Assembly (NCBI RefSeq): GCF_000745835.1
Contig: NZ_JQKB01000013.1
Location: 62,001 to 126,000, forward strand
DNA: 64,000 bases
Reading direction: 5' to 3'
From: Belnapia moabensis DSM 16746
Lineage (GTDB): Bacteria; Pseudomonadota; Alphaproteobacteria; Acetobacterales; Acetobacteraceae
In this document: one piece after another, positions 1-64,000 of the stretch
How the letters are laid out: each line of letters begins with the position of its first letter
Position numbering within the stretch: the stretch's first letter is position 1
The notes under the pieces: generated by a model
Database searches by the model: none
Told to the model about the DNA's origin: nothing
The model's input: the letters and a program-made list of their open reading frames with translations, nothing else
Translations under genes and position numbers: made by a program

Positions 1-618
1 CTGGTCGCTGTCTTGGGGTTCATGGCCTGGGTCGGGCCCGGCCAGGCACAGTCCAGCGACCCCTCCTTCCGTGTCGTCAACAATACGCCGAATGTGGTGA
101 ACGAGGTCTATGCCTCGCCGACCAATGAGAGGAGCTGGGGGCAGGACCGGCTGGGTGACCAGGTGATCGCGCCGGGCGCCAATTGGATCATCCGTCTGCC
201 GGCCGACGGCAATTGCACTTTCGACATCCGCATCGTCTACCAGGGCGGCACCGCGGAGGAGCGGCGCAACGTCAACACCTGCGCCATGACGGACTTGGTG
301 CTCGGCCAGCCCGCCGGGCCCGCGCCGCGTACCCAGCGCAACCAGCAGCAGGGTAGCACCCAGCAGGGCAATCCCTCCTTCAACCTCGTCAACCAGAGCG
401 GCCGGGTGATCGAGGAATTCTACGCCTCGCCCTCCTCCCAGCAGAACTGGGGCCCGGACCGGCTGGGCGACGACGTGGTGCAGCCGGGCGCGACCTTCGC
501 CGTCCGCCTGCCGCAGGGCGAATGCACCTATGACATCCGCATCGTCTTCGCCGGCGGCCAGGCGCAGGAGCGGCGCAACGTGAACGCCTGCTCGCTGACC
601 AACTACACCGTCCGGTAG
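1..618 (+). CDS. Secreted protein with two tandem copies of one domain (5' truncated)
   Basis: The reading frame is open from the first base of the window and starts inside what reads as a signal peptide (hydrophobic stretch ending GQAQ-S), so the true start lies upstream. After that come two homologous units of about 80 residues (about residues 20-100 and 123-203 of the visible part). Each has the pattern F-x-[LV]-V-N-x(5)-[VI]-x-E-x-Y-A-S-P, then W-G-x-D-R-L-G-D, then RLP, DIRIV and QERRNVN-C or EERRNVN-C. A Gln/Pro-rich linker joins them. Each unit carries two cysteines, which suits a disulphide in the periplasm. I do not recognise a characterised family or function. It is followed by a convergent dehydrogenase gene. 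Confidence 0.8.
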   Translation: MVAVLGFMAWVGPGQAQSSDPSFRVVNNTPNVVNEVYASPTNERSWGQDRLGDQVIAPGANWIIRLPADGNCTFDIRIVYQGGTAEERRNVNTCAMTDLVLGQPAGPAPRTQRNQQQGSTQQGNPSFNLVNQSGRVIEEFYASPSSQQNWGPDRLGDDVVQPGATFAVRLPQGECTYDIRIVFAGGQAQERRNVNACSLTNYTVR

Positions 619-642
619 CGCCTGCGCCAGGGGCGGTGCCGC

Positions 643-1719
643 TCAGGCATTCGCCCCCGCCAGCGCCGCGATCACCGCCTCCGTGACCTCGGCGGTCGTC
701 GCCTTGCCGCCGAGATCGGGCGTCATCACCGCCCCGCGTCCGGTGACCGCCTCCACCGCCGCCATCAGCCGCCCTGCCGCACGCGGCTCGCCGCAATGCT
801 CGAGCAGCATCGCCGCCGTCCAGAAGGCGCCGAGCGGGTTGGCGATGCCCTTGCCCGTGATGTCGAAGGCCGAGCCGTGGATCGGCTCGAACATCGAGGG
901 CCGCCGCCGCGAGGGGTCGATATTGCCCGTCGCCCCGATGCCGAGCGAGCCCGCCAGTGCCGAGGCCAGGTCGGAGAGGATGTCGGCATGCAGGTTGGTG
1001 GCGACGACGGTGTCGATCGTCCCCGGCTTCATCACCATCCGTGCCGTCATGGCATCGACCAGCATCTTGTCGACAGTGAGGTCCGGGTATTGCGCCGTCA
1101 CCTCGGCGCAGACCTCGTCCCACATCACCATGCCATGCCGCTGCGCATTGGACTTGGTAACGACGGTGAGCAGCCGGCGCGGCCGGCTCATGGCGATCTC
1201 ACAGGCCTGACGGCAGATGCGGGCCACGCCCTCGCGGGTGAAGACGGCGACATCCATGGCGACCTCGATCGGCAGGCCGCGATGTGCTCTCCCGCCGACG
1301 CCGGCATACTCGCCCTCGGAATTCTCCCGCACGATCACCCAATCGATTTGCCGTCCCAGCTCCTCCCGCAGCGGCCCCTGGATGCCGGGCAGCAGCCGTG
1401 TCGGCCGGACATTGGCGTACTGGTCGAAGCCCTGGCAGATGGCCAGCCGTAGCTCCCAGAGGGTGAGGTGGTCCGGGATATCCGGCGCTCCGACCGCACC
1501 GAAGAAGATCGCGTCGAAGCCTTCGAGCTGGCGAAGCCCGTCCTCCGGCATCATCCGCCCGCTCGCGCGGTACATCGCGCTGCCCCAGTCGAAGCCCTGG
1601 AACTCGCAGGCGAAGCCGCCATCGGCCCGGGCCGTCGCCTCCAGCACGCGGCAGCCGGCCTCGATCACCTCGGGGCCGATACCGTCGCCGCCGATGGCGG
1701 CGATCCTCAGTTGGCGCAT
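643..1719 (-). CDS. Tartrate/isopropylmalate-type NAD-dependent dehydrogenase
   Basis: A 358-residue beta-decarboxylating dehydrogenase of the isocitrate/isopropylmalate/tartrate family. The N-terminus has IGGDGIGPEV, followed by GAVGAPD, the substrate-binding arginine region, VRENSEGEYAG, and a C-terminal MFEPIHGSA-D-I-TGKGIANP. The ENSEGEYAG form and overall length resemble tartrate dehydrogenase/decarboxylase and D-malate dehydrogenase (TtuC/DmlA-like) more than LeuB. Family membership is firm; the exact 2-hydroxyacid substrate is inferred. The frame extends further upstream, but GGAGG lies about 9 bases before the ATG at 1719, which decides the start. It probably acts in cytoplasmic dicarboxylic acid catabolism. 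Confidence 0.9.
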   Translation of the reverse strand: MRQLRIAAIGGDGIGPEVIEAGCRVLEATARADGGFACEFQGFDWGSAMYRASGRMMPEDGLRQLEGFDAIFFGAVGAPDIPDHLTLWELRLAICQGFDQYANVRPTRLLPGIQGPLREELGRQIDWVIVRENSEGEYAGVGGRAHRGLPIEVAMDVAVFTREGVARICRQACEIAMSRPRRLLTVVTKSNAQRHGMVMWDEVCAEVTAQYPDLTVDKMLVDAMTARMVMKPGTIDTVVATNLHADILSDLASALAGSLGIGATGNIDPSRRRPSMFEPIHGSAFDITGKGIANPLGAFWTAAMLLEHCGEPRAAGRLMAAVEAVTGRGAVMTPDLGGKATTAEVTEAVIAALAGANA

Positions 1720-1799
1720 GGCGGGCCGTCCTCCAGTTCGTTGCCCGCCATCAAGCCCGGGGGCGCGGTGCCCATCAAGCCCCCGCGCCGGAGGTGGCA

Positions 1800-2600
1800 T
1801 CAAGCCAGGATGAAATCCGACTTCACCAGCTGGTGCACGCCGCTCAGGGTGAAGCTGGCGCTGGGTCCTTCCGGCGCCCCGATCCCGTTGAAGAATGGGA
1901 CATAGATTTCGACCACCGTCTGCCCGCCTTCGACTGCTGCCCGCACCTGCGTGTGGGTGGCATCGGTGAAGGCGCCGGAGCCGAGAAAATCCACCGCCGG
2001 CCTCGTCATGAAGGGTTCGAGAAAGGGCGTGAGATCCAGCTTGTCCTCGCCGCGGCGGAAGTCGGTCACCACGTCGCCGGTCGTGTCATAGACCGGCAGC
2101 TTGGCCTGGCTGTTGGTGCCGCCGAAGCGGAAGACGTCCTGACCGCTGCCGCCGGTCAGCGTGTCGGCACCGACGCCGCCCGTCAGTACGTCGTTGTCCC
2201 GTCCGCCCGAGAGCCGATCGTCGCCACCGCCCCCCATCAGCGTGTCGTGGCCATCGCCACCATAGAGTGTGTCTCTACCGTCGCTGTCCCGGGCCTGGGC
2301 GCTTCGCCAGGGGTCTTTTCCGGCGAGAGCGCCGTAGCCGAGGATCATGTCGTTGCCGCTGCCGCCCCAGACATGATCGTTGCCGTAACCCGCATAGACC
2401 GTGTCGTTCCCGGCGCCGCCGCCAATCCAGTTGGCGCGAATGACGGGACCCGGGAAGGGCTCCGGGAAGATCGGCGGACGGGGTCCGTTCAACCCATCGC
2501 CGTAGATTAGGTCGTTACCGCCCCGGCCATGGATATCATTGGCGCCGGCATCGCCGAGCAAAGTATCGGCCCCCGAGCCACCATAGATATGTACTGGCAT
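1800..2600 (-). CDS. RTX (hemolysin-type calcium-binding repeat) secreted protein
   Basis: A 266-residue protein with about eight glycine/aspartate nonapeptides of the GGxGxDxLx type (for example GGSGADTLL, GGSGNDMIL, GGDGHDTLM) through residues 5-165. A beta-rich C-terminal domain ends in ...SDFILA. RTX repeats bind calcium in a parallel beta-roll, and such proteins normally leave the cell by type I secretion using an uncleaved C-terminal signal. No signal peptide is visible, which agrees. No type I exporter genes are in this window. The ATG at 2600 is preferred over an upstream TTG because GGGGGAAG lies just before it. A paralogue with a matching tail sits at 10165-11094. Confidence 0.88.
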   Translation of the reverse strand: MPVHIYGGSGADTLLGDAGANDIHGRGGNDLIYGDGLNGPRPPIFPEPFPGPVIRANWIGGGAGNDTVYAGYGNDHVWGGSGNDMILGYGALAGKDPWRSAQARDSDGRDTLYGGDGHDTLMGGGGDDRLSGGRDNDVLTGGVGADTLTGGSGQDVFRFGGTNSQAKLPVYDTTGDVVTDFRRGEDKLDLTPFLEPFMTRPAVDFLGSGAFTDATHTQVRAAVEGGQTVVEIYVPFFNGIGAPEGPSASFTLSGVHQLVKSDFILA

Positions 2601-2784
2601 TGCTTCCCCCACCAAATGGCGACCATATCGAATACAATATTCATCCTACGGGTGAAGCGGTTCCGTCACATTGCACAAACCCGAGAGATAGATGTGGGCC
2701 GAGAAAACCTGCCCAAAGGTTATATCTCCTGGCGGGGTGGCCACAGCGATTGACCCCGGCCCCCTTCGGCACGACCTTCCCGCC

Positions 2785-4209
2785 ATGCCCGACGACCTCT
2801 CGCCCCCGCTGCTCGATCGTCTTTCCGCCGTGCTCGGCCCGCGCGGCATCCTGACCGAACCTGCCGATCTCGAGCCGCATCTCGCCGACTGGCGCCTGCT
2901 CTATCGCGGCCGGACCCCCTGCGTGCTGCGCCCCGCCGGCACTGCGGAACTGGCCGAGGCGGTCCGCCTCTGTGCCGCGGCCGGCATGCCGCTCGTGCCG
3001 CAGGGCGGCAACACCTCCATGGTCGGCGGCGCGACGCCGGATGAGGGCGGCCGGCAGATCGTCGTCTCCCTGGCGCGGATGAACCGCATCCGCGACCTCG
3101 ACCCGCTCGACATGACGATGACCGCCGAGGCCGGGCTGGTCCTCAAATCCGCGCAGGATGCCGCGGCCGAGGCCGGCTGCCTCTTCCCCCTCTCCCTTGG
3201 CGCCGAGGGAACGGCGACGATCGGCGGCGTGCTTTCGACCAATGCCGGCGGCAACACCACCGTCCGCTACGGCAATGCCCGCGAGTTGATGCTCGGCCTC
3301 GAGGTCGTGCTGCCGGACGGCCAGGTCTGGAACGGCCTCCGCCGCCTGCGGAAGGACAATACCGGCTACGCGCTCCGCCACCTCTTCGTCGGCGCGGAGG
3401 GGACGCTTGGCTTCATCACGGCCGCCGTCCTCCGCCTCTTCGCCCGGCCGAAGGAGAGCGAGGTCGCCCTCTGCGCGGTCCGCGACGAGGATGCGGCACT
3501 CGCCTTGTTCCGGCGCTTCCGCGACCGCGACGAGACGGCGGTGCGCGCCTTCGAATACATGTCCGGCACCGGCGTCGGCTTCTACGCCCGGTTGATCGAG
3601 GGCGGCAGCGTCCCGCTCTCGACCCCCGCCGACCACTATGTGCTGGTCGACCTCGCCTCCACCCGCCCCGATGCCGGCCTGCGCCCCCTGCTCGAGGCTG
3701 TGCTGGAGGAGGCGCTGGAAGCCGACGAGGTGCTCGACGCCGCCATCGCCGAAAGCGAGGCCCAGCGTGCCGCCATCTGGCGCATCCGCGAGGAGCACCC
3801 GGAGGCGCAGAAGCGCGAAGGCGCCTCGGTGAAGAACGACGTCTCCGTCCCGGTCTCGCGCGTGCCGGAGCTGATCCGCCGCGCCTCCGACGCCTGCCGC
3901 CGGCTGATCCCAGGGGTGCGCCCCGTGCCCTTCGGCCATCTGGGCGATGGCAACATCCACATGAATCTGCAGCAGCCGGAGGGAATGGACCCAGCCGCCT
4001 TCCTCGCCCGCAGCCATGACATCATGGACACGGTGAACGAGGTGGTCCGCGAGCTCGGTGGCAGCTTCAGCGCCGAGCACGGCATCGGCCGGCTCAAGAC
4101 CGACATGATGGAGGGCTGGCGCGGCGGGCCGGAACTGGCGGTGATGCAGCGGATCAAGGCCGCGATCGACCCGCAGGGGATCATGAACCCAGGGAAGGTG
4201 TTGCCCTGA
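2785..4209 (+). CDS. FAD-binding 2-hydroxyacid dehydrogenase (D-2-hydroxyglutarate/D-lactate type)
   Basis: A 474-residue VAO/GlcD-fold flavoprotein. The N-terminal FAD-binding half contains LRPAGTAELAEAV, PQGGNTSMVGGATP and a GAEGT-x-IGG-VLSTNAGG motif. The C-terminal cap half has HLGDGNIHMN and SAEHGIG, which supply the metal-site histidines and glutamate seen in D-2-hydroxyglutarate and D-lactate dehydrogenases. It oxidises a D-2-hydroxyacid to the 2-oxoacid and passes electrons to a carrier; the specific substrate cannot be read from sequence. The start at 2785 (MPDDLSPP) is chosen because the upstream frame has poor protein character. It is divergent from the RTX gene across about 180 bases of more AT-rich DNA. 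Confidence 0.9.
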   Translation: MPDDLSPPLLDRLSAVLGPRGILTEPADLEPHLADWRLLYRGRTPCVLRPAGTAELAEAVRLCAAAGMPLVPQGGNTSMVGGATPDEGGRQIVVSLARMNRIRDLDPLDMTMTAEAGLVLKSAQDAAAEAGCLFPLSLGAEGTATIGGVLSTNAGGNTTVRYGNARELMLGLEVVLPDGQVWNGLRRLRKDNTGYALRHLFVGAEGTLGFITAAVLRLFARPKESEVALCAVRDEDAALALFRRFRDRDETAVRAFEYMSGTGVGFYARLIEGGSVPLSTPADHYVLVDLASTRPDAGLRPLLEAVLEEALEADEVLDAAIAESEAQRAAIWRIREEHPEAQKREGASVKNDVSVPVSRVPELIRRASDACRRLIPGVRPVPFGHLGDGNIHMNLQQPEGMDPAAFLARSHDIMDTVNEVVRELGGSFSAEHGIGRLKTDMMEGWRGGPELAVMQRIKAAIDPQGIMNPGKVLP

Positions 4210-4305
4210 GGCAAGGCCGGGCCACCATCGATCCGGTGTCCACCCCGATCCTTTCCCCCGCTCCCGCCAGCGGCTAGGGTGCGCGCCCCCGACCCTTGAT
4301 CCGTG

Positions 4306-5481
4306 ATGAGCAGCCTCGATCGTTACATCTTCCGCCAGCTGGGCGTCGCGCTGCTCGCCGTGACCATCGGCCTGGCGGCGCTCGTGTGGCTGACCCAGTC
4401 GCTGCGCTTCATCGAGCTAGTGCTCGACCGCGGCCTGTCCTTCGGCGTCTTCGTCGAGCTGACTGGCCTGCTGCTGCCGAGCTTCTTCGCCATCATCCTG
4501 CCGATCACCACCTTCGTCGTCTCCCTTTTCATCTATGTCCGCCTCGCCTCGGACCGGGAGCTGGTGGTGATGCGCGCCGCCGGCCTCTCGCAATGGCAGC
4601 TGGCGCGGCCGGTGCTGGCCATAGCCGGCCTGGCGACGCTGGTCTGCTACGCGCTGAACCTCTGGGTGGTGCCCAGCAGCCAGGCCGCCTTCCGCGCCTG
4701 GCAGTTCGAAATCCGCAACGAGCTGGCTGCGATCCTGGTGCAGGAAGGCGTCTTCAGCTCTGTCGGCGACGATCTCACCGTCTATGCGCGCTACCGCGAC
4801 CCGGACGGCACGCTGCGCGGCATCTTGGTGCATGACGCCCGCGAGGCCGGCGCCCCCGTCACCATCCTGGCCGAATCGGGCCATATCTCCCCCGGCCCCA
4901 ACGGCCCGCGCGTCACCCTCGAGAACGGCCAGCGCCAGCAGGTGGAGAAGGTGGCGCCGCCCGCCGGCTCGCCCCCCGGCACGCCGCAGCAAATCCGCCT
5001 CTCCGTGCTCTCCTTCAGCGAGAACAGCGTCGACCTGGCCCGTGCCCGCAGCGGCGAGGCCGATAGCCGCTACCGCAACGCCCAGGAACGTACCCTCGAC
5101 GAGTTGCTCCACCCCGACCCGGCCGAGCACGTCCCGGAGCGCGACCTCAAGCGCTTCATCGCGGAGGCGCATCAGCGCTTGAGCAGCCCGCTGACGGCGA
5201 TGAGCTACGCCCTGGTCGCCCTGGCGACGGCGCTGACTGGGCAGTTCCGCCGTCATGGCGGCAGCCTCCGGCTGTTCACTGGCATAGCGGTGGTGGTGGC
5301 GCTGCTCGCCTTCGGCCTCACCGCCGGCAATCTCGCGGCGCGGACGCCGCGGCTCATCCCACTGATCTGGCTGAACACGCTGCTGCCCGGCCTGGTCTCC
5401 GCCTGGGTCCTCTCTGGCGCACCGGGCTGGCCGCAGGGCTGGTGGCTCAACCGCCGGCCGAGGGGCGCCGCCACGCCATGA
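4306..5481 (+). CDS. lptF: LPS export ABC transporter permease LptF
   Basis: A 391-residue permease of the YjgP/YjgQ family with the expected layout: transmembrane helices in about the first 125 residues, a large periplasmic domain (about 130-295), then three C-terminal helices. The first of two related proteins in a row, it starts MSSLDRYIFRQLG as LptF proteins do. LptF and LptG form the inner-membrane part of LptB2FG, which extracts LPS and feeds it to the LptC-A-D bridge. The stop overlaps the lptG start (ATGA). A GTG three bases upstream of the chosen ATG is an alternative start. Confidence 0.96.
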   Translation: MSSLDRYIFRQLGVALLAVTIGLAALVWLTQSLRFIELVLDRGLSFGVFVELTGLLLPSFFAIILPITTFVVSLFIYVRLASDRELVVMRAAGLSQWQLARPVLAIAGLATLVCYALNLWVVPSSQAAFRAWQFEIRNELAAILVQEGVFSSVGDDLTVYARYRDPDGTLRGILVHDAREAGAPVTILAESGHISPGPNGPRVTLENGQRQQVEKVAPPAGSPPGTPQQIRLSVLSFSENSVDLARARSGEADSRYRNAQERTLDELLHPDPAEHVPERDLKRFIAEAHQRLSSPLTAMSYALVALATALTGQFRRHGGSLRLFTGIAVVVALLAFGLTAGNLAARTPRLIPLIWLNTLLPGLVSAWVLSGAPGWPQGWWLNRRPRGAATP

Positions 5482-6599
5482 TGCTGGCGCTGACCCTCAC
5501 GCGCTACGTTGCCCGGCGCTTCTTCGGCGCGACGCTCGCCATGCTGACCGGGCTGACGCTGCTCGTCTCGCTGTTCGACTTCATCGAGCTGCTGCGCCGT
5601 GCCGCGACCCGCCCGGATGCCGGTTTCGCCCTGGTGGCGACCATCGCGGGGCTCCGCCTGCCTTTCGTCGCCCTGCAGATCCTTCCCTTCGCCATTCTGC
5701 TTGGGGGGCTGCTCGCCTTCTGGCGGCTGACCCGTTCCTCGGAGCTGGTGGTGGCGCGGGCGGCGGGCATCTCCGCCTGGGGCTTCCTTTCCGGCCCGGT
5801 CGCCGTGGCCCTGTTGTTCGGCGGGCTCGGCACGGCGGCGATCTCGCCGCTTTCCTCGGTGATGCTCGCCCGGGCGGAACGGATGGACTTTGCCTATCTC
5901 CGCTCCAGCGCCGGCATCACCGCCCTCGCCGGCGGCCGGCTTTGGCTGCGCCAGGCGGATCGTGGCATCGAGGAGCAGGGGGTCGCCATCCTCTCCGGTC
6001 GCCCCGTCTCCGACCGCGAGGCCGCGCGCGAGGGGTTCAGCATGACCGATGTCTCGCTCTGGCGCCTCTCGGCCGATGACCGGCCGCTGGCCCGGATCGA
6101 GTCGCCACGGGCCCGGCTGCTGGCCGGCCGCTGGGTGCTGGAGGATGCCGTCACCTTCAACGCCGACCGCAGCGCGGGACCGAAGCAGGAGCTCAGCTTC
6201 CCGACCGAGCTGACGCCCGAGCGCATCGAGAACAGCTTCGCCTCGCCGGATACGCTCTCCGTCTGGGCGCTGCCCGGCTTCATCGCAGTGCTGGAGGGGG
6301 CCGGCTTCTCCGCCGTGCGGCACCGGCTGCACTTTCAGAGCCTCCTCTCGCTGCCCCTGCTCGCCGCAGCCATGGCGCTGCTGGCGGCCAGCTTTTCCAT
6401 GCGCTCCTCCCGCCGCGGCGGAGTAGCGCAGATGATCGGGGCCGGCGTCGCGGCCGGCTTCATGCTCTTCGTGCTCGACAAGATCGCCAATGAGTTCGGT
6501 GAGGCCGGGACGCTCCCGGTCTCGATCGCCGCCTGGGCACCCACCATGGCCGGGCTGCTGCTCGCCCTCGCCCTGCTGCTGCATCTGGAGGATGGATGA
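5478..6599 (+). CDS. lptG: LPS export ABC transporter permease LptG
   Basis: A 373-residue partner permease of LptF with the same topology: N-terminal membrane helices including the family sequence F-x-E-L-L-R, a periplasmic jellyroll region (about 130-270) and C-terminal helices ending LLLHLEDG. The ATG at 5478 overlaps the lptF TGA by four bases, and an ATG follows immediately at 5481. The gene in turn overlaps lptD by four bases, so all three are translationally coupled. Function is known from the family: transfer of LPS out of the inner membrane with the LptB ATPase, which is not encoded here. Confidence 0.96.
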   Translation: MMLALTLTRYVARRFFGATLAMLTGLTLLVSLFDFIELLRRAATRPDAGFALVATIAGLRLPFVALQILPFAILLGGLLAFWRLTRSSELVVARAAGISAWGFLSGPVAVALLFGGLGTAAISPLSSVMLARAERMDFAYLRSSAGITALAGGRLWLRQADRGIEEQGVAILSGRPVSDREAAREGFSMTDVSLWRLSADDRPLARIESPRARLLAGRWVLEDAVTFNADRSAGPKQELSFPTELTPERIENSFASPDTLSVWALPGFIAVLEGAGFSAVRHRLHFQSLLSLPLLAAAMALLAASFSMRSSRRGGVAQMIGAGVAAGFMLFVLDKIANEFGEAGTLPVSIAAWAPTMAGLLLALALLLHLEDG

Positions 6600-8932
6600 G
6601 CCCTCGCCCCGCACGCCGTCGGCGCCTGCTCCTCGGCGGGGCGCTCGCGCTGCTGCCGGCCAGTCAGGCCCTGGCGCAGATGGAGCAGCCGAGCGTGACG
6701 CCGCTCGACGCATCCATCCGCCCCTCCCTGGTCGCGCCCGCGCCCGGCACGACCTCGGGAGCGAGTCAGGCCCCCGGCTCCAGCGCGTCCGCGATCCAGC
6801 CTTTCGGCAGCATCGCCGGCGGCGGGCAGCCGGTGGACCGCAACGCCCCGGTCACTTTCACCGCCGAGGAGGTGGAATATGACCGCGACAAGGGCCTCGT
6901 CATCGCCCGCGGGCGGGTCGAGGCCTGGCAGGGCGAGCGCCTGCTGCGCGCCGACGAGTTCACCTACGACCGCAATACCGGTGTCGCCACCGCCCGCGGG
7001 AACGTCCAGCTGCTGGAGCCGGACGGCCAGGTGCTCTTCGCCGATGAGGCGGAGCTGAAGGACCGCTTCCGCGACGGCGTGCTGGAGGGCGTCCGCGCCC
7101 TGCTCGCCGCCAATGGCCGCATGGCGGCGAACGGCGCCCGCCGCACCGGCGGCACGATCAACGAGCTGGCCCGCGTCGTCTATTCCTCCTGCGACCTCTG
7201 CGCCGACGACCCGACCGCGCCGCCGGTCTGGCAGGTCGAGGCCCGCCGCGCCACGCAGGACAAGGGCGAGCAGCGCATCAGCTACCGCGACGCGACCGTC
7301 CGCCTCGGCGGTGTCCCGGTGCTCTATACGCCTTACCTCTCCCACCCGGACCCGAGCGCCCCGCGTGCCTCCGGCTTCCTCTTCCCGACGCTCGGCTATA
7401 CCCGCTTCCTCGGCGCCTTCGCCGAGACGCCCTATTACTGGGCCATCGACGATACCTCTGACCTTACCGTCATCCCCATCCTCTCGACGCGGCAGTATCC
7501 CAATCTCGGCCTCGAATACCGCAAGCTGTTCAATTTCGGCGAGATCACCGGCAGCGCCTCGATCGGCGGGTTGAACGGCACCGATACCGGCGGCAAGCGG
7601 GAGCTGGCGGGCCACATCTTCCTCAAGGGCCGCTTCACCATTGACGAGAACTGGCGAGCCGGTGTCGACCTCAACCGCGCCAGCTCGGAGCAGTACCTCC
7701 GCACCTTCCGCTACGAGTACCGCCGGGTGCTGACCAGCCAGGCCTATGTCGAGGGCTTCTGGGGCACCGAAACCTATGCCCGCATCGATGCCCGCGCCTA
7801 TCAAGGCCTGCGCAGCATCGACGACACGCGGCAGATTCCCTATGTCCTGCCCAATGCCGTGGTCGAGCATGCGCCGCACGGCAAGTATCTCGGCGGCTTC
7901 CTCACCGTCGATGCCGGGCTGCTCGGCATCAGCCGCGACATCGGCAGCTCCACCCAGCGCCTGTCGAGCCGCGTTTCCTGGCAGCGGCCGGAGACGGACC
8001 GCTTCGGCGGCCTCTGGACGGTGAAGATCCAGGCCGATGGCCTCGGCTATCGCTCGCAGGGGCTGCAGGAGCCGCCGACCAACCTGCCTGAGGCCAATGG
8101 CGACCGCTTCAACGGTAATATCCGAGCCGCGCTCGACTGGCGCATGCCCTTCGTCCGCTATGCCGGCGCCTGGGGCAGCCAGACCATCGAGCCGCGCGTG
8201 CAACTCGTCACCGGCCCGCGGGCTGGACCGCAATACAGGGTGCCGAACGAGGACAGCATCGATTTCGAGTTCACCGATGCCAATCTCTTCGCCCTCAACC
8301 GCTTCACCGGCCGCGACCGGCAGGAGGGCGGCACCCGCGTCGATACCGCCATCCGCGCCGCCTGGGACTTCCCCAATGGCGGGCAGGTCGAAGGGATGAT
8401 CGGCCGCTCCTTCCGCCTCGATGACCAGATTTCCAGCCCCTATGTCGGCTCCGGCCTCGAGCGCCGCGCCTCCGACTACGTCGCCCGGCTGCGCATCGCG
8501 CCGACCACCTGGTTCGACACCATCGGCCGCATCCGCCTCGACGGCGAGAACATCACCGACCGGCGGCTGGTGGACACCGTTGCCAATCTCGGCCTCGGCC
8601 GGGTGACGCTCTCGGCCGGCTATCTCTACTCGCCGCCGCTGCCCTTCCTCATTCCCAGCCGCGCGCGCGAGGAGGTTGGCGCCGGCTTCACCGCCCGCAT
8701 CGGCCAGTACTGGCGCGTGACGGTGAACGGGAAATATGATCTCGGCCTCGGCCGCGCCGTGCTGGTCCAGGGCTCGGCTGGCTACGAGGACGAGTGCTTC
8801 ATCTTGGAGGGCCGCTTCATCAAGCGCTTCGCCGAGGATCCGACGAGCCAGAGCCTCTATGCCGCAAACACCGTCATCCTCTTCCGCCTCGGCCTCAAGA
8901 CGCTCGGCGAGTACTTCTTCCGCGCGATCTGA
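6596..8932 (+). CDS. lptD: LPS-assembly outer membrane protein LptD
   Basis: A 778-residue protein with a signal peptide ending ...ASQALA. A disordered Pro/Ser linker is followed by an N-terminal OstA/LptA-like domain (about 85-200, with VTFTAEEVEYDRDKG and GVATARGNV) and then a long beta-barrel region with alternating Trp/Tyr/Arg strands. It inserts LPS into the outer leaflet. The start overlaps the lptG stop (ATGA). In many alphaproteobacteria the next genes would be surA-pdxA-ksgA; here an unrelated solute receptor follows after 250 bases with no gene. Confidence 0.95.
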   Translation: MSPRPARRRRLLLGGALALLPASQALAQMEQPSVTPLDASIRPSLVAPAPGTTSGASQAPGSSASAIQPFGSIAGGGQPVDRNAPVTFTAEEVEYDRDKGLVIARGRVEAWQGERLLRADEFTYDRNTGVATARGNVQLLEPDGQVLFADEAELKDRFRDGVLEGVRALLAANGRMAANGARRTGGTINELARVVYSSCDLCADDPTAPPVWQVEARRATQDKGEQRISYRDATVRLGGVPVLYTPYLSHPDPSAPRASGFLFPTLGYTRFLGAFAETPYYWAIDDTSDLTVIPILSTRQYPNLGLEYRKLFNFGEITGSASIGGLNGTDTGGKRELAGHIFLKGRFTIDENWRAGVDLNRASSEQYLRTFRYEYRRVLTSQAYVEGFWGTETYARIDARAYQGLRSIDDTRQIPYVLPNAVVEHAPHGKYLGGFLTVDAGLLGISRDIGSSTQRLSSRVSWQRPETDRFGGLWTVKIQADGLGYRSQGLQEPPTNLPEANGDRFNGNIRAALDWRMPFVRYAGAWGSQTIEPRVQLVTGPRAGPQYRVPNEDSIDFEFTDANLFALNRFTGRDRQEGGTRVDTAIRAAWDFPNGGQVEGMIGRSFRLDDQISSPYVGSGLERRASDYVARLRIAPTTWFDTIGRIRLDGENITDRRLVDTVANLGLGRVTLSAGYLYSPPLPFLIPSRAREEVGAGFTARIGQYWRVTVNGKYDLGLGRAVLVQGSAGYEDECFILEGRFIKRFAEDPTSQSLYAANTVILFRLGLKTLGEYFFRAI

Positions 8933-9186
8933 CCTCACGCGGCGCGCCGCCTCTTCAGCAGCCCCCGGTGACGCCACCGAAACCGGGCCAGGTTCTCCTG
9001 GCCGGCAGGCTCCATCCAGGGTGGTGCGGAGACGCCACATCGGCGAAGTCTTTACAGGGGCTTTGCCTAAATCCGGTCGCGAGGGGAAATTGCAGCGTAA
9101 CCGCTGGCCGGCCGGTTGCGCGCTGGCGCCGCTGCCACGACCATGCCGGAAACCGGCCCTGAAAGGCCGCACCGGGAGAGATATCC

Positions 9187-10158
9187 ATGCCCATGCGCCG
9201 CCGCAGCCTGCTCGCTGCCCCCTTTGCCACGCCGTTGCTCGCCAGCCCGGCCATCGCCCAATCCGGCTTCCCCAACCGCCCGATTCGCATGCTGGTGCCC
9301 TGGCTTCCCGGCGGCTCCTCCGACGTACCGCTGCGCGTGCTGAGCGAGTTGGCAAGCGCGAAGCTCGGCCAGCCCGTGATAGTGGAGAACAAGCCCGGCG
9401 CCTCCGGCACGCTCGGCGCCCTGGCCATGTCGCAGGAGGCGAAGGGCGACGGCCACCTGGTCGGCCAGATGCCGGTGACCATCTTCCGCCTGCCGGCCAT
9501 GTCGCGCCGTCCGACCTTCGATCCGGCGAAGGATTTCAGCTGGATCCTGCACCTGACAGGCTATGTCTTCGGCGTCGTCGTCCGTGCCGACCAGCCCTGG
9601 CAGACATGGCAGGAATTCGTCGCCTACGCGAAGGCCAATCCCGGCAAGGTCACCTACGGCACGCCCGGCGTCGGCAGCACGCTGCACATCACGATGGAGC
9701 GCATCGGCGAGATGCTCGGCATCGAGTGGCTGCACATCCCCTTCCGCGGCGGCGCCGACAACACCCAGGCCGTGCTTTCGGGCCAGACCGTGGCGAACAG
9801 CGACAGCACCGGCTGGGCGCAGCTGGTGCAGGAAGGCCGGCTCCGCCTGCTGGTGGTCTGGACCGCGGAGCGCGCCAAGCGCTTCCCCAACGTTCCCACG
9901 CTGCGCGAGGTGGGTATCGACATCGTCGCCGACAGCCCCTTCGGCATCGGTGCGCCGAAAGGCGTCGATCCGGGCATCGTGCGGGTGCTGCACGATGCCT
10001 TCAGGGAGGCGCTGTTCGACCCGAAGCATGTCGAGACGCTGGACCGCTACGACATGCCGCTGCGCTACATGAACAGCGAGGATTACGCCGCATTCGCCAT
10101 GAAGACTTATGCGGAGGAGAGCGCCATCATCCGCAAGCTCGGCCTCAGGATGGACTGA
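9187..10158 (+). CDS. Bug/TctC-family periplasmic solute-binding receptor
   Basis: A 323-residue tripartite-tricarboxylate-type receptor. It has a signal peptide (RRRSLLAAP...AIAQ), then FPNRPIRMLVPWLPGGSSD, VENKPGASGTLG, YGTPGVGSTLH, and PFRGGADNTQAVLSGQ, all hallmarks of the Bug fold. Such receptors capture small carboxylated or amide ligands. No TctA/TctB membrane genes adjoin, which is usual for the large orphan Bug sets of Roseomonas-like and Bordetella-like genomes. GGGAGA sits six bases before the ATG. The ligand is unknown. Confidence 0.93.
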   Translation: MPMRRRSLLAAPFATPLLASPAIAQSGFPNRPIRMLVPWLPGGSSDVPLRVLSELASAKLGQPVIVENKPGASGTLGALAMSQEAKGDGHLVGQMPVTIFRLPAMSRRPTFDPAKDFSWILHLTGYVFGVVVRADQPWQTWQEFVAYAKANPGKVTYGTPGVGSTLHITMERIGEMLGIEWLHIPFRGGADNTQAVLSGQTVANSDSTGWAQLVQEGRLRLLVVWTAERAKRFPNVPTLREVGIDIVADSPFGIGAPKGVDPGIVRVLHDAFREALFDPKHVETLDRYDMPLRYMNSEDYAAFAMKTYAEESAIIRKLGLRMD

Positions 10159-10164
10159 ACCTCC

Positions 10165-11094
10165 TCAGGACAGGATGAAATCCGCCGCCGTCAGCTGATA
10201 CACCCCGGCGAGCTCGATCTCGCCGTTCGGGCCGGATGGCGTTGGCACCGGGAAGTCCGGAGGCGGGTTTCCGAAGACGGCGGCGAGCTGAACGATGGTG
10301 CGCCCCTCCTCGATCACGGTGCGGACCTGAAGGCCGAGGCTCGCGCCGAATTCGCCCTCGCCGAGAAAGACCGATTCCCGGTCCGGGGCGAAAGTGTTGG
10401 CGTAGCCGCGGAGGTCGATACGGTCCACGCCCTGGTAGAAGTCGAGGATCACGTCCCGCGCGCCGGCGCCGACCCCGGTCTCGATATCGCCAAACGGAAT
10501 ATCCCTGACGTAGACGAAGGTATCGGCGCCGGCCCCGCCGGTCAGCCGGTCGGCGCCTTCCTCCCCGCGCAAGCGGTCGTTGCCGGTGCCGCCGCAGAGC
10601 CGATCGATGCCGCGGCCACCGTCGATGGTGTCGTTGTCGGCGCCGCCGTAGATCTGGTCGGCCCCGCCGCCGCCATCGATCGTATCGTCGCCCCTGCCAC
10701 CAAAGAGCAGGTCCGCCCCATCCGCGCCGATCACACCGATGCTGCCCGTCGGGCTGCCGCCGAAGACGCCATAGCCGGCGATCGAGTCATTGCCATCGCC
10801 GCCGAATACCGTGTCGATCCCGAAGCCGGCGCTGACCAGGTCATTGCCGGCCCCGGCCAGGATGAGGTTGCGACCGGGCAGGAACTCGCCGGAATTGTAG
10901 GGTGGCGGCAACGGCCCGCTGCCGCTGCTGATGAAATTGTCGCCGAAGATCACGTCATTCCCGGCGCCGGCGAGGATGGCGTCGTTGCCCTGCAATCCTT
11001 CGATCCGGTCATCCCCGGCGCCGGCGAGGATCAGGTCGTTCCCCGTCGTTCCGAGTAGGCTATCCGGCCCTGCAGTACCGTTGCGAACTGCCAT
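10165..11094 (-). CDS. RTX (hemolysin-type calcium-binding repeat) secreted protein
   Basis: A 309-residue protein with about a dozen RTX nonapeptides (GGDGNDSIA, GGRGDDTID, GGADNDTID, GGTGNDRLR, GGAGADTFV and others) across residues 8-190. A C-terminal region carries DVILDFYQGVDRIDLRGY, as in the C-terminal domain of serralysin-type type I substrates. It ends ...YQLTAADFILS, closely matching the tail of the RTX protein at 1800-2600 (HQLVKSDFILA), so both probably use the same exporter. No catalytic domain is present, so it may be structural or a stand-alone repeat protein. It is convergent with the Bug gene, with only six bases between the stops. Confidence 0.9.
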   Translation of the reverse strand: MAVRNGTAGPDSLLGTTGNDLILAGAGDDRIEGLQGNDAILAGAGNDVIFGDNFISSGSGPLPPPYNSGEFLPGRNLILAGAGNDLVSAGFGIDTVFGGDGNDSIAGYGVFGGSPTGSIGVIGADGADLLFGGRGDDTIDGGGGADQIYGGADNDTIDGGRGIDRLCGGTGNDRLRGEEGADRLTGGAGADTFVYVRDIPFGDIETGVGAGARDVILDFYQGVDRIDLRGYANTFAPDRESVFLGEGEFGASLGLQVRTVIEEGRTIVQLAAVFGNPPPDFPVPTPSGPNGEIELAGVYQLTAADFILS

Positions 11095-11351
11095 GGTCTT
11101 GCGCCTCCCGCCTTTTGCGCGAGCCTAGGACGGCCAGCACGCTCCACGCGATGGTTCCGATGACACGCTTGCGCGACGCCGCTGCCGCTGCCGTTCGCGT
11201 GGCAAAGGGGGTGGCGCGGCGCTGCCGTTCCATCGCATGCTTCGCCAAGATCGGCCGACCAAGCCAGCAGGAGACGGAGGAGAGGCATGGCCGGAAGGCC
11301 GCGCGACATGGCAAACGCATTCGCCCGGCGCCAGGCAGGACCGCGCCGCCG

Positions 11352-12275
11352 GTGACGCCGCTGTTGCATCTGCGCTGCGGCGACGACCTCCGCGGCCGCC
11401 TTCAGTCGGCCGGGATCGCCGGCGAATACCTCTGCTTCGCCGACCCGGTCTGCGTCGGCCCAGCGCAGGACGATGGTGACCTGATGGCCTGGCTCGGGAT
11501 GCGCGCGCGTTACGTGGCGCTGCATACAGGGCAGGACCCGGCCGCCGTGCGCCTCCGCCTCGGCCGCGAATATGCCGCCCTCAACGGCCTGCACCGGCGC
11601 GAGGCCGTATGGCTCTGGTTCGAGCATGACCTCTGGGACCAGATCGCGCTTATTCGCATCCTCTCCCTGCTCGCCGAGAAACGCCTGCTGCGCGGCAAGC
11701 TGCTGCTGCTGCCCGCCGATGGCGACCGCAGCTTCCCCGCGCTCAGCGATGCTGAACTCGGTGCGCTCCAACCCACGCCGCTCTCCGATCTGCAGATCGA
11801 GCAGGCCGCCGAGGCCTGGGCCGCCTTCGCCGCGCCCGACCCGCGCGGGCTGGACGCCTTCAGCCGGCGGGAGCTTGCCTTGCCCTTCCTCGCCGCGGCG
11901 CTGCGCCGCCACTTGCGCGACCTCCCCTGGACGACCGACGGTCTCGGCGAGACCGAACGCCGCGCGCTGCGCGCCATCGCCGAGGGCGCCACGGACGAGG
12001 CCACCGTGTTCCAGAAGTTGCAGGACGGCGACCCGATCTTCCACGTCACCGACCTGATCGTGCGCGAGGTGATCAACCGCCTGCGCCAGGGACCGAACCG
12101 CTTGGTCTCGCGCGATGCGCAGCTGCATCCGACGCCGCGCGGCGCCGCCGTGCTGGCCGGCACGGACCGCTTCCGCCCGCCACCGCGCTTCCATGCCGGC
12201 GTGCATGTGCTGCCGGACCCGCCCTGGCTTTGGGATCCGGCGCAGGTCGCCGTCATCCCGGGACCCGCTGCATGA
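11352..12275 (+). CDS. DUF1835-type conserved protein
   Basis: The protein, about 307 residues long, opens with LLHLRCGDDLRGRLQSAG and continues with WFEHDLWDQIALIRIL, the signature of DUF1835-domain proteins, whose role is unknown. A helical C-terminal half includes a winged-helix-like stretch (ATVFQKLQDGDPIFHVTD). The start is uncertain: the frame is open back to 11115, but family similarity begins at the GTG at 11352. The stop overlaps the ATG of the downstream isoaspartyl peptidase by four bases (ATGA), so the two are probably co-translated. Confidence 0.78.
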   Translation: MTPLLHLRCGDDLRGRLQSAGIAGEYLCFADPVCVGPAQDDGDLMAWLGMRARYVALHTGQDPAAVRLRLGREYAALNGLHRREAVWLWFEHDLWDQIALIRILSLLAEKRLLRGKLLLLPADGDRSFPALSDAELGALQPTPLSDLQIEQAAEAWAAFAAPDPRGLDAFSRRELALPFLAAALRRHLRDLPWTTDGLGETERRALRAIAEGATDEATVFQKLQDGDPIFHVTDLIVREVINRLRQGPNRLVSRDAQLHPTPRGAAVLAGTDRFRPPPRFHAGVHVLPDPPWLWDPAQVAVIPGPAA

Positions 12276-13189
12276 GCTTCACCCTCGTCATCCATGGCGG
12301 CGCCGGCACCATCCTGCGCGAGGACATGTCAGCCGCCCGCGAGGCGGAGTACCGGGCTGCATTGGAGGTTGCGCTCGCCGCCGGCGGCGCGATCCTGGAG
12401 CAGGGCGGCAGCGCCCTCAATGCAGTGGAGCAAGCGGTGCGCGCCTTGGAAGACTGCCCGCTCTTCAACGCCGGCCGCGGCGCCACATTCACCGCCGCCG
12501 GCACGATCGAAATGGATGCGGCGCTGATGGATGGTGCTGCGCACCGCGCCGGCGCCGTCGCCGGCGTGCAGCGCATCCGTAACCCTATCACGGCCGCACG
12601 GGCGGTGATGGAGCGCACGCCGCATGTGCTGCTGATCGGCCCCGCAGCCGATGACTTCGCCGAAGCCGAGGGGCTCGGCCTCGCGCCGCCCGAGTATTTC
12701 CGCACCGAGCATCGCTGGCAGCAACTGCAGGCGGCGCTGGCGGCGCGGCGCATCGCCCTCGATCACGACCTGCCCGCACGCATGGGCACGGTCGGCGCCG
12801 TCGCGCGCGACCGCAGCGGCCGCCTCGCCGCCGCCACCTCCACTGGAGGGATGACGAACAAGCGCGCCGGCCGCGTCGGCGACAGCCCGCTGATCGGCGC
12901 CGGCACCTGGGCCGATGCGACGGTCGCGGTCAGCTGCACGGGAGTAGGGGAAGCCTTCATCCGCTGCGCCGCCGCGCATGAGCTCTCCGCCCTGATGCGC
13001 CACCGTGGTCAGCCGGTGCAGCAGGCCGCCGCCGAGGTTGCGGAGGTGCTGGTGCCTGCCAGCGGGGGCAGCGGCGGCCTCATCGCCGTCGATGCGAAGG
13101 GCGAGCCAGGCATCGCCTTCGGCACGCCCGGCATGTATCGCGGCATCCTCCGCGATGGCGCAGCGCCGGAGATCGGCATCTACGCCTGA
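12272..13189 (+). CDS. Isoaspartyl peptidase/L-asparaginase (Ntn-hydrolase)
   Basis: A 305-residue plant-type (type III) asparaginase. It begins FTLVIHGGAGT, continues with SALNAVEQAVRALEDCPLFNAGRGA, and has the autocleavage site MGTVGAVARD, in which Thr at about residue 173 becomes the N-terminal nucleophile of the beta subunit. A later GTWAD segment and a GSGGLIAVD-like segment match the substrate-binding region. It hydrolyses beta-aspartyl (isoAsp) dipeptides and/or asparagine in the cytoplasm. It is translationally coupled to the DUF1835 gene. Confidence 0.94.
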   Translation: MSFTLVIHGGAGTILREDMSAAREAEYRAALEVALAAGGAILEQGGSALNAVEQAVRALEDCPLFNAGRGATFTAAGTIEMDAALMDGAAHRAGAVAGVQRIRNPITAARAVMERTPHVLLIGPAADDFAEAEGLGLAPPEYFRTEHRWQQLQAALAARRIALDHDLPARMGTVGAVARDRSGRLAAATSTGGMTNKRAGRVGDSPLIGAGTWADATVAVSCTGVGEAFIRCAAAHELSALMRHRGQPVQQAAAEVAEVLVPASGGSGGLIAVDAKGEPGIAFGTPGMYRGILRDGAAPEIGIYA

Positions 13190-13193
13190 GGCT

Positions 13194-13213
13194 CGGAGAG
13201 CCGAAGCTCTCCG
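13194..13213. terminator. Hairpin between convergent genes
   Basis: An eight-base-pair perfect inverted repeat (CGGAGAGC / GCTCTCCG) with a four-base loop lies just past the asparaginase stop and 14 bases before the stop of the opposing small secreted gene. There is no clear T-run, so it is a weak intrinsic terminator candidate, possibly working in both directions. Confidence 0.45.
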
Positions 13214-13226
13214 GGGTCACGGACGA

Positions 13227-13565
13227 TCAGCTGCGCGGCGCACCGACGCCAAGGCTGGCAAGGCCGCCATTGTCCTGCTGCGGCGCGTAGACCACGCGCG
13301 GGCCGCCATCGGCGAGGCCGCCGACCAGCGTGCCGGCCTGGCCCGGGAAGCTGTTCACCGCACCATAGGTGTAGCTGTGGTCGCGCGGGCCGCCGCTCAT
13401 CACCACTTGGGCGCCGCCCAGGATGTTGTTGGTGGAGGGGGTGGCATAGACCACGCGCGGGCCGCCATCACCGCCGCCGCCGACCAGCATCGGACCTTCC
13501 TGCGCCAGCGCGGCACCGGTGGCGCCCAAGGCGATCACGGAAGCGAGAAGAGCAGAGCGAAGCAT
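13227..13565 (-). CDS. Small secreted protein with duplicated DGGPRVVYA motif
   Basis: A 112-residue protein with a clear signal peptide (MLRSALLASVIALGATGAALA). The mature part is Gly-rich and contains the unit LVGG-x2-DGGPRVVYA twice (about residues 27-41 and 83-97), separated by an NNILGGAQVVMSGGPRDHSYTYG spacer. AAAGGA precedes the ATG by about nine bases. No known family was recognised. The two short repeats suggest a small periplasmic or surface protein; function unknown. Confidence 0.72.
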   Translation of the reverse strand: MLRSALLASVIALGATGAALAQEGPMLVGGGGDGGPRVVYATPSTNNILGGAQVVMSGGPRDHSYTYGAVNSFPGQAGTLVGGLADGGPRVVYAPQQDNGGLASLGVGAPRS

Positions 13566-13808
13566 TATCCTGTCCTTTGTGGCTGGGCAGCTCATGACCG
13601 CCCTCGCCGCCAAAATTGGGCCGCATCGCTCCGCCTCGCCAATGCATTCGGCGCATACCCATGATTCGCGAAATGGATGATGCGGAACCGGCGACCGGAC
13701 CCAAGGGTCGCGCCTGCGTGAAGCTTGGGCTCCTCGCATGCCAGCGCAACCCGCGGAAGGCGCACTGCCCCCATCCGCGCGAGGCTGCACGCGAAGGAGA
13801 CCCCGCGC

Positions 13809-14282
13809 ATGACACGGTTCCGCTGCACGCCCATCCCGACCGAGACTGCCCAGCGCTGGCGCGCCACCGGCACCGACGACCGCGGCCAGCCCCTGCATCA
13901 CCGCATCGTAAATGGTCCTGGCTTCCCCTGCCGCCATTGCCTGCGACTGGGCGAGCCGGGCGAGGCGATGCTGCTCGGCAGCTACGCCCTGCCGCATCCG
14001 CAGGGCGTCTACTGGACGCCGAGCCCGATCTTCCTCCACGCCCGCGACTGCGCCTGCTTCGAAGCGGCAAACGAGATCGCCCCCATCGTGCTCGCCAATG
14101 GCATCGTCTCCGTCCGCGCCTATGACGCCGATGAGATGTGCCTCTACGACCTCGGCGCCATCAGCGAGGGCGGCGCAGTCGCGCCGCTGCTGGACCGCGC
14201 CCTCGCCGACCCGCGGACGCGCTTCGTCAACATCCACACCGCGCGGCCTGGTTGCCTGCTGACGGCGGTGGAGCGGCTGTGA
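13809..14282 (+). CDS. DUF1203 family protein
   Basis: A 157-residue protein beginning MTRFRCTPIPTETAQRWR, with FPCRHCLRLGEPGEAMLLGSY and a central IFLHARDCACFEA. This pattern is characteristic of DUF1203 proteins, which are small, Cys/His-containing and uncharacterised. The CRHC and DCAC pairs could bind a metal. The start at 13809 is preferred because AAGGAG lies about nine bases upstream. Its TGA directly abuts the stop of the convergent ABC-F gene with no base between them. Confidence 0.85.
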   Translation: MTRFRCTPIPTETAQRWRATGTDDRGQPLHHRIVNGPGFPCRHCLRLGEPGEAMLLGSYALPHPQGVYWTPSPIFLHARDCACFEAANEIAPIVLANGIVSVRAYDADEMCLYDLGAISEGGAVAPLLDRALADPRTRFVNIHTARPGCLLTAVERL

Positions 14283-16148
14283 CTACGCCGCTTCCAGCTT
14301 CTCCTGCAGCTCCAGCCACTCGCTCTCGAGACCGGGCAGGATCTTGTTGATCACCGCGCGGCGCGTGGTGGCGCGGTTGATCAGGTCGGTCTTGTTGTTG
14401 GCGTAGAGCCGCGGGTCGGCCAGCGCCTTGTCGATCACCGCCGCCTCGTCCTGCAGCTTGGCGATTTGCGCCTCGATCTGCTTCAGCCGCTCGCGCAGCG
14501 GGGCGAGGGCCATGCGGCTCTCCGCCCGGCCGCGCCGCTCCGAAGGCCGCGCCGCGCCCGCCGGCTCGCTGCGCGAGGCTCGCCGCCCGCCGCCGAGCAA
14601 GGCGCGGTAGTCGTCGAGGTCGCCGTCGAAGGGCTCGACCTTGCCATTGCCCACCAGCCACAGCCGGTCCGCCACCAGCTCCACCAGATGCGGGTCGTGG
14701 CTGATGAGGATGACGGCGCCGTTATAGTCGGCCAGCGCCTTCACCAGCGCATCGCGCGCGTCGATGTCGAGGTGGTTGGTCGGCTCGTCGAGGATCAGCA
14801 GCTGCGGCGCCTCGCGCGTGCAGAGCGCCAGCAGCAGCCGCGCCTTCTCCCCGCCCGAGCAGGCGGAGATCTTCGTCGTCGCCCGCTCCACGTCGAGGCC
14901 GAAGCGGGCGAGCTGGGAGCGGCATTGGGTGACGGTCGCCTTGGGCATCGCCGCCTGCATGTGGGAGAGTGGCGTGCCCTCCATGTCGAGCTCATCCGTC
15001 TGGTGCTGGGCGAAGTAGCCGATCTTCAGCTTGGGCGAGCGGAACTCCCGCCCGCCCATCAGCGAAAGCCGCCCGGCGAAGAGCTTCGCCAGCGTCGACT
15101 TGCCGTTGCCGTTGGCGCCGAGGAGCGCGATACGGTCGTCCTGGTCCAGCCGCAGGTCGAGCCCCTTCAGCACCACGCGCCCGTCATAGCCGATGCTGCC
15201 GCCGGAGATGGAGAGCACGGGAGGGGCCAGCTCGGCCGGCTCCGGGAAGGCAAAGCGCGTCACATGGTCCTCGACCACGCTCTCGATCGCCGGCATCCGC
15301 TCCAGCGCCTTGATGCGCGACTGCGCCTGGCGCGCCTTGCTCGCCTTGGCGCGAAAGCGGTCGACGAAGCTCTGGATATGCGCCCGCTCGGCGGCAAGTT
15401 TCTCGTTCATCGCCGCCTGCTGCGCCTGGCGCTCGGTGCGGACGCGGACGAAATTGTCGAAGGCGCCCGGGTACAGCGTCAGCTTGCCCCGGTCGAGATG
15501 GGCGATGGCATCGACGCAGCGTTCCAGCAGCCCGCGGTCGTGGCTGACGATGATGGCCGCGCCTGAGAAGCGCTGCAGCCACCCCTCCAGCCACATCGTC
15601 GCCTCGAGGTCGAGGTGGTTGGTTGGCTCGTCGAGCAGCAGCAATTCGGGCTCGAGGAAGAGCACGCGAGCCAGCGCCACGCGCATCCGCCAGCCGCCGG
15701 AGAACTCGGTGCTCGGCCGCGCCTGCGCCGCCGCATCGAAGCCGAGGCCGGCGAGGATGGTCGCGGCGCGCGAGGGCGCGCTGTCCGCCTGTATGGCGAT
15801 CAGCCGTTCGTGGATCTCGCCCATGCGGTGCGGCTCGGGCTGGCCTTCGGCCTCGGCGAGCAGTGCCGCGCGCTCGGTATCGGCGGCGAGCACTGTCTCC
15901 AGCAGGCTCTCCGGCCCGCCCGGCGCCTCCTGCGCCACATGGCCCATCCGGGCGCGCTGGGCGAGGCGGATATCCCCGCCATCCGGCTGGATATCGCCGA
16001 TGATCGCCTTCAACAGGGTGGACTTGCCGGCCCCGTTGCGGCCGACCAGCCCGACCTTGCGGCCGGGATCGACGGCGAGGTCGGCGCCTTCCAGCAGGGT
16101 TCGGCCGGCGATGCGGAGGGTGAGGTCGCGGATGGCGAGCACGGTCAT
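14283..16148 (-). CDS. ABC-F family ATPase (Uup/YheS-like)
   Basis: A 621-residue soluble protein with two ABC domains and no membrane segments. Domain 1 has Walker [10 protein letters not shown], signature [16 protein letters not shown] and Walker [16 protein letters not shown] basic P-site-tRNA-interaction linker (about 240-300) follows. Domain 2 has [22 protein letters not shown] and [16 protein letters not shown]-terminal coiled coil (about 540-610, [19 protein letters not shown]) is typical of the Uup/YheS group. These proteins act on the ribosome or on translation rather than in transport. Confidence 0.93.
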
Positions 16149-16192
16149 GCGCGCCTTCTACAGCCGCCCCGGCCCTCCGTCACGCATGCAGG

Positions 16193-16357
16193 CTAGCTCG
16201 GCTGTCCTTCGCTTTCGGCCTCGGGCGGGGAGGGGGGCTTCGGCGCCGGTGCCTCGGCCCATTCGTCGGAGACCATGCCCTGCTGGCTACTCACCAGGTC
16301 GATATCGGCCTGGCTGGGCGGGCGGGGGATTTTCGGCTTCGGCGTGTCATCGGCCAT
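16193..16357 (-). CDS. Small hypothetical acidic/proline-rich protein
   Basis: A 54-residue reading frame, [20 protein letters not shown]..., with an AAGGAG ribosome site eight bases before its ATG. It is rich in Pro, Glu and Ser, has no membrane segment or cysteine, and looks disordered. Supported by the strong ribosome site and by its place between the ABC-F gene and ndk. Function unknown. Confidence 0.6.
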
Positions 16358-16465
16358 GGGACGCTCCTTTGCTGTGCCCCCAACGCCCGATGCCGGGCCG
16401 GGTTGGGCTTGCATCCGCGCCCGGGCCCGCCTATCCCGCCGCCACCGTCACGAAGGAACGCCACC

Positions 16466-16888
16466 ATGGCCGTCGAACGCACCCTTTCCATCATCAAGCC
16501 GGACGCCACCCGCCGGAACCTGACCGGCAAGATCAACGCCAAGTTCGAGGAGGCCGGCCTCCGCATCGTCGGCCAGAAGCGCCTGCAGCTGAGCGAGGCC
16601 CAGGCCGGCGCCTTCTACGCCGTCCACAAGGAGCGGCCTTTCTACAAGGACCTGGTCAGCTTCATGATCAGCGGCCCGGTGGTGGTGCAGGTGCTCGAGG
16701 GCGAGAGCGCCGTCGCCAAGAACCGCGAGATCATGGGCGCCACCAATCCGGCCAATGCCGCGCCGGGCACCATCCGCAAGGAATTCGCCGAGAGCATCGA
16801 GGCCAACAGCGTCCACGGCTCGGACAGCGCCGAGAACGCGGCGACCGAGATCGCCTTCTTCTTCGCCGGCACCGAGATCGTCGGCTGA
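16466..16888 (+). CDS. ndk: Nucleoside diphosphate kinase
   Basis: A 140-residue NDP kinase with [11 protein letters not shown] at the N-terminus, the conserved RPFY and [14 protein letters not shown] segments, and the active-site histidine in NSVHGSDS (His117), which carries the phosphate between nucleotides. It balances cytoplasmic NTP pools. GAAGGAA lies before the ATG at 16466. A strong hairpin follows the stop. Confidence 0.98.
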
Positions 16889-16894
16889 AACAGC

Positions 16895-16919
16895 GGGGCC
16901 GGCTCCTGGGGCCGGCCCC
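16895..16919. terminator. Terminator hairpin after ndk
   Basis: A nine-base-pair perfect GC stem (GGGGCCGGC / GCCGGCCCC) with a seven-base loop sits seven bases after the ndk stop and seven bases before the stop of the convergent oxidase subunit gene. CCTTCC follows on the plus strand rather than a pure T-run. Probably serves both genes. Confidence 0.6.
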
Positions 16920-16925
16920 CTTCCG

Positions 16926-17084
16926 TCAGGCCACGAAGAGCAGCAGCGCCAGCAGCACCAGCACGGTGATCACGATCCCCCAGGTGGAGAACTGCAGGAA
17001 GCCCTCCCACCCCCGCTGCCGGTCGAGCAGCAGCGCCTTCTGGTCGACTTCCCCGAAATCGTAATGCTCACGGTGTTCGGCCAC
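16926..17084 (-). CDS. aa3-type cytochrome c oxidase subunit IV-like small membrane protein
   Basis: A 52-residue peptide with a soluble N-terminal half (MAEHREHYDFGEVDQKAL...) and one C-terminal transmembrane helix (IVITVLVLLALLLFVA). The layout H-x-Y-x-F-G-x-x-D, then a short amphipathic stretch, then GF-x(5)-W and a single helix matches the bacterial aa3 oxidase subunit IV family. It starts with GTG at 17084, with GAGGA about eight bases upstream. The other oxidase subunits are not in this window, so the assignment rests on this short pattern. Confidence 0.65.
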   Translation of the reverse strand: MAEHREHYDFGEVDQKALLLDRQRGWEGFLQFSTWGIVITVLVLLALLLFVA

Positions 17085-17094
17085 GGTCCGGTCC

Positions 17095-17754
17095 TCATCC
17101 ACTCTCGGAATGGGGTGTAGAAAGCGCGGGCGGGCTCGGCAAGGGGTTGGCGAGCGCCGCCACGCTGTCGGGATGCATCGCCGCCCCGCCGGCCGCGACG
17201 CGTAGCGCCGCCGGATAGATCCGGTGCTCCTGGGCCAGCACCCGGGCGGCCAGCGCCGCCTCGGTATCCCCCGGTAGCACCGGCACCGCGGCCTGGGCGA
17301 GGATCGGCCCGGCATCCATCTCCTCGGTCACCTGATGCACCGTGCAGCCATGCAGCCGGACGCCGGCGGCCAGCGCCCGCGCATGGGTGTCGAGCCCCGG
17401 GAAGGCCGGCAGCAGGCTCGGGTGGATGTTCAGCATCCGCCCCGCCCAGCGCCCGACGAGGAAGGGTGTCAGCAGCCGCATATAGCCGGCGAGGCAGACG
17501 AGCCGGATGCCGTGCTGCTCCAGAACATCCTGCACCGCCGCCTCATGTGCCGCCCGGTCGCGGCCGAAGGACTTGCTGGCAACCACCGCCATCGGCACCC
17601 CGGCCGCCGCGGCCACCGCCAGCCCGCCCGCATCCGCCTTGTTGGAGAGCACGAGGGCGATCTCCGCCGGAAAATCCGGCGCCCGCGCCGCTTCGATCAG
17701 CGCCACCATGTTGGAGCCGCGGCCGGAGATCAGGATGGCGGTCCGGACCTTCAC
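17095..17754 (-). CDS. purN: Phosphoribosylglycinamide formyltransferase
   Basis: A 219-residue GAR transformylase. The N-terminus [11 protein letters not shown], then LAGYMRLL, the catalytic [22 protein letters not shown] segment with its Asn-His pair, and [15 protein letters not shown] are the family signatures. It adds the formyl group from 10-formyl-THF to GAR in purine synthesis. The GTG start overlaps the purM stop (GTGA), so the two are translationally coupled. Confidence 0.97.
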
Positions 17755-18824
17755 CTCGGCCAGGTCTCCGGCAGGTTGTCGATCCGCACCTGCGCCTCGC
17801 CGCTCCCGGCTTCCAGTGAGCCGATGCGGAACACGGTCTCGCCCGCGCCCTCCAGCAGGGCGGTCGCCTCCGCCACGGCCCCGGCCGCGACGACGACGAC
17901 CATGCCGATCCCGCAGTTGAAGACGCGCAGCATCTCCTCCGGCGCGACATTGCCGGCCTGCGCCAGCCAGGCGAAGACCGGCGGCACCGTCCAGGCTCCC
18001 GCATCCACCGCCGCGGCGACGCCTTCGGGCAGCACCCGCGGCAGGTTGCCGGGCAATCCGCCCCCGGTGATATGGGCAGCCGCCTTCAGCAGCCCCTTGC
18101 GGTGCAACGCCAGCAGTGACTTCACATAGATCCGCGTCGGCGCCAGCAGCGCCTCGCCCAGGGTCCCGCCGCCGAAGGGGGAGGGGGCATCGAGGCCGGT
18201 CCCTGCCGCCTCCACCACCCGCCGCACCAGCGAGAAGCCGTTGGAGTGCACCCCCGTGCTGGCGAGCCCCAGCAGAACGTCGCCCGGCCCCACATCCGGC
18301 CGCGGAAGCAGCGCCCCGCGCTCCGCGGCGCCGACCGAGAAGCCGGCGAGGTCGTAATCCTCGGCGGCATACATCCCCGGCATCTCCGCCGTCTCGCCGC
18401 CGACCAGGGCGCAGCCCGCCTGCCGGCACCCCTCGGCGATGCCGGAGATCACGTCCCGCGCCTGCTCCAGCCGCAGCTTCCCGGTGGCAAAGTAGTCGAG
18501 GAAGAACAGCGGCTCCGCCCCCTGCACCACGAGGTCGTTCACGCACATGGCGACCAGGTCGATGCCGACCGTGCCATGCAGCCCGGCATCGAGCGCTACC
18601 CGCAGCTTGGTGCCGACGCCATCGGTCGAGCTGACCAGCACCGGGTCGGTGAAGCCGGCCGCCTTCAGGTCGAAGAGTGCGCCGAAGCCGCCGAGCCCGC
18701 CCATGGTGCCGGTCCGGCTGGTGGACCGGGCCATCGGCTTGATCGCCTCGACCAGCGCGTCGCCGGCGTCGATGTCCACCCCGGCATCACGGTAGGTCAG
18801 GCTGTTTCGCGGGGAACTGGTCAG
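17751..18824 (-). CDS. purM: Phosphoribosylformylglycinamidine cyclo-ligase
   Basis: A 357-residue AIR synthetase with [70 protein letters not shown] and a C-terminal [11 protein letters not shown]. It closes the imidazole ring of purines. No ATG or GTG lies at the conserved N-terminus. The best start is a CTG at 18824, with GGAGG five bases upstream, and the frame further upstream lacks family similarity. Transcribed with purN. Confidence 0.96.
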
Positions 18825-18919
18825 GGCGGCCTCCGATCGGCTAAGGGGAGTCCGCGGCTTTCTAGCGCGCCTTTTCGGGCGCGTCCCCTGTGCCGGGCCG
18901 CATGGCAGGAGAAAGCGCA

Positions 18920-19612
18920 ATGCTGGGCAGATCGGGCGTCCTCCGGGGCATGGCGGCCCTCGCGCTGTTGCTTGCCGCCACCCCCGCCCTGGCGCAGATG
19001 GCCGCCCTGCCGCCCCCGGTCGCCACGACGCCGGATGCCTCGGCGCTGAACCTCACCCAGCGCGGCATCCCCGCCGAGGCCTCGGCCGAGAACGGCGTGC
19101 TGGCCCGCGAGCGGGCGCTGGCCGCCGGCCGCCGCACCGCCTGGGAACGGGCGCTGAGCGAGGCCGGGCTGCCGCCGGTCAACCTCTCCGACCAGCGGCT
19201 CGAGGACATGGTCCGCTCCATCGTCATCGAGCAGGAGCGCACGGCGCCGACCCGCTACACCGGCCGCATCACCGTGGTCTTCGACCCCAACCGGGTGCGC
19301 TCGGCGCTCGGCGGCAGCGTCACCGTGCCGGGCGCCTCGCCGCCCCCTGTCGCCGCCGGCGCCCCGGCCTCGAATTGGATCGAGGCCAGGGCCATCTACC
19401 GCTCCATGGGTGAGTGGCTCGAACTCCAGCGGCGGCTGCGCGGGGCACCCCCGGTCGCCTCGGTCGATATCCAGGCGATCGCGGTGGATGCGGCGCGGCT
19501 GCGCCTCGGCCTGCGCGCCCCGCCGCCCGAGGCCGCGGCGCTGCTTGCCGCCATCGGCATCGCGCTGGAACAGGCGGGCCCCGCCTGGCGGCTGGGCCTT
19601 GCCGGAAGCTGA
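18920..19612 (+). CDS. DUF2066 family secreted protein
   Basis: A 230-residue protein with a signal peptide ([20 protein letters not shown]...ALAQ). The following region is typical of DUF2066: [40 protein letters not shown], then [16 protein letters not shown]. Function is unknown in all cases I know of. The gene commonly lies between purM and a phosphatidyltransferase in Rhodospirillales, as here. AGGAG lies about nine bases before the ATG at 18920, so earlier GTG/ATG codons are not used. Divergent from purM across 95 bases. Confidence 0.85.
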
Positions 19613-19643
19613 CACCCGCCGGACCGAGCAGGCGCCGCCGCAT

Positions 19644-20195
19644 GTGCTCGTCACCCTGCCCAACCTCATCACCCTGGCGCGGCTCTGCGCCGTGCCGGCC
19701 ACCATCTGGCTGATCCTGCACCGCCGCCTCGACCTTGCCTTCTATGTGTTCGTCGGCGCCGGCATCTCGGACGGCGTCGATGGCTGGCTGGCGCGGGTGA
19801 CCAATACCCGCAGCGCGCTCGGGGCGATGCTCGACCCGGTGGCGGACAAGGCGCTGCTGGTCTCAGTCTATGTGACGCTCGCCGCCATCGGCGGGCTGCC
19901 GGACTGGCTCGCCATGCTGGTGGTGTTCCGCGACCTGCTGATCGTCGGCGGCGTGCTGGTGCTCTGGGGGCTCGGCCAACCGCCGCGCATCCGCCCGCTG
20001 CTGGTCTCGAAGCTGAACACCTGCGCGCAGATCGCGCTAGCCGCCCTCGCCCTCCTGATCCTCGGCTTCGGCCTGGCCGCGGACGGGCTGCTGACCGGGC
20101 TGACCTGGGCGGTCGCGCTGACGACGCTCGCCTCGGGCATCGCCTATGTGGTTTCGGCCGTCCATTGGACACATCATCCACCGCCACGGCCATGA
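19644..20195 (+). CDS. CDP-alcohol phosphatidyltransferase family protein
   Basis: A 183-residue membrane enzyme with the complete CDP-alcohol phosphotransferase motif at about residues 46-71: D-GV-DG-WL-AR-x8-G-AML-D-PVA-D. It starts LVTLPNLITLARL, like phosphatidylglycerophosphate synthase, and has about five hydrophobic helices. It transfers a phosphatidyl group from CDP-diacylglycerol to an alcohol; PgsA-type activity is likely but not proven from sequence. GTG at 19644 is the probable start. The stop overlaps the next ATG by four bases. Confidence 0.88.
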   Translation: MLVTLPNLITLARLCAVPATIWLILHRRLDLAFYVFVGAGISDGVDGWLARVTNTRSALGAMLDPVADKALLVSVYVTLAAIGGLPDWLAMLVVFRDLLIVGGVLVLWGLGQPPRIRPLLVSKLNTCAQIALAALALLILGFGLAADGLLTGLTWAVALTTLASGIAYVVSAVHWTHHPPPRP

Positions 20196-21355
20196 ATCTC
20201 GTCCCGCCCCAGCCCCCGGCCATGAAGCCCGAACCGCCACCGCTGCCTCTTCCAGGGGCGCGCCCGCGCACCGCGCCGCCGGTGGCGACGCGCGCCCAGC
20301 GGGTGGCCCTCGCGCTCGGCGTCGCGGGCGGGCTGTTGCTGACCTTCTGGCTCTTCTCGCCGATCCTCACCCCCTTCGTGCTGGCCGCCGTCATTGCCTA
20401 TTTCCTCGACCCGCCGGCGACGCGGCTGACCCGCATTGGCATCCCGCGCGGCGTCTCGGCGCTGCTGATGATCCTGGCGCTGGTGGCGCTCGCCCTGCTC
20501 TGCCTGCTGCTGCTCTACCCGCTGCTGGTCGCCCAGGTGACGGTGCTGATCCAGCGCCTGCCGGCCTATGTCCTCGGCATCGGCCAGGCGGTGCGCGATG
20601 CGCTGACCGCGCTCTCCGAGCGCCTCGGCCCCGATGTCTTCGACCAGCGCCTGCAGGACCTCGCGGTTGGCCAGGCAGGGGCGATCATCTCCTATCTCGG
20701 CACCTCGCTGGCGCGGATGATCACCGGCGGCATTGCCCTGTTCAGCGTCTTCACCCTGGTGACGGTGACGCCCGTCGTCGCCTTCTACCTGCTGCGCGAC
20801 TGGCCGCGGATCATCCGTCGGATAGATGCCTGGCTGCCCCGCCGCTCCGCCAACACCCTCCGCCAGCTCGCCCGCGACACCGACCGCGTGCTCTCCGCCT
20901 GGCTGCGCGGCCAGCTGCTCTGCTGCGCGCTGCTCGCCGTCTACTACGCCGCCGCCCTCTCCGCGGTGCGGCTGGAGCTCGGCCTGACGGTCGGGCTGAT
21001 GGCCGGCATCCTCTCCTTCATCCCCTATATCGGCTCCATCACCGGTCTTATCACTGCGCTGGCCCTGGCACTGGCGCAATTCGGCACCTGGAACGGCGTG
21101 CTGGTGGTGATGGCGGTCTTCGTCGCCGGCCAGGTGATCGAGGGCTACATGATCTATCCCTGGCTGCTCGGCGACCGTGTGGAGCTGCACGCCGTGTGGG
21201 TGATCTTCGCCCTCTTCGCCGGCGGCGTCGCCTTCGGCTTCCTTGGCGTGCTGCTGGCGGTGCCGCTGGCGGCGGTGATCGGCGTCATCACGCGCTACTG
21301 GTTGCGCCGCTACCTGGAAAGCCCGCTCTACCTCGACCCGCCGCGGACCGGTTGA
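20192..21355 (+). CDS. AI-2E/PerM family permease
   Basis: A 387-residue membrane protein. A proline-rich N-terminal tail precedes paired helices (about 45-65 and 85-120), a soluble helical stretch, a helix containing VTVTPVVAFYLLRDWPRI, and C-terminal helices including FIPYIGSITGLITALALAL and EGYMIYPWLLGDRVELHAVWVI. This is the PerM/AI-2E fold; family members export small molecules or ions, with few defined substrates. Start at 20192 (ATGA overlap with the upstream gene) rather than the in-frame TTG at 20165. Confidence 0.92.
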   Translation: MNLVPPQPPAMKPEPPPLPLPGARPRTAPPVATRAQRVALALGVAGGLLLTFWLFSPILTPFVLAAVIAYFLDPPATRLTRIGIPRGVSALLMILALVALALLCLLLLYPLLVAQVTVLIQRLPAYVLGIGQAVRDALTALSERLGPDVFDQRLQDLAVGQAGAIISYLGTSLARMITGGIALFSVFTLVTVTPVVAFYLLRDWPRIIRRIDAWLPRRSANTLRQLARDTDRVLSAWLRGQLLCCALLAVYYAAALSAVRLELGLTVGLMAGILSFIPYIGSITGLITALALALAQFGTWNGVLVVMAVFVAGQVIEGYMIYPWLLGDRVELHAVWVIFALFAGGVAFGFLGVLLAVPLAAVIGVITRYWLRRYLESPLYLDPPRTG

Positions 21356-22101
21356 TGCTCGACACCACGGCGCCGCTGCCGCGGCAGCTCGCCCTGCCGC
21401 TGCCCGCCTTCGCCCCCTTCGAGGCCGAGCCGGTGCTGGCCGATGACAGCAATGCCGAGGCCCTCGCCTGGCTCGCCCGGCCCGAGGCTTGGCCGGGCGG
21501 CCGCCTCGCGCTTCACGGCCCGGCCGCGACCGGCAAGACACTGATGCTGCGCGGCCTCGCCGCCCGGCGCGGCTGGCCGGTGCTGACCGGCCCGGCGCTG
21601 CGCGGCCTGCCGGAGCTGCCGCCCGGCCCCGGCCTCGCCCTCGACGACGCCGACTGCATGGCCGAGGAGGCCGCGCTCTTCCACCTGCTCAACCTCGTCG
21701 CCGAACGCGGCCAACTCCTGCTGCTCGCCGGCCGTGCCCCGCCGGCGCGCTGGCCGGTGGCGCTGCCCGACCTCCGCAGCCGCCTGCGCGCCATGCCTGC
21801 CGCCGGCATCCGCCCGCCCGGCGACGGGCTGCTCGCCGCCCTGCTGCGCCGCCATTTCGCCCGCCGCCAGCTCCGGGTGGAGGAGGGGGTGCAGGCCTGG
21901 CTGCTCGCCCGCCTGCCGCGCGAAGCCGCCGCCATTGCCGAGGCCGCCGCCAGGCTCGACCGCGCCGCGCTCGCCCTCGGCGGCCGCGTCACCCGGGCGC
22001 TGGCGCGTGCAACCCTGGCCGACCTGCCGGGCTTCGGTACGGATGACGAATCGATGTCACCGGCCGAGACCGACTGCCCGCCTCCCCCGACCCTGCTGTA
22101 G
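21355..22101 (+). CDS. hdaA: DnaA-related regulator HdaA
   Basis: A 248-residue AAA+ protein resembling domain III of DnaA. It starts with a hydrophobic QLALPLPAFAPF-type N-terminus that suits a DnaN clamp-binding motif (QLALPL), then Walker A HGPAATGKT, Walker B LALDDAD and a sensor-like DLRSRLRAM segment. It lacks the DnaA C-terminal DNA-binding domain. Hda proteins work with the sliding clamp to promote DnaA-ATP hydrolysis after initiation. Start codon overlaps the permease stop (TGATG). Followed by ppk1 nine bases downstream, the usual alphaproteobacterial order. Confidence 0.85.
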   Translation: MLDTTAPLPRQLALPLPAFAPFEAEPVLADDSNAEALAWLARPEAWPGGRLALHGPAATGKTLMLRGLAARRGWPVLTGPALRGLPELPPGPGLALDDADCMAEEAALFHLLNLVAERGQLLLLAGRAPPARWPVALPDLRSRLRAMPAAGIRPPGDGLLAALLRRHFARRQLRVEEGVQAWLLARLPREAAAIAEAAARLDRAALALGGRVTRALARATLADLPGFGTDDESMSPAETDCPPPPTLL

Positions 22102-22110
22102 GGTAGTCCG

Positions 22111-24294
22111 ATGAGCCTCGCCGAGACCCGCACCCCGCCCGCCGCCGAACCCGTCGCCGTGCCGCTGGAGCCCGAGCGCTTCATCAACCGGGAGCTCTCC
22201 TGGCTCGACTTCAATACCCGAGTGCTTGAGGAGGCCGGCAACGAGCACCACCCGCTGCTCGAGCGGCTGCGCTTCGTCGCCATCTCCGCCGCCAACTTGG
22301 ACGAGTTCTACTCCGTCCGCGTCGCCGGGCTGATCGGCCAGGAGCGCGCCGGCATCACCAGCCGCTCGCCCGACGGCCGCACCCCCTCGCAGCAGCTCGC
22401 CGCCATCCACGACCGTGCGGAGGTGCTGATCGAGGCCCAGCAGGCCGCCTGGCGCGCGTTGCGCGGCCTGATCCGCGAGGCCGGCATCATCGTCCTCCGC
22501 CCCGAGGAGCTGAGCGAGGCCGACCGCGCCTGGCTCGACGGCTGGTTCATGGAGCGCGTCTTCCCGGTCCTCACTCCGCTCGCGGTCGATCCGGCACATC
22601 CCTTCCCCTTCATCCAGAACCTCGCCGCCTGCATGGTGCTGAAGCTGGTGCGCGAGGAGGATGGCGGCACCATGCGCGCCCTGCTGCCGCTGCCGGCGCA
22701 GGTCGAGCGCTTCATCCGCCTGCCTCCCACGGAAGGCGAGAGCGCCATCCGTTTCCTCCTGCTCGAGGACCTGATCGAGCTCAGCCTGCGCCGCGTCTTC
22801 CCCGGCTTCATCCCGGCCGAGCACGGCTTCTTCCGCCTCATCCGCGACACCGACGTGGAGTTCGAGGAGGAAGCGGAGGACCTCGTCCGCTCCTATGAGA
22901 CGGCGCTGAAGCGCCGCCGCAGGGGCCGCGCCATCCGCCTCAGCGTCACCGCCGCCACGCCGTCCGACATCGTCGACTTCGTCATCGAGGAGCTGGACGC
23001 CGAGCGCAGCGGCGTCTTCGTGGTGGACGGGCTGCTCGGCCTCGACGACCTCCGTCAGCTCATCGTCGACGACCGGCCGGACCTGCTCTTCACCCCCTAC
23101 ACCCCGCGCTTCCCCGAGCGCATCCTCGACTATGGCGGCGACTGCTTCGCCGCGATCAAGGCGAAGGACATTGTCGTCCACCACCCCTATGAGAGCTTCG
23201 ACGTGGTGGTGCAGTTCCTCCGCCAGGCGGCGCGGGACCCGAATGTCGTCGCCATCAAGCAGACCCTCTACCGCACCAGCCGCGACAGCCCGATCGCCCG
23301 TGCCCTGATCGAGGCTGCGGAAGCCGGCAAGAACGTCACCGGCATCGTCGAGATCAAGGCCCGCTTCGACGAGGAGCGGAACATCGCCCTCGCCCGCGAG
23401 CTGGAAGCCGCCGGCGTGCAGGTCGTCTTCGGCTTCGTCGAGCTGAAGACCCATGCCAAAATGTCGCTCGTGGTCCGCCGCGAGGCTGGAGCACTCCGCT
23501 CCTACGCTCATTTCGGCACGGGCAACTACCACCCGATCACCGCGCGCATCTACACCGACCTGTCCTTCTTCACCGCCGACCCGGCGCTGACCGGCGATGC
23601 CGCGCGGCTCTTCAATTACATGACGGGTTATGCCCGGCCGGAGCGGATGGAGGGCCTCGCCTTCGCCCCGCTCACCATCCGCCCGACCCTGCTCGGCCTC
23701 ATCGAGCAGGAGCGCCGCTTCGCCGAGGAGGGCAAGCCCGCCGGCATCTGGCTGAAGATGAACAGCCTGGTGGACGAGCAGCTGATCGACGCGCTCTACG
23801 CCGCCTCGCGCGCCGGGGTGAAGATCGACTGCGTGGTGCGCGGCATCTGCTGCCTCCGCCCCGGCGTTCCCGGCCTGTCCGAGACCATCCGGGTGAAGTC
23901 CATCGTCGGCCGCTTCCTCGAGCATTCGCGCATCCATGTCTTCGGCAACGGCCACCGCCTGCCCTCGCGCCGGGCGCGGGTCTTCATCTCCTCGGCCGAC
24001 TGGATGGCGCGCAACATGGACTGGCGGGTCGAGACCATGGTGCCGGTCGAGAATGCGACCGTGCATGCCCAGGTCCTCGACCAGATCATGGTGGTGAACC
24101 TCAAGGACACTGCCCAGAGCTGGGAGCTGACCAGCGAGGCCACCTGGCACCGCCTGCCGCGTGGCCCGCAGCCGGTTTCGGCGCATGAGTATTTCATGAC
24201 CAACCCCTCCCTCTCCGGCCGCGGCAGCGCGTTGCACCGCAGCGGCCGGGCAGCGATGCGCAAGCCGCGCCCCGACCGCATCGCCCAGGACTGA
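22111..24294 (+). CDS. ppk1: Polyphosphate kinase 1
   Basis: A 727-residue PPK1. N-terminal domain [19 protein letters not shown]...[16 protein letters not shown]-binding region, and C-terminal catalytic domains with [26 protein letters not shown] (the autophosphorylated histidine) and [11 protein letters not shown]. It makes polyphosphate from ATP, reversibly. The ppx gene follows after five bases, giving a synthesis/degradation pair in one transcription unit. Confidence 0.97.
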
Positions 24295-24299
24295 CCAGC

Positions 24300-25784
24300 A
24301 TGACCACTCCCGAAGCGCCCCGTTGCGGCGTCGTCGACCTCGGCTCGAACTCCGTCCGCCTCGTCATCTTCGAGGGCCGCGGGCGGAACCCGCAGGCCAT
24401 CTTCAACGAGAAGGCCGTGCTCGGCCTGGGGCGCGGCCTCCAGGCGACGGGCCAGCTGAACGAGGAGGCGATCGGCCCCGCGCTCACTGTCCTCGCCCGC
24501 TACCATGCCGTCGCGCGCGCCATGCACGCCGACCCGCTCGAGGTGGTGGCGACGGCCGCCGTGCGCGACGCCAGCAATGGCGAGGCCTTCACCGCTGCCA
24601 TGCAGGAGCGCATGCCGGGGCTCCGCATCCGCATCCTCACCGGCGAGGAGGAGGGCCGCCTCTCGGCCGATGGCGTGCTGCTCGGCTTCCCCGGCGCCGA
24701 TGGCGTGCTCGGCGATCTCGGCGGCGGCAGCCTCGAAGTGGTGCGCCTCACCGAGGGCTGGGTCGCCCGCGCCGCCTCGCTCCCCATCGGCGCCATCCGC
24801 CTCGCCGAGCGCGCTGGGGGCGAAGTGGCCCGTGCCCGCGCCATCGCCGAGGAGGAGCTGGCGAAGCAGCCCTGGCTCGCCGAGGGCGGCGGCCGCGACC
24901 TCTATCTCGTCGGCGGCGCCTGGCGGGCGCTCGCGCGGATGCACATCGCCCAGACCGGCTATCCGCTGGCCATCGTCCACCACTACGTCCTCCGCCGCGA
25001 GGAGGCGCGCGACCTTGCCGGCGTCGTCATGGCCGCCTCCCGCCGGGTGCTGGAGCGGATGGCCGGCGCCCCGCAGAAGCGCCTGGGCGACATGCCCTTC
25101 GCTGCGGTGACGATGCGCCGCCTGCTGCGGGCGACCGGCGCCGCCCGCGTCGTCTTCTCCGCCAATGGGTTGCGCGAGGGCTGGTATTCCCGCCTGCTGC
25201 CGGAGGCGGTGCGCCAGGATGACCCGATGCTCGCCGCCGCCCGCGACCTCGCCGCCGCCTGGGGCCGCGACCCGGATCTGCCGCCCGCGCTGATCGCCTG
25301 GACCGACCCGATCTTCCCCGACCAGGATCCGGCCGTGCGCGCCCTCCGCGAAGCCGCCTGCTGGGTCTCCGACATCGGCAGCCACGATCACCCGGAATAC
25401 CGGGCGGAGCAGGCCTTCCTCCGCATCCTCCGCCAGCACGGCGCCGGGCTCGACCACCATGCCCGCGCCTTCCTCGGTCTCTGCGCCGCACTGCGCTACG
25501 AGGCCGAGCCAAGCGCCCCCTTCCTCGGTCCGACCCGCGTGCTGCTCGACCTGCCGACCATCCGCCGGGCGGAGGCGCTCGGCGCCGCGCTGCGCCTGGC
25601 CTACACGCTCTGCGGCGGCACGCCCGCGCTGCTGGCCGGCACCCGGCTGGAGCGCCAGGGCGGCCGCCTCGTCCTCCGCCTCGCCGAGGGTACCGGCGTC
25701 TTCGCGGGCGAGAGCGTGCTGCGCCGCGTGGAGCAGCTCGGCGCCGTCCTCGGGCTGGAGGCGGTGGTGGAGGTCGAGGGGTAG
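24300..25784 (+). CDS. ppx: Exopolyphosphatase/Ppx-GppA phosphatase
   Basis: A 494-residue actin-fold phosphatase with GVVDLGSNSVRLVIFEG (phosphate-1 motif), LTGEEEGRLSADG, GDLGGGSLEVVRL (phosphate-2) and an HD-like helical C-terminal region (HHARAFLGLCAALRYE). It releases phosphate from polyphosphate and/or converts pppGpp. Its length and its place directly after ppk1 favour exopolyphosphatase. Confidence 0.94.
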   Translation: MTTPEAPRCGVVDLGSNSVRLVIFEGRGRNPQAIFNEKAVLGLGRGLQATGQLNEEAIGPALTVLARYHAVARAMHADPLEVVATAAVRDASNGEAFTAAMQERMPGLRIRILTGEEEGRLSADGVLLGFPGADGVLGDLGGGSLEVVRLTEGWVARAASLPIGAIRLAERAGGEVARARAIAEEELAKQPWLAEGGGRDLYLVGGAWRALARMHIAQTGYPLAIVHHYVLRREEARDLAGVVMAASRRVLERMAGAPQKRLGDMPFAAVTMRRLLRATGAARVVFSANGLREGWYSRLLPEAVRQDDPMLAAARDLAAAWGRDPDLPPALIAWTDPIFPDQDPAVRALREAACWVSDIGSHDHPEYRAEQAFLRILRQHGAGLDHHARAFLGLCAALRYEAEPSAPFLGPTRVLLDLPTIRRAEALGAALRLAYTLCGGTPALLAGTRLERQGGRLVLRLAEGTGVFAGESVLRRVEQLGAVLGLEAVVEVEG

Positions 25785-25809
25785 CGCCGCCCTCGCGGAG
25801 CCCTGGCCG

Positions 25810-26127
25810 CTACCGCTGCGTGTTCTGGTTCAGTCCCGGCTGCATGCCGGCATTGCCGGTGCCGAGCCGCCCGGCTTCCTCCGGCCGCCCGACATCCGGC
25901 CGGAGCGAGTTGCGATCCGCCTCGAGCGGCAGCACCTGCGCCGGCGGCACGATGGGCTGCGGCTCCCGCGCCGCCTCCGCCGCATCCCGCGCGCGATCCT
26001 GCTGCTCCTCGCGGTTGAGCTGGCGCGAGGCGCGCTCCGCCGGGGTCTGGGCGAGCGCCGGCCCGGTGGCCAGCGCGGCGGCGAGGAGCAGGAGGTGAGT
26101 GGCGATGGCGTGCGGCATGCCGGCCAT
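25810..26127 (-). CDS. Small secreted hypothetical protein
   Basis: A 105-residue protein with a signal peptide ending GPALAQ and a polar, charged mature part (QLNREEQQDRARDAAEAAREPQP, then a Pro-rich tail). GAAGG lies before the ATG at 26127. No family was recognised. It is the last gene of a four-gene run on the minus strand (28184 to 25810) containing a cysteine-rich secreted protein, a carbamoylase and a papain-like candidate. Confidence 0.65.
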   Translation of the reverse strand: MAGMPHAIATHLLLLAAALATGPALAQTPAERASRQLNREEQQDRARDAAEAAREPQPIVPPAQVLPLEADRNSLRPDVGRPEEAGRLGTGNAGMQPGLNQNTQR

Positions 26128-26163
26128 AGCGTTCAACCTTCGGTTCGGTTCCGTGCCTGTCCC

Positions 26164-26568
26164 CTACATGCAGTTGTAGAGCCGCATGCAGGAGAAGTAG
26201 CGCTGCTGGCACTGCCTCATGCAGCCGGCCCGGTCAGTCGGGGTGAAGGCCGGCGCGCTTGGGTTGGTGCTCCACATCGGCGGGCAGGCGACCTGGCAAG
26301 AGCTCTGCTGCGTAAGGCAGTTGTTGGCGATGGGCTGGGGGCAGCGCGGCAGCGCTTGGCCGCCGCCCTGCGGCGCCGGCGGCGCCACGGTCTCGCCGCT
26401 GCCACCCTCGGGTGGCAGCGGCGCCGGCTTGCCCCCGAACTGGGGTGTCGCCCCCACGGGCGGCAGCGCCTCCGGCTTGCCGGGCTGGGCCGCCGCCGTG
26501 GCGATGACGGGCATCGCCAGGGCCAGCAGCAACCGGATCGCGGCAAGGCGCATGGCTATCAGCTTCAT
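26164..26568 (-). CDS. Cysteine-rich secreted protein
   Basis: A 134-residue protein with a signal peptide (about residues 1-27, ...VIATAAAQ) and a Pro/Gly-rich segment. A C-terminal domain of about 60 residues has eight cysteines (CPQP, NNC, SSC, VACPP, AGCMRQCQQRYFSCMRLYNC). The even number and spacing suggest four disulphides in the periplasm or outside the cell. GGAG lies about nine bases before the ATG. No known family was recognised. Thirteen bases downstream of the carbamoylase stop, so probably co-transcribed with it. Confidence 0.72.
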   Translation of the reverse strand: MKLIAMRLAAIRLLLALAMPVIATAAAQPGKPEALPPVGATPQFGGKPAPLPPEGGSGETVAPPAPQGGGQALPRCPQPIANNCLTQQSSCQVACPPMWSTNPSAPAFTPTDRAGCMRQCQQRYFSCMRLYNCM

Positions 26569-26581
26569 CGTCTTCTCCGCC

Positions 26582-27544
26582 TCAGCCCTTCGGTGCCCAC
26601 TCCGGCGGCGCCATGCTGCCCGTCTGCCCGGTGATCCGCCCATAGGCCTCGACCCGCCGATGGGCGGCGAAGTTGAAGATCGTCCGCCGCCCCAGCTCGC
26701 ACATACCGAGGTCGCAGTCGGCGACGATCAGCTCGTCGCCCCAGCTCGTCGCCTGGGCCATGATCTCGCCCTGCGGGTTGACGATGATGGAATGGCCGAA
26801 GAGCTCATGCCCGTCCTCGTCGCCGGCCTTGGCGACGCCGGCCGCGAAGCAGGCATTCTGGTAGCACCCCGCCTGAATGGAGAGGTGGCTGTGGAAGACG
26901 CGCAGGTGATGCGCCTCGAAGCCGCGGTTCTCCATGTTGAGGCTCGGCGTGTTGTAGCCGAGCATGACCAGCTCGACCTGCTGCAGCCCGAGCACCCGCC
27001 AGGCCTCCGGCCAGCGCCGGTCGTTGCAGATCATCATGCCGATATTGACCTGCGCCTCGCCGACCGGGGCGCGGACCACCGGGAAGCCGAGATCGCCCAC
27101 CTCGAAATAGCGCTTCTCCAGGTGCTGCACGGTCCGCGTCGGGTCATACTCGGCATGCCCGGGCAGGTGGACCTTGCGGTATTTCAGCACCACCTCGCCC
27201 GAGGGGTGAACATAGACGGCTGTGTTGAAGCGCCGCCCCTCCGGCGTCCGCTCCGCATAGCCGAGATGGAAGCCGATGTTGAACTTCCGTGCCGCCTCGA
27301 AGAGCGGGGCGGTGGCGTTGGAGGGCAGGGCGGTCTCGTACCAGTGGTCCGCCTCCGCCAGGTCCTCATGATACCAGCGCGGGAAGAAGGTGGTGAGCGC
27401 GAGCTCGGGGAAGACCACCACCTCCGCCCCGCGCCGGTGCGCGGTCTCCATCAGCCGTACCATGCGTCCGACCGCGACATCGCGCCCTTCGGCCTTCTGG
27501 ATGGGTCCCAGCTGGGCGGCGGCGAGGACGAGGCGTCGGGACAT
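26582..27544 (-). CDS. Carbon-nitrogen hydrolase, N-carbamoyl-D-amino-acid hydrolase type
   Basis: A 320-residue nitrilase-superfamily enzyme with the Glu-Lys-Cys triad in VVFPELAL (Glu47), KYRKVHLPG (Lys124) and MMICNDRRWPE (Cys173). ICNDRRWPE and the preceding RYFEVGDLGFPV are characteristic of D-carbamoylases, which release ammonia and CO2 from N-carbamoyl-D-amino acids. Residue numbers match that family closely. Substrate remains an inference. Start at 27544, with GGAG about ten bases upstream. It lies 16 bases after the stop of a papain-like candidate gene, and a hydantoinase-type gene is 4 kb away. Confidence 0.88.
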   Translation of the reverse strand: MSRRLVLAAAQLGPIQKAEGRDVAVGRMVRLMETAHRRGAEVVVFPELALTTFFPRWYHEDLAEADHWYETALPSNATAPLFEAARKFNIGFHLGYAERTPEGRRFNTAVYVHPSGEVVLKYRKVHLPGHAEYDPTRTVQHLEKRYFEVGDLGFPVVRAPVGEAQVNIGMMICNDRRWPEAWRVLGLQQVELVMLGYNTPSLNMENRGFEAHHLRVFHSHLSIQAGCYQNACFAAGVAKAGDEDGHELFGHSIIVNPQGEIMAQATSWGDELIVADCDLGMCELGRRTIFNFAAHRRVEAYGRITGQTGSMAPPEWAPKG

Positions 27545-27560
27545 GGGCAAGGCTCCGTGG

Positions 27561-28184
27561 TCAGAGTGTGCTGCCGCCCCCGCCGCGTGGCCCGCCGATG
27601 GTCGGCACCACGGTCGCGTCGAGGGTGACGGCATAGGGTATCATCAACGGATCGGCCCCGGAGCCGATCGGTTCGAAATCCAGATAGCCGCTGTAGGACT
27701 TCCAGGCGACCGGGCTTTCGCTGACGATCTGGTCGTAGAGGTTGTTCGGCGTGTCGATGCCGTCCACCTCATGCGTCGAGATCAGCCCGGCCGCGTAGCA
27801 GGCGCGCGAGGCATGAGTGGAGCAGTTGTTGCCGGCGATGGTGAAGCCGTCCGTCTTGGCGCGCATGGCGAGCCAGGCATCGCGGAAGGCCTCCGCCCGG
27901 CGCTTGCCCACATCGAGCACCAGCATGGTGGAGATGCAGGGCTCCGCGCGGGCATTCGCCAGCGTCACGTAATGCCGGCGCTGGGTACGATAGGTGGCGT
28001 AGGAGAAGACGATGCCCTTGCCGCCCACCGCATCGGTGCCGAAATACCCCACCGGCGCGCCGCCCGGCAGGATGCAGTCGCTATGGCCACCATCCGGCGG
28101 GCCTTCGGTATGGGAGGGCTTGAAGCGCACGATATAGGCGATGGTCGTCTCGCCGTTGAAACGCAGCGTGATCGGGGAGGGCAT
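27561..28184 (-). CDS. Hypothetical protein, possible permuted papain-like hydrolase
   Basis: A 207-residue protein without a signal peptide or membrane helix. A histidine in PDGGHSDCILPGG near residue 35 and a cysteine in AGNNCSTHASRACYAAG near residue 130 follow the His-then-Asn-Cys order of circularly permuted papain-like folds (LRAT, YaeF, PPPDE types). That is a pattern match by eye, not a confident assignment. The C-terminus is Gly-rich. AGAAGG lies before the ATG at 28184. It heads a minus-strand operon with the carbamoylase and is divergent from an orphan gene across unusually AT-rich DNA. Confidence 0.6.
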   Translation of the reverse strand: MPSPITLRFNGETTIAYIVRFKPSHTEGPPDGGHSDCILPGGAPVGYFGTDAVGGKGIVFSYATYRTQRRHYVTLANARAEPCISTMLVLDVGKRRAEAFRDAWLAMRAKTDGFTIAGNNCSTHASRACYAAGLISTHEVDGIDTPNNLYDQIVSESPVAWKSYSGYLDFEPIGSGADPLMIPYAVTLDATVVPTIGGPRGGGGSTL

Positions 28185-28480
28185 GATCGGCCTTCTGTAA
28201 CTGGCCGATGCGGTATCGCACCGAATTTGGTGCGGCATCAACGACAGGGTGATGTAAGGAATTTCAATTTCATGCAGAGCCACGCCGGCCCGCGCCGCAC
28301 CGCAAGCGAGGCGGGAACGGCTGGCTCGCCGGGCGGAAACTGGCTAATCGGGGTTGAAATACCACCTGGGACCGCACGGAGCAGGATCGTGGCCAATTCG
28401 TTGAATTTGCCCGACGAAATCGACTTCTGGTTATCTTCAACCGCAGGAACGTTCATGCCAATGACCGCAACGGCCAGTTC

Positions 28481-28951
28481 ATGGCGAAGCAGGACGAGGA
28501 GAAGTACGCCCGAGGCATCCATGCCATCAACGACAGTTACGGCGCCCTCTACCGCTCCCTCTCGCTGCCTCGCTCCGACCTCCGGCGGTCCGTCCATGCC
28601 CTGCGCCGCGGCTTCCTCATCAACAAGGGCTTCACGCAGCTCCAGTCGGCACCGATGTACTTTTGGTGTGTCACCTTCGACTTCTACAACCGGGGCTCGC
28701 CGAATGACCCGAACGGGCCGCGCCGCCTCATAGCCATCCTGAGGAACTGGCCGGGCGCGCAGACCCCTTCCGGCCAGACCATCCACAGCTCGGATGGCGG
28801 CTACTTCGCCCACCTGATCTACAGCAACAACCACTATGGTGATCAGCGGAGCAGGACGCCGAGCTTCGCCTATGTGAAGAACTGGCCGCTGAAGGACTAC
28901 CCGGCCGGCGCCTACTCCGCCCTTGGCAGCGTCGCCGCGACCTTCGGCTGA
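28481..28951 (+). CDS. Orphan hypothetical protein, probably 5' incomplete because of a frameshift
   Basis: A 156-residue frame from an ATG with no good ribosome site. The same frame reads convincingly protein-like further upstream, back to 28358 (NTTWDRTEQDRGQF..., then LLVIFNRRNVHAND), where it hits a stop. An ATG at 28273 in the neighbouring frame (after AAGGA) reads to GNWLIGVE at 28358. A single -1 shift there would join the two into a protein of about 226 residues. The visible part contains YFWCVTFDFYN and GGYFAHLIYSNNHYG. No family was recognised. Either a broken gene, a base-calling error or programmed frameshifting. Confidence 0.6.
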   Translation: MAKQDEEKYARGIHAINDSYGALYRSLSLPRSDLRRSVHALRRGFLINKGFTQLQSAPMYFWCVTFDFYNRGSPNDPNGPRRLIAILRNWPGAQTPSGQTIHSSDGGYFAHLIYSNNHYGDQRSRTPSFAYVKNWPLKDYPAGAYSALGSVAATFG

Positions 28952-28953
28952 GC

Positions 28954-29179
28954 ATGTCCCGGTGCCAAGCCGGGGCGCTTCGGGCAAGGCGCGTGGCAGA
29001 AAGAATCTGCTCGTGCTCACCCGCCTCGCCGCTTGCTCCCGTAGTCATCGCCGGCGGGCCGAAGCTGAAGGCCCGCGACCTTCTGTCACTGACCGCCGCG
29101 ACATCGCGCCGGTATCCTTGCAAGGCGGGGATACCGGCGCGCATACAAAACCGAATTCCTTCTGGCGGGCAGCGTCCCC
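28954..29179 (+). pseudogene. Remnant of a Bug-family receptor gene
   Basis: This short stretch between the orphan gene and a solute receptor holds a 38-base exact copy (29044-29081) of part of the intact Bug gene downstream (30940-30977). In one frame it encodes APVVIAGGPKLKARDL, the same segment as APTVIAGGPKLKARDL in that protein. Looser similarity extends a few codons on the left, and the rest has drifted. No complete receptor can be read. Probably a decayed copy or a recombination scar. Confidence 0.5.
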
Positions 29180-30409
29180 TCAGGCCCTGACCAGCGGGCA
29201 GCCGCCCTCGCCGATCGGCCGGAAGGCGTCATCGCCCGCCGTTGTCTGCAGCAGCTTGTAGTAGTCGAAGGGCCCGCGGCTCTCCTCCGGCTTCTTGACC
29301 TCGAAGAGGTAGGCGGGGTGCAGCTTGCGGCCATCGGCGCGGATGGTCCCGGGGCCGAAGCAGTCGTCGTCGCAGGGCATCGCCTTCATCCGCGCCACGA
29401 CCTCGGCGCCATTCGCCTTGGCCGCCGGCACGCCCATGTCGACCACGGCCTTCAGGTAATGCAGCACCGCCGCATAGCCGCCTGCATGGTTCATGCAGAG
29501 CGCGTTGTTGCCGATATTCGGCCGCACGCGCGCCGAGAAGGCCCGGGTCCGGTCGTTCAGGTCCCAGTAGAAGGTTTCGGTGCAGATCAGCCCCTGCGCC
29601 GTGGTGAGGCCGAGCGCATGCACGTCCGGCAGGAACATCAGCAGCGAGGCCAGCTTGATGCCGCGCCGCGCCAGGCCGAATTCGGAGGCCTGCTTGATGC
29701 AATTGATGGTGTCGGAGCCGGCATTGGCCAGGCCGATCACCTTCGGCTTCGCCGCCATCGCCTGCACCAGGAAGGAGCTGAAATCCGAGGTGCCGGGGAA
29801 GGGGGTGCGGGCCGAGCCGATGATGCTGCCCCCGGCGGCCTTGATGAAGGTCCCGGTATCCCGCTCCAGCGCATGGCCGAAGGCGTAGTCGGCGGTGATG
29901 AAGTACCAGCTGTCCCCACCTGCCCGTACCGTGGCGCCGCCGGTCGACTTCGCCAGCATCCAGGTGTCATAGGTCCAATGGACGGTGTTCGGCGTGCATC
30001 TCGGCCCGGTGAGGTCCGAGGTGGCGGAGGAGGTGTTGAGGAAGACCTTGTTCTTTTCCCGCACCACCTCGTTGACCGCCAGCGCCACCGAGGAAGCGCC
30101 GCCATCGACCACGACATCGACGCCGTCCCGGTCGAACCACTGCCGGGTGACGTTGGAGCCGACATCGGCGCGGTTCTGGTTGTCGGCGAAGAGCACCTCG
30201 ATGTTGAAACCGCGATTGCCGAATTCGGCGACGGCCTGACGGATGCAGGCCAGCTCCGTCGGTCCGGTGACGTCGCGGTAGGTGCCCGAGAAGTCGCAGA
30301 GCAGCGCGATACGGATGGTGTTGGCCGCCTGCGCGCGGGCGCTGCGCCAGGGCAGGCCTCCGGAAAGCGCGGCGCCCGCGCCCAGCAGGGCGCGTCGAGA
30401 CATATCCAT
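29180..30409 (-). CDS. ABC transporter substrate-binding protein (branched-chain amino acid/amide type)
   Basis: A 409-residue periplasmic binding protein of the LivJ/AmiC class. It starts with a Tat-like signal sequence (MDMSRRALLGAGAALSGG...ARA). The mature part begins IRIALLCDFSGTYRDVTGP and continues with FADNQNRADVGSNV, VDVVVDGGASSVALAV and WYFITADYAFGHAL. GGGAGGA precedes the ATG. No permease or ATPase genes adjoin, so it must use a transporter encoded elsewhere. Divergent from a Bug receptor. Nearby carbamoylase and hydantoinase genes hint at an amide or ureide ligand; this is inference. Confidence 0.92.
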   Translation of the reverse strand: MDMSRRALLGAGAALSGGLPWRSARAQAANTIRIALLCDFSGTYRDVTGPTELACIRQAVAEFGNRGFNIEVLFADNQNRADVGSNVTRQWFDRDGVDVVVDGGASSVALAVNEVVREKNKVFLNTSSATSDLTGPRCTPNTVHWTYDTWMLAKSTGGATVRAGGDSWYFITADYAFGHALERDTGTFIKAAGGSIIGSARTPFPGTSDFSSFLVQAMAAKPKVIGLANAGSDTINCIKQASEFGLARRGIKLASLLMFLPDVHALGLTTAQGLICTETFYWDLNDRTRAFSARVRPNIGNNALCMNHAGGYAAVLHYLKAVVDMGVPAAKANGAEVVARMKAMPCDDDCFGPGTIRADGRKLHPAYLFEVKKPEESRGPFDYYKLLQTTAGDDAFRPIGEGGCPLVRA

Positions 30410-30546
30410 TGTCGTTGTCCTCCCTGACGGCTTATGGCGCCGCCTGCACCGGAGGCTACACCGTTCCGCTTTCCGCCTGCCAGTGCATAAGCCCCGATGA
30501 CAGGGGCTGCCGCATGCGGCATGTCACCCGGCCAAGGAGGAAAACC

Positions 30547-31536
30547 ATGCCGTTCACCCGCCGTGCCGCGCTCGCCCTCGCCGCCGCCCCGCTCGCCGCG
30601 TCCCTGGCCACCCCTGGCCTCGCGCAATCCACCGGCGACTTCCCCAACCGCCCGCTGCGGATGGTGATTCCCTTCCCGCCCGGCGGCGGCAGCGACATCC
30701 TCGGCCGGCTGCTGGCCCAGCGCATTGGCGACGTCATCGGCCAGCCCGTGGTGCCGGAGAACCGCTCCGGCGCCGGCGGCAACATCGGCACGGATGCCGT
30801 CGCCAAGGCCTCGCCCGATGGCTACACGCTGGTTACGGTGTTCAACACCATCGTGGTGAACCAATTCATCTTCCGCACCATGCCCTTCGACCTGAAGCGC
30901 GACCTGGCGCCGGTCGCCCGCGTGGCGCTCGCCCCCACCGTCATCGCCGGCGGGCCGAAGCTGAAGGCCCGCGACCTGGCGGAAGTCGTCGCCATCACCC
31001 GCGCCCAGCCCGGCCTGCTGAACCACGGCACGCCCGGCCTCGGCACCATCACCCATGTCTCGGCCGAGCTGATGGACAGCATGTCCGGCGGCAAGCTGAC
31101 GCATGTCCACTACCGCGGCACCGGCCCGGCCGTGACGGCCTGCGTCGCCGGCGAGGTGGAGCTGGTCTCCGCCCCCTGGTCGGCGGTGGAGCAGCTGGTG
31201 AAGGGCGGCCAGCTCCGCGCCCTCGGCAACCTCGCCGCCCAGGACAGCCCGCTGATGCCGGGCGTCCCGACCGTCGCCCAGGCCGCCAACCTGCCCGGCT
31301 ATGCGGTTGACAATTGGGGCGCCGTGCTCGCCCCCGCCGGCATCCCGGCCGCCATCCTCGCCCGCATCGCCGAGGCCGTCCGCATGGCCGTCGACACGCC
31401 AGAGGGCAAGGCAGCCATGGCCGCCCGCGGCATCGAATCCGCCTGGGCCGATGGCGGCACCCTCGCCCGTATCATCGAGGAGGAGGGCACCCGCTGGGAG
31501 CCGGTCATCCGCAAGGCGGATATCCGCGTCGAATAA
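30547..31536 (+). CDS. Bug/TctC-family periplasmic solute-binding receptor
   Basis: A 329-residue receptor. Signal peptide with RR (FTRRAALALAAAPLAAS...LAQS), then FPNRPLRMVIPFPPGGGSDILGR, VVPENRSGAGGNIGTDAVAKA, HGTPGLGTITH and HYRGTGPAVTACVAGEVEL. AGGAGG lies six bases before the ATG at 30547. No TctA/B genes are present. It lies just upstream of the hydantoinase-type gene on the opposite strand. The segment at 30940-30977 is duplicated at 29044-29081. Confidence 0.93.
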   Translation: MPFTRRAALALAAAPLAASLATPGLAQSTGDFPNRPLRMVIPFPPGGGSDILGRLLAQRIGDVIGQPVVPENRSGAGGNIGTDAVAKASPDGYTLVTVFNTIVVNQFIFRTMPFDLKRDLAPVARVALAPTVIAGGPKLKARDLAEVVAITRAQPGLLNHGTPGLGTITHVSAELMDSMSGGKLTHVHYRGTGPAVTACVAGEVELVSAPWSAVEQLVKGGQLRALGNLAAQDSPLMPGVPTVAQAANLPGYAVDNWGAVLAPAGIPAAILARIAEAVRMAVDTPEGKAAMAARGIESAWADGGTLARIIEEEGTRWEPVIRKADIRVE

Positions 31537-31597
31537 CTGGCCCGGCTGCATCCACCCGCCTTCCCCGGCCGTAACGCTGCCGGGAGGCGAGGGAGCG

Positions 31598-31849
31598 ATG
31601 GCCGAGAACGAGGACGAGCCGCGCAGGACGGCATATGCCCATCAGCAGATGGCCGAATCCTTCGGCCTGCTGATCCTGGCCGCCGACGCGCTCGGTCTGC
31701 GGAAGACCAAGGCGGCGCTGGCCCAAGCCCTGCGCCGCCTCGACCGCGAGATGGTTCTCAGCCCTCCCCCAGATACGTCTCCCGGTGCTGCCGCGGGACG
31801 AAGCGGCCCTGGCCCGGCCGCGCAAGCACCGCCTCGCCATCCCAGATGA
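31598..31849 (+). CDS. Small hypothetical protein overlapping the end of the hydantoinase gene
   Basis: An 83-residue frame with GGGAG before its ATG. The first 50 or so residues (AENEDEPRRTAYAHQQMAES..., then LLILAADALGLRKTKAALAQALRRLD) look like a real helical protein. The last 30 overlap the 3' end of the convergent amidohydrolase and are Pro/Gly-rich. Function unknown. The overlap of about 90 bases lowers confidence. Confidence 0.45.
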   Translation: MAENEDEPRRTAYAHQQMAESFGLLILAADALGLRKTKAALAQALRRLDREMVLSPPPDTSPGAAAGRSGPGPAAQAPPRHPR

Positions 31850-33146
31850 GGCTGCCGCGCAGCCAAGTGGCTGCGACACGCGCCTTCATCCGTCTCCCGT
31901 GATAGGGCGACCAGCGCGCATCCGGCCGGTCCTGGATCGTCGCCTCGTCGAAGGTGAAGTCGCCCCGCTCCATTACCAGCAGGTCGGCATCGGCGCCGAT
32001 GCGGATCGCCCCCTTCTTCGGCGCAAGGCCGTGGAAGCGCGCTGGCCGCTCGGCGCAGAGGCTCGCCATCAGCGTCACCGGCAGCCCGCGCTCCTCCAGC
32101 AGGCTGAACATCAGCGGCGCGAAGCTCTGCATCCCCGTCAGCCCGGCGCCGGGGGCGAAGATGTCGCCCGTATAAACCTTCCGCTCCCGCGGCCAGGGCG
32201 CGTGGTCGGTCGAGACATAGGCGACCTGCCCGGCGGCGACGGCGCCCCAGACCCGCTCCACCTCGGCCGCCGAGCGGAAAGGCGGGTTGCACTTACCGAA
32301 GCCCTCGAGCCGGACGAGGTCCTCCTCGGTCATGCAGAGATACTGGATGCAGGCCTCGCCGCTCGCCTTCGCCCCCTGGCGGCGGAACAGCTCCGCCAGC
32401 TCGAAGCCGCGCGCGAGCGACGAATGGGCGATATGCACATGGCACCCCGTCTCCAGCGCCATCTCGAAGATCTCGAGATCCGCCATGCTCTCGGCCAGCG
32501 GCGGGCGGGTGCGCGCATGCATGATCGGGTCCGTCCGGCCGGCCGCCTTCGCCTCTTCGGTCAGGCGCTGCACCAGCTCCTGGTCCTCGTTGTGGATGGC
32601 GCACATCAGCCCGGTCTTCGCGATCTCGCGGAAGGCGGCGAGCATCGTCGGGTGGTCGATGCGCGGAAACCGCACCGCGTCATACTCATAGGTCGAGAGC
32701 TTGAAGGAGCAGACGCCGCCCTCCGCCAGCCCCTCGATGGCCGCGACGCCGCCGGTCTTGGCGATGGTGCCGTAAAGCGCCATGTCGACATGGCTCGTCC
32801 CCTCGACCACGCCGACCTTGGCGCGCAGCACGCCGGCATCCGTCACCGGCTGCGGCACGTCATAGGGCATGTCGACGCAGGTGGTGACGCCACCGGCCGC
32901 GGCCGACATCGACGCCCCCTCGATCCCCGGCCAGCCGGTGCTGCTGCTGGTGTGCATGTGCCCGTCGACCAGCCCCGGCAGCACGAGCTTGCCACGATAG
33001 TCGGCGACGGCCCCCGCCGGCGGCGGCGCCCCCTGGCCGATGGCGGCGATCGCCTCGCCACGGATGCCGACATAGCCGCCCGGCAGCACCGCATCGGGCA
33101 GCACGATGTCGCCGAGGATCACGCGGTCGAAGGGGCTCTGGTCCAT
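31758..33146 (-). CDS. Amidohydrolase of the dihydropyrimidinase/hydantoinase/allantoinase family
   Basis: A 462-residue cyclic amidohydrolase. The binuclear metal site is complete: HxH in VDGHMHTSS, a probable carboxylated Lys in CSFKLSTYE, His in CAIHNED, His in HIAHSSLA and Asp in VSTDHAPW. It opens five- or six-membered cyclic amides; the exact ring cannot be told from sequence. A carbamoylase 4 kb away would take a carbamoyl amino acid product further. Divergent-type neighbours are a Bug receptor and a LysR gene 33 bases upstream on the same strand. Confidence 0.9.
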   Translation of the reverse strand: MDQSPFDRVILGDIVLPDAVLPGGYVGIRGEAIAAIGQGAPPPAGAVADYRGKLVLPGLVDGHMHTSSSTGWPGIEGASMSAAAGGVTTCVDMPYDVPQPVTDAGVLRAKVGVVEGTSHVDMALYGTIAKTGGVAAIEGLAEGGVCSFKLSTYEYDAVRFPRIDHPTMLAAFREIAKTGLMCAIHNEDQELVQRLTEEAKAAGRTDPIMHARTRPPLAESMADLEIFEMALETGCHVHIAHSSLARGFELAELFRRQGAKASGEACIQYLCMTEEDLVRLEGFGKCNPPFRSAAEVERVWGAVAAGQVAYVSTDHAPWPRERKVYTGDIFAPGAGLTGMQSFAPLMFSLLEERGLPVTLMASLCAERPARFHGLAPKKGAIRIGADADLLVMERGDFTFDEATIQDRPDARWSPYHGRRMKARVAATWLRGSLIWDGEAVLARPGQGRFVPRQHRETYLGEG

Positions 33147-33179
33147 GCTGCGGGCATCCTGAGTCGTTGAAGGGCGAAG

Positions 33180-34091
33180 CTAGGCCGCATCCCCCGCCGC
33201 CGGAAAGGCCCCCCGCGCCACCGCGATCGCCGCCCGCGCCGCCTCCGTCTCCCGCTCGCCATTCCACACCAGCGCCACGCCGACCGACCCCACCGGCCCC
33301 GCCAGCGCGCGGAAGGCAACCCCCGGCGGCCGCAGCACCGCCATCCCCGAACTCACCAGCGCCACGCCCAGCCCCGCCGCGACGAAGGCAAGCTGCGCCA
33401 TCGCGCTCCCCACCTCCCGCATCGCCACGGGCTCGAACCCCGCCTCACGGCAGGCGCTGACCTGCCGGTCGAAATAGGCGGGGCTGATCGAGCGCGGCAG
33501 CAGCACCAGCGCCTCGCCGGCCAATGCCGCCAGCGGCAGCGGCCCCGCCTCGCCGAGCAGCGCATGCCCCTTGGGCAGCGCCGCCACCAGCGCATCCGCA
33601 CCCAGCGGCATGACCCTCAGCGGCGGCCGGTCCCGGTCCAGCCGGGCGAGGGCGAAATCCACCTCGCCCCGCCGCAGCGCCTCGACGGCATCGGCCGTAT
33701 CCATCTCCCGCACCGCCAGCGCGCTGTCCGGCGCCGCCGCCCGCAGCCCGCGCACCAGCGGCGGCAGGTAGTCGAAGAGCGCCGAGGTGACGCAGGCCAT
33801 CGCCATCGGCGCATGCCGGCCCGCGCGCAGCTCCCGTGCCAGGCTCTCCACCTGCTTCGCCTCCTCGGCCAGCCGCCGGAGGATGGGCAGCAGCGCCTCG
33901 CCCTCCCGCGTCGGCCGCGCGCCCTTCCGCGTCCGCTCCAGCAGGCGCACGCCGAGCTCCGCCTCCAGCGCCTGGATCTGCGCCGTCAGCGGCGGCTGCG
34001 ACAGGCCGAGCCGCGCCGCCGCCCGGCCGAAATGCCCCTCCTCGGCGACCGCGAGGAAATGCCCCATGCGCCGCAGGATACGGAAATCCAT
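33180..34091 (-). CDS. LysR-family transcriptional regulator
   Basis: A 303-residue LysR protein: N-terminal winged HTH ([36 protein letters not shown], residues 12-46) with the LSQPPL recognition helix typical of aromatic-acid and related regulators. An effector-binding domain follows. It is divergent from prpD-prpC across 118 bases that contain a palindromic LysR box, so control of the methylcitrate genes and of itself is likely. The effector is unknown. Confidence 0.93.
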
Positions 34092-34107
34092 CGCCCCTAA
34101 CCTGTCT

Positions 34108-34126
34108 CGATATGAAAATCCTATCG
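34108..34126. promoter_or_regulatory. Candidate LysR operator between lysR and prpD
   Basis: A 19-base palindrome CGATA-N9-TATCG, containing the T-N11-A core of LysR boxes, lies 16 bases from the lysR start codon and about 85 bases before prpD. It sits in a short AT-richer segment. The position suits activation of prpDC and autoregulation. Confidence 0.6.
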
Positions 34127-34209
34127 TCCTTGCGGCTCAATCGGAATGGACGAAGATGCGCGACGGGGGGACAAAGCATCCCTCACCACCCGCCGAGGGA
34201 AGGCCACCG

Positions 34210-35751
34210 ATGCAGAAACACGAAGTGAAGCTCTATCCGTCCAAGTCGCTGCTGAAGCGCGAGGACCAGCTCGCCTGGAAGATCGCCGGCGTCGCCGCCG
34301 ACAAGGTCGCGGTCGAGAAGGACGTGGCCGGGATGATCATCAACCGGATCATCGACAACGCCTCCGTCGCCATCGCCGCCATCAACCGCCGCCCCGTCAC
34401 CTCGGCCCGCACCATGGCGCTCGGCCATCCACGGAAGGGCGGCGGCGCCACCATCTTCGGCGTCCCCGGGGCGAAGCGCTTTTCCCCCGAATGGGCCGCC
34501 TGGGCGAACGGCACCGCGGTGCGAGAGCTCGACATGCATGACACCTTCCTCGCCGCCGACTACTCCCACCCCGGCGACAACATCCCCCCCATCCTCGCCG
34601 TCGCCCAGACCATGGAGAAGTCCGGCCGCGACCTCATCCGCGGCCTCGCCACCGGCTACGAGATCCAGATCGACCTGGTGAAGGCGATCTGCCTGCACGA
34701 GCACAAGGTGGACCACATCGCCCATCTCTGCCCCTCGGCGGCGGCCGGCATCGGCACCCTGCTGAAGCTGCCGCAGGAGACGATCTACCAGGCGGTGCAG
34801 CAGGCGCTGCATGTCTCCATCTCCTTCCGCCAGAGCCGCAAGGGCGAGATCAGCTCCTGGAAGGCCTTCGCCCCTGCCCATGCCGGCAAGCTGGCGGTCG
34901 AGGCGGTGGACCGCGCCATGCGCGGCGAGGGCGCGCCGAGCCCGATCTATGAAGGCGAGGACAGCGTCATCGGCTGGGTCCTCTCCGGCCGCACCGTCGC
35001 CGACAAGGAGGGCCGCACGGCCGCCTACGAGCCGGTCTACTACGAGGTGCCGCTGCCGGCCCCGGGCGAGCCGAAGCGTGCCATCCTCGACAGCTACACC
35101 AAGGAGCACTCGGCCGAGTACCAGTCCCAGGCGCTGATCGACCTCGCCTTCCGCATGCGGGAGAAGATCACTGACTTCGACGCGATCGAGAAGATCCTCA
35201 TCCACACCTCCCACCACACCCACTACGTCATCGGCACCGGCGCCAACGACCCGCAGAAGATGGACCCGAAGGCGAGCCGCGAGACGCTCGACCACTCCAT
35301 CATGTATATCTTCGCCGTCGCCCTGCAGGACGGGCGCTGGCACCATGTCGACAGCTACGCCCCGAAGCGGGCCGGCCGGTCCGACACCGTCCGCCTCTGG
35401 CACAAGATCGAGACGCGGGAGGAGGCGGAGTGGACCCGCCGCTACCACTCGCGCGACCCGAACGAGCTGTCCTTCGGCGGCCGCGTCGAGATCACCATGA
35501 AGGACGGCTCGGTGCTGAGCGACGAGCTGGCTGTCGCCAACGCCCACCCGCTCGGGGCGAAGCCCTTCGGCCGGGCCGATTACATCAACAAGTTCCAGAT
35601 CCTGACCGACGGCATCATCTCAGCGAAGGAGAGCGACCGGTTCCTGGCCGATGTGCAGGACCTGGCCCGCATCCCCGCCGGCGAGCTCGAGGTGCTGAAC
35701 GTCGCCCTGCCGAAGGGCGCGCTGGCCGAAGGGAAGCCGGGCATCTTCTGA
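34210..35751 (+). CDS. prpD: MmgE/PrpD family protein, 2-methylcitrate dehydratase
   Basis: A 513-residue PrpD-family enzyme. It has the helical N-terminal domain with [18 protein letters not shown] and [21 protein letters not shown], a central catalytic segment [21 protein letters not shown], and a C-terminal domain with [13 protein letters not shown]. It dehydrates 2-methylcitrate to 2-methylaconitate in propionate catabolism. The length and the prpC gene that follows support PrpD rather than another MmgE relative. AAGG lies before the ATG at 34210. Confidence 0.93.
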
Positions 35752-35984
35752 GGCTGCCCGCAGCGCCGCCCCCGCCCGGCCGGGGGATCGGGCCGCACCT
35801 CTCCGTGACGCCCTCCCTGCATCGCGGAGGGGGCGTCACCACCTCGCCGGGAAGACAGCGAAGGCCGCCGCGCCGGCCGGCCTTCGCCCCGCCTGCCGTG
35901 ACGCCACGGCCAATGCGGAGGGCAAGCCGGGCATGACCCCGCCCGGGCCCCGCCGCCACTCATCACACGCAAAGGAGAGTCCGC

Positions 35985-37118
35985 ATGAGCGAAGCCACCC
36001 CCGAAATCAAGAAGGGCCTGGTCGGCGTCTATGCCGACGTGTCCACTGTCTCCAAGGTGATGCCGGAGACCAACAGCCTCACCTATCGCGGCTATGCCGT
36101 GCAGGATCTCTGCGAGAACTGCAGCTTCGAGGAGGTCGCCTACCTGCTCTGGAACGGCGAGCTGCCGAACCGCGACCAGCTTGCCGACTTCAAGGCCGCC
36201 GAGGCGGCGGAGCGCGAGATCAGCCCGGCGCTGCACCGCGTCATCAAGGACTTCCCGCACAGCGCCCACCCGATGGACGCCATCCGCACCGCCGTCTCCT
36301 TCATGGGGATGGAAGACCCGGAGAACGCCGATGTCAGCGAGGCGGCGACGCGCCGCAAGGCCATCCGCCTGCTGGCCAAGATCCCGACCGCCATCGCCGC
36401 CGCGCACCGCGCCTCGAAGGGGCTCGACCCGGTGATGCCGGACCCGAGCCAAAGCTTCGGCGAGAATTTCTTTAACCTGGTCTTCGGCAAGGTGCCCCAG
36501 CCCGAGGTGCTGAAGGCCTTCGACGTCTCCCTGATCCTCTACGCCGAGCACACCTTCAACGCCTCGACCTACACGGCGCGGCTGGTGACCTCGACCGGGG
36601 CGGACATCCACGGCGCCATCACCGCCGGCATCGCGGCGCTGAAGGGCCCGCTGCATGGCGGCGCCAACGAGGCCGTGATGCACATGCTGAAGGAGATCGG
36701 CGGGCCGGACCAGGCGGAGGAGTGGCTCTCCACCCGCTTCGACCACAAGGCGCTGGTGATGGGCTTCGGCCACCGGGTCTACAAGAACGGCGACAGCCGC
36801 GTGCCGACCATGACCAAGTACGCGGAGAAGATGGCCGAAGTGGTCGGCGACCGGCGCTGGATGGAGACCTCCCGCGTGCTGGCGACGAAGATGCTCAAGG
36901 AGAAGAACATCCACCCGAACCTCGATTTCCCCGCCGGCCCCGCCTACTACCTGATGGGCTTCGACATCCCGCTCTTCACGCCGATCTTCGTCGCCTCGCG
37001 CATCACCGGCTGGGCGGCGCATGTCATCGAGCAGGCGGCCGACAACCGACTCATCCGCCCGCTCTCGCACTACACCGGGCCGGAGCAGCGCCCGGTTCCG
37101 CCGATGGATCAGCGCTGA
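35985..37118 (+). CDS. prpC: 2-methylcitrate synthase (citrate synthase family)
   Basis: A 377-residue type II citrate synthase relative. KGLVGVYADVSTVSKVMPETNSLTYRGY at the N-terminus is distinctive for 2-methylcitrate synthase. Catalytic segments include HTFNASTYTARL, GALKGPLHGGAN-like LKGPLHGGANEAV and GFGHRVYKNGDSR. It joins propionyl-CoA and oxaloacetate. AAAGGAG lies about seven bases before the ATG. It lies 233 bases after prpD in the same direction, and a strong terminator follows. No prpB is adjacent. Confidence 0.94.
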   Translation: MSEATPEIKKGLVGVYADVSTVSKVMPETNSLTYRGYAVQDLCENCSFEEVAYLLWNGELPNRDQLADFKAAEAAEREISPALHRVIKDFPHSAHPMDAIRTAVSFMGMEDPENADVSEAATRRKAIRLLAKIPTAIAAAHRASKGLDPVMPDPSQSFGENFFNLVFGKVPQPEVLKAFDVSLILYAEHTFNASTYTARLVTSTGADIHGAITAGIAALKGPLHGGANEAVMHMLKEIGGPDQAEEWLSTRFDHKALVMGFGHRVYKNGDSRVPTMTKYAEKMAEVVGDRRWMETSRVLATKMLKEKNIHPNLDFPAGPAYYLMGFDIPLFTPIFVASRITGWAAHVIEQAADNRLIRPLSHYTGPEQRPVPPMDQR

Positions 37119-37144
37119 GCGACAGCGCCATCGCGCATCGAGGA

Positions 37145-37172
37145 ACGGCCGCCGGAGCGATCCGGCGGCCGT
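37145..37172 (+). terminator. Intrinsic terminator after prpC
   Basis: A 12-base-pair perfect stem (ACGGCCGCCGGA / TCCGGCGGCCGT) with a GCGA tetraloop starts 27 bases after the prpC stop and is followed by CTTCAATT. A strong hairpin with a weak T tract. Confidence 0.75.
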
Positions 37173-37221
37173 CTTCAATTGCGCATCGCGCATAAAAGCG
37201 CAGCGCGAATTGCGGTTTCTG

Positions 37222-37250
37222 TTGACATGATGGTTGCGCATGCAGATAGC
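37222..37250 (+). promoter_or_regulatory. Candidate sigma-70 promoter upstream of the H1-like gene
   Basis: A perfect -35 hexamer TTGACA at 37222-37227 and a weak -10 GATAGC at 37245-37250 with 17-base spacing. The surrounding segment is clearly less GC-rich than the window. It lies about 355 bases before the coding start, implying a long leader if used. Confidence 0.4.
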
Positions 37251-37605
37251 GTGATTCGCGCGCACGATGTTGCATGCGATTCGTTCGGCGGTGCCCGCAC
37301 CGCTGCACCTCGCGGAGCCATCCGGCGACAGCGTGCCGCAGCAGGGAAGGACGGTCCATGGACCGCAAGCAGGGAGACGAGGCGACGCGATGCGTCGCAT
37401 TCGTCACGCCGGAGCAGGGCAAAGTCTTAACGCCCGATGCCGGATATGCGGAAGGCGGCAGCACGATGCGGCACCTCGCCGCCGATCGCCCGCCACCGCG
37501 TGCTGCTCGCCTGGCCTGGACGGCGATGCCTGCTGCCACCACCCGGGTGCCGCGCCGTCGCGCTGCCGCCCGGTCAACACCGGACTGCGCAAGGAGATGC
37601 CAACC
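37251..37605 (+). other. Long untranslated or leader region before the H1-like gene
   Basis: No convincing coding frame was found between the terminator/promoter region and the GTG start of the basic protein. The region has several GCATGC/GCGCGC-like palindromes but no clear structured RNA. It may be a long 5' leader. Confidence 0.4.
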
Positions 37606-38268
37606 GTGACCGATTCCCCCGAGACCCCCGCCGCAGATCGCGCGCAGCCGATGGCCGTCGCCACCAGCCGCCGCACCGCGAAGAAGCCGGTGACCGCGCG
37701 CAGTCGCGCCGCCGCCGCGAAGAAGCCGGCCGCCCGCAAGGTCGTCGCCAAGAAGGCCGCGCCGAAGAAAGCCGCCGCCGCGAAGAAGCCGGCCGCCCGC
37801 AAGGCCGCGCCGAAGCGCGCCACCGCCGCGGCGAAGAAGCCCGCCGCGCGCAGGACCGTCGCCAAGAAGGCCGCGCCGAAGCGCGCCACCGCCGCGGCGA
37901 AGAAGCCCGCCGCGCGCAGGACCGTCGCCAAGAAGGCCGCGCCGAAGCGCGCCGCCGCCGCGACGAAGAAGCCCGCCGCTCGCAAGGCCGTGGCGAAGCC
38001 GGCCGCGCGCAAGGCCGCGCCGAAGAAGGCCGTCGCCAAGAAGGCCGCGCCGAAGCGCGCCGCCGCCGCGACCAGGAAGCCCGCTGCCCGCAGGGCCGTG
38101 GCGAAGCCGGCCGCGAAGAAGGCCGCTCCGGTGACCTCCGCCCGCTCCGAGGCGGCGAAGAAGGCGGCCGCTACCCGCGCCGCGAAGAAGGCCGCGGCGT
38201 CGATGAACTCCGCCGCCGCTCCGGCCGCCGCGCCGATGGCTGCTGAGGCCGAGACCCCAGCGACCTAA
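37606..38268 (+). CDS. Histone H1-like lysine/alanine/proline-rich DNA-binding protein
   Basis: A 220-residue protein made almost entirely of KKPAARK, KKAAPKR and AVAKPAA type units, very basic, resembling the C-terminal tail of histone H1 and the bacterial Hc1/AlgP group. Such proteins bind and compact DNA without sequence preference. A 66-base segment is repeated exactly twice (37813-37878, 37879-37944), with a diverged third copy. An ATG at 37597 touches AAGGAG directly; the GTG at 37606, nine bases after AAGGAG, is the better start. A large hairpin follows the stop. Confidence 0.85.
   Translation: MTDSPETPAADRAQPMAVATSRRTAKKPVTARSRAAAAKKPAARKVVAKKAAPKKAAAAKKPAARKAAPKRATAAAKKPAARRTVAKKAAPKRATAAAKKPAARRTVAKKAAPKRAAAATKKPAARKAVAKPAARKAAPKKAVAKKAAPKRAAAATRKPAARRAVAKPAAKKAAPVTSARSEAAKKAAATRAAKKAAASMNSAAAPAAAPMAAEAETPAT
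37813..37944 (+). repeat. 66-base exact tandem repeat inside the H1-like gene
   Basis: Two identical 66-base units (22 codons, KRATAAAKKPAARRTVAKKAAP split as KRATAAAKKPAARR plus TVAKKAAP) stand in tandem, and a diverged third copy follows at 37945. In-frame units of this kind allow length change by slippage or recombination without breaking the protein. Confidence 0.9.
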
Positions 38269-38280
38269 TTCGCCGCTACC

Positions 38281-38321
38281 GTTCTACGCCCGCGAGCCAC
38301 CGCGCTCTGCGGGCGTAGAAC
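38281..38321. terminator. Bidirectional terminator hairpin
   Basis: A 13-base-pair perfect stem (GTTCTACGCCCGC / GCGGGCGTAGAAC) with a 15-base loop lies exactly between the convergent H1-like gene (stop 38268) and nitroreductase gene (stop 38329). No long T-run, but the stem and position suit termination from both sides. Confidence 0.65.
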
Positions 38322-38328
38322 GCCACGC

Positions 38329-38928
38329 TCAAACCTGCCATCCGCCGAAGAAGGCCCATTCGCCGATCGGCCTGCGCTGCCGCGGCGCCACCTCGCGTGC
38401 GGCCAACGCTTCAGGCAGCGCCTCCGCCACCCCGACAGGGCCGAGCGCGATCGCCGTCGCCGGCTCGTAGCCCTCGCGGATGCCGAAGACCTCCCGCGCC
38501 TTCGCCGCATCGAAGCCGCCCATCTGATGCAGCTGCATCCCGAGCGCCGCCGCCTGCAGCGCCATCTGCGCCATCGCCGCGCCGGTGTCGTAGAAGGCGT
38601 GGCGGTTCGGGTTGCCGTTCGCCGGGTTCACCATGCGCGCGACCGCCAGCATCAGCACGCTCGCCTGCCCCGCCCAGGGCTGGTTGCCTGGCGCCAGCAC
38701 GCCGAGCAGCTTGCCGAATGCCTCTGGCTCATCCGCCTTGCGCGCGACGATGAGGTGCCAGGGCTGCTGGTTGCTCGAACTCGCCGCCCAGCGCGCCGCC
38801 TCCAGCAAGCTGTCGAGCGCCGCCCGCTCGACCGGCGCCCCGGTGAAGCTGCGCGGGCTCCAGCGCCGCCGCAGCAGCGCCTCGATCGGGTGCTCGGCCG
38901 GCGCTTCGCGGTCGGGTGGCATGGACAT
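38329..38928 (-). CDS. Nitroreductase family protein
   Basis: A 199-residue FMN-dependent nitroreductase-fold protein. RRRWSPRSFTGAPV at the N-terminus (FMN phosphate contacts), AARWAASSSNQQPWHLIVAR, and a central FYDTGAAMAQMALQAAALGMQLHQMGGF are family features. It reduces nitro compounds or related substrates with NAD(P)H; the physiological substrate is unknown. GAGGAG lies seven bases before the ATG at 38928. It lies 28 bases downstream of the caspase-like gene and may share its transcript. Confidence 0.92.
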   Translation of the reverse strand: MSMPPDREAPAEHPIEALLRRRWSPRSFTGAPVERAALDSLLEAARWAASSSNQQPWHLIVARKADEPEAFGKLLGVLAPGNQPWAGQASVLMLAVARMVNPANGNPNRHAFYDTGAAMAQMALQAAALGMQLHQMGGFDAAKAREVFGIREGYEPATAIALGPVGVAEALPEALAAREVAPRQRRPIGEWAFFGGWQV

Positions 38929-38956
38929 GCGCTTGCTCCTCAGTGAGGAGAGCAGC

Positions 38957-41911
38957 CTATCTCCGCACCTGCGAAATCGGGAAGGAGCGCAGGTCCCGCT
39001 GCGCCGTGCGGAACACCGCATCCTGCTGGTGCTGCCGCTGCCGCGCCAGCTCCGGCACCCGCCGCGTTACCCACTCGCCGAGGCCGAGCGCGCTGACCCG
39101 CCCCTCGGCATCCATCGCCGCCTTGCCGCGCAGGCCCTCGCGCAGCGCATAGGCGAAGACGCCGTTGCGGTCGTCATAGCTGTCGAGCGCCTCCTGCACG
39201 CTGCCGCTCGCGGCGAGCAGGAAGCGCCCCGTCTCGTTCCCGAGCGCCGAGAGCTGCTCCATGGTGAGCTGCCCCGCATGGCAGGTGTCGAGCAGCAGGA
39301 AGGCATCCCGCGCCCGGATGCGTGCCAGCGCCGCGACCAGCGTGCCGTCGTCGATCCCCTGCGCCCGCAGCGCCGCCCAGCCGGAGGTGTCGCGCGTATC
39401 CGAGGGCAGGAAGAGGAAGCGGTTGTCCGGCTGCGTGCGGATGCCATGGCCCGCGATGTAGAGGATGAAGGTATCCCCCGGCCCCACATCCTCCGCTGCG
39501 CGCGCCAGCGCATCCAGCACGCCGCGCCGCGAGGCCTCGGCATCGCGCAGCACCGTCACCCGCGTCTCGCGGAAGAGCGAACCGGCGCCCTCGCGCAGCA
39601 GCCCCGCCACCGTCTCCGCATCCGGCACGGCGAAGCGCAGGTCGAGCTCCGGATTGGCATAGCGGTTGACGCCGATGGCCAGCACGACGAGCCGCCCCGC
39701 ATCCGCCGGCGGCCCCGCATCCCCGGGCCGGCGCAAGGCGAGTGCCGGCCCATCGGCGAAGAGAGTCCTGTCCTCCGCATAGAGTCGCGTGGCGATGCGG
39801 TTCGGCCCGGGGTCGAGCGGCACCTCCACTTCGGTCTCGCCCGGCTTCGCCTCGGTGCGGGCGGCGATGCGGTCGTTCACCAACACGTCGAGCGGCCCGA
39901 GCCCGAGTCCGCGATCCGTCGTGGCGAGAGTAAGGCGCAGCGCCGTCGCGCCCTCCGGCAGGCTGCGCGCATCCCAGCCCAGTGGCTGGCATTCCGCCCC
40001 GACCACCGCGCAGGCTTCCTTGCCCGCCGCCAGCACCGGCAGCCGGCCGATCCGTGCCCGCACCTCGCCGAGCTGCGCCAGCCGCTGCTGCGCTGGCCCC
40101 TGGTCGCCCGCGATCCGCTGCCGCACGGCTTGCGGCGCATAGAGCGCGCGATAGGCCTGCTGGAAGCTCGCCCATTCCGTATTCTGCGCCCGCCCGCGAT
40201 TGAGCAGCACACCGACCAGCTCCTGCCCGCCATTGGCGGCATGGTCGAACAGCCCCTCCGGCGTCCAGAGCGCCCAGCGCCGCGTCTCCGCCTGGATGAA
40301 GAGCGCCGCCTGCTCCACCACCGCCCCGGCGGCCAGCCGGTACCAGCGCAGCGTCCCGTCGCCAAGGGCCGCGATCGCAATGTCGCCCGCGACCGTCAGC
40401 CCCCAGACCGCCCCCGGCACCGCCAGCGCATCCACTGCGCGCCCGGCCGCGTCGAACAGCCGGAGATGCGTGTCGGTGCCGAGCAGGAACCCGTCCTCCT
40501 TCGGCAGGATGGCGAGGCTGCGCGCGAACTCCCCCTCGCCGAGCCGGAGCGGAATCTGCCCGAGCCGCGGCCGGTTGGAATTGTGCCAATCCGCGATGGG
40601 CAGCCGCGCGCTCGCCGTGCGCGCTGCCTGGAAGGCGCCCGCGCCGCCCGCCGCCTCCAGCCGCCCATCCAGCGCGTCGAAGGTGACCGGCGCCTCGCCC
40701 GCCCGCAGCGCCACGCGCAGCGTCGTGCCATCTTCTGTCGCGGCGAGGCTCGCCCCCGTCGCGCGGAAATCCGCCCCCGGCGGCTGCGGCGGGAAGGCGA
40801 TCAGCCCCTCTGGCGTGATCCGCCCCCAGCCGGGATCCGCCGCCGCATAGGCGACGCCGCCGCCGGGCAGCGCCAGCAGATGCGAGATCGCATCCCGCGC
40901 CGCCGGGATGTCGGTCGAAGGCCCGAGCCCGAAATCCGTCCAGCGCCGCACCACGAATTCGCGCTTGGGGGAGGGGGCGGGCGCCGCCTCCCGCTGCACC
41001 GCGATCCCCCGCCCAGCGGCCGCCGGCGCCCCCGCCAGCCGCGCATAGCCCGCGGCGTAGAGCTGCACGCCGCCCTGCCCATCGGCGGCCCAGGCGACCG
41101 CCGGCAGCCCCTCACCCGCGAGCCCCGCGACATCCGGCAGCATGACGCTGCGCAGGTCGGTGGCCGACAGCACCTCGACGCGCAGCCGGTCCTCGTAGCC
41201 GATGGCGATCAGCCCGCCATCCGGCGACCAAGCCAGGCCGAAGGGCCGCGCCCCGTTGGCCGGCACCCGGTCCGCCAGCCTGCGCCCGTCCGGGCCATAG
41301 ACCCGCACATGCCCATCGGCCGAAGCGGTGGCGAGCCGCCCGCCGCGGTCGAAGCTCAGCATCCGCGCCGGTCCGCCATAGCCCGGGTCGTTGAACAGCA
41401 GCGCCCCGGTCCGCGCATCGAAGACGCGGATGCCCGCCCGCCCGCCGAGCGCCACCGCCAGCCGCAGCCCATCCGCCGAGAAGGCCAGGTGCTGCACCGG
41501 CGCCGGCAGGCCAGAGAGCCGCGCCAGCAGCCGCCCGCTCCGCGCATCATAGAGATAGAGGCAGAAGACTCCGTCCCAGGACTGCCCGGTGAAGCCCGCC
41601 GCCGCCACCCGCCCGCCATCCGGGCTGAGCGCGACGGCATAGAGCTCGCCATCCTCATTGGTGCCGATGGGCGGCCGGATCACCCGCCGCTGCGTCCCTT
41701 CCGGCAGGGTCCAGAGCCGCAGGGTCTTGTCGTCCGAGACGCTGGCGAGGGTCTGCCCCGACGCATCCACCGCCAGCCGGGCAACGGGCGCCGTATGCGC
41801 CCCCGCCTCGATACGGAGGAAAGGCTGCTGCGGCGGCTCCGGCGGCGCCGGCTGGGCCACCGCCACCGCGCCCAGCAGCAGCCCTGCCAGGAGCAACCCG
41901 AGGCGGATCAT
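38957..41911 (-). CDS. Secreted WD40-repeat protein with C-terminal caspase-family (C14) peptidase domain
   Basis: A 984-residue protein. Signal peptide (MIRLGLLLAGLLLGAVAVAQP), then WD40-like beta-propeller repeats (about 40-330 and further blades to about 560: LASVSDDKTLRLWTL, VAVALSPDGGRV-like units). A linker precedes a caspase-hemoglobinase fold domain at about 750-960, with LVVLAIGVNRYANPELDLRFAVPDA, the catalytic His822 in YIAGHGI and Cys877 in LLLDTCHAGQ. Both catalytic residues are intact. Bacterial caspase homologues cleave after Arg/Lys or Asp; targets here are unknown. AAGGA precedes the ATG at 41911. It is 56 bases after an SH3 lipoprotein gene on the same strand. Confidence 0.9.
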   Translation of the reverse strand: MIRLGLLLAGLLLGAVAVAQPAPPEPPQQPFLRIEAGAHTAPVARLAVDASGQTLASVSDDKTLRLWTLPEGTQRRVIRPPIGTNEDGELYAVALSPDGGRVAAAGFTGQSWDGVFCLYLYDARSGRLLARLSGLPAPVQHLAFSADGLRLAVALGGRAGIRVFDARTGALLFNDPGYGGPARMLSFDRGGRLATASADGHVRVYGPDGRRLADRVPANGARPFGLAWSPDGGLIAIGYEDRLRVEVLSATDLRSVMLPDVAGLAGEGLPAVAWAADGQGGVQLYAAGYARLAGAPAAAGRGIAVQREAAPAPSPKREFVVRRWTDFGLGPSTDIPAARDAISHLLALPGGGVAYAAADPGWGRITPEGLIAFPPQPPGADFRATGASLAATEDGTTLRVALRAGEAPVTFDALDGRLEAAGGAGAFQAARTASARLPIADWHNSNRPRLGQIPLRLGEGEFARSLAILPKEDGFLLGTDTHLRLFDAAGRAVDALAVPGAVWGLTVAGDIAIAALGDGTLRWYRLAAGAVVEQAALFIQAETRRWALWTPEGLFDHAANGGQELVGVLLNRGRAQNTEWASFQQAYRALYAPQAVRQRIAGDQGPAQQRLAQLGEVRARIGRLPVLAAGKEACAVVGAECQPLGWDARSLPEGATALRLTLATTDRGLGLGPLDVLVNDRIAARTEAKPGETEVEVPLDPGPNRIATRLYAEDRTLFADGPALALRRPGDAGPPADAGRLVVLAIGVNRYANPELDLRFAVPDAETVAGLLREGAGSLFRETRVTVLRDAEASRRGVLDALARAAEDVGPGDTFILYIAGHGIRTQPDNRFLFLPSDTRDTSGWAALRAQGIDDGTLVAALARIRARDAFLLLDTCHAGQLTMEQLSALGNETGRFLLAASGSVQEALDSYDDRNGVFAYALREGLRGKAAMDAEGRVSALGLGEWVTRRVPELARQRQHQQDAVFRTAQRDLRSFPISQVRR

Positions 41912-41967
41912 GGAGGTCCTTACGAGCAAATTACCCCTCCTGGGTGGGACACCCATGCGGGGTTTGC

Positions 41968-42987
41968 TCAGCCGGCCAGCTCGAAGCCCCCGCCCTGCGC
42001 CGCCCGCTCCGCATTGGTCACGCTTTCGGAGAAATTGTCCCGCTTGGCGATGTTGGAGGCCGCCAGTTCCCGCGTGCTGCCGCCCTCGCCGCCGCCCACC
42101 GGCACCGCCGCCGGCCGCCGCATCGGGAAGCTGCTCGCCGGCGCATAGCCGCGCAGCCCGCCATCCGTCTCGACCAGCGCGAAATTGCTCCCCGCCGGCT
42201 TCACCTTCACCGGCTCGTTGGCGGCGACGCGGCCCACCTCAGGCGCATTCGGCTCGGGGCGGATGCGCAGCGGCACCGGCGCCCGCGTCCGGGCCGGGGC
42301 AGGGGGGGCGGCGGTGCGCGCCACCACCTGGTGCCGCGTCCCCGGCGCCACGGCCTCGATCGCCGTGTCGAACTCCGCCCCGCGCGTGCCGATCTGCTCG
42401 TTGATCCTGCGGGCGATGGCGATGTCCTGCTGCACCCGCGTCCGCAGGTCAGCCATCTGCAGCCGCCCGGCCTCCAGCGCCGTCCGCCCGCTGCGCACAT
42501 CCTGGCGGATCGCCTCGGCGGCCATCAGCCGGCAGTCGATGAGCTGGTTGAAGGCCAGCTGCGTCTTGTCAATCTGCGCATTCTCATTGGAGAGATCGTT
42601 GCCGATCGAGGCGCTGAGGCTCGCCTGGTCCTGCGCCTGCCGCTGCTTCGCCGCGAGGTACCCGCCCGCAGCGCCCAGCGCGCCGCCCGCCAGCACGCCC
42701 GCCCCGGCGCCGATGGCAATGTCGCGCGTCCGCCCCGTCGCCGCCGCGCCGATCAGCCCGCCGAGCACGCCGCCCGACACGGCGCCGATGGCCGCGCCGC
42801 GGATCATGTCCTGCCCATAGTAGTTGCCGGTCGAATCGAGGGCGACCCGCTGTGGCCGGCAGGCATCGGTGCCGTCATCGGCGCCGATGCGCTGGGTCTG
42901 CGTCGTGGCGCAACCGGCGAGAAGGGCGAGAGCCGTCAGGCCGGCGGTGAAGCGCCGAATTGGGCGCAGCGGAGAAGCATGATGCAT
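41968..42987 (-). CDS. SH3-domain lipoprotein with glycine-zipper segment
   Basis: A 339-residue protein. A signal peptide with lipobox LLAGC (Cys near residue 26) makes it a likely lipoprotein. Then come a glycine-rich membrane-type segment (about 62-112, AAIGAVSGGVLGGLIGAAA and GAGAGVLAGGALGAAGGYLA), a long helical region (about 112-210) and a C-terminal bacterial SH3-like domain (LRIRPEPNAPEVGRVAANEPVKV, LVETDGGLRGYAP). It probably sits in the envelope. Immediately upstream of the WD40-caspase gene and likely co-transcribed with it. No convincing ribosome site was found before the ATG. Confidence 0.82.
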   Translation of the reverse strand: MHHASPLRPIRRFTAGLTALALLAGCATTQTQRIGADDGTDACRPQRVALDSTGNYYGQDMIRGAAIGAVSGGVLGGLIGAAATGRTRDIAIGAGAGVLAGGALGAAGGYLAAKQRQAQDQASLSASIGNDLSNENAQIDKTQLAFNQLIDCRLMAAEAIRQDVRSGRTALEAGRLQMADLRTRVQQDIAIARRINEQIGTRGAEFDTAIEAVAPGTRHQVVARTAAPPAPARTRAPVPLRIRPEPNAPEVGRVAANEPVKVKPAGSNFALVETDGGLRGYAPASSFPMRRPAAVPVGGGEGGSTRELAASNIAKRDNFSESVTNAERAAQGGGFELAG

Positions 42988-43098
42988 GAACCGAACGTAT
43001 CAGGACGGTGGTGTCTCGGCCAGTACAGCCGGGGGTTGCGCCCCGATCTGCGCATGCTTGTGTGTTTTTGCGGCAATATCGTGAGGGCGTGATCGCGC

Positions 43099-43131
43099 AA
43101 AAAGAAAGCCGCCGTCCCGGGGGGCGGCGGC
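43099..43131 (-). terminator. Intrinsic terminator on the minus strand
   Basis: On the minus strand, a stem of seven GC pairs (GCCGCCG / CGGCGGC), extendable by up to three more, is followed at once by TTTCTTTTT. It is the cleanest intrinsic terminator in the window. It closes the candidate small RNA and/or the lysR transcript that starts at 44178. Confidence 0.85.
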
Positions 43132-43215
43132 CAAGTCAAACAGGGAGGCTTCACGTCTGGGAGACGAAGGATGTCAGGGGAGACCCCTGAAACCCTGTCC
43201 GGCACAACCACCGGA
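43099..43215 (-). ncRNA. Candidate structured small RNA
   Basis: Reading leftward on the minus strand from about 43215 there are three hairpins in a row: TCCGG/CCGGA with an 8-base loop (43198-43215), a perfect 7-base-pair TCAGGGG-TCT-CCCCTGA (43174-43190), and CGTCT-CCC-AGACG (43154-43166). Then comes a single-stranded AGCCTCCCTG and the intrinsic terminator. No reading frame fits. Pyrimidine-rich CUCCC stretches in loops recall anti-Shine-Dalgarno small RNAs of alphaproteobacteria, but no known family was matched. It could instead be the structured 3' end of the lysR mRNA. Confidence 0.5.
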
Positions 43216-43290
43216 TGCGAGGAGCCTACGCCTGCTACTGCTGTGCAGCATTGGTGAAACCTGCCAGCTCCCATGCGTCAATTGCATGGA

Positions 43291-44178
43291 TTAATGTCCA
43301 GCCAGCTCCGCAACGAGGAAGTCGCGGAAGACCGAGACGCGCTTCGAGTGCCGCATCTCCTCCGGATAGACGAAATAGGCATCGAGCTTCGGTGCCTTCA
43401 GCTCCGGCAACACCTGCAACAGCCCATCCAGGTCAGGACCCATATAGTCCGGCAGCGCTGCCAGCCCGAGCCCGCTTTGCACCGCCCGCAGCATGCCGGT
43501 GAGGCTGTTGACCTCCACCGCCGCCCTGCGCGCCGAGCCGGGACGCCGCCCTGCCTCCGCCAGCCAGTTCACCTCGTCGATCGGCGGCCGGTGGTCGCCC
43601 CAGCAGATGATGCGATGCGCGTCCAGCTCTTCCACCCGCTCAGGCACGCCGGCGGTCTTGAGATAGCTGGGCGCCCCACAGACCCGCCAGCCGAAGCTCG
43701 CCAGGTGCCGCTGGATCAGGTCCGGCTGCCGCGGTGCATGCATGCGGATCGCCACATCGGCCTCGCGCATAGCGAGGTCGAGGTCGCTGTCGTCCAGCAG
43801 CAGCGTCACGCTGACATCCGGGTAGAGCGCGAGGAAGCGCGACAGCCGCGGCGCCAGCCAGGTGCCGCCGAAGCCGGTGGTGCAGGTCACCTTCAGCCGC
43901 CCCGCCGGCCGCTCCCGGCTCTCGGTAAGCAGCGCCTCCGTCATCGCCAGCTTGGCGAAGACCTCGCGCACCGTGCGGTTCAAGGTCTCGCCCGGCTCGG
44001 TGAGGATCAAGCCTCGCGCATGACGATGGAAGAGGGGCACAGCCAGCGCCTCCTCCAGCGCCTGGATCTGCCGCGAGACGGCGGATTGGCTGAGGTTCAG
44101 CGTCTCCCCCGCATGGGTGAAGGAGCCTGCCTCGGCGACCGCGTGGAAGACGCGCAACTTGTCCCAATCCAGCGGCAT
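43291..44178 (-). CDS. LysR-family transcriptional regulator
   Basis: A 295-residue LysR protein with N-terminal HTH (FHAVAEAGSFTHAGETLNLSQSAVSRQIQALEEAL) and an effector domain containing GRLKVTCTTGFGGTWLAPRLSRFLALYP. It lies 82 bases after trxB on the same strand, so it may share the trxB transcript and relate to redox control; this is inference. The ATG at 44178 (MPLDWDKL) is preferred to a GTG three codons earlier. Confidence 0.92.
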   Translation of the reverse strand: MPLDWDKLRVFHAVAEAGSFTHAGETLNLSQSAVSRQIQALEEALAVPLFHRHARGLILTEPGETLNRTVREVFAKLAMTEALLTESRERPAGRLKVTCTTGFGGTWLAPRLSRFLALYPDVSVTLLLDDSDLDLAMREADVAIRMHAPRQPDLIQRHLASFGWRVCGAPSYLKTAGVPERVEELDAHRIICWGDHRPPIDEVNWLAEAGRRPGSARRAAVEVNSLTGMLRAVQSGLGLAALPDYMGPDLDGLLQVLPELKAPKLDAYFVYPEEMRHSKRVSVFRDFLVAELAGH

Positions 44179-44260
44179 CAAAAGCACCTATCCAAAGCGG
44201 CCCGATGAGGGTGTCCTGCCGCGGCCTCGCCGTGGAAGGCCGTGCGCGGCGGCGCGGGGA

Positions 44261-45241
44261 TCAGGTCCACGCTTCGATCGCCGGCGCGTCCTCGGGCAGG
44301 TGCGCCAGCCATTTCTCGGCCTCCAGCGCGGCCATGCAGCCGGTGCCCGCGGCGGTCACCGCCTGCCGGTAGATGCGGTCCTGCACGTCGCCCGCGGCGA
44401 AGACGCCCGGGATGCTGGTGCGGGTGCTGCCCGGCTCGGTCACGACATAGCCTTCCCCATCCATCCCGAGCTGGCCGCGGAACAGCGCGGTCGCCGGGTC
44501 ATGCCCGATGGCGACGAAGACGCCATCCACCGCTAGCTCCCCCCGCTCGCCCGTGCGGGCGTTCCGGGTGGCGATGGCGCGGACGGCGCGGAAGCGCCCG
44601 CCCTCGGTCCCGAGCACTTCGTCCACCACCGTATCCCACAAAACAGTAACATTCGCCTTGGCAAAAAGCCGCTCCTGCAGGATTCGCTCGGCGCGGAAGC
44701 TGTCCCGCCGGTGCACCACCGTGACATGGCTGGCGAGGTTCGACAGGTAGAGCGCCTCCTCCACCGCGGTATTGCCGCCGCCGATCACCGCCACCGACTT
44801 GCCGCGGAAGAAGAAGCCGTCGCAGGTCGCGCAGGCCGAGACGCCGAAGCCCGACAGCTCCTGCTCGCCCGGTATGCCGAGCCAGCGCGCCTGCGCCCCG
44901 GTCGCGATCACCAGCGATTCGGCGAGGTAGACGTCGCCCGAATCGCCCTCCGCCCGGATCGGCCGCGCCTTGAGGTCGATCCGCGTCACCACGTCCTGGA
45001 TGATGCCGGCGCCGACATGCTCCGCCTGCGCCCTGAACTGGTCCATCAGCCACGGCCCCTGGATCGGTTCGGCGAAGCCCGGGTAATTCTCGACATCCGT
45101 GGTGATGGTGAGCTGCCCGCCCGGCTGCATTCCGGCGACGACCAGCGGCTTCAGCCCCGCCCTTGCCGCGTAGATCGCGGCGGTGTAGCCCGCCGGCCCG
45201 GCGCCGAGGATCAGCAGTCGCGTGCGATGGGTGTTGGACAA
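44261..45241 (-). CDS. trxB: Thioredoxin reductase
   Basis: A 326-residue low-molecular-weight TrxB. FAD-binding LLILGAGPAGYTAAIYAARAGL, redox-active CXXC in SACATCDGFFF, NADPH-binding VAVIGGGNTAVEEALYL, and the C-terminal GVFAAGDVQDRIYRQAVTAAGTGCMAALEAE are all present. It reduces thioredoxin with NADPH. There is no ATG at the N-terminus; TTG at 45241 (LSNTHRTRLLILG) with GGGAG upstream is the best start. Divergent from an Lrp/AsnC regulator across about 160 bases. Confidence 0.96.
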   Translation of the reverse strand: MSNTHRTRLLILGAGPAGYTAAIYAARAGLKPLVVAGMQPGGQLTITTDVENYPGFAEPIQGPWLMDQFRAQAEHVGAGIIQDVVTRIDLKARPIRAEGDSGDVYLAESLVIATGAQARWLGIPGEQELSGFGVSACATCDGFFFRGKSVAVIGGGNTAVEEALYLSNLASHVTVVHRRDSFRAERILQERLFAKANVTVLWDTVVDEVLGTEGGRFRAVRAIATRNARTGERGELAVDGVFVAIGHDPATALFRGQLGMDGEGYVVTEPGSTRTSIPGVFAAGDVQDRIYRQAVTAAGTGCMAALEAEKWLAHLPEDAPAIEAWT

Positions 45242-45399
45242 GGCTCGGCTCCCGGCAGTCGGTAGGGTGGCCGAGCATATTTGCCCGGGCGCCCCGCGGA
45301 ACAAGCGAAAGCCGGGATGGACGTCGCCGATGTCTTGCGGCCCCGGCCCGCTGCAATGATATTGCGCCAGACGCCCGTCACCGGCAATGAACAGAGGCC

Positions 45400-45879
45400 A
45401 TGACCGTAGAGACCGACCCATCCCTCGACGAGGTGGACCGCCAGATCCTGGCCGAATTGCAGGCGGACGGACGCATGACGAATGTGGAGCTGGCTCGCCG
45501 CGTCGGCCTCTCCGCCCCGCCCTGCCTCCGTCGCGTCCGCCGGCTGGAGGAGGAGGGGATCATCCGTGGCTATCATGCCGATCTCGACCCGGTGGCGCTC
45601 GGCTACGAGATCACCTTCTTTGCGCTCGTCGGCCTGGAGAGCCAGAAGGAGGCCGTGCTGCAAAGCTTCGAGCGCCTGGTACGCGACTGGCCCGAGGTGC
45701 GCGAATGCCACATGATCCGCGGCGGCGGCGACTTCCTGCTCCGGCTCGTTGCCCGCGACACCGCGCATGAGAATGCGCTGACCGCACGCATCACCGCCGC
45801 CGAGATGGTCGCCCGTGTGCAGACCTTGCAGACCATCCGCACCTCGAAGGACGAGGCCGGCGTCCCCGTCACACCATGA
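45400..45879 (+). CDS. Lrp/AsnC-family transcriptional regulator
   Basis: A 159-residue Lrp/AsnC protein: N-terminal HTH (LDEVDRQILAELQADGRMTNVELARRVGLSAPPCLRRVRRLEEEGII) and a C-terminal RAM effector-binding domain (FALVGLESQ... and ECHMIRGGGDFLLRLVARD). It usually senses amino acids and binds DNA as octamers. Divergent from trxB, which in alphaproteobacteria is often its neighbour. Its stop overlaps the end of the convergent gene that follows. Confidence 0.94.
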   Translation: MTVETDPSLDEVDRQILAELQADGRMTNVELARRVGLSAPPCLRRVRRLEEEGIIRGYHADLDPVALGYEITFFALVGLESQKEAVLQSFERLVRDWPEVRECHMIRGGGDFLLRLVARDTAHENALTARITAAEMVARVQTLQTIRTSKDEAGVPVTP

Positions 45880-47170
45880 GAGTCGTGAGTTCGGCCAGGT
45901 GCCGCGCCGCATCGGTCCGGCCCGGCGCCAGGCGCTCCGCCATGCGGTAGGCACCGACCGCCGCCGCCACCGCGCCCTGCTCCTTCAGCATGTGGCCGAG
46001 CTGTAACCAGAGCGCCGGCTGCCCCGGGCAGGCGCGCAGCACCAGCCGGTAGAGCCGCTCTGCCCGCGCCCAGCGCCGCCGCCGCGCGGCATGCCGGGCG
46101 AGTTCGACGAGGCCGCTCCAGCGCATCAGCCGCTCCAGCCAGCTCGCCCCTCGCCCGAGCACCTGCGTCACCAGCGCCGCCTCCGCCGCCTCGGCGGCCT
46201 TCGCTTGGCACAAGGCCCGCTCCAACTCCCCGATCCTGGCGAGCCCCGCCTCGCGTTCACCGGCCAGCGCCTCACGCGCCGCATCCCGTTCCGCTTCGGC
46301 CTGTCGCGCGAGGGCCTGCGCGTGGTCCCGTTCCTGCGTCCGCGCCGCACCCTCGCGCAGCAGGCCGCCGAGTGCCTCGGCCTCGACGGCCCGCGCCGCC
46401 GCCGCCTCGCCCATCAGCCGCAGCAGCGCGGCCCGCACCGGATGGAACCAGAAGGGACCGCCATAAGGCACATCCTCCGCCGAGGCCAGGAGCGGCTGGT
46501 CGAAGGGGATGAGGTTCACCCCCGGAAACCCGGCCAGCCAGGCATAGAGGCCCGCCAGCCGCGCATCCGCCGCCTCCATCTCCGGCGGCATCTCGAAACC
46601 ATGCTCCCCGCCTCTGGCCAAGTGGCTGCGGCAGAGCCGGCGGGCGAGGATGACCACCCTGGCCCCGGCCGCGATCTTCGGCGCCAGGATGCTGGCATGG
46701 AAGGCAGCGAAGCTCTCGCGCCAGATCTCCCAATAGGCGCCCTCGAAGGTATAGAGCTGCTCCGCCCCGGCCAGCAGCGGATGGCCGGAGAGGTCGATCC
46801 CCGCCCAGTCCGGCTCGAAGATGGCGTTGCGGATGTCGGGGACGATGCAGCCCTCGAAGCGCAGGCCGTGGACCAGATGCTCCTCGGCGAAATCGAGGAG
46901 GATGAGGTCGCATTCCGCCTCCTGCAGCAGCCTGCGCGCATCCTTACGCATCTCGCGTGCCAGGAATTGCTCGGCCCGCGGATGCTCCGACAGGGCGATC
47001 TCCGCCCCATGCGGCGGCGAAATCAGCGCGGGGATGCCGACGCGCCAGAGATGCCGGTTGTCGAAAAGGTCGGCGAGGCCGGACATGAGATGCTCGGCCG
47101 CGCAGCCGCTGAGGCTGATGCTGCGGTACCGCCCGGCCCGAGCCGGCGGCATTTCCGGGAGGGCATCCAT
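45869..47170 (-). CDS. DUF6270-like protein with coiled coil and C-terminal TPR
   Basis: A 433-residue protein in three parts. The N-terminal domain (about 14-250) contains SISLSGCAAEHLMSGL, LILLDFAEEHLVHGL, VVILARRLCRSHLA and a late YGGPFWFHP, which resembles the DUF6270/SGNH-like group seen in capsule and glycan loci. Next is an Arg/Glu/Ala-rich coiled coil (about 265-335), then two TPR-like repeats (YRLVLRACPGQPALWLQLGHMLKEQG...). The family link is by eye and tentative. Convergent with the Lrp gene, overlapping it by 11 bases. AAAGGA precedes the ATG. Confidence 0.6.
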   Translation of the reverse strand: MDALPEMPPARAGRYRSISLSGCAAEHLMSGLADLFDNRHLWRVGIPALISPPHGAEIALSEHPRAEQFLAREMRKDARRLLQEAECDLILLDFAEEHLVHGLRFEGCIVPDIRNAIFEPDWAGIDLSGHPLLAGAEQLYTFEGAYWEIWRESFAAFHASILAPKIAAGARVVILARRLCRSHLARGGEHGFEMPPEMEAADARLAGLYAWLAGFPGVNLIPFDQPLLASAEDVPYGGPFWFHPVRAALLRLMGEAAAARAVEAEALGGLLREGAARTQERDHAQALARQAEAERDAAREALAGEREAGLARIGELERALCQAKAAEAAEAALVTQVLGRGASWLERLMRWSGLVELARHAARRRRWARAERLYRLVLRACPGQPALWLQLGHMLKEQGAVAAAVGAYRMAERLAPGRTDAARHLAELTTLMV

Positions 47171-47283
47171 GGGCTGACAGTCCTTTCGGCCGCTGACTTA
47201 GTCGCCCATTTATAACATTCCCGTTAGCGCTCACCAATCGATTGCGGCCGACCCCGTCAGTCCTGCGCTTGGCGCGAGTAAAT

Positions 47284-48495
47284 TCAGCCCCGTTGCACCA
47301 CATAGGCCGCCGCCTCCAGCGCCGCGACGATGGCATCGCCCTGCGCCGTGTCGCGGACCTCGATCATCAGCTCGAGCTCGGCCGTCTGCACGCTCGGCGC
47401 GGCGAAGAGCCGGCGATGCGAAACCTCGATGACATTGCCACCGATGGCGGCGACCCGCGTGGTGATATCCGCCAGCACCCCTGGCCGGTCCGGGATGTCG
47501 AGATGCAGCCGGAGGATGCGTCCGTCCCGCAGCAGGTTGCGCAGCAGCACATTGGCGAGGATGCGCGCATCGATATTGCCGCCGCAGATGACGGTCCCGA
47601 CGCTGCGCCCGGTGAAGCGCGCCGGATGCGCCAGCATCGCCGCCACCCCCGCCGCCCCGGCGCCCTCGGCCACCTGCTTCGCCCCCTCGGCGAGCAGGGC
47701 GATCGCCTGCTCCACCGCCCGCTCCGGCACCACCAGCACCTCGATGCCGAGCCGCCTGAGCTGCGCATAGGGCAGCTCCCCCACATCGCGCACCGCGATG
47801 CCCTCGGCGATGGTCGGCCCGCCGACCGAGACCGGTCGCCCGGCCAGCCGCTGCGCCATGGCCGGGTAGCCCTCGACCTCGACGCCGAAGACCTGCACCT
47901 CCGGCCGCAACTCGCGGATCGCCCCGGCGCAGCCCGCCAGCATCCCGCCGCCGCCGACGGGGAAGACCACGGCCTCCACCCCCGGCGCATCCTCCAGCAG
48001 CTCGAGCGCCAGCGTCCCCTGGCCGGCGATCACGCCCGGATCGTCATAGGGGTGGATGAAGGTTAGGCCCTCGTTCAGCGCCAGGGCATGGGCATGGGCG
48101 GCCGCCTCGGCCAGGGTCTCGCCATGCAGGACGACGCGCGCCCCCCAGCCTTCGGTCCGCACTACCTTGGTGGAGGGCGTGAAGCGCGGCATCACGATCG
48201 TCGCCGCGATCCCGGCCAGGGCCGCATGCCGCGCCACCGCCTGGGCATGGTTGCCGGCCGACATGGCGATGACGCCCGCCGCCCGCTCCCGCGCCGTCAG
48301 CAGCGCGACGCGGTTGGCCGCCCCGCGCTCCTTGAAGGCGCCCGTCGCCTGGAGGTTGTCGAGCTTGAGAAAGACCCGGGCGCCTACGGCGCGGGAGACC
48401 GCATCCGCCTCCACGGTCGGCGTGCGCCGCACCGCGCCCTGGATGCGCGCCGCCGCGGCCCGGACTTCCGCCAGGCCGACCTGCTGGTCCAGCAT
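47284..48495 (-). CDS. ilvA: Threonine ammonia-lyase with C-terminal ACT domain
   Basis: A 403-residue PLP enzyme: LKLDNLQATGAFKERGAANR holds the Schiff-base lysine, SAGNHAQAVARHAA binds the substrate carboxylate, and PVGGGGMLAG binds the PLP phosphate. An ACT-like regulatory domain (about 325-403, LRLHLDIPDRPGVLADITTRVAAIGGNVIEV) follows. Deaminates threonine to 2-oxobutyrate. Its length, with one ACT domain, matches the shorter alphaproteobacterial type. It starts eight bases after the greA stop. Confidence 0.94.
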   Translation of the reverse strand: MLDQQVGLAEVRAAAARIQGAVRRTPTVEADAVSRAVGARVFLKLDNLQATGAFKERGAANRVALLTARERAAGVIAMSAGNHAQAVARHAALAGIAATIVMPRFTPSTKVVRTEGWGARVVLHGETLAEAAAHAHALALNEGLTFIHPYDDPGVIAGQGTLALELLEDAPGVEAVVFPVGGGGMLAGCAGAIRELRPEVQVFGVEVEGYPAMAQRLAGRPVSVGGPTIAEGIAVRDVGELPYAQLRRLGIEVLVVPERAVEQAIALLAEGAKQVAEGAGAAGVAAMLAHPARFTGRSVGTVICGGNIDARILANVLLRNLLRDGRILRLHLDIPDRPGVLADITTRVAAIGGNVIEVSHRRLFAAPSVQTAELELMIEVRDTAQGDAIVAALEAAAYVVQRG

Positions 48496-48503
48496 GTCCC
48501 GCG

Positions 48504-48977
48504 TCAGCGGAAGGCGACGGCGGTGATCTCGTAGGCGCGGGCGCCGCCCGGCGCCGGCACCTCGACGCTGTCGCCCACCTTCTTGCCGATCAGCGCCTTG
48601 GCCAGCGGCGAGGAGATGGAGATGGAGTTCACCTTCATGTCCGCCTCATAGGCGCCGACGATCCGGTAGGTCTTCTGCTCCTCCGTCTCCTCGTCCACGA
48701 CAGTGACGCGGGCGCCGAACTTCACCTGGTCACCGGAGAGCTTCGAGACGTCGATCACCTCGGCAGCCGGGATGATCGTCTCAAGCTCGGCGATCCGGCC
48801 CTCGATGAAGGACTGCCGCTCGCGCGCCGCGTGGTACTCGGCATTCTCGGAGAGATCGCCATGCGCCCGAGCCTCGGCGATAGCCCGGATCACCGCCGGG
48901 CGTTCCTCGGCCCGGAGGACCTTCAGCTCTTCTTCCAGCTTCGCCAGACCTTCCGCGGTCATGGGGAACTTCTGCAC
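48504..48977 (-). CDS. greA: Transcription elongation factor GreA
   Basis: A 157-residue Gre[22 protein letters not shown], coiled-coil tip [27 protein letters not shown] with the acidic D-x2-E-N-x-E residues that reach the polymerase active site, and the C-terminal FKBP-like domain ([22 protein letters not shown]). It rescues backtracked RNA polymerase. GTG at 48977 with AAGGG upstream is the start. It lies downstream of carB, a common alphaproteobacterial order. Confidence 0.97.
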
Positions 48978-49172
48978 GGCTAGCCCTTCCCTTGAGCGTA
49001 TCGAAGCGGAGTGTGCGCGGTCCGCCACCGCAAATGCAGCCAAAAAATGCCAGCCCGGCCCGCCACCCTTGCGGTTGCGGCACGGGATGGCGAGTGGAAA
49101 CACGGAAACCGGGCCCCGGGTTCCGGCCCGCCAGGAAAACCCGGCGAACCTCAGTGGAACCCGCGCCCGGGA

Positions 49173-52100
49173 TCAGAACGAGCGGTGAAAGTAGGCCTGC
49201 AGGGGGGCCACATCAAGGGTTCCGGCCCGGAGCGCCGCGATCGCATGCACCGCCGCGCGGGCCCCGGCTGCCGTGGTGTAGTGCGGCACCCCATGGGTCA
49301 GGGCGGAGCGGCGGATGTCGAAGCTGTCCGCCACCGACTGCCCGCCCCCCGTCGTGTTGATGACGAGCTGGATGTCGCCCGACTTGATGGCGTCCACGCA
49401 ATGCGGCCGCCCCTCCAGCACCTTGTTGATGATCTCGCAGGCGAGGCCCGCCTCGCGGATGCGCGCCGCCGTCCCCCGCGTCGCCACCACCGCGAAGCCC
49501 ATGTCGATCAGCCGCCGGGCGAGCACCACCGCGGCCGGCTTGTCGCTCTCCTTCACCGAGATGAAAGCACTGCCTGCCAGCGGCAGCTTCACCCCCGCGC
49601 CGAGCTGCGCCTTGGCGAAGGCCCGCTCGAAGCTGGCATCCAGCCCCATCACCTCGCCAGTCGACTTCATCTCCGGCCCGAGGATCACATCGACATTCGG
49701 GAAGCGGTTGAAGGGAAAGACCGCCTCCTTCACCGCCACATGCCGGTTGATGGCGCTGTCATCGAGGTCGAACTCGCCGAGCCGCTGCCCGGCCATGACC
49801 AGCGCGCCGATCTTCGCCACCGGCACGCCCGTCGCCTTGGCGACGAAGGGCACGGTGCGCGAGGCGCGCGGATTGACCTCGAGGACGAAGATGTCGCCGT
49901 CCTTCACCGCATACTGGACGTTCATCAGCCCCTTCACCTTGAGGGCCTTCGCCATCGCCTCCGTCTCCGCCTTCAGCTCGGTGACGATGGCGGGGGGAAG
50001 CGAATAGGGCGGCAGCGAGCAGGCGCTGTCGCCCGAATGGATGCCCGCCTCCTCGATATGCTCCATCACGCCGGCGACATAGACCGTGCCGTCCTCGTCG
50101 GCGATGCAGTCCACATCGACCTCGATCGCATCGGCGAGATACTGGTCGATCAGGATCGGGTTCTCGCCCGAGACCTTCACCGCCTCCTGGCCGAAGCGCA
50201 TGAGCTGCTCGCGGTTCCAGGCGATCTCCATCGCCCGCCCGCCCAACACGTAGCTCGGCCGCACGACGACGGGGTAGCCGATCCGCTCCGCCTCCCGCGC
50301 CGCCTCGTCGAGCGTCCGCGCCGTCCCGTTCTGCGGCTGGCGCAGGCCGAGCCCCTTCAGCAGGTGCTGGAACCGCTCCCGGTCCTCGGCGATGTCGATC
50401 GCCTCCGCCGAGGTGCCGAGGATCGGAATGCCCGCCTTGTGCAGCGCCTGGCTCAGCTTCAGCGGCGTCTGCCCGCCATACTGCACGATGCAGCCGAGCA
50501 GCGTCCCCCGCTCCTGCTCCTTGCGGATGAGGGAGATCACGTCCTCCCCCGTCAGCGGCTCGAAATAGAGCCGGTCGGAGGTGTCGTAGTCGGTCGAGAC
50601 CGTCTCCGGGTTGCAGTTGACCATGATGGTCTCGAAGCCCGCTTCCTTGAGCGCATAGCAGGCATGGACGCAGCAATAGTCGAACTCGATGCCCTGGCCG
50701 ATCCGGTTCGGCCCGCCGCCGAGGATGACGACCTTCTGGCGGTCGGTCGGCCGGCTCTCGCATTCCGGCACCCCGAACCCGCCCTCATAGGTCGAGTACA
50801 TATAAGGTGTGTCGGAGGCGAATTCGGCCGCGCAGGTGTCGATCCGCTTGAAGACCGGCGTGACGCCGAGCTTCAGCCGCAGCGCCTCGACTGCCGCCTC
50901 CGTCGTGCCGGCCAGCTTACCGAGCTGCTTGTCGGAGAAGCCGAGCGCCTTCAGCCCCCGCAGCCCCGCCGCCGTCTTCGGCAGCCCCTCGGCCTTCACC
51001 CGCCGCTCGGCGGCAACGACCTTCTCCACCTCGCGCAGGAACCACGGATCGAACTTGCTGGCCTCGGCGATCTCGGCCAGCGAGACGCCCGCCCGCATCG
51101 CCTGCGCGGCCATGACGATCCGGTCCGGCCGCGGCGTGGCGAGTGCGGCATGAAAAGCTTGCGCGCTGCCATCGCCGGGCGCCGGGATCTCGTCGAGGCC
51201 GGAGAGCCCCGTCTCCAGGCTCCGCAGTCCCTTCTGCAGGGCCTCGGCGAAGCTCCGCCCGATCGCCATCGCCTCGCCGACCGACTTCATGCTGGTGGTC
51301 AGCGTCGCCGGCGTGCCGGGGAATTTCTCGAAGGTGAAGCGTGGGATCTTCACCACCACATAGTCGATCGTCGGCTCGAAGCTGGCCGGCGTCACCATGG
51401 TGATGTCGTTCTTCAGCTCATCGAGCGTGTAGCCGACCGCGAGCTTCGCCGCGACCTTGGCGATCGGGAAGCCCGTCGCCTTCGAGGCCAGCGCCGAGGA
51501 GCGGCTGACCCGCGGGTTCATCTCAATGACCACCATGCGTCCGTCCGCCGGGTTGATGCCGAACTGCACGTTCGACCCGCCGGTATCGACGCCGATCTCG
51601 CGGAGGCAGGCGATGCTCGCATCGCGCATCCGCTGGTATTCCTTGTCGGTCAAGGTCAGCGCCGGCGCGATGGTGACGGAATCACCCGTATGCACGCCCA
51701 TCGCGTCCAGGTTCTCGATGGAGCAGATGATGATGCAGTTGTCCGCGGTGTCGCGGACCACCTCCATCTCATACTCCTTCCACCCCAGCACGCTCTCCTC
51801 GACCAGCACCTCGTTTGTCATCGATGCATCGAGGCCGGCCGCCACGATCTGCTCGAATTCCTCGCGGTTATAGGCGATGCCGCCCCCCGTCCCGCCGAGG
51901 GTGAAGGAGGGCCGGATGACGCAGGGCAGCTTGACGAGGTCGAGCGCCGCCCGCGCCTCCTCCATCGTATGCGCGATGGCCGAGCGCGGGCTCTCGATAC
52001 CGATCTTCGTCATGGCATCGCGGAATTTCAGCCGGTCCTCCGCCTTGTCGATGACCTCCGCCTTGGCTCCGATCAGCTCGCAGCCATACTTCTCCAGCAC

Positions 52101-52418
52101 CCCCGCCTCGGCGAGCTTGAGCGAGGTATTGAGCGCCGTCTGCCCGCCCATGGTCGGCAGCAGCGCATCCGGCCGCTCCTTGGCGATGATCTTCTCGACC
52201 ATCTCGACGGTGATCGGCTCGATATAGGTCGCATCCGCCAGCCCGGGATCAGTCATGATCGTCGCCGGGTTGGAGTTCACCAGGATGACGCGATAGCCCT
52301 CCGCCCTGAGCGCCTTGCAGGCCTGCGCCCCGGAATAATCGAACTCTGCTGCCTGGCCGATGACGATCGGCCCGGCGCCGAGGATGAGGATGGACTTGAT
52401 GTCGGTGCGCTTCGGCAT
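49173..52418 (-). CDS. carB: Carbamoyl-phosphate synthase large subunit
   Basis: A 1081-residue CarB with two homologous ATP-grasp halves. It begins [30 protein letters not shown]. It has [29 protein letters not shown] in half one, and [24 protein letters not shown] and [18 protein letters not shown] in half two, with a C-terminal MGS-like regulatory domain. It makes carbamoyl phosphate for arginine and pyrimidines with CarA. carA is 1.7 kb upstream, separated by three other genes on the same strand. Confidence 0.98.
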
Positions 52419-52501
52419 GGGTCGGTATCCGTCGGTTCTGGGCCGCCATGGGCCGCAATCAATCGGGGAGGGCGTCGGCCGCTATCGTCGGAGCGCGCAC
52501 A

Positions 52502-52762
52502 TCACGGCCGCTCCTCCCGCCGCGCCGCGATCAGCAAGGCCGGCAGCAGCAGCAGATGGCAGACAACGATCAGGATCACCGCCGCGATCGGCTCACCCGG
52601 CGCCGCGTACCAGGCGGAGATGGTGTTGACGACGAGGCCGATGCCGAAGGCCCGCCACGCCGCTTGCCGCGCGGTGCCCACGCGTCGCAGCACCATGGCG
52701 AGCACCGCTAGGCTCAGCCCCGTCCAGGACAGGGCAGCCAGAGCGATGAGGAACAGCGTCAT
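52502..52762 (-). CDS. Small hydrophobic membrane protein
   Basis: An 86-residue protein with three hydrophobic helices (TLFLIALAALSWTGLSLAVLAMVL, a middle FGIGLVVNTISAWYA, and AAVILIVVCHLLLLPALLIAA) and a basic tail. Its ATG overlaps the stop of the LysE-type exporter (ATGA), so it is probably co-translated and may be an accessory of that exporter. No family was recognised. Confidence 0.7.
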   Translation of the reverse strand: MTLFLIALAALSWTGLSLAVLAMVLRRVGTARQAAWRAFGIGLVVNTISAWYAAPGEPIAAVILIVVCHLLLLPALLIAARREERP

Positions 52763-53394
52763 GCCCGCCGCCCCTCGCTCGCCAGCTTCACGGCCAGCAG
52801 CCCAAGCGCCGCGCCGAGCACCCAACGCTGCACCGCCATCCAGCCCGGCCGCGTGCCGAGGAAGCGCGCGACGCCCGCCGCGCCGGAAACGAGCAGCGCA
52901 TCGAACCCCGCGCCGATCGCCACCTGCACCACGCCGAGCACCGCCGCCTGGAGGAAGGCATTCCCCCGCTCCGGGTCGATGAAGGGCGGCAGCACCGCCA
53001 TGTAGAACAGCGCCACCTTCGGGTTCAGCGCCGCCGTGGCGAAGCCGACGCTGAACAGCCGCGCCGTCGGCTCCCGCGGCATCGCCCGCGGCGCGAAGAC
53101 CGGCTGCCCGCCCGGCATGACGCTCTGCCAGGCGAGCCAGAGCAGGTAGGCCGCCCCCCCGAGCCGCAGCACGTCCCATGCATAAGGAATGGCGAGCAGC
53201 GCCGCCGTGATCCCCGCCGCCGCGCAGAGCATGATGGCGAGCGACCCCGCCTGGCACCCGATCAGCGAGACCATGCCCGCCCCCGTCCCCTGCGCCAGCG
53301 AGCGCGAGACGAGGTAGATCATGTTCGGCCCCGGCGTCACCGCGAGGCCGAGCGACAGCGCGGCGAAGACGAGGAGGGTGTCGGCGGAGGGCAC
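52759..53394 (-). CDS. LysE/RhtB family amino-acid exporter
   Basis: A 211-residue LysE-superfamily translocator with six hydrophobic helices. The family pattern is clear: LGLAVTPGPNMIYLVSRSLAQG, GCQAGSLAIMLCAAAG, LRLGGAAYLLWLAWQ and GFATAALNPKVALFYMAVLPPFI. It exports amino acids or derivatives; the substrate is unknown. It starts with GTG three bases after the SDR stop and overlaps the next membrane gene. Confidence 0.93.
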   Translation of the reverse strand: MPSADTLLVFAALSLGLAVTPGPNMIYLVSRSLAQGTGAGMVSLIGCQAGSLAIMLCAAAGITAALLAIPYAWDVLRLGGAAYLLWLAWQSVMPGGQPVFAPRAMPREPTARLFSVGFATAALNPKVALFYMAVLPPFIDPERGNAFLQAAVLGVVQVAIGAGFDALLVSGAAGVARFLGTRPGWMAVQRWVLGAALGLLAVKLASEGRRA

Positions 53395-53397
53395 GGT

Positions 53398-54156
53398 TCA
53401 GCCCTGGACCGAGAACCCGCCATCCACCGGGATCGCCACGCCGGTGATGAACCCGCTCGCATCACTCCCGAGGAAGGCCGCGAGCCCCTCGAAATCCTCC
53501 ATCGTGCCCCAGCGCCCCTTCGGCGTCCGCGCCAGGACATTGTCGTTGAGGCCCGGCATGTCCTTGCGGGCCTTGCGCGTCAGCTCGGTGTCGATCCAGC
53601 CCGGCAGCACCGCATTCACCGTGATCCCGTCCGCTGCCCAGGCGACGGCGAGCGACTTGGTGAACTGCACCACGCCGCCCTTCGACGCCGCATAGGCAAT
53701 ATGAAAGGGCAGCCCGAAGATCGACAGCATCGAGCCGTTGTTGATCACCCGCCCATGCCCGCTGGCCTTCAGATGCGGATAGGCCGCCTTGGAGGCGAGG
53801 TAGGCGCTGGTCAGGTTGGTGTCGATCACCTGATGCCAGTCCGCCTCGGCATAGACCTCCGGCCGGTTGCGGATATTCGTCCCCGCATTGTTCACCAGGA
53901 TGTCGATGCCGCCGAAGCGCTCGGCCGTCGCGGCCACCATCGCCTCGATGCTGGCGCCGTCGGTCACGTCGACGATGACCGCATCCGCCTCCGCGCCGAG
54001 GCCCTTCAGCTCCGCGACGGCTGTAGCATTCTTCTCGGCATTCCGCCCGGCGACCATCACGCGCGCGCCGGCCTTCGCCAGCCCCCGCGCGAAGCCGAGG
54101 CCGATCCCGCCATTCCCGCCGGTGACCAGCCCGGTGCGGCCCTTCAGGTCGAACAT
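53398..54156 (-). CDS. Short-chain dehydrogenase/reductase
   Basis: A 252-residue classical SDR: nucleotide-binding GLVTGGNGGIGLGFA, NNAG in DILVNNAGTN, catalytic Ser in INNGSMLS, and YAASK. The C-terminus AAFLGSDASGFITGVAIPVDGGF is typical of gluconate 5-dehydrogenase/3-oxoacyl-ACP-reductase-like members. Substrate unknown. Its ATG overlaps the carA stop (TGATG), an unusually tight coupling of an SDR to carA. Confidence 0.93.
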   Translation of the reverse strand: MFDLKGRTGLVTGGNGGIGLGFARGLAKAGARVMVAGRNAEKNATAVAELKGLGAEADAVIVDVTDGASIEAMVAATAERFGGIDILVNNAGTNIRNRPEVYAEADWHQVIDTNLTSAYLASKAAYPHLKASGHGRVINNGSMLSIFGLPFHIAYAASKGGVVQFTKSLAVAWAADGITVNAVLPGWIDTELTRKARKDMPGLNDNVLARTPKGRWGTMEDFEGLAAFLGSDASGFITGVAIPVDGGFSVQG

Positions 54157-55532
54157 CACGCCCCTCCCTTGTTCTTCTCGATCAGCTCGACGAAGCGATG
54201 GAACAGGTAGTGGCTGTCCGTCGGCCCCGGCGAGGCTTCTGGATGATACTGCACCGAGAAGGCCGGCCGGTCCGTCGCCATCAGCCCCTCGTTCGAATTG
54301 TCGAAGAGGGAGATGTGCGTGACCTTCACGCCCTCGGGCAAGTTCTTGTCGTCCACGGCGAAGCCATGGTTCTGGCTGGTGATCTCGACCCGCCCCGTGG
54401 CCAGGTCCTTCACCGGCTGGTTCGCGCCCCGATGCCCGCGATCCAGCTTGTAGGTCTTCCCGCCCAGCGCCAGGCCCAGCAGCTGATGCCCGAGGCAGAT
54501 GCCGAAGACCGGCACCCGCTTCTCCAGCACGCCCTGGATCACCGGCACCGCATACTCGCCCGTCGCCGCCGGGTCGCCGGGGCCGTTGGAGAGGAAGACG
54601 CCATCCGGCTCGTGCCGCAGGATCTCCTCCGCCGTCGCCGTCGCCGGCACCACCGTCACGTCGAGCCCAGCCGAGGCGAGGCAGCGGAGGATATTCCGCT
54701 TCGCCCCGTAATCCACCGCGACCACCTTGTGCCGCGCCGCCGTCTGCTTGCCGAAGCCCTCCGGCCAGGCCCAGGTGGTCTCGTCCCAATGATAGGACTG
54801 GCGGCAGGAAACCTCCTTCGCCAGGTCCATCCCCTCCAGCCCCGGCCAGGCCGCCGCCTGCGCGCGCAACGCATCGAGGTCGAACCGCCCATCCGCCGGG
54901 AAGCAGAGCACCCCGTTCGGCGCGCCCCCGTCGCGGATGCGGATGGTCAGCGCCCGCGTATCGACGCCGGCGATGCCCGGGATGCCGAAGGACTTCAGCC
55001 AGTCGTCGAGATGCCGCGTCGCCCGGTAGTTGGCCGGCTCCGTCAGGTCCTGCTTGACGACGAGCCCCCGCGCCGCCGGCGTCACCGCCTCGATATCCTC
55101 GGGGTTGGCGCCGACATTGCCGATATGCGGGAAGGTGAAGGTGATGATCTGCCCGGCATAGGAGGGGTCGGTCAGCGTCTCCTGATACCCCGTCATGCCG
55201 GTATTGAAGCAGACCTCGGCCACCGGAGCCGCCCCCGGCGCTGTCTGCGCCCCGAAGCCTCGGCCCCAGAAGACGCTGCCATCGGCCAGCACCAGGCAGG
55301 CGGTCGCGCCTTCGGGAACGGTCTCGGTCATGTCTGTCTCCACACGGGGTTCCGGGGTGCCCGGCATGTCGGCGAGCGTCAGGCCGGTGGCGCCGAGGAT
55401 GGCGGGCCAATGGCGGGCGGGAATGGCCCGCGCCTGCCGCCATTTCCGCACTGCTTCGGTACCGATGCCGCAACGCGCCGCGGCGGCCTCCGGGCCGCCG
55501 AGCTGAACGATGATTTCTTCGACGGTCCTCAT
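54156..55532 (-). CDS. carA: Carbamoyl-phosphate synthase small subunit with N-terminal helix-turn-helix extension
   Basis: A 458-residue frame. Residues 68-458 are a normal CarA: ACLVLADGSVFWGRGFGA, CFNTGMTGYQETLTDPSYAGQI, and a class I glutamine amidotransferase domain with Cys in PVFGICLGHQLLG and His-Pro-Glu in VQYHPEASPGP. Residues 1-60 form a compact helix-turn-helix (VEEIIVQLGGPEAAAARCGI, then TEAVRKWRQARAIPARHW) of the Cro/YdaS-like type, which I recall is found fused to CarA in some alphaproteobacteria. A second ATG at 55331, with GGAG six bases upstream, could yield CarA alone. Two palindromes lie directly upstream. Confidence 0.93.
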   Translation of the reverse strand: MRTVEEIIVQLGGPEAAAARCGIGTEAVRKWRQARAIPARHWPAILGATGLTLADMPGTPEPRVETDMTETVPEGATACLVLADGSVFWGRGFGAQTAPGAAPVAEVCFNTGMTGYQETLTDPSYAGQIITFTFPHIGNVGANPEDIEAVTPAARGLVVKQDLTEPANYRATRHLDDWLKSFGIPGIAGVDTRALTIRIRDGGAPNGVLCFPADGRFDLDALRAQAAAWPGLEGMDLAKEVSCRQSYHWDETTWAWPEGFGKQTAARHKVVAVDYGAKRNILRCLASAGLDVTVVPATATAEEILRHEPDGVFLSNGPGDPAATGEYAVPVIQGVLEKRVPVFGICLGHQLLGLALGGKTYKLDRGHRGANQPVKDLATGRVEITSQNHGFAVDDKNLPEGVKVTHISLFDNSNEGLMATDRPAFSVQYHPEASPGPTDSHYLFHRFVELIEKNKGGA

Positions 55533-55545
55533 GCGGGAAACATGC

Positions 55546-55560
55546 GGGAAAGAACTTCCC
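55546..55560. promoter_or_regulatory. Operator-like palindrome, carA-proximal copy
   Basis: A 15-base palindrome GGGAA-AGAAC-TTCCC begins 14 bases upstream of the carA-HTH ATG. It overlaps a tandem 11-base direct repeat (ATGCGGGAAA[C/G], 55531-55552), which adds a third GGGAA half-site one helical turn away. Confidence 0.65.
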
Positions 55561-55582
55561 ATTTCAAGCCGGAAGGCGAGGG

Positions 55583-55599
55583 TGGGAAAAAACTTCCCA
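55583..55599. promoter_or_regulatory. Operator-like palindrome, distal copy
   Basis: A 17-base palindrome TGGGAA-AAAAC-TTCCCA sits 38 bases (centre to centre) from the proximal copy. On the carA strand the two share ATGGGAAGTT[C/T]TTTCCC. It lies about 60 bases from the divergent yqeY ATG, so one regulator could act on both genes. Confidence 0.65.
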
Positions 55600-55660
55600 T
55601 TCCCTTCTCTGCCCCACCCCATGCTACAGCCCCGCACCCCATAGCACCGGAGACATTTCC

Positions 55661-56125
55661 ATGGCCGAGGACCTGCGCAGCCGTTTCACCGAGTCCCTCA
55701 AGGCCGCCATGCTCGCCAAGGACACCGCCCGCACCTCCACCCTGCGGATGATCCTCGCCAAGCTGAAGGACGTGGACATCGCCGCCCGTCCCTCCGGCGT
55801 CGACAAGGTTCCCGACGACCAGATCACGGCGATGCTCCGCGGTATGGCCAAGAGCCGGCGCGAGAGTGTCGAACTTTACCGCCAGGGCAACCGCCCCGAA
55901 CTCGCCGAGAAGGAGGAGGCGGAGATCGCCGTCATCGAGGGCTTCCTTCCCCAGCAGATGGACGACGCGGCGATGCAGGCCGCCGTCCAGGCCGCCATCG
56001 CCGAGACCGGCGCCAGCGGCATCAAGGAGATGGGCAAGGTAATGTCCGCCCTGCGCGCCAAGCACGCCGCCAGCCTCGACATGGCCAAGGCTGGCCCGCT
56101 GGTGAAGGCCGCGCTCGGGGGCTGA
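55661..56125 (+). CDS. GatB/YqeY domain-containing protein
   Basis: A 154-residue YqeY-type protein: LRSRFTESLKAAMLAKDTARTSTLRMILAKLKD, then LRGMAKSRRESVELYRQGNRPELAEKEEAEIAVIEGFLPQQM, and a C-terminal GIKEMGKVMSALRAKHA. It resembles the tRNA-binding tail of GatB and may act on tRNA or translation, but its function is not settled. It is divergent from carA over 128 bases, a common alphaproteobacterial arrangement. Confidence 0.92.
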   Translation: MAEDLRSRFTESLKAAMLAKDTARTSTLRMILAKLKDVDIAARPSGVDKVPDDQITAMLRGMAKSRRESVELYRQGNRPELAEKEEAEIAVIEGFLPQQMDDAAMQAAVQAAIAETGASGIKEMGKVMSALRAKHAASLDMAKAGPLVKAALGG

Positions 56126-56145
56126 GCACAGGCGGGGGAGGGGGC

Positions 56146-56865
56146 CTACCTGCGGAACCGCAGGCTCGACCCCCTCCGCCGCCAGCCCGCCTCGATCGCA
56201 TCCAGGTCGATCCAGCCCGACGGATTCGCCTTCCGTGGCTGGTCCCGGAGCCCCGGCTCCCGCTCCCGCCGCCAGATGCCGAGCAGACGCCCCAGCTCCC
56301 CCACCGGCTCCGGATGGTCATCGACCCGCAGGTTGATGTCGGGGAAGTCCTCCACCGTCGTCAGCAGCAGCGCCGCCGACTGCCGCCCGCGCCGGTCACC
56401 CCCCGCCGCATCCCCGGCCTCCAGCGCCGCCACCAGCCGCTCCGCCAGCGGCAGGTCGTCGCGGGTGACGAAACACGCCACCGTATCCGCCAGCACCGCC
56501 TCGCCAGCCAGCATGTTCCCCGCCACCGAGAAGCCCTGCCCCGCCCGGTCGCCACACCACTCCACGCAATTCCGCCCGGTCCAGGCCGCGCTCCGCCCAT
56601 GCCGGCCGACGGCATGGATCTGCCGGATGCCGCGCCCCTCATCCCCCGCCAGCGCACTCTCGATCGCCGCCGTCGGCGACAGTCCCCGCGCCATGCCGTC
56701 CAGCACCGCCGGCCCCAGATAACGGTTGGTCATCGACTGGGTCGACACCGCCCCAACGCCCGAGCGCACGAAGGGACAGCTCGCCCCCACGGCGAAGGCG
56801 CAGGTCGTCACGGCCACGGCGAAGGCGCCGGTCGTTGGATCATGCGCCACGATGGACCAGGTCAT
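56146..56865 (-). CDS. DUF1028 family protein
   Basis: A 239-residue protein starting MTWSIVAHDPTTGAFAVAVTTCAFAVG, with GVGAVSTQSMTNRYLGPAVLDGMARG and QGFSVAGNMLAG, the conserved parts of DUF1028. These proteins resemble Ntn-hydrolases in fold and are often near peptide or amidase genes; no activity is established. The C-terminus (about 180-239) is a charged extension. Convergent with yqeY. Confidence 0.9.
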   Translation of the reverse strand: MTWSIVAHDPTTGAFAVAVTTCAFAVGASCPFVRSGVGAVSTQSMTNRYLGPAVLDGMARGLSPTAAIESALAGDEGRGIRQIHAVGRHGRSAAWTGRNCVEWCGDRAGQGFSVAGNMLAGEAVLADTVACFVTRDDLPLAERLVAALEAGDAAGGDRRGRQSAALLLTTVEDFPDINLRVDDHPEPVGELGRLLGIWRREREPGLRDQPRKANPSGWIDLDAIEAGWRRRGSSLRFRR

Positions 56866-56989
56866 ACAGGTCGTCTCCCCTCCCGAGCCGCGCCCGGACC
56901 ATATGCAATTTCACGAATTCTGCCAGCGGTTGCGCTCGCTGCGCCCCGGCGGCACCCTGCCCGCCGCTACAATCGGGGAGGTCGATACC

Positions 56990-57988
56990 ATGCCGCAAGC
57001 GTCACATGCATTGCATCGCCGTACGCTTCTGGCCGGCCTCGCCCTTCCCGCGCTCGCCCACGCCCAGCCAGCCTCCCCCTGGCCGGACCGCCCGGTGCGC
57101 CTCATCGTCCCCTTCGGCGCCGGCGGCGCCATCGACACCCTCTCGCGCACCGTCGCCAACGCCTTCCCCGCGCTCGCCAATGGCCAGACCCTGGTAGTGG
57201 AGAACCGCGCCGGCGCCGGCGGCACCATCGCTGGCGCCGTGGTCGCCAGCGCCCGCCCCGACGGCGCCACGCTGATGATGGCCGACCTCGCCCCTAACGC
57301 CATCGGCCGCGAGCTGCAGCCGAGCCTCGGCTACGACCCGATGCGCGCCTTCACCCCGATCTGTCACCTGATCAACCTGCCTCTCGTCCTGCTCGCGCCG
57401 ATGGCGCTGCCGGTGACCGACCTGCCCGGTTTCCTCGACCTCGCCCGCCGCCGCGGCGACATGGTCTATGCTCATCCCGGCATCGGCTATATCGGCCACC
57501 TCGCCCAGGAGCTGATGCTCCGCCGCACCGGCATCACGATGACGCCCGTGCCCTACCGCAGCGGCGCCGAGGTCGCCCGCAGCCTGCTCGCCAATGAGAC
57601 CAGCAGCAGCATCATCACCGTCTCGACCAGCCTGCCCTTCATCCGCGAGGGCAAGCTCCGCCCGCTCGCGGTCGCGGGGCGGCAGCGCCACCCCTTCCTG
57701 CCCGACGTGCCGACCATCGCCGAGGCCGGCGGCCCGGCACTCGCCGGCTTCGAGGCCCAGGGCTGGCACGGCATCGTGGGCCCCGCCGGCCTGCCGGACC
57801 CGCTGATCGAGGCCGCCAACCGCATCTTCAACGCTGCCCTCCGCCAGCCCGAGGTCGCTCGGGTGATCGAGCAGACCCAGGCTTCGCAGATCGTCGGCGG
57901 CAGCCCCGCCGATTTCGCTGGCTTCCTCGCGGCCGAGCATGCCCGCTGGGCACCCCTGATCCAGGCCGCCGGCATCCGCACGGAGTAA
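56990..57988 (+). CDS. Bug/TctC-family periplasmic solute-binding receptor
   Basis: A 332-residue receptor: Arg-containing signal peptide (ALHRRTLLAGLALPALAHAQ), WPDRPVRLIVPFGAGGAIDTLSR, VVENRAGAGGTIAGAVVA, YAHPGIGYIGH and PYRSGAEVARSLLANE. GGGGAGG lies eight bases before the ATG. No TctA/TctB partners. A Nudix gene follows after five bases and is probably co-transcribed. Confidence 0.93.
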   Translation: MPQASHALHRRTLLAGLALPALAHAQPASPWPDRPVRLIVPFGAGGAIDTLSRTVANAFPALANGQTLVVENRAGAGGTIAGAVVASARPDGATLMMADLAPNAIGRELQPSLGYDPMRAFTPICHLINLPLVLLAPMALPVTDLPGFLDLARRRGDMVYAHPGIGYIGHLAQELMLRRTGITMTPVPYRSGAEVARSLLANETSSSIITVSTSLPFIREGKLRPLAVAGRQRHPFLPDVPTIAEAGGPALAGFEAQGWHGIVGPAGLPDPLIEAANRIFNAALRQPEVARVIEQTQASQIVGGSPADFAGFLAAEHARWAPLIQAAGIRTE

Positions 57989-57993
57989 CCCGC

Positions 57994-58794
57994 TTGCCCG
58001 ACCCCGTCCCCCCGCGCCCCGCCGCCACCGTCCTGCTGCTGCGCGACGGCGCCTCCGGCCCCGAGATCTTCATGGTCGTCCGCCATCGCGAGATCGAATT
58101 CGCCGCCGGCGCCCTGGTCTTCCCCGGCGGCCGAGTGGAGACGACCGATGCCGAACTCGCCACTGCCCTCGGCAGCACGGACCCGCTCGCCGCCTACCGC
58201 GTCGCCGCCATACGCGAGGCCTTCGAGGAAAGCGGCCTCCTCCTCGCCCGCACCGAATCCGGCGCCGCGCTGGACCCCGCCCAGGGCGCCGCCATCGCGC
58301 TGGCGCACCGCGACGCGCTGAACGCCGGCAGCCGCGGCTTCGCCGCCCTGCTCCAGGCGGAGGGCCTCCGCCCCGACATCGACTGCCTGGTCCCCTTCGC
58401 CCATTGGGTGACGCCCGCCGACCTCTCCAAACGCTTCGACACCCATTTCTTCCTCGCCCCTGCCCCCAGCGGCCACGAGGCGACGCATGACGGCCACGAG
58501 GCGGTGGACAGCATCTGGATCTCCCCCGCCCAGGCCCTGGCCGATGCCGAGGCCGGCCAGCGCACCCTGCTCTTCCCGACCCGCCTGAACCTCCTCCGCC
58601 TCGCCGAGGCGGCCAGCCTCGGCGATGCCATGTCGCGCGCCGCCGCCCGCCCCGTCGTCACGGTTCAGCCCGTGCTGGAAGTCGATGCCGAAGGCCGCAA
58701 GATGCTCCGCATCCCGGTCGAGGCCGGCTATGGCGGCCCGCTCTTCCCGGCCGGGATCAGGGCGATGGTGCCACAGGTGCGCCCGGCCGGATGA
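57994..58794 (+). CDS. Nudix hydrolase
   Basis: A 266-residue Nudix protein with a split Nudix box: FPGGRVE, a spacer longer than usual, then REAFEESGLLL, giving the E-x2-E-E core that binds Mg2+. The larger size and the inserted loop resemble the NUDT19/RibY-like group of CoA or diphosphate hydrolases rather than MutT. Starts with TTG at 57994; GGAG is about nine bases upstream. Substrate unknown. Confidence 0.87.
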   Translation: MPDPVPPRPAATVLLLRDGASGPEIFMVVRHREIEFAAGALVFPGGRVETTDAELATALGSTDPLAAYRVAAIREAFEESGLLLARTESGAALDPAQGAAIALAHRDALNAGSRGFAALLQAEGLRPDIDCLVPFAHWVTPADLSKRFDTHFFLAPAPSGHEATHDGHEAVDSIWISPAQALADAEAGQRTLLFPTRLNLLRLAEAASLGDAMSRAAARPVVTVQPVLEVDAEGRKMLRIPVEAGYGGPLFPAGIRAMVPQVRPAG

Positions 58795-58859
58795 GCTTCG
58801 CGGAACCTTCCTGCTCCGTCCCGGTTACCTCGCCGTGACATGACGGTAAGGAGATGTCC

Positions 58860-59090
58860 ATGACAGGTAGGTTGATCGGAATGGCGGTGCTCGCCCTGGC
58901 GCTCGGCGCCTGCTCCAATTCCCGCGTCGGCGGCCGCCCACCGGGTGAGCCGATGGCGCCGAGCGCCGCCTCGCCCACCGGCGCGGTGAACAGCACGGCG
59001 ACCGGCGGCGGCGTGCCCACGCCCCTGCAGCCCGGCGGCGCTGGCGGCGTCGGCAGCGGTAACCAGCCCGGCCGCGCCGGCACGCGCTGA
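58860..59090 (+). CDS. Small lipoprotein
   Basis: A 76-residue protein with signal peptide MTGRLIGMAVLALALGAC; the lipobox LGAC sets a lipidated Cys near residue 18. The mature part is disordered and Gly/Pro/Ser/Thr-rich. AAGGAG precedes it by six bases; an ATG at 58854 touches AAGGAG directly and is less likely. No family was recognised. Confidence 0.72.
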   Translation: MTGRLIGMAVLALALGACSNSRVGGRPPGEPMAPSAASPTGAVNSTATGGGVPTPLQPGGAGGVGSGNQPGRAGTR

Positions 59091-59104
59091 CGCTCTTCTT
59101 CTCT

Positions 59105-59190
59105 ACGTCATGGCCGGGCTCGACCCGGCCATCCTCGGCTCCGCGAATGCCATGAGCGGGGGATGCGCGGATCAGTCCCGCGCATGACGT
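59105..59190. repeat. REP-like palindromic element
   Basis: An 86-base element bounded by inverted ends ACGTCATG and CATGACGT. It contains GGCCGGG-CTCGA-CCCGGCC (59112-59130) and ATGCGCGG...CCGCGCAT (59163-59186 region). The wording GTCATGGCCGGGCT...CCCGCGCATGAC is the familiar alphaproteobacterial extragenic palindrome. It starts 15 bases after the lipoprotein stop and could also act as a terminator. Confidence 0.7.
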
Positions 59191-59518
59191 GGATTCCTAC
59201 ACCACGTCCGAGAAGGACGCCGCCGGCGCCTCCCGGAGCGCGGCGGCGACGTGGGTGATGTCCGCCATCCCACTGCTCTTCGTGAACGGCATGGCGGTCG
59301 GCTTCGCCTCGGCGAAGGACGTTATGCGAGAAGCACAGGCGGAGATCGCTGACCGGCTTAGCGATCCCCACATGAAACCTTGCGCCTCGCTCCCGGAATG
59401 ATATGGGACACGAATCCTATCAACCCCGGAGCCATGCCCATTGCCCAACCCTCTCACCGGCCCGGAAATCCCGTCTGGGAGCCCGGCAGGGGAGTTTGTC
59501 CGAAACCCGCCGATCCGG
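59191..59518. other. Intergenic region without a convincing gene
   Basis: No strong gene was found between the REP-like element and the dehalogenase stop. Frames are open on both strands (for example a minus-strand frame ending REAPAASFSDVV at 59197), and base composition is lower in GC than the surroundings. It may be a gene remnant, but no family or ribosome site supports one. Confidence 0.35.
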
Positions 59519-60238
59519 TCAGACGCCCAGCCGGTGCGCCAGGTCCTGGAAGTCCCGCGCCACCACGTCCCAGGCCTCGCTCGGCCCGAGGTCGCCCGTC
59601 TGCCCCGGCCCGTGCTCGGTCGGCCGCGGCACGAAGGCGGTGGCGAGCCCCGCCGCCCGCGCCGCCTTCAGGTCACCGTTATGCGCTGCGACCAGGCAGA
59701 GCTCCGCCGGCCGGATGCCGAGCACCTCGGCCGTACGCAGATAGGCCAACGGGTCCGGCTTGTAGGCCTGCGCCACCTCGGCGCCGAGGATCGCATCCCA
59801 GGGGATGCCCGCCCGCTTCGCCATGTTGGTCATCAGCGCGATATTGCCATTGGACAGCGGCGCGATGATGAAGCGCCGCTTCAGCCGCGTGAGCCCCGCA
59901 ACCGCCTCCGGCCAGGGATCGAGCCGGTGCCAGGCATGGTTGAGGTCATTGAGCGCCGCCTCGCCCACCGCCGCCGGGTCGATGTCATGCGCCCGCAGCA
60001 CCTGCTCCAGGTTCTCCCGGTGCAGCACGTCGAGCCGGGTGAAGCCCCGCCGCCCGCTGCGGATCTCCTCCATCGCCGGCTGGTAGCGCGCCCGCCAGGC
60101 ATCGGCGAAGCCATGCGCGTCGACGTCCTGGCGCCCGAGCCGTGCGAGGAAAGGTCCCGCCTCCCGCGCGATGCCCTCGCGCCAGTCGACCACCGTGCCG
60201 AAGACGTCGAAGACGAGGGCCTTCACATGCTCGAACAT
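59519..60238 (-). CDS. Haloacid dehalogenase type II family hydrolase
   Basis: A 239-residue HAD protein: nucleophile Asp in LVFDVFGTVVDWR, APLSNGN (motif II Ser/Asn), Lys in AQAYKPDPLAYL and a late LVAAHNGDLKAA. The spacing and the N-terminal cap match L-2-haloacid dehalogenases, which turn 2-halo acids into D-2-hydroxyacids, though many relatives have other substrates. The ATG overlaps the stop of the lyase gene upstream (TGATG), so the two form an operon. Confidence 0.9.
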   Translation of the reverse strand: MFEHVKALVFDVFGTVVDWREGIAREAGPFLARLGRQDVDAHGFADAWRARYQPAMEEIRSGRRGFTRLDVLHRENLEQVLRAHDIDPAAVGEAALNDLNHAWHRLDPWPEAVAGLTRLKRRFIIAPLSNGNIALMTNMAKRAGIPWDAILGAEVAQAYKPDPLAYLRTAEVLGIRPAELCLVAAHNGDLKAARAAGLATAFVPRPTEHGPGQTGDLGPSEAWDVVARDFQDLAHRLGV

Positions 60239-61113
60239 CACTTCCCCTCCGGTTGGGCCCATTTGCGGTCGAACTCCCACACCTCGGGGAAGCCCATCAG
60301 CTCGCAGATGCGGCCGAAGCCATAGCTCTCCGAGGCGGGGAGGGCATTGCTGTCGCCCTGCTCCTTCAGGTGCCCATAGACCCGCTCCAGCGCCGCCGCG
60401 ACGGCGAGGAAGCCGACGGCGGGGTAGATCGCCATCGCATAGCCGATCTCGGCGAGGCGCTTCGCCGGCAGGATTGGCGTCCGCCCGCCCTCGACCATGT
60501 TGGCGAGCAGCGGCTTCTTGATTGCCTTGCCGATCGCCTGCATCTCCGCCTCGGTCTCCGGGCTCTCGATGAAGATCACGTCGGCCCCAGCCTCGGCATA
60601 AAGCTGCCCGCGCCGGATCGCCTCATCGAGGCCGAGCGTCGTCCGCGCATCCGTCCGCGCGACGATCAGCATGTTCGGGTCCCGCCGCGCCTCGGCCGCG
60701 ACCTTGATCTTGAGCACCATCTCCTCGGCGGGGATGACCCGGCGGCCGGGGGTGTGGCCGCACTTCTTCGGCATCTCCTGGTCTTCCAGCTGGATGCCGG
60801 TCACGCCCGCCGCCTCGTAGCCCATCACCGTGTGACGGACATTGAGCAACCCGCCATAGCCGGTATCCGCATCGGCCACGACCGGCGTGCGGCAGCCGCG
60901 GGCGAAGGCGCCGACGCGCCCGACCATGTCGGTATAGGTGGCGATGCCAGCATCGGCGACGCCGAGATGGCTGGCGACGGTGCCGAAGCCGGTGACGTAG
61001 AGGCTGGTGAAGCCCATGCCGTCCGCGACCCGGGCCGAGATCATGTCGAAGATGCCGGGCGCGACGACGAAGCGCCCCGCCTCGAAAGCGGCTTTCAGGC
61101 TTGGATCGGCCAT
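60238..61113 (-). CDS. Isocitrate lyase/PEP mutase family enzyme
   Basis: A 291-residue member of the ICL/PEPM barrel superfamily: VAPGIFDMISARVAD, metal-binding ADADTGYGG, and the lyase loop QEMPKKCGHTPGR (a KKCGH version of KRCGH, whose Cys is catalytic in methylisocitrate and isocitrate lyases), then ARTDARTTLGLDEAIRR. Could be a 2,3-dimethylmalate lyase-type enzyme, oxaloacetate decarboxylase or methylisocitrate lyase. It is the only candidate here to complete the prpD-prpC cycle, but it lies 23 kb away. Confidence 0.9.
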   Translation of the reverse strand: MADPSLKAAFEAGRFVVAPGIFDMISARVADGMGFTSLYVTGFGTVASHLGVADAGIATYTDMVGRVGAFARGCRTPVVADADTGYGGLLNVRHTVMGYEAAGVTGIQLEDQEMPKKCGHTPGRRVIPAEEMVLKIKVAAEARRDPNMLIVARTDARTTLGLDEAIRRGQLYAEAGADVIFIESPETEAEMQAIGKAIKKPLLANMVEGGRTPILPAKRLAEIGYAMAIYPAVGFLAVAAALERVYGHLKEQGDSNALPASESYGFGRICELMGFPEVWEFDRKWAQPEGK

Positions 61114-61166
61114 GGCGGTGGATGCTCCTCCTCGGTTAGGCTTCCCGGATTGAGGAGGAGCATCCC

Positions 61167-61571
61167 ATGCCGGACGCAGGCGGAAAACCCATGGCGGCCA
61201 GCGCCGTCGCCGAAATCGAGGCGGTGATCCAGACCTATTTCGACGGTCTCTACGAGGGCAGCGTCGAGAAGCTCGCCGCCGCCTTCCACCCAGTCTCGCA
61301 CCTCTACTGGGCGAAGGATGGCGGCGTGGAGGACATGCCGCGCGAGGCCTGGTTCGATCTCGTGCGCAACCGCCCCTCGGCCGCGAGCCGTGGCCTGGCG
61401 CGGGACGACCGGATCCTGATGCTCGACATCAGCGGGCCGGAGACCGCCTTGGTGAAGGTCGCCTGCCAGCTCCCGCCGCGCTACTTCACCGACTACCTGG
61501 TGCTCAACCGCACGAGCGAGGGCTGGCGCATCGTCAGCAAGGTCTACCGCTTCGAGACGCGGGAAGGCTAA
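61167..61571 (+). CDS. NTF2-like (SnoaL/lumazine-binding-like) protein
   Basis: A 134-residue cone-shaped alpha+beta protein: EIEAVIQTYFDGLYEGSVEKLAAAFHPVSHLYW, later ALVKVACQLPPRYFTDYLVLNRTSEGWRIVSKVYRFE. This is the NTF2-like pattern, closest to the putative lumazine-binding group. Function not predictable. GAGGAGGAG precedes the ATG. Divergent from the lyase gene (53 bases). Its TAA overlaps the stop of the convergent TRAP receptor by three to four bases. Confidence 0.85.
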   Translation: MPDAGGKPMAASAVAEIEAVIQTYFDGLYEGSVEKLAAAFHPVSHLYWAKDGGVEDMPREAWFDLVRNRPSAASRGLARDDRILMLDISGPETALVKVACQLPPRYFTDYLVLNRTSEGWRIVSKVYRFETREG

Positions 61572-62632
61572 GGCTCCAGCCAGAGGCCCTGCGACGCCGC
61601 CGCCACCTGGTTCCACACCCGGGCGCAATCGGCGCCGCAGCGGGCGACCCAGCCTGGCAGCAGCACCTCGCGCAGCAGGCGGCGGCGCTCGGCCTCGTCC
61701 CAGCGCTCGTCGACGACGATCATTCGCGCCCGCCGGCCGCCGGCGCATCTCGGCAGGCCGGCATCGCAGGCAAAGCCGTCCTCGATGCCCGCCTCGGCAC
61801 TGTCGATCACTTGCCGCTCAAGCCGGGCGGCACCGGCCTGCAGCGCCTGCCGCACCGCCTCCGGCAGGCCGCGCCAGACCGCGCCGTTCACCGCCATGGC
61901 GGAGACGAACCAGCTCAGCGGCAGGCGCGAGACATGGGTGGCAACCTCGGCGAGGCCAACCCGGTTGCCCGGCATCGGCCCGGTAACGGCGCAGTCGATC
62001 GCCCGGTCGCGCATCGCCGCCGCCACGTGGGGGAGCGGCATGATCAGGGCAGTGCCGCCCAGCGCCTCGATCAACTCGCCCTGGCTGACCGAGCCGACCC
62101 GCACCCGCCGCCCGGCGACATCACGGAGCCGGGCGAAGGCCTCGCGGCAGAAGACCACCTGCGTGGTCGGCACCAGCAGGCCGAGCAGGTGGATGTCGTA
62201 GCGCTCCTCCAGCACGGCGGCCAGGTGATGGCGCCATTGCGCCAGGCTCCGCCGCAAGGCCAGCAGGTCCGGGTTCAGGCCGGGCAGGTCGACGATGCTG
62301 AGCTCTGGGTCGTCGCCCGCGGCGAGGGCCAGCGGCACCGTCGCCGCCTGCACCACGCCGAGCCGCAGGAAGGACAGGAGCTCCGACTCGCTGATCCCGG
62401 CGCGGTCGAGCGGCACGATTCCCGGGCGCAGCCGGCCCTCGCTCAGCACCGGCACCTCGCGGGTCCAGAAGGGCTCCTCGAATTCAGCGTAGAGGCCGGC
62501 ATGGGTGTAGAAGCCGATGACCTTGATCGGGGAGGCCGCCTCCTCCGCCCTGGCCAGGCCAAGGGTCAACAGCAGGGACAATCCCATCAATCCGCGGCGC
62601 AGCATCGCCTGCAATCTGCCTTCCCTCGCCAT
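61568..62632 (-). CDS. TRAP transporter solute-binding protein (DctP family)
   Basis: A 354-residue periplasmic receptor: signal peptide (LRRGLMGLSLLLTLGLARA), then the DctP-type core FCREAFARLRDVAGRRVRVGSVSQGELIEALGGTALIMPLPHVAAAMRDRAIDCAVTG with the ligand-binding Arg, and later SRLPLSWFVSAMAVN. It binds organic acids for a sodium-driven TRAP permease, whose DctQ/M genes are not adjacent. The start may be at 62632 or at the ATG nine codons later (62605), which leaves a cleaner signal peptide. Confidence 0.85.
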   Translation of the reverse strand: MAREGRLQAMLRRGLMGLSLLLTLGLARAEEAASPIKVIGFYTHAGLYAEFEEPFWTREVPVLSEGRLRPGIVPLDRAGISESELLSFLRLGVVQAATVPLALAAGDDPELSIVDLPGLNPDLLALRRSLAQWRHHLAAVLEERYDIHLLGLLVPTTQVVFCREAFARLRDVAGRRVRVGSVSQGELIEALGGTALIMPLPHVAAAMRDRAIDCAVTGPMPGNRVGLAEVATHVSRLPLSWFVSAMAVNGAVWRGLPEAVRQALQAGAARLERQVIDSAEAGIEDGFACDAGLPRCAGGRRARMIVVDERWDEAERRRLLREVLLPGWVARCGADCARVWNQVAAASQGLWLEP

Positions 62633-62703
62633 CCGGCTCAGGCTGTATCACGGAATGCGGCCGGCGGGTTGCGCGGCAGCGGCGCGCAGCGGAGGCTGGG
62701 CGG

Positions 62704-63945
62704 ATGCGAATCGTCGTCATCGGCGCCGGCATCGTCGGCCTCTGCACCGCCTGGCACCTGGCGCGCGGCGGCGCCGCCGTGACCGTACTGGATGGCGGCC
62801 CGCCAGGCGGCGGCGCTTCCTCCGGCAATGCGGGCGCGATCAGCGCCGGCTCGGTCGCACCGCTCGCCATGCCGGGCGTGCTGCGCCAGGTGCCGGGGAT
62901 GCTGATCGATCCGGAAGGCGCTCTGCACCTTCCCGCTCGCTACGCGCTGCGGGCGGCGCCCTGGCTCGCGCGCTTCGTCGCCAGCGCCCGCCCGGCCCGC
63001 GTCGCCGCCATCGCCGAGGCGCTGTCTGGCCTGCTCTTCAACGCGATGGAGCAGCACCGCCGCATCCTCGCCGAGGAGGGCGCTCTCGACCTGATCCAGG
63101 AGACCGGGCAGCTCTATCTCTACCGGGACCGCGACCACTACGCGAAGGACGCCGCCGGCTGGGCGCTGCGGCAGCAGCATGGCATGCGGCTGGAATTCCT
63201 CGACGGCGCCGAGGCCATCCGCGCGCTGGAGCCCGACATGCGGGGCGACTACGCGTTCGGCGTCTTCATTCCGGAGCAGGGAAGTAGCATCAACCCGCGC
63301 CGCCAAGCGGAAGTGGTGGCACGCGGCGTGGAACGGCTCGGCGGCACCATCCGGCAGGAGGTGGTGCAGGCGGTCACCACAGGGGAGGGGCGGGTAACCG
63401 GTGCCGCCACCGCCTCCGGCCTCATCGAGGCCGATGCGGTGGTGCTGTCGGCTGGCGCCTGGTCAGCCCGGCTGCTGGCGCCGCTCGGCATCCGCATCCC
63501 GCTCGAGAGCCAGCGCGGCTACCACGTCATGCTGCGGGATGCCGGGATCAACCTGCGGCGACCGGTGATCCCGGCCGACCGCAAGGCCTTCATCTCGCCA
63601 ATGGAGGAGGGGCTGCGCATCGCCGGCACGGTGGAGTTCGGCGGCCTCGACCATCCGCCGACGCCGCGCCGGGCGGAGCTGCTGCTGCGCGACCTGCGGA
63701 TGGCCTTCCCCCAGGCCCGCACCGAAGGGGCGGAGGGCTTCTGGATGGGCCACCGCCCCTGCCTGCCGGACAGCCTGCCGGTGCTCGGCTCGGTGCGGCG
63801 CTGGCCGGGCCTCTGGTGCGCCTTCGGCCACGGGCATCTCGGCCTGACCGGCTCGGCGCCGACCGGGGCGGTGCTGGCCCAGGCGATGCTCGGCCCGGCA
63901 CCCAATCTCGACCTCTCGCCCTTCGCGGCGGAGCGTTTCGGCTGA
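62704..63945 (+). CDS. FAD-dependent D-amino-acid dehydrogenase-like oxidoreductase (DadA type)
   Basis: A 413-residue DAO-family flavoprotein: RIVVIGAGIVGLCTAWHLARGG (FAD dinucleotide motif), GGASSGNAGAISAGSVAPLAMPG (typical of DadA), VVLSAGAWSARLLAPLGIRIPLESQRGYHV and a C-terminal WMGHRPCLPDSLPVLG...GHGHLGLTGS. Deaminates D-amino acids oxidatively, passing electrons to the respiratory chain; the exact substrate is inferred. GGAGG lies eight bases before the ATG. Confidence 0.93.
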   Translation: MRIVVIGAGIVGLCTAWHLARGGAAVTVLDGGPPGGGASSGNAGAISAGSVAPLAMPGVLRQVPGMLIDPEGALHLPARYALRAAPWLARFVASARPARVAAIAEALSGLLFNAMEQHRRILAEEGALDLIQETGQLYLYRDRDHYAKDAAGWALRQQHGMRLEFLDGAEAIRALEPDMRGDYAFGVFIPEQGSSINPRRQAEVVARGVERLGGTIRQEVVQAVTTGEGRVTGAATASGLIEADAVVLSAGAWSARLLAPLGIRIPLESQRGYHVMLRDAGINLRRPVIPADRKAFISPMEEGLRIAGTVEFGGLDHPPTPRRAELLLRDLRMAFPQARTEGAEGFWMGHRPCLPDSLPVLGSVRRWPGLWCAFGHGHLGLTGSAPTGAVLAQAMLGPAPNLDLSPFAAERFG

Positions 63946-63947
63946 GG

Positions 63948-64000
63948 TCAGGCCGCAGGCGGCCACAGGGTGCCGAAGAGCACGTTCAGCCCTTCCGCCA
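63948..64000 (-). CDS. C-terminal fragment of a gene continuing past the window
   Basis: On the minus strand the last bases read AEGLNVLFGTLWPPAA then TGA, convergent with the DadA-like gene with a two-base gap. Only 16 residues are visible, so neither family nor reality can be confirmed. Confidence 0.35.
   Translation of the reverse strand, partial: AEGLNVLFGTLWPPAA

Follow-up and report, generated by a model that had tools for sequence, protein, structure and literature searches.

Within the window (the whole 64,000-nucleotide stretch of Belnapia moabensis DSM 16746 DNA that was analyzed), the carA gene encodes a carbamoyl-phosphate synthase small subunit with an additional helix-turn-helix (HTH) domain at its N-terminus, here called HTH-CarA, and two operator-like palindromes lie between this gene and the divergent yqeY (Table 1). 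An SDR gene and a LysE-like gene, both named from their sequences, stand between carA and carB. Among 80 named loci, carB is found downstream of carA on the same strand in 73, with a gap of 0.3–3.4 kb, and yqeY is divergent at a distance of about 85–250 bp in 65. A search of 13 genomes turned up no ArgR.

Table 1. Features at the carA locus of the window
Feature	Position	Strand	Remarks
carB	49173–52418	−	ORF, named by reading the sequence; downstream of carA, same strand
HTH-CarA coding sequence	54156–55532	−	458 aa + stop; ATG at 55532, stop at 54156–54158
End of variable linker	55332–55364	−	followed by ATG 55331–55329, candidate internal start of HTH-free CarA
Cro-like HTH domain (NF046037 carph-isopro)	55365–55523	−	residues 4–56
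Predicted −10, CATGTT	55539–55544	−	ATG 55532 starts 6 nt further
Proximal operator-like palindrome, GGGAA-N5-TTCCC	55546–55560		GGGAAAGAACTTCCC; inside predicted promoter spacer
Predicted −35, TTGAAA	55562–55567	−	T, T, G at 97, 93, 91% (69 genomes)
Distal operator-like palindrome, GGGAA-N5-TTCCC	55584–55598		GGGAAAAAACTTCCC; center 38 bp from proximal
yqeY	55661–56125	+	divergent neighbor; not judged the main target

The Cro-like head of CarA

An earlier note on this DNA had described 67 extra N-terminal residues forming an HTH. Our count of residues before the internal ATG at 55331 is the same, and the 66-residue N-terminus matches the NCBIfam model NF046037 "carph-isopro" (E 2.4e-18; 66.1 bits, above the cut-off of 38). 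CarA also scores 448.6 bits against the full-length small-subunit model TIGR01368, above its cut-off of 307.35, and C346 (in GICLGHQ), H430, and E432, which we take to be the Cys-His-Glu catalytic residues of the glutaminase, are invariant across 29 aligned sequences. HTH-CarA therefore combines a catalytic and a DNA-binding-type domain on one chain, as do enzyme-repressor fusions of the PutA/BirA kind. The two parts form one unbroken frame in 94 of 100 genomes, 4 others leaving the contig and 2 being interrupted; since the frame continues without stops across linkers of 13–71 aa in those 94, a separate small gene for the HTH was ruled out.

The HTH falls below the thresholds of Pfam P22_Cro (22.6 bits; cut-off, 30.2) and YdaS (23.0 bits; cut-off, 30), and profile comparison with solved Cro structures gave weak matches (2hin, E 0.0015; 5w8y, 0.0041; 3bd1, 0.0064; 1rzs, 0.095). 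By profile, the domain is Cro-like, yet it is not filed as a member of the P22/N15 Cro family. Its nearest solved relatives are phage Cro proteins of the P22, N15, and Xfaso type (PDB 1rzs, 2hin, and 3bd1), which, apart from the weakness of the match, differ in being stand-alone proteins rather than the N-terminus of an enzyme. The NF046037 cut-off is passed by the CarA HTH and by fusions to LeuA (isopropylmalate synthase), which probably explain the name carph-isopro; the consulted part of the NF046037 entry gives a domain name and states no function, operator, or autoregulation. Conservation of the HTH is good across the aligned sequences, and a single domain in the window genome scores above the NF046037 cut-off. 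In some genomes of the family, Acetobacteraceae, related domains also occur as short proteins on their own.

Paired palindromes in the carA promoter

The two GGGAA-N5-TTCCC palindromes, which the earlier note had placed with centers 38 bp apart, are both exact. This exact motif occurs at 4 places in the 6.7-Mb genome, 2 of which are the carA pair, and a reversed control pattern occurs at 5. Since single exact palindromes are not rare genome-wide, we put weight on pairing and conservation rather than on counts. Indeed, none of 200 dinucleotide-shuffled versions of the 170 bp upstream contained an equally good pair; the close spacing is convincing, and conservation settles for us that the pair is most unlikely to be a product of chance. 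The third half-site noted earlier (GGGAA, 55535–55539) is present and overlies the predicted −10, but by eye it recurs in some members of the genus and is absent in others, and it was therefore given no weight.

Allowing at most one mismatch, we found at least one palindrome upstream of carA in 93 of 100 family genomes with HTH-CarA and two in 79, with the pair 37–40 bp apart in 62 of those 79. None of the 100 genomes has a palindrome inside the carA gene, and mononucleotide shuffles of the upstream regions yielded 14 in 2,000. The 7 genomes without the standard palindrome have related ones, mostly of the CGGAA type. In the named loci, a set overlapping the 100 genomes, a palindrome is present in 80 of 80, and two are present in 75. 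Upstream of carA genes that lack the HTH, a palindrome was found in 0 of 29 (28 usable controls plus G044), a set that includes the in-family G496 and G044. The 100-genome palindrome and half-site counts leave out L096 (a second hit of G052 that is not CarA), and the controls exclude L252 (which has the HTH) and L234 (at a contig edge); of the 6 family genomes without the domain, G034, G041, G053, G083, and G089 have carA missing or cut off. All of these comparative counts share ancestry. The earlier note had proposed a direct feedback link from the HTH to its own operators and a comparison of genomes with and without the domain; rather than being absent from other genomes with the fusion, the palindromes accompany it, and this co-occurrence supports the link, in which binding itself is presumed.

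Outside G086, among the matches listed, 63 of 70 strong sites lie at carA and just 7 of 70 away from it, which argues against a wider regulon. G086 has 11 places with strong sites, of which the 5 listed share one sequence, and these are probably a repeat.

In 60 of 100 genomes, the 17-bp spacer between a TTGnnn −35 and the −10 is taken up by the proximal palindrome, and the ATG follows 6–7 nt past the −10. In 31 of 100, the operators lie >32 nt before the ATG in a different promoter layout, so not every genome shares the precise geometry for occlusion. The carA promoter letters agree with a −35 consensus, ttGnnn, reported for the family member Gluconobacter oxydans (PMC5756330). A ribosome site precedes the carA ATG in 1 of 64 short-leader genomes versus 18 of 31 long-leader ones (5 loci with operator-to-ATG gaps of 16–32 nt are omitted). 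Given this pattern and the position of ATG 55532 only 6 nt past the predicted −10, the HTH-CarA mRNA is probably leaderless.

Residue Q33 (in RKWRQ) sits in the recognition helix of the HTH, and its identity varies strongly with the operator in raw counts. In Q33 genomes, base 7 of the half-site is G in 269, C in 15, and another base in 8 of 292 half-sites, versus 5 G and 11 C among the 16 half-sites of genomes with a different residue 33. Some C half-site occurs in 14 of 93 Q33 genomes; G094 and G088 combine Q33 with C-type or mixed sites, and G079 has a non-Q residue with mainly G-type sites. On a tree, from which 7 of 100 loci were omitted (no core found or too short), there were at most 4 independent pairs, 1 of them on supported branches, and the covariation was not significant. 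The tree implies at least 9 changes of operator type against at least 4 of residue 33, so the two are not tightly coupled, and we use the covariation as support only.

Proposed autorepression and alternative readings

With the fusion, the operator-like sites, their co-occurrence with the HTH, and the promoter geometry documented by comparison, we consider it very likely that HTH-CarA is an enzyme that also represses transcription from its own promoter; what we infer is DNA binding, repression, and their tuning by allosteric state or CarA dose. In this model, the phage Cro-like head, joined in frame to the N-terminus of CarA, would bind at both palindromes, each 15 bp long with GGGAA half-sites and spaced about 38 bp apart. 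Because the proximal palindrome fills the 17-bp spacer, HTH-CarA bound there would block RNA polymerase. The distal palindrome would contribute cooperativity, since the CarAB holoenzyme is an oligomer and could present several HTHs. The transcription start would coincide with the ATG or adjoin it, so that the full-length protein would be translated from a leaderless mRNA, and an internal ribosome site may also yield HTH-free CarA in many genomes, including this genus. Repression might be tuned by the enzyme's allosteric state (UMP, ornithine, and IMP through CarB) or by CarA dose.

Two products from one gene had been suggested earlier, and the sequences lend this idea partial support. GGAG at 55338–55341 lies 6 nt upstream of the internal ATG, and GGAG-N6-ATG is found in the linker in 8 of 8 genomes of the genus, the window genome included. 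A ribosome site with an in-frame ATG is present in 84 of 147 distinct linkers, where codon shuffles expect 11.3, and in 44 of 96 linkers of the family-wide set (4 of its 100 loci are omitted); within the CarA body, such a site precedes only 19 of 462 ATG codons. It is a serious possibility, which we stop just short of favoring, that leaderless full-length HTH-CarA is a minor regulatory form and that most of the active enzyme comes from the start at 55331, a division compatible with autorepression. However, 63 of 147 linkers lack the site, and 34 of 147 contain no in-frame ATG whatsoever, which rules out an internal start as the general rule. The linker counts share ancestry, and the internal site may be left over from the start that carA used before the fusion.

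We hold more tentatively the possibility that repression simply scales with the amount of HTH-CarA, or of its CarB-free fraction, with no metabolite sensing. The separation of carA from carB in the 73 named loci could make balancing of the two subunits useful, and the variation in linker length makes tight mechanical coupling between HTH and enzyme less likely. Against this, related heads are found mostly on enzymes that bind end products, which points to sensing: LeuA, HisZ-HisG, ArgB, PyrB, and SerA are subject to feedback inhibition by the end products of their pathways.

It is very unlikely that the palindromes belong to another transcription factor, with the CarA HTH vestigial or directed at other targets. 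The short stand-alone proteins mentioned above could supply such a factor, and binding by HTH-CarA is itself predicted, but palindromes and HTH show the same pattern of presence and absence across carA genes, conservation of the domain is good, only one copy of it exceeds the cut-off in the window genome, and few strong sites lie off carA among the matches listed. Equally improbable is that the operators serve yqeY, which is near and divergent in most named loci, or that HTH-CarA activates, with which the sequence alone is compatible: in 10 of 75 loci yqeY lies at least 1 kb away (1–4 kb) and the palindromes are still beside carA, for which reason we rejected them as yqeY operators, and a site between −35 and −10 is a typical repressor position.

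The autorepressor reading has precedents. PutA (proline utilization; ribbon-helix-helix) and BirA (biotin ligase; HTH) likewise join an enzyme and an N-terminal DNA-binding domain on one chain, and they repress genes of their own pathways, as we propose for HTH-CarA. Their DNA-binding folds or origins and their pathways are different; in HTH-CarA, the head is Cro-like, the enzyme is carbamoyl-phosphate synthase, and the twin sites lie in a leaderless-looking promoter. In Escherichia coli, where the enzyme function is the same, carAB is controlled by ArgR, PurR, RutR, IHF, and the trigger enzymes PepA and PyrH (PMC6245113). Enzymes moonlight in transcriptional control there, as would HTH-CarA here, but the regulators are separate proteins, several of them acting over ~350 bp, whereas here the predicted regulator is the subunit itself.

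Related heads on other enzymes

Related Cro-like heads are found on LeuA, HisZ-like, ArgB, PyrB, SerA, and CoaBC proteins in other proteobacteria. A carph-isopro-type domain also occurs on membrane-protein-like and TorD-like proteins, for which self-repression is not obvious. We counted palindrome pairs as good as the native one among 200 dinucleotide shuffles of the DNA upstream of each gene. For one HisZ family (f49), 0, 6, and 0 shuffles were as good, with the palindromes 39 bp apart in 3 of 3 genes; for one ArgB family (f59), the values were 0, 0, 1, and 45, with a spacing of 34 bp in 3 of 4 genes, whereas in the fourth the upstream region was just 103 bp long and a half-site looked altered by eye. 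A single PyrB gene gave 1. The values were 7, 5, 49, and 11 for HisZ f19; 72, 105, 2, and 58 for CoaBC; 143, 154, and 149 for HisZ f121; and 80, 71, and 67 for SerA, ArgB f118, and PdhA, respectively. Among 28 HTH-less carA controls, one gave 0 of 100 and the others at least 16 of 100. LeuA half-sites were seen in 4 genomes, by eye only. Judged from these upstream regions, twin palindromes are clear for two fusion families and for a single PyrB gene, whereas the other cases show a weak signal or none.

We lean slightly toward the view that proteobacterial enzymes of biosynthesis (CarA, LeuA, HisZ, ArgB, PyrB, SerA, and also CoaBC), mostly committed-step enzymes that bind end products, acquired phage Cro-like heads on several separate occasions, each enzyme then repressing itself through its own twin operators, with the allosteric site replacing a dedicated regulator. 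If HTH-CarA acts as we propose, a whole family would gate arginine and pyrimidine synthesis through an enzyme on its own promoter, without needing a further regulator. Because the sites, the residue in the recognition helix, and naturally head-less cases are known, the model is testable at once. The same design elsewhere would mean that end-product-binding enzymes can become transcription factors by way of a 60-residue head, with a bearing on the evolution of bacterial regulation and on the annotation of such genes, which are named mainly for the enzyme.

HTH-CarA fusion and palindromes upstream of carA

The carbamoyl-phosphate synthase small subunit (CarA) of the window carries an N-terminal helix-turn-helix (HTH) domain, and two palindromes, the proposed operators, lie upstream of its gene (see table). 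We read the NCBI domain name, carph-isopro, as carbamoyl phosphate plus isopropylmalate; among the publications listed in searches, judged by titles and abstract beginnings and with most subscription journals out of reach, none deals with the function, operators, or autoregulation of this domain. The four best solved-structure matches of a profile built from 14 HTHs were phage-type Cro proteins, namely 2hin (E = 0.0015), 5w8y (XPH1, which we take to be a Cro; 0.0041), 3bd1 (0.0064), and 1rzs (0.095). A search with the HTH gave Belnapia and further Acetobacteraceae of the Roseomonas group as the nearest named organisms.

Features of the HTH-carA locus in the window, and loci (L-numbers) at which Cro-like heads precede other enzymes
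Feature	Position or locus	Strand	Details
HTH-CarA CDS	ATG 55532, end 54156	minus	458-codon frame
CarA part	residues 78-453 of HTH-CarA		full TIGR01368 match, 448.6 bits, cut-off 307
HTH part	residues 4-56 of HTH-CarA		NCBIfam NF046037, carph-isopro
Proximal palindrome	55546-55560		exact GGGAA-N5-TTCCC
Distal palindrome	55584-55598		exact GGGAA-N5-TTCCC
Cro-like head on HisZ-like protein	L337-L342, L346
Cro-like head on ArgB	L194, L363-L365
Cro-like head on PyrB	L189
Cro-like head on SerA	L198
Cro-like head on CoaBC	L184, L186, L187
Cro-like head on PdhA	L195

We compared 100 genomes, comprising the 94 that passed the domain cut-off in a 100-genome draw from the family and 6 genus relatives. 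The fusion described in the earlier note recurs in 94 of them, with HTH and CarA sharing one uninterrupted frame of 437 codons or more; in 4 others the frame runs off the contig, and in 2 it is interrupted. Across the 96 loci measured, linker length ranges from 13 to 71 aa without stops, which argues that the fusion is produced as a protein and is under selection. In a sample of class-survey matches to the domain, none of the 50 loci inspected outside Acetobacteraceae was a CarA fusion. Enzyme-repressor fusions as a general kind are already known, for example from PutA and BirA.

Scanning 250 bp upstream of HTH-carA with up to one mismatch uncovered GGGAA-N5-TTCCC in 93 of the 100 genomes (two copies in 79, one in 14, none in 7). 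A spacing of 38 bp was the most frequent (27 pairs), and distances of 37-40 bp account for 62 of the 79 pairs. The same scan within the HTH-carA gene yielded no palindrome in any of the 100 genomes, and mononucleotide shuffles produced one in 14 of 2,000. In a second, overlapping set of 80 HTH-carA loci (the named loci), at least one palindrome was found in all 80 and two in 75. Five of the seven palindrome-less genomes have an exact CGGAA-N5-TTCCG, and two (G049 and G088) have more degenerate sites of similar look.

The earlier note had also proposed a link between the palindromes and the HTH, and carA genes without this domain agree with it. Searching 40 genomes for the CarA body gave 30 loci, 28 of them usable as HTH-less carA; neither the palindrome nor the exact GGAA-N5-TTCC core occurs within 390 bp upstream of any of the 28, as against 93 of 100 genomes with the HTH. 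These controls include G496, a family genome whose genus has HTH-bearing members. A further HTH-less family genome, G044, has no upstream palindrome even with two mismatches allowed; five other domain-less family genomes were left out because carA was absent or cut off. Both G496 (L248) and G044 (L361) are small genomes (1.7-1.9 Mb) in which CarA is without the HTH and the region upstream of carA without the palindromes.

The exact TGGGAA-N5-TTCCCA was found in at least 62 of 100 family genomes, and, outside G086, 63 of the 70 places listed are within 250 bp of HTH-carA. In addition, the palindromes remain at carA in 10 named loci where the divergent neighbor yqeY (found in 75 of 80) lies 1-4 kb away. 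From these positions, HTH-CarA looks dedicated to its own gene. G086 has 11 such places; the five that were listed are spread over several contigs and share one sequence, in one orientation or the other, and are probably a repeat or mobile element.

At its other end, the window carA stop overlaps the ATG of the following SDR gene (ATGA, 54154-54158), which suggests translational coupling. In the window, the interval between carA and carB holds SDR and LysE-like genes; of the 80 named loci, 67 encode a protein similar to the former and 65 one similar to the latter by tblastn.

Promoter geometry, translation starts, and operator recognition

Promoter letters were read from 69 genomes whose operator ends no more than 32 nt from the ATG. 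Counting back from the operator, the seventh, sixth, and fifth bases are T, T, and G in 97, 93, and 91% of them, respectively, and a (T/C)AT-like triplet starts one base past it, with T or C first in 92%, A second in 93%, and T third in 61%. Thus, the operator plus one base on each side makes up the 17-bp spacer that separates TTGnnn from YATnnn in this promoter. A primary transcriptome study of Gluconobacter oxydans, of the same family, reports ttGnnn with nAtnnn or Tatnnn motifs and 62 leaderless mRNAs, and its main text makes no mention of carbamoyl (PMC5756330).

The ATG lies 13-14 nt past the operator (6-7 nt past the -10 element) in 60 of 100 genomes, and a ribosome-site motif precedes it in 1 of 64 short-leader genomes versus 18 of 31 long-leader ones. 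We infer that in short-leader genomes, including that of the window, the mRNA would be leaderless and start at the HTH-CarA ATG.

An internal start giving HTH-free CarA had also been suggested. GGAG-N6-ATG precedes the CarA body in all 8 genus genomes, including that of the window. When the two sets are pooled, an in-frame ATG is present in 113 of 147 distinct linkers and is combined with a ribosome site in 84 (11.3 expected from codon shuffles); in the family-wide set the count is 44 of 96 (6.4 expected), all of these counts ignoring kinship among sequences. The enrichment supports a second form in part, but 63 of the 147 linkers lack the combination, which is a clade feature or relic and not what the system centers on.

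At residue 33 of the recognition helix, 93 of 100 genomes have Q. In these Q genomes, 269 of the 292 half-sites with an exact core show G as the outer base, 15 show C, and 8 another base; with S, T, or H at this residue, 5 of 16 half-sites (six genomes) show G and 11 show C. The seventh non-Q genome (A) has no exact-core half-site. At least one C half-site is present in 14 of 93 Q genomes and in 6 of 7 non-Q genomes. A tree of the CarA body (93 rows) implies at least 4 changes to non-Q and at least 9 of operator type; there are four independent pairs, too few for significance. The one pair on supported branches ran in the expected direction in 0.9 of draws and showed no difference in 0.1. As exceptions, Q goes with C-type or mixed sites in G094 and G088, and a non-Q residue goes with mainly G-type sites in G079.

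Related heads on other proteins

Several families of alphaproteobacteria have Cro-like heads fused to other biosynthetic enzymes, and twin palindromes of a different sequence accompany some of these. Outside the family, domains that match the carph-isopro model, in some cases below its cut-off, precede LeuA, HisZ-like, ArgB, PyrB, SerA, and PdhA proteins; a related head precedes CoaBC, where the model misses E 1e-5 in the case tested. Partners were identified from one or two representatives each: those of LeuA, PyrB, ArgB, SerA, CoaBC, and PdhA pass NCBIfam cut-offs, and the HisZ-like case matches HisZ best, below the cut-off, with Pfam tRNA-synt_His above threshold. Clear twin palindromes accompany HisZ of family f49 (TTCAT-N5-ATGAA, with a distance of 39 bp in 3 of 3) and ArgB of f59 (TTACT-N5-AGTAA, with a distance of 34 bp in 3 of 4). 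One PyrB has a close pair (22 bp) upstream; the same test was weak or negative for the other cases examined.

The LeuA fusions (L370, L371, L397, and L398) come from genomes outside the class (G612, G837, G881, and G882), with LeuA identity checked in G612 and G837 (L370 and L371); by eye, repeated TTTGAC/GTCTAA-like half-sites lie upstream of all four. In many other alphaproteobacteria (L149-L178, e.g., L150:469-1659), a GGIRPMA-type domain heads a proline-/alanine-rich protein whose sequence, judged by eye, looks like that of mitofilin-type membrane proteins; L150 has no family match apart from the domain. Within the family of the window genome, the HTH is fused to TorD-like chaperones, with L138 matching NCBIfam TorD below the cut-off and L139 and L141-L144 assigned by similarity to it.

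End-product inhibition is classical for most of these head-bearing enzymes; we therefore propose that allosteric enzymes may serve as ready sensors.

Proposed control of carA

Genome comparison shows the fusion, the twin sites, their co-occurrence, and the promoter geometry. Given that geometry and the kinship to Cro, a dimer on the proximal site would block polymerase, and the distal site would add cooperativity; more tentatively, the HTH might respond to the allosteric state of the CarAB complex. In E. coli, UMP inhibits carbamoyl-phosphate synthase, ornithine and IMP activate it, and transcription of carAB is under the control of ArgR, PurR, RutR, and IHF together with the trigger enzymes PepA and PyrH (PMC6245113). 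ArgR (PF01316) was found in none of 13 genomes, including that of the window, by a search that matched in 9 of 14 control genomes, so control by the CarA enzyme itself could fill this gap.
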